Source: Alphaproteobacteria bacterium | GTDB taxonomy: Bacteria; Pseudomonadota; Alphaproteobacteria; BNTO01 | Assembly: GCA_025996655.1 (NCBI GenBank) | Contig: BNTO01000015.1 | Location: 1-10,547, forward strand | Direction of reading: 5' to 3' | DNA: 10,547 nucleotides | Shown here: piece by piece, positions 1 through 10,547 of the stretch | How the letters are laid out: every line of letters begins with the position of its first letter | Numbering within the stretch: position 1 is the first letter of the stretch | The notes under the pieces: generated by a model | What the model was told of the DNA's origin: nothing | Databases searched by the model: none | Seen by the model: the letters and a program-made list of their open reading frames with translations, nothing else | Translations under genes and position numbers: made by a program

Positions 1-54
1 ACTTTTCGCGTAATGTTCCAATACCCTCTTTCTAAAATCTGTACTGTAAGCCAA
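1..54 (-). CDS. IS630-family transposase, N-terminal fragment cut by the window edge
   Basis: Read on the minus strand from the TTG at 54, the sequence gives LAYSTDFRKRVLEHYAKS and runs off the left edge. With the TTG read as Met, the MAYS-x-DFRKRV-x-E pattern is the usual start of IS630/Tc1-mariner-type bacterial transposases, just ahead of their helix-turn-helix. The enzyme would cut and join DNA at TA dinucleotides. The frame is open upstream as far as a TAA at 88-90, so a GTG at 78 is an alternative start, but the family normally begins at this Met-Ala-Tyr-Ser. No good ribosome binding site is visible. Only 18 residues can be seen, so whether the gene is intact is unknown. The call rests on motif recognition. 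Confidence 0.62.
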   Translation of the reverse strand, partial: MAYSTDFRKRVLEHYAKS

Positions 55-126
55 ATTAAAACCGTTAACAAAAATCACTAATAGGGTTTACATTTTTTTT
101 GCAAATTTTTCAAGCCGCTTAGCTAT
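1..126 (-). mobile_element. Probable end of an IS630-type insertion sequence
   Basis: The transposase start at 54 implies that the outer end of the element lies a little to its right. IS630 elements duplicate a TA dinucleotide, and TATA sits at 124-127. On the minus strand the sequence from there begins TATAGCTAAGCGGCTTG and is AT-rich up to the transposase start. The opposite end is outside the window, so the inverted repeat cannot be compared and the boundary is approximate. Confidence 0.4.
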
Positions 127-235
127 AGGCTGAAATAAACTATCGGATTCTTTGGGACTTTGGCAAAGCCATGATCCAAGAAGAAAGATGCTAAAAATTT
201 GACAGCGCTCCCGCCCGTTTGGGCTAAAAAATTGT

Positions 236-264
236 TTGACAAACGTGCCTTACTGTACTACTAT
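236..264 (+). promoter_or_regulatory. Sigma-70-type promoter of the trpR-like/ABC importer operon
   Basis: A perfect -35 box TTGACA (236-241) is followed after exactly 17 bases by TACTAT (259-264), a 4/6 match to the -10 consensus. A second AT-rich hexamer, TATGAT (262-267), overlaps it at a spacing of 20. Transcription would start near 271, about 25 bases before the first start codon at 297. This leaves a very short leader with no room for an attenuator or riboswitch, so control should act at initiation. Confidence 0.7.
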
Positions 265-272
265 GATAATAC
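255..272 (+). promoter_or_regulatory. Candidate TrpR-type operator overlapping the -10 box
   Basis: The 18-bp sequence GTACTACTATGATAATAC is an imperfect dyad (12 of 18 positions symmetric). The E. coli TrpR operator form is GNACT, eight bases, AGTNC. Here the left half GTACT (255-259) matches fully and the right half AATAC (268-272) differs at one base, with the spacing exact. The site covers the -10 box and the likely transcription start, where a bound repressor would block RNA polymerase. The gene just downstream encodes a TrpR-superfamily protein, so autoregulation is the natural reading. Binding is inferred and the core CTAG of E. coli sites is not kept. Confidence 0.5.
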
Positions 273-296
273 AAAGAGACAAAACAAGAGCGCCGC

Positions 297-614
297 ATGG
301 CAAGCAAGTCTTTTAAAAGTGATCTTGTTGTTGATCTTTGTGAAGCCTTTCTGGACCTAGAAACTGTCGAAGACGTCTATGTCTTTTTGATGGATCTTTG
401 CACCCCAAAGGAATTAAAAGATTTTGCCGAGCGGTGGGCGGTATGCCAACTGATCGCCCAAAACAAAACCTACCGCGCCATTCGCGCCGAAACAGGCGTC
501 AGCCTCACAACCATTGGGCGCGTCGCTCGGTTTTTGCAAAGTGAGCCCTACGGGGGTTATAAAAGAGTTTTAAAAAAAAGGGAGAAAAAATATGAGAAAT
601 TTTTTGAAAAATAA
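297..614 (+). CDS. TrpR-superfamily (YerC/YecD-type) transcriptional regulator
   Basis: This 105-residue protein has the length and all-helical layout of the TrpR superfamily. The segment from LCTPKELKDFAER (about 34-46) through a helix-turn-helix at about 59-80 (YRAIRAETGVSLTTIGRVAR) is closer to the YerC/YecD branch than to E. coli TrpR. Residues that bind the tryptophan corepressor in E. coli TrpR (Thr44, Arg54, Arg84) have counterparts at Thr36, Arg46 and Arg75, although YerC proteins also tend to keep these positions. In the recognition helix, E. coli Ile79, Ala80 and Thr83 correspond to Leu, Thr and Gly here. The gene is first in a four-gene operon and its last 23 bases overlap the next gene. 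It probably represses its own operon through the dyad at 255-272 when the imported amino acid is plentiful. The start is the first ATG after the promoter, with only a weak ribosome site (AAGAG). Superfamily membership is secure; ligand and target are inferred. Confidence 0.88.
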   Translation: MASKSFKSDLVVDLCEAFLDLETVEDVYVFLMDLCTPKELKDFAERWAVCQLIAQNKTYRAIRAETGVSLTTIGRVARFLQSEPYGGYKRVLKKREKKYEKFFEK

Positions 615-1584
615 AAGAACAAAAGGTGCGGCAACCTTTGCGGTGGCCTGCCTTGTAGGTGTGTGTTTTTTCGAAACAGGGTGCGCTAAAAAGACACCGG
701 CGTTTAAAGTTTGTATCAACAAAATTGTCGATCACGAAGCTCTGAACGAAACCGCGCGGGGCATTCAAGAAACGCTTCAGGCCGAGTTCCAAAAACTCAA
801 TATTCCGCTTGACGTCAAAATTGAATCCGCCCAAGGAAACGCCGCCACTGCTCAGCAAATTACCGACAAGTTTGTGAGCCAAAAGGCCGATTTTATTGTG
901 GGTATCGGAACATTGGCCGCGCAAAGTTTTTTGCGTTGCGCTCAAAACGGGAAAACGCGGTTTGTGTTTAGCTCTGTCACTGACCCTAAAGCGGCCGGCT
1001 TACTGTCGAACACCACGTCCATTATAGGCGTCTCGAATTTTATTGCTTTGGAGCCACAAATTGATCTGTTTGTGGAGATTCAGCCGGGCCTTAAGCGGTT
1101 GGGCTTTTTGTACAATCCTAGCGAAGCCAATTCGATCACGCTGCTTCGGCGCCTCGAGCCGATCTTGGCGAAAAGGGGAATACAACTTGTTCCGCAAGTC
1201 GCTGCGAAAATGCTTGATGTCCCTGCCGCCGTAAGCAATTTGGCGAAAAAGGTTGACGTCCTTTTTATTAGCAATGACAATACAGCGCTCAGCGCCCTGC
1301 CTAGCATTATCTCCATGGCCAACAAAAGCAAAACCCCTGTGTATGTGAGCGATACGGATATTGTTCCTAAAGGCGCCGTGGCGGCGCTTGGGCCGAATCA
1401 ATATCAAATAGGTGTGCAAACCGCCAAGCTCATCTTAAAACAGCGGCTTTCGGCGACGAATCTCGCGACGCGCGTGGAGTACCCGCAAGAAACGCTTCTT
1501 GTCCTCAACCAAAAAGCGGCCAAAACATGCGCTTTAACTTTTCCGGATGCGCTTTTGAAACGGGCGCAAAAGGTTTTGCCATGA
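592..1584 (+). CDS. ABC transporter substrate-binding lipoprotein, TrpX type (ABC_sub_bind, PF04392 family)
   Basis: The 330-residue protein starts with a basic segment and a hydrophobic stretch (about 12-27) ending in FFETGC, so it is probably exported and lipidated at Cys31. Glu at -3 is unusual for a lipobox. The rest is a two-lobed periplasmic binding protein. Typical marks of the TrpX/PF04392 family are VGIGTLAAQ (about 103-111), FSSVTDP (about 126-132), LGFLYNPSEANS in mid-protein and ALGPNQYQIGVQTAKL near the C-terminus. It would capture the ligand and deliver it to the permease and ATPase encoded next. A strong ribosome site, AAGGGAG (579-585), lies just before ATG 592, and the start overlaps the regulator gene by 23 bases, suggesting translational coupling. 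Proteins of this family include tryptophan/tyrosine binders, and the TrpR-like neighbour favours tryptophan. The substrate remains inference. Confidence 0.85.
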   Translation: MRNFLKNKRTKGAATFAVACLVGVCFFETGCAKKTPAFKVCINKIVDHEALNETARGIQETLQAEFQKLNIPLDVKIESAQGNAATAQQITDKFVSQKADFIVGIGTLAAQSFLRCAQNGKTRFVFSSVTDPKAAGLLSNTTSIIGVSNFIALEPQIDLFVEIQPGLKRLGFLYNPSEANSITLLRRLEPILAKRGIQLVPQVAAKMLDVPAAVSNLAKKVDVLFISNDNTALSALPSIISMANKSKTPVYVSDTDIVPKGAVAALGPNQYQIGVQTAKLILKQRLSATNLATRVEYPQETLLVLNQKAAKTCALTFPDALLKRAQKVLP

Positions 1585-2417
1585 TGGGGGGGGCCGAAAT
1601 TGCCACGTGCGTTGATTTAGGCCTTCTACAAGGATTCCTTGGCGTCGCTCTTTTTTTAACTTTGCGCGTCCTTAACTTCACCGACTTAACCTGCGAAGGA
1701 AGTTTTGTGTTTGGGGCATGCACCGCGAGCGTCCTCCTCACAAAAGGCTACCCCATTCCCGTCAGCCTTGCCGCCTCCTTTTTGGCCGGCAGCGTAGCGG
1801 GCGCCGTCACGGGCGTCCTCAATATCTTTTTGAAAGTGAAAGACATTTTGGCGGGAATTCTTGTCGCCTTTATGTTCTATTCCATCAACCTCCGCGTTCT
1901 CAAAGACGCGCCCAATATAACGCTTCCGGAGGGGGCGCAACTTACCGGCTTGTACATTTTTTGTGCGGCTACCGTTCTTATGTTGGGCTACATGTTAAGG
2001 ACGGATTGGGGTCTCGCCTTGCGCGCCGTTGGGCAAAATCCCCAGCTCGCGCAATTATCCGGCATTTCTGTCAAAAAAATGACGTTCCTCGGTTTGGCCC
2101 TCAGCAACGCGCTGATAGGCTTGGCGGGGAGTTTGACGAGCCTAAGGCAAGGCTTTTGCGATGTTAGCAGCGGAACGGGCCTTATTATTGTCGGGCTGGC
2201 CTCGGTTGTGATTGGGGAAAAAATCATGCCCTTCCAAAATTTATTTCTCCAGTTGCTGGGCTGCTTCGCGGGGGCCGTCCTCTATCGCTTTTTTATGGGG
2301 TTAGCGCTGGAACTCGAATGCCTCAACCTCAAATCAAGTGACGTCAACCTCATCTCGGGCCTTCTCATTCTGAGCGTGATGGCTCTCCGCAAAAGGAGGC
2401 GACTATGTTGCACTTAG
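1581..2417 (+). CDS. ABC transporter permease, LivH/BPD_transp_2 type (TrpY-like)
   Basis: A 278-residue membrane protein with about eight hydrophobic segments. Its cytoplasmic coupling loop reads GLALRAVGQNPQLAQLSGIS, followed by a helix LALSNALIGLAGSL; both are hallmarks of the LivH-like branched-chain permease family that pairs with TrpX-type binding proteins. It would form the channel as a homodimer. ATG 1581 is chosen because ATGA overlaps the TGA stop of the binding-protein gene and AAAAGG lies 7 bases upstream. An in-frame ATG at 1527 lies inside the previous gene with no ribosome site and would add a non-family N-terminus. A second ATG directly follows at 1584. Codons 2-5 contain a run of eight G (1586-1593), a possible slippage site. 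The 3' end overlaps the ATPase gene by 13 bases. Confidence 0.86.
   Translation: MMGGAEIATCVDLGLLQGFLGVALFLTLRVLNFTDLTCEGSFVFGACTASVLLTKGYPIPVSLAASFLAGSVAGAVTGVLNIFLKVKDILAGILVAFMFYSINLRVLKDAPNITLPEGAQLTGLYIFCAATVLMLGYMLRTDWGLALRAVGQNPQLAQLSGISVKKMTFLGLALSNALIGLAGSLTSLRQGFCDVSSGTGLIIVGLASVVIGEKIMPFQNLFLQLLGCFAGAVLYRFFMGLALELECLNLKSSDVNLISGLLILSVMALRKRRRLCCT
2391..2399 (+). promoter_or_regulatory. Strong ribosome binding site of the ABC ATPase gene
   Basis: AAAAGGAGG sits inside the end of the permease gene, five bases before ATG 2405. It is the best ribosome site in the operon and fixes the start of the ATPase gene. The ATPase may be translated independently of the upstream genes as well as by coupling. 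Confidence 0.75.
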
Positions 2418-3073
2418 ATAATGTTTCCGTTCAGTTTTCGGGGAAAACCGTTTTGGACCGCGTGAATTTACAGGTTCCCGTCGGGGAATTCTTGGTTGTT
2501 ATTGGCGAAAATGGTGCGGGAAAATCGACGTTGTTTAACGTTATTTCCGGAGCGACGGTCCCAAGCGCCGGGCAGGTTCGTCTTCGCACGAAAAAAATAA
2601 CGCGCGTTTTGCAGGACCCCCGGGCGGGCACGCTTGAAAATATGACGATTTTCGAAAATATGGCCTTTGCTTACCGGCGCGCGCAGCGGCGGTCGCTTCT
2701 TCCGTGTTTTGCGGCGCGGCGCGTTCCTTTGTTTCGCGAAAAATTAAGCGTGCTCCATATGGATTTAGAAAATCGTTTGAACGAAAAAGTGAGCGCTTTA
2801 TCCGGCGGACAGCGTCAGGCGCTGAGCCTTGTTATGGCGATTTTGGCGGATTATGATTTGCTTCTTTTGGACGAATTTACGGCTGCTTTGGATCCGCAGT
2901 CTTCGGAGACGCTGCTGGCGTTGACCAACAAAATTCTGAGGGCGGAACAAAAAACCGCCATCATGATTACGCACAATATGGATCAGGCGTGGAAATACGG
3001 GGATCGCATTGTGATTTTGAAGAAGGGCCAGCTCAGCGACGTTCCCAAAAGCGTGCACCTCAATTTGCCGTAA
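2405..3073 (+). CDS. ABC transporter ATP-binding protein (TrpZ-like importer ATPase)
   Basis: The 222-residue protein carries every ABC ATPase motif in order: Walker A GENGAGKST (34-42), Q-loop Gln70, signature LSGGQ (132-136), Walker B LLLLDE (152-157), D-loop ALDP (161-164) and switch His190. It should hydrolyse ATP at the inner membrane and drive the permease encoded immediately upstream; as the only ATPase in the operon it probably works as a homodimer. It is somewhat shorter than most LivF/LivG-like partners; the beta-strand region between Walker A and the Q-loop is compact. The start overlaps the permease gene by 13 bases behind an excellent ribosome site. The call as an importer ATPase is firm. 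The tryptophan-type substrate is inferred from the regulator and the binding protein. Confidence 0.9.
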   Translation: MLHLDNVSVQFSGKTVLDRVNLQVPVGEFLVVIGENGAGKSTLFNVISGATVPSAGQVRLRTKKITRVLQDPRAGTLENMTIFENMAFAYRRAQRRSLLPCFAARRVPLFREKLSVLHMDLENRLNEKVSALSGGQRQALSLVMAILADYDLLLLDEFTAALDPQSSETLLALTNKILRAEQKTAIMITHNMDQAWKYGDRIVILKKGQLSDVPKSVHLNLP

Positions 3074-3107
3074 AGAATTTATAGCGCCGATAGGAGTCAG
3101 CGTAGCC

Positions 3108-3178
3108 AGCTTTAAAACTCCACCCCTAAAGCTCGCTCCACGAGTTGGGCTCTAGGGTATCCTAAAGCGGAATTCCCT
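3108..3178. repeat. Overlapping inverted repeats between convergent genes, possible bidirectional terminator
   Basis: Three dyads share sequence. AGCTTTA (3108-3114) pairs perfectly with TAAAGCT (3127-3133). CCCTAAAGC (3124-3132) pairs with GCTCTAGGG (3149-3157) with one mismatch, enclosing CTCG/CGAG (3132-3135 with 3141-3144). AGGG...TCC (3154-3162) pairs with GGA...CCCT (3169-3178). The block separates the end of the ABC operon (3073) from the end of the minus-strand coiled-coil gene (3195). Neither strand has a good T-run after a stem, so an intrinsic terminator is only possible. No tRNA features are visible. Confidence 0.45.
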
Positions 3179-3194
3179 GTAAATTACCTGCGGT

Positions 3195-3935
3195 TCAGTC
3201 TAGATTCATGCTGCTTTGCCACTCTGCGAGTGCTTTCTCTTTTTTTATTAACAATTCTTCCAAATCGGCAATTTGTTTATCTCTCTCCTCTAACTTCTTA
3301 CTTAAGTAAGCTTCCCGTTCGGCGCTTATTTTAGGTTTTTTCGCGATTTCCTCCCGCGACGAGTCTTTTTCCCTTTCCGCGCTGTCCAGCCTCTCATTTA
3401 AAATCGTATTTTCCAACTTCGTGCTCTCCAATTGTCCCTCCAGCTTCTTATATTTCGTGTCTAGACTACTCAGTTTTCTGTCAGTAGCCTTTTGTCCTTT
3501 AACGGCTCTATCACGCGTTTCGTTAGCTTCCGCTAGGCTTATGGAGATCGATTCTTTCTCTTTCTCTCGGTTTAGGACCAGATCTTCTAAGTCTCTTACT
3601 CTCTTTTTCAGGTTCGCATTTTCTTCTTCGAGCCCTTTTTTTGATTCCTCTGTTGAATCGAGTTTCTGTTGGCTTTCTGCGAGAGCAGACGCTTGTGCTT
3701 TCGAAACTAGCTTCGCTGAGGTCATCATCGTTTCATAATTTTGTATAATAGCCGCTGAGGTTTGTAGTTGTCCTCGCACTGTTTCAATACGTTCTTGGAC
3801 TATTGTCAAAGTATTAGTGGCCGCGTTATACCTCCAATTTGTCTCGTTGTTCTTTTTAGCTTCCCCCCCCCCAGTACTCGTTGCTAAAAAAAGAAAACAA
3901 AGGCCTGCTGCTTTGGATAGATTGTGTGAAAACAT
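3195..3935 (-). CDS. Predicted exported coiled-coil protein of unknown function
   Basis: From the ATG at 3935 this gives 246 residues. The N-terminus MFSHNLSKAAGLCFLFLATS looks like a signal peptide (basic, then hydrophobic, then small residues). Almost all the rest is Glu/Lys/Gln/Leu-rich helix with heptad character, for example LEEENANLKKRVRDLEDLV and LEERDKQIADLEELLIKKE, so a long coiled coil outside the cytoplasmic membrane is likely. No enzyme or binding motif is seen. ATG 3935 is preferred because CAGG lies about 9 bases upstream. Starts at 3980 (ATG) and 3992 (TTG) are in frame but have no ribosome site and would place a second hydrophobic stretch in front. Right after the signal, three Gly codons and the next G form a run of ten G (C10 at 3863-3872 on the plus strand). 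A one-base slip there would shift the frame before the whole coiled coil. It converges on the ABC operon and diverges from the next gene. Confidence 0.68.
   Translation of the reverse strand: MFSHNLSKAAGLCFLFLATSTGGGEAKKNNETNWRYNAATNTLTIVQERIETVRGQLQTSAAIIQNYETMMTSAKLVSKAQASALAESQQKLDSTEESKKGLEEENANLKKRVRDLEDLVLNREKEKESISISLAEANETRDRAVKGQKATDRKLSSLDTKYKKLEGQLESTKLENTILNERLDSAEREKDSSREEIAKKPKISAEREAYLSKKLEERDKQIADLEELLIKKEKALAEWQSSMNLD
3863..3872 (-). repeat. G10 homopolymer tract in the coding strand of the coiled-coil gene
   Basis: Ten consecutive C on the plus strand (G on the coding strand) encode Gly-Gly-Gly plus the first base of Glu in the sequence ATSTGGGEAKK. Tracts of this length are prone to slipped-strand mispairing. 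The position, early in an exported protein, is typical of contingency loci. As sequenced the gene is in frame. Confidence 0.8.
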
Positions 3936-4109
3936 AAAAAATAAACCTGTGAAATAGAGAGAACACCTTAATATGAACATGATAGTGAGCAAGTTGCAAG
4001 AAAAAAGTTACATGCCCACAATAGACATGCGGCGAAAGTCCTTTTTTGTTAGCAACTTCTCCAAGCAAAAATCGTGTTTTGCAGCAGGTCTAAATAAGTA
4101 AAATTATGA

Positions 4110-4115
4110 TATAAT
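4110..4115 (+). promoter_or_regulatory. Possible -10 element upstream of the 4160 gene
   Basis: A perfect TATAAT (4110-4115) lies 45 bases before ATG 4160 in an AT-rich divergent intergenic region. The hexamer at the ideal -35 spacing (4087-4092, GGTCTA) is poor, so the call is based on the -10 box and its position only. Confidence 0.4.
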
Positions 4116-4159
4116 TTCATTATTTACTGAGATCTTAATACGCTAAAGAGAAAATAAAG

Positions 4160-4710
4160 ATGTTCTTATGTGTGCACGAGCATACCCTTAAGTATATTTT
4201 TGACTCCGAATTGAGCGAAAACGACGTTTGGGCTATCGCCCTTCAGGCCAAAGAGAAATTTGAAAAAAATGGGAGTGCGATAAAGAAATTTTCGAAAAGG
4301 GCAGGGGGGCTGAGCGAACAAGACGAGGCGCAGATTCTTTCTGTTCTGAAGTTCGGACGAAGCATGGGCGTTCCTTGTGGGGCGTCCTTTTTGGCACAAC
4401 TTAACGGCCTTCATTCCTTTCTTGAGGACGCGGAAAAGCGGGTGAAACAGGAGGCCCAACCTGCCTCCATTGCGCACACCCTTCAAGGCCTTTCGCTTTT
4501 ACACGATGGTGTCGATCTCTACAAACTGTGGCTTACGAACTTCTTCATGCCTGTGCGTCCGCTTGCAAAACAGCCCTTACTAAGGGACTCACGTTGTCTG
4601 CGCAGCACAAAAAAAGCCTAGAGAACGTGTCCTCTTTTCTTTGGGATGCAACGACCTATATGTCTCCACAAACGGAGTATGCACAGTATAGAGATTTGGA
4701 AAAGAAATAG
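4160..4710 (+). pseudogene. Hypothetical helical protein gene, interrupted by a frameshift
   Basis: The reading frame from ATG 4160 encodes a soluble, largely helical protein (MFLCVHEHTLKYIFDSELSE...LLHDGVDLYKL). After about codon 122 (near 4525) this frame turns into low-quality sequence and stops at 4621. A different frame continues from about 4528 (AYELLHACASACKTALTKG...) to a TAG at 4708-4710, and it again looks like a natural amphipathic helical sequence. One missing base near 4524-4530 would join them into a protein of about 183 residues. No slippery heptamer is seen at the join, so programmed frameshifting is unlikely; gene decay or a sequencing error are the options. A weak GAG ribosome site lies 9 bases before ATG 4160. 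No family is recognised. The stop codon coincides with the edge of a miniature mobile element. Confidence 0.6.
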
Positions 4711-4882
4711 ACCTCCTGCAAAAGTCAATTCTCTCAGTTTTTCAAGTTTTTGGTAATTTTGGCTGTTTTTTTGAAAATTAGAGCGTCATAAAAGCGCGTA
4801 TACAAACTTTTTGGTATCTCCTTGACCCAAAGATCCCCCTGATTAAAACCGATGATTTTTTTCTATTTTTACAGGAGATCTA
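4708..4882. mobile_element. Miniature (MITE-like) non-coding element with IS5-type ends
   Basis: TAGACCTCCTGCAAAAG (4708-4724) and TTTTTACAGGAGATCTA (4866-4882) form terminal inverted repeats (14 of 17 matching). They enclose about 140 bases of AT-rich sequence with no plausible gene. TA at both outer edges fits a TA target duplication. The left repeat matches the end of the IS5-type element at 10366-10382 in 16 of 17 bases and the right repeat matches it in 15 of 17, so that element's transposase could have moved this one. The interior does not visibly resemble the part of the IS seen here, so it may be an internally deleted copy built from the unseen end or an unrelated filler. Confidence 0.65.
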
Positions 4883-5252
4883 ATATCCTTCTTGGACCTC
4901 TAGGGGAGATGTTATTTTCGTGTTGAGGAGAATGAAAAAACGCGAAATAAAATATCGGTCCAAAAGCGTGGAATAGAGTGATGAAGACGGACTCTCTCCG
5001 CCCTCCGATAAAGATAGGAAATGTTTTCAAAACATTCAAGACAACAAAAATGAAGTTACTTCCCACCCACCCTCAGCAGGGTATCAGAAAAACGTTAAAT
5101 AATTGTAAATAAAATGGGAGTGTTACAAAAAAAAATTATTATTTATATTTTAACTATTTTGTGCTATTTTAATAGGGTGGGCGGGGCGCGACTTCGCGCA
5201 TCAGGCGCTTTTCTTGCGTGGCTTTTGAGGAAGGAGGTTGCAGCACGAGGCG
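4883..5252. other. AT-rich non-coding region between convergent genes
   Basis: This 370-base stretch lies between the miniature element and the end of the symporter gene. The part around 5090-5175 is very AT-rich, with a run of A and repeated ATTATTTATATTTTAACTATTT-like sequence, and it then changes sharply to GC-rich sequence (5176-5210). Only short open frames occur (for example 4981-5112 on the plus strand, 43 codons); they lack good ribosome sites and recognisable sequence. I see no convincing gene or RNA here. Confidence 0.5.
5186..5215 (+). terminator. GC-rich hairpins, possible weak terminator
   Basis: GCGCG-ACTT-CGCGC (5186-5199) is a tight 5-bp hairpin. An overlapping alternative, GCGC-ATCAG-GCGC (5196-5208), is followed by TTTTCTT, which would suit a weak plus-strand intrinsic terminator. 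It sits in the convergent region after the plus-strand hypothetical gene and downstream of the minus-strand symporter gene. No T-run follows on the minus strand. Confidence 0.35.
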
Positions 5253-6611
5253 CTACTTGAATTTGATAAACTTGTTCAATTTCAAAATCCCCAAAAGGTT
5301 AAACACAACAAGCAGCCCCGAAGAAAGGCTCATCACAATGCGTGCATTTTCTTGGTCGGCAAAGGAAAAAAATATGAAGGCAAAAATGGCGTAAGCCAAA
5401 TAAATGCGTTTCCCAGTCTTTCCTTTCAAATAAAAAGCCGATTTTACGCCTACCGCTAAGTACGCTATAATGGTTGTGAATCCTGCTAAGAAAATGAATA
5501 TAGCCATAAAAAGGTCCGCATGGTGAAAATGGCAAGCCAACGCATGGCCGACAAACTGATCCGGCTTAAGAGGCAGCGGTCCCACATTCGTCAAAAGAAC
5601 GACAAGAATGCTAAGAGAACAAATGACGTTATCCGTTAGCAAAGAAAAAATGCCAAGCCTGGCCTGCAATTGAGGCAAAAGGGCGCGTGTTTCGGCTTGA
5701 ATAATGGAGTCGTAGCCGATTCCAATATCGCCTGAATAAACAGCCTGCGAAATCCCCTGTTGTGCCGCCAAAAGTACGGTACTTCCTAGGATGCCTCCCG
5801 TTGCCGCCTTGGTTGAAAAAGCCGACAGGCAAACCTCTTTTAAAACCGAAGGAATTTGAGCGGAGCAACGAAAGATAATATAAAGACACATGCCGACATA
5901 GGCAACGATAAAAATCGGCATCAGGAAACTGCAAACTTGGCTGAGGCGCCGAATGCCACCTAAAACGATATAAAGCGATAGAGAGAGAAGGCCCAAACTT
6001 ACAAAAAATTTCCCCCAATTTAACGGCTCTACGGAGGCGTCATAAGTGACAAAAAGGTTATCCAGATGAAATGTTCGCGTTAAAACATCCGAGATGACGT
6101 CAAACTGAAAAACTTCCACGCCATAAATACACAACAAAACGCTCACAATGGTTGGGATGGTTGAACCTTTAAAAGCTTTTTTGAGGTAAAACATGGGGCC
6201 GCCGTCGTAGCCGCCTTGTTCGTTCGGAACGCGGTAACGAATGCCAAGGTAGATTTCTGAATACTTAACCAACATGCCGGGGAAGCAGGCGATCCAGAGC
6301 CAAAGTAACGCACCTGGACCTCCCTTCGCAAGGGCCAACATGACAGCGACAACGTTTCCGAGCCCGACCATGCCGCTAACGGACGCAAAATAAAGACGAA
6401 TAGGGTGAATCCCTCGAGAGGAATTCTCTCCAGAGTTCAGCAAGTCCTTAAAACATTTGGGGATATTGCCTAAAACGCGGAATTGAAACCCTTTCGTTTT
6501 AAAGGTAAGGTAGATTCCACTTGCAAAAAGAATAACGAACCCGATATAAGCCCAAAAAAACTGATCAATATCCGATAAAACATGAAAGAAGGAATCAAAT
6601 AAGTCGGACAT
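5253..6611 (-). CDS. Sodium:alanine/glycine symporter, AGCS family
   Basis: A 452-residue inner-membrane protein of normal AGCS length (PF01235) with around ten hydrophobic segments. Family marks are SVSGMVGLGNVVAVMLAL, GGPGALLWLWIACFPGML followed by KYSEIYLGIRYR, the GGYDGGPMFYLKKAF segment, a mid-protein LYIVLGGIRRLSQV helix-loop and AAQQGISQAVYSGDIGIGYDS near the sixth-to-seventh segments. It should import alanine or glycine with sodium (some members use protons). The ATG at 6611 gives the expected N-terminus; only a weak site (AGAG) precedes it. The 243-base gap from ligA suggests its own transcription unit. The family call is secure, the exact amino acid is not. Confidence 0.92.
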   Translation of the reverse strand: MSDLFDSFFHVLSDIDQFFWAYIGFVILFASGIYLTFKTKGFQFRVLGNIPKCFKDLLNSGENSSRGIHPIRLYFASVSGMVGLGNVVAVMLALAKGGPGALLWLWIACFPGMLVKYSEIYLGIRYRVPNEQGGYDGGPMFYLKKAFKGSTIPTIVSVLLCIYGVEVFQFDVISDVLTRTFHLDNLFVTYDASVEPLNWGKFFVSLGLLSLSLYIVLGGIRRLSQVCSFLMPIFIVAYVGMCLYIIFRCSAQIPSVLKEVCLSAFSTKAATGGILGSTVLLAAQQGISQAVYSGDIGIGYDSIIQAETRALLPQLQARLGIFSLLTDNVICSLSILVVLLTNVGPLPLKPDQFVGHALACHFHHADLFMAIFIFLAGFTTIIAYLAVGVKSAFYLKGKTGKRIYLAYAIFAFIFFSFADQENARIVMSLSSGLLVVFNLLGILKLNKFIKFK

Positions 6612-6854
6612 GAGCTCTACTTTTTAAAGAGGGGAACAGAAACAAGCTGCCGTGCATAACGCACAGAAAAAGATGCGGGAAAAATAAAAAATAAAAAGCA
6701 TATTATGTTTAAAAAAACAACGGGCGAAATCATTTTTTACTTTTTTTGTTTTTGTTGACTATTCTAGAAGTCTAACGCGAAGATATTAATTTTTCGTAAA
6801 GATGGGAAAGTTTTTTGGAGGAAATGCAAGACGGAAAGGTTCCTCCCTCTTTCT
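6612..6854. other. Intergenic region between ligA and the symporter gene
   Basis: The stretch is AT-rich near 6670-6760, with long T and A runs, and probably holds the minus-strand promoter of the symporter gene; CATAAT on the minus strand at about 6697-6702 is a possible -10 box but has no good -35 partner. On the plus strand TTGACT (6754-6759) resembles a -35 box but has no partner gene. A 7-bp perfect inverted repeat GGAGGAA (6817-6823)/TTCCTCC (6840-6846) lies just after the ligA stop. It has no T-run on either side in the right direction, so it is a poor intrinsic terminator. Confidence 0.35.
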
Positions 6855-9011
<2,157 letters not shown>

Positions 9012-9079
9012 TCAATCTCAGCCTATTCTACTTCGAACAAAAGGAAAATGGGGGAAAAAGAGAGTTCTGGGAGGAGCTC

Positions 9080-9112
9080 AAAAAAAGCGAGAACCCCCGT
9101 GGGAGGCCCTCG
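9080..9112 (-). terminator. Strong intrinsic terminator after the lipoprotein gene
   Basis: On the minus strand CGAGGGCCTCC, a CAC loop and GGGGGTTCTCG form an 11-bp stem (three G-U pairs when transcribed) over 9088-9112, followed by CTTTTTTT (9087-9080). This is a classic rho-independent terminator, about 60 bases after the stop codon of the lipoprotein gene (9173). It separates that gene from ligA, which therefore needs its own promoter between 8985 and 9080. Confidence 0.85.
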
Positions 9113-9172
9113 AAAAAAGGAAAGGTTGTTTTGTTAGAGAATGTCTTGAAAAGCTCTCAACTATTCAGCAAC

Positions 9173-10252
9173 TTATTTCTTTGCGCCGGCGAGGCTGTCT
9201 TTAATAAATGTCTGCCATTTTTCAAATCGTTCTTTTGCATCGGGATATTGTTCAAAAATAGCGTTCTTCTGCTCGTTAATGATCGCCATCAAATTTGTTA
9301 CATCGACTATAATATTTTTAATTTTCAAGTTTTCCGCCAAGACCGTAACCTTGAGCGGTTCTGTCTTATCTTTTTGCTGCATAACAATCGTATATTTTTC
9401 AAAGCTCCCTCTGCTGGCGTCTTTTTTGATAGACTTTGTTTCGTAATCTTTGACAAGAGGCAAAACCCCGGCGATGTTCGCGGCAATAAAACCTGAAAAA
9501 TTCTTTCGATAAGAATCCTTGGTTTCTCGAGACTCTCCTTTAAAAGCAGAAGCTAAGATGTCATCTACGGCCGCATTTGTTTCGATCCAGTCTGCGCTTC
9601 CCTGGGGCGTTAGAGTTTTTAATTCTTCAATGAGTGCCTGAATGTGTTTTTCTTTTTCTGCATCACTTTGCGGCGGCGTTTTTTTTTGAGCCGAATCTTC
9701 CTTGGGTTTCTTTTCAGCCTCTGGGGCTGTTTCTTTTAGGACAGGCTCTTTCTGTTCCGTTTCTTGGGGAGCTTCTTCCTTTGATTCAGATTTCTCTTCC
9801 GTCTCTGGTGCGGCAGCTTCTTTCTTTTCAGAGTCGTCCGTCTTAAGGGGAGAGGGCTCTTCTTTTACTTCAGCCTCTGAAGCTTTTTCTTCCTGCGCAT
9901 CATTTTTTTCTTCTTCTTTGTTTGCTTCTTTGAGAGAGAGCCCTTTTTGCCCCTCAGGAGTCGCTGCTTCGGGCGTCGTCTCATCAACATTTTCGGCTTT
10001 CTCTTCAGCTTCAACAGGAGCAACTTCCGTGGGAGCGGTCTCCTCAGACGCTTCCTCTTTTTCCTCTTTCTTTTCTGGAGCAGAAACGATAGCATCGCTG
10101 TCTGGGGCGTTTTTTTTCTCCGAAGAAGCGGGAGCGGGCGAATCTACTGGCTCTTCCTTAGGAGCCGCTGGTTTTTTGGAGTTCTCGCAAGAAACAAGAA
10201 AGAACGCAGAACCCAAAAGAAAAAATTTTAGCAAAGAAGAATGATCACTCAT
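9173..10252 (-). CDS. Lipoprotein with long acidic linker and possible MlaC-like C-terminal domain
   Basis: From ATG 10252 this gives 359 residues. A signal peptide (LLKFFLLGSAFFLVSC) ends in a good lipobox, LVSC, with lipidated Cys22. Residues 23-200 are a low-complexity linker of Glu, Lys, Ala, Pro, Ser and Thr, probably disordered and strongly charged. Residues about 201-359 are folded: KNFSGFIAANIAGVLPLVKDY, then beta-like FEKYTIVMQQKDK, then IIVDVTNLMAIINEQKNAIF. That order resembles MlaC/Ttg2D phospholipid-shuttling proteins (PF05494), in which a helical part precedes a sheet and a final 'disc-like' DGISL-x-x-x-R segment, but the similarity is weak and the call tentative. ATG 10252 is chosen because AGGAAA lies about 6 bases upstream and the lipoprotein signal starts there; an upstream in-frame start at 10363 would abut the insertion-sequence end at 10366. 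A strong terminator follows, so the gene is probably monocistronic. The lipid-binding role is inference; linker plus domain could equally serve as a spacer and envelope binder. Confidence 0.8.
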   Translation of the reverse strand: MSDHSSLLKFFLLGSAFFLVSCENSKKPAAPKEEPVDSPAPASSEKKNAPDSDAIVSAPEKKEEKEEASEETAPTEVAPVEAEEKAENVDETTPEAATPEGQKGLSLKEANKEEEKNDAQEEKASEAEVKEEPSPLKTDDSEKKEAAAPETEEKSESKEEAPQETEQKEPVLKETAPEAEKKPKEDSAQKKTPPQSDAEKEKHIQALIEELKTLTPQGSADWIETNAAVDDILASAFKGESRETKDSYRKNFSGFIAANIAGVLPLVKDYETKSIKKDASRGSFEKYTIVMQQKDKTEPLKVTVLAENLKIKNIIVDVTNLMAIINEQKNAIFEQYPDAKERFEKWQTFIKDSLAGAKK

Positions 10253-10365
10253 AAAATTTCCTAAAAACAATTTAAAATATCTTCCACCTCTTAGGATTTT
10301 AACATAAAAATAAAAAGCAGGGAAATTCCCCAAGACCAGAAGGTTTAAAAAAAATTCTGACAAAC

Positions 10366-10547
10366 TAGACCTCCTGTAAAAGCCCTTGATTCGTCATCTC
10401 TATAAAAAGGGTACAGTCTCCCCCTTTTCCTTTTTTTCCCTCAGCAGAATCCGTTTTTCCTATGGACGATTCCAGCAATGATCTTGAACTTCACATTGTA
10501 CCTTTTCCTTTTGTTTCTGGTACGTTCTGAGAGAATTTTAAAGGGTT
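10366..10547 (-). mobile_element. End of an IS5-family insertion sequence, cut by the window edge
   Basis: TAGACCTCCTGTAAAAG (10366-10382) is a terminal-repeat-like end: the same sequence in near-identical form bounds the miniature element at 4708-4882, and GACCTnnTGCAAAA-type ends are seen in the IS5 family. About 58 bases inside it lies the stop codon of a minus-strand IS5-type transposase. The preceding bases read CTAG, compatible with a TA or CTAG target. The other end is beyond the window. Confidence 0.7.
10441..10547 (-). CDS. IS5-family transposase, C-terminal fragment
   Basis: On the minus strand, in frame from 10545, the sequence reads PFKILSERTRNKRKRYNVKF and then KIIAGIVHRKNGFC before a TGA at 10441-10443. 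The pattern ILS-x-R-x-RN-x-RKR-x-x-x-x-F-x-x-IAG-I is the C-terminal end of IS5-family DDE transposases (the IS427/IS1031-like branch, usually ILSTRYRNRRKRF-x-LRFNLIAGIYN). The catalytic Asp and Glu residues lie outside the window, so activity cannot be judged. The match rests on motif recognition over 34 residues. Confidence 0.72.
   Translation of the reverse strand, partial: PFKILSERTRNKRKRYNVKFKIIAGIVHRKNGFC

Follow-up and report, generated by a model that had tools for sequence, protein, structure and literature searches.

We propose that a 20-bp imperfect palindrome at positions 254-273 of the window is the operator of a HisR-family repressor encoded at 297-614, and that the pair provides histidine-responsive autorepression of a histidine importer. 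We put the probability of this reading at roughly 83%. The window is the whole stretch of DNA that was analysed (10,547 nucleotides); it is contig C15 of a 1.23-Mb host genome in 318 contigs that is 92% complete. Its first 3.1 kb hold a plus-strand operon of four tightly packed genes, in which adjacent genes share a few bases of overlap. The family of the regulator, the conservation of the operator, its overlap with the promoter and the order of the genes are all apparent from sequence comparison. The features are as follows.

236..241, plus strand: -35 hexamer TTGACA, read from the sequence
254..273: predicted HisR-type operator, 20 bp, TGTACTACTATGATAATACA, an imperfect palindrome; the 255-272 element predicted earlier is its core
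259..264, plus strand: -10 hexamer TACTAT, within the operator at operator positions 6-11
297..614, plus strand: hisR, predicted YerC/YecD-family repressor of the TrpR superfamily, 105 aa; PF01371, 74.2 bits
592..1584, plus strand: hisX-type substrate-binding protein, 330 aa; PF04392, 213 bits; 23-nt overlap with hisR
1581..2417, plus strand: hisY-type ABC permease; PF02653, 88 bits
2405..3073, plus strand: hisZ*-type ABC ATPase, 222 aa; PF00005, 86.7 bits

These Pfam matches confirm the operon anatomy given in the original prediction, namely a TrpR-family gene with genes for a substrate-binding protein, a permease and an ATPase. The permease gene likely starts at 1581, as judged from an ATGA overlap, although its open reading frame opens at 1527. 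In the host genome, the hisR product is the sole match to PF01371 and the hisX-type protein the sole match to PF04392. The placement of the regulator in the YerC/YecD branch also held: the protein passes TIGR02531 (64.6 bits against a cut-off of 42.2) and fails the TrpR equivalog model TIGR01321 (26.2 bits against 67.25). The ligand of this branch had been called mostly unsettled; however, YerC is treated as HisR in a 2022 paper (PMC9413887, partial text), in which DNA binding by HisR of Ruminococcus gnavus depends on L-histidine. An Rfam search of the window for RNA leader regulation gave no gathering-level match. Elsewhere in the window, a 153-aa open reading frame without a family match is followed by an overlapping one in another frame (4528-4710), and the two (4160-4710) may be a single gene that is frameshifted or decaying. 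Two predicted proteins on the minus strand (3195-3992 and 9173-10252) lack a Pfam match; one looks coiled-coil-like by eye, with a weak SMC match in NCBIfam, and the other is rich in Lys and Glu.

The -35 and -10 hexamers are separated by 17 bp and carry 10 of 12 consensus bases, in agreement with the earlier description of a dyad at 255-272 over the -10 box of a promoter with a perfect -35. The 18-mer GTACTACTATGATAATAC on which that description was built is indeed present, but it is one base short at each end: the full dyad spans 20 bp, ends in TGTA...TACA and has half-sites that agree at 7 of 10 positions. The likeness to the TrpR operator then cited as evidence is not significant by itself. 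The "nine of ten" positions said to match the TrpR frame included two N, so that 7 of 8 defined positions match, and one-mismatch matches to the frame occur three times in the window against 2.13 expected, with three or more in 69 of 200 shuffles. A TrpR-frame match on its own is at chance level. The published 20-bp proteobacterial HisR motif, TGTAnTArnnnnyTnTTACA (PMC9413887, partial text), agrees with the site at 11 of 14 defined positions, a score equalled in 17 of 100 shuffles, and the TrpR consensus agrees at 12 of 16. Since these two fits are about equal, the DNA alone leaves the ligand undecided. A pattern for the lineage, written after the window and its relatives had been seen, matches without mismatch only at 254-273, on both strands, and this is its unique zero-mismatch match in the host genome; matches with up to three mismatches are expected 0.01 times in the window.

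Because the published HisR consensus was weak by itself, we used a matrix built from relatives, and the significance of the site comes from this phylogenetic footprinting rather than from a match to a single consensus. Relatives of the regulator were taken from the order and class of the window and from genome contigs, as the best 80 of 535, so the sample leans toward near relatives of the window. The top-scoring of these (L023) lies on a contig labelled Holosporales bacterium. After removal of duplicate or shorter views (L001-L011, L013 and L022) and of L012, which at 20.8 bits is below the Pfam cut-off, 89 loci were retained. A gene for the binding-protein type follows the regulator in 31 of them, 49 have hisG in the fetched flanks and 9 have neither. 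In five of the transporter-type loci (L024, L026, L042, L044 and L094) a match was lacking for the permease, the ATPase or both; all but L042 stop near a contig end at that point. The hisG-type loci comprise 41 assigned by clustering of the next open reading frame, for which hisG identity was checked by TIGR00070 on one (L019), and 8 assigned by tblastn, among them L047 with hisG on the opposite strand. The nine loci with neither (L021, L028, L048, L053, L056, L069, L078, L092 and L101) were searched for hisG alone among the his genes. In two of them, L092 and L101 from Candidatus Midichloria, hisR stands without hisG or the importer type in the fetched flanks (about 0.6 kb downstream for L101) and without a convincing operator, and the regulator is possibly an orphan. 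A tree of this short protein, in which 8 of 85 inner branches were starred, serves as background only, since most forks are poorly supported.

Each locus was scored with the matrix of the others, and 200 dinucleotide-shuffled versions of its region served as background; the matrix was seeded from a consensus typed after the result of scoring with the published one had been seen. The window site reached 26.3 bits, at p ≤ 0.005, which is the lowest value that 200 shuffles allow. Regulator-upstream sites were detected at p ≤ 0.01 in 31/31 transporter-type loci, thus providing the conservation upstream of orthologous operons that had been proposed as a check of the prediction. The hisG-type loci gave a site in 40 of the 41 tested (the first 41 only; L029 was missed), a count that takes in several near-identical, low-scoring Caulobacteraceae sites. 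Among the 31, the site of L034 scores only 9.4 bits and those of L016, L024 and L043 lie at -229, -135 and -9 from the called start; low scores and odd positions of this kind may be due to misassigned start codons or to false sites. As a control on real sequence, 620 segments of the same loci yielded none that reached 26 bits and one that reached 13, a score attained by 30 of the 31 regulator-upstream regions, most of which had trained the matrix. The symmetrised consensus of the other 30 transporter-type sites is TGTACTATCATGATAGTACA.

The position of the site relative to the promoter recurs as well. When the search is confined to hexamers at the site, 22 of 30 loci have their best -10 hexamer at operator positions 6-11. 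TTGAC[AT] starts 17-19 bp ahead of the site in 13 of the 30 loci whose upstream sequence is long enough, the window among them, compared with 0.11 expected. This recurring offset and spacing make promoter occlusion the natural mechanism. With the site conserved and the -10 offset repeated, an operator over the operon's own promoter, and hence autoregulation of an uptake operon, is still the natural reading, as had been proposed at the outset, and 254-273 is very probably the operator bound by the protein that the first gene of the operon encodes. The geometry is shared with E. coli TrpR, whose operator also overlaps the -10 box. The likeness extends to the family (PF01371), to the spacing of the half-sites and to autoregulation (PMC9413887, partial text), which is proposed here too. 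By contrast, the window operon codes for a hisX-type importer and its regulator lies below the TrpR equivalog cut-off.

We infer that HisR binds the site and represses the operon, with histidine as both co-repressor and cargo. When histidine is plentiful in the cell, a histidine-bound HisR dimer would sit on 254-273, and because the palindrome holds the -10 box, the start of RNA polymerase would be blocked. The genes for HisR, the binding protein, the permease and the ATPase would then fall silent as a unit. Under histidine shortage, HisR would be released and the importer made. The histidine step of this scheme draws on family membership, on an experiment in another phylum and on a gammaproteobacterial hisG operator: histidine dependence is known from a Firmicute (R. 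gnavus), and the window regulator belongs to another branch.

The gammaproteobacterium is Wohlfahrtiimonas chitiniclastica, in which HisR control extends to the his operon as well as a hisR-hisXYZ* operon; in most HisR-bearing Proteobacteria a his operon has hisR as its first gene (PMC9413887, partial text). The W. chitiniclastica genome contains a single PF01371 match, which heads the transporter operon, and sites with up to three mismatches at two places, one ahead of the hisR-transporter operon, the other ahead of hisG. The latter lies 37 bp ahead of the called start of hisG, which was identified by TIGR00070 at 186 bits. It is the closest reference operator, identical to the window operator at 18 of 20 positions, and a TrpR-like operator of the TGTACTA type thus stands on a histidine gene. 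The window operon shares with hisR-hisXYZ* the regulator family, the gene order and a 20-bp TGTA...TACA operator upstream of hisR. W. chitiniclastica, however, keeps its second site before hisG, whereas the host genome has no second convincing site and yielded no histidinol dehydrogenase.

The sole further near-match in the host genome, G000:C104:1914-1933 (L119:1501-1520), has two mismatches on one strand and three on the other; a minus-strand open reading frame without a Pfam match probably starts about 78 bp downstream of it. A reversed control pattern gave 1 and 2 matches in the same genome, which places this near-match at chance level and makes a second regulon member there unlikely. A genome of the same family (G004, 80% complete) supplied a natural control. 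It has an importer operon of the Asp/Gln type described below (L140, G004:C90) but no PF01371 match, and no operator was found in the 2.3 kb up to the binding-protein gene, where the best consensus match was 12/20. An importer without HisR that is also without the operator is, as one case, only suggestive.

We then turn to the binding protein. In its family, specificity is set by two positions, with Ala/Gln in tryptophan binders, Ala/Tyr in phenylalanine binders and Glu/Tyr in tyrosine binders (PMC6816091, partial text). The pair in the window protein is Asp254/Gln270. Across the 31 transporter-type loci, Asp is present in all and Gln in 30 (His in L025), and other homologues (best 119 of 903) have Asp/Gln in 118 cases and Asn/Gln in one. 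Asp254 alone was rejected as a mark of histidine: four of six binding proteins from other settings, hand-picked from 60 records listed of 77, also have Asp, with Tyr at the second position. Among the proteins compared, the combination of Asp and Gln is seen only in the HisR-linked set and in proteins closely homologous to that set. It differs from the TrpX pair, yet from sequence it is no proof of a histidine cargo. Importers with a PF04392-like protein and an Asp/Tyr pocket were also seen beside a kynureninase gene on an Aminobacter plasmid (L146) and beside homogentisate-pathway genes on a Variovorax plasmid (L144); knowing what these carry would help to calibrate the pocket. With a PF04392-type protein, permease and ATPase together with hisR and a predicted operator, the window operon fits the hisXYZ* importer. 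In other Proteobacteria, a HisXYZ histidine importer has been predicted under the regulator HutC (PMC5343134, partial text).

The original prediction had named tryptophan as the signal, and a tryptophan-sensing regulator acting at a TrpR-type operator to repress a tryptophan importer would account for the 12/16 fit to the TrpR consensus. The operon also resembles TrpXYZ (S. pneumoniae SP1069, S. suis TrpX) in its PF04392-type protein, permease and ATPase. Gln270 is common to the tryptophan binder SP1069 (PMC6816091, partial text), and the TrpX model NF041285 is the binding protein's one NCBIfam match. That match, however, is under the cut-off (199 bits of 390), as is that of the W. chitiniclastica protein (262), and the first pocket position is Asp rather than Ala; counted against histidine in turn, Asp at this position also occurs in the protein beside kynureninase, a tryptophan-breakdown gene. 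S. suis TrpX has a reported T-box (PMC9382623, partial text), in place of which the window operon has a predicted repressor site. For the regulator, the prediction had pointed to Thr36, Arg46 and Arg75 as counterparts of tryptophan-binding residues. All three are retained, and our alignment places them opposite what we take to be Thr44, Arg54 and Arg84 of TrpR. They are no pointer to tryptophan, since each is kept in 49/49 hisG-linked HisR proteins; among the 31 transporter-linked proteins, Thr is found in 30 and both Arg in all. The position of TrpR Gly85, on the other hand, is Val in 80/80 proteins, window included. Residue 88 of wild-type TrpR is Ser; its position is Phe in 73 of the 80, including the window, and the aligned TrpR entry has Tyr there. 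With the TrpR and TrpX models both failed, a twin of the operator upstream of hisG in W. chitiniclastica, with its single PF01371 match, and L-histidine required by R. gnavus HisR (PMC9413887, partial text), we consider tryptophan an unlikely signal.

Synthesis markers leave both importers equally plausible as a need. Histidinol dehydrogenase was found in none of nine genomes of the order, host included (74-92% complete), and phosphoribosylanthranilate isomerase in none of the same nine, so that both amino acids are probably needed from outside and the need for a tryptophan importer would be no smaller. It is quite improbable that the HisR repressor and its importer switched to tryptophan while the HisR traits and operator were kept, in this small-genome, largely host-associated branch; if true, a tryptophan-sensing member would exist in a histidine-sensing family, in genomes without a found marker of either synthesis. 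Very unlikely is a HisR-like regulator that works with its importer on a different amino acid, for instance tyrosine or phenylalanine. HisR paralogues have moved to tyrosine genes, with HisR2 proposed next to tyrosine decarboxylase genes of Paenibacillus, Carnobacterium and Enterococcus (PMC9413887, partial text), and the binding protein has relatives whose ligand is tyrosine or phenylalanine (PMC6816091, partial text). The Asp/Gln pair, however, is neither the Glu/Tyr of the tyrosine binder nor the Ala/Tyr of the phenylalanine binder, and W. chitiniclastica links the same regulator and Asp/Gln binding-protein type to hisG. That the dyad arose by chance, with the operon unregulated or regulated elsewhere, would suit the chance-level TrpR-frame match and the weak score of the published HisR consensus, but is scarcely credible given the 31 leave-one-out detections, the repeated promoter geometry and the rarity of the lineage pattern, post hoc as that pattern was.

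We therefore retain histidine-responsive autorepression by HisR, and with it a plausible tryptophan annotation is moved to histidine. The system is of a known kind, HisR with a hisXYZ* importer, and what is new may be its spread in Holosporales-like genomes. The hisR-hisXYZ* layout is given for one proteobacterial species (PMC9413887, partial text); here the regulator and this binding-protein type occur together at 31 loci at least, with permease and ATPase also matched in 26, and 15 of the 25 named records among the 31 are labelled Holosporales, Holosporaceae, Holospora or Alphaproteobacteria bacterium. A literature search, thin on subscription journals, found no report of this spread, and neither histidine nor tryptophan appears as a word in the main text of the papers searched on Holosporales and their kin. 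The operator itself is clean and testable, with the -10 box carried by one half. As no histidinol dehydrogenase was found in the 92%-complete host genome, control of the importer probably matches histidine uptake to need. In six other genomes with transporter-type loci (completeness not given), histidinol dehydrogenase was found in W. chitiniclastica alone, a distribution consistent with HisR having been turned to uptake once synthesis was lost. Collectively, these data suggest that bacteria which had lost histidine synthesis retained its repressor and re-used it to control uptake.
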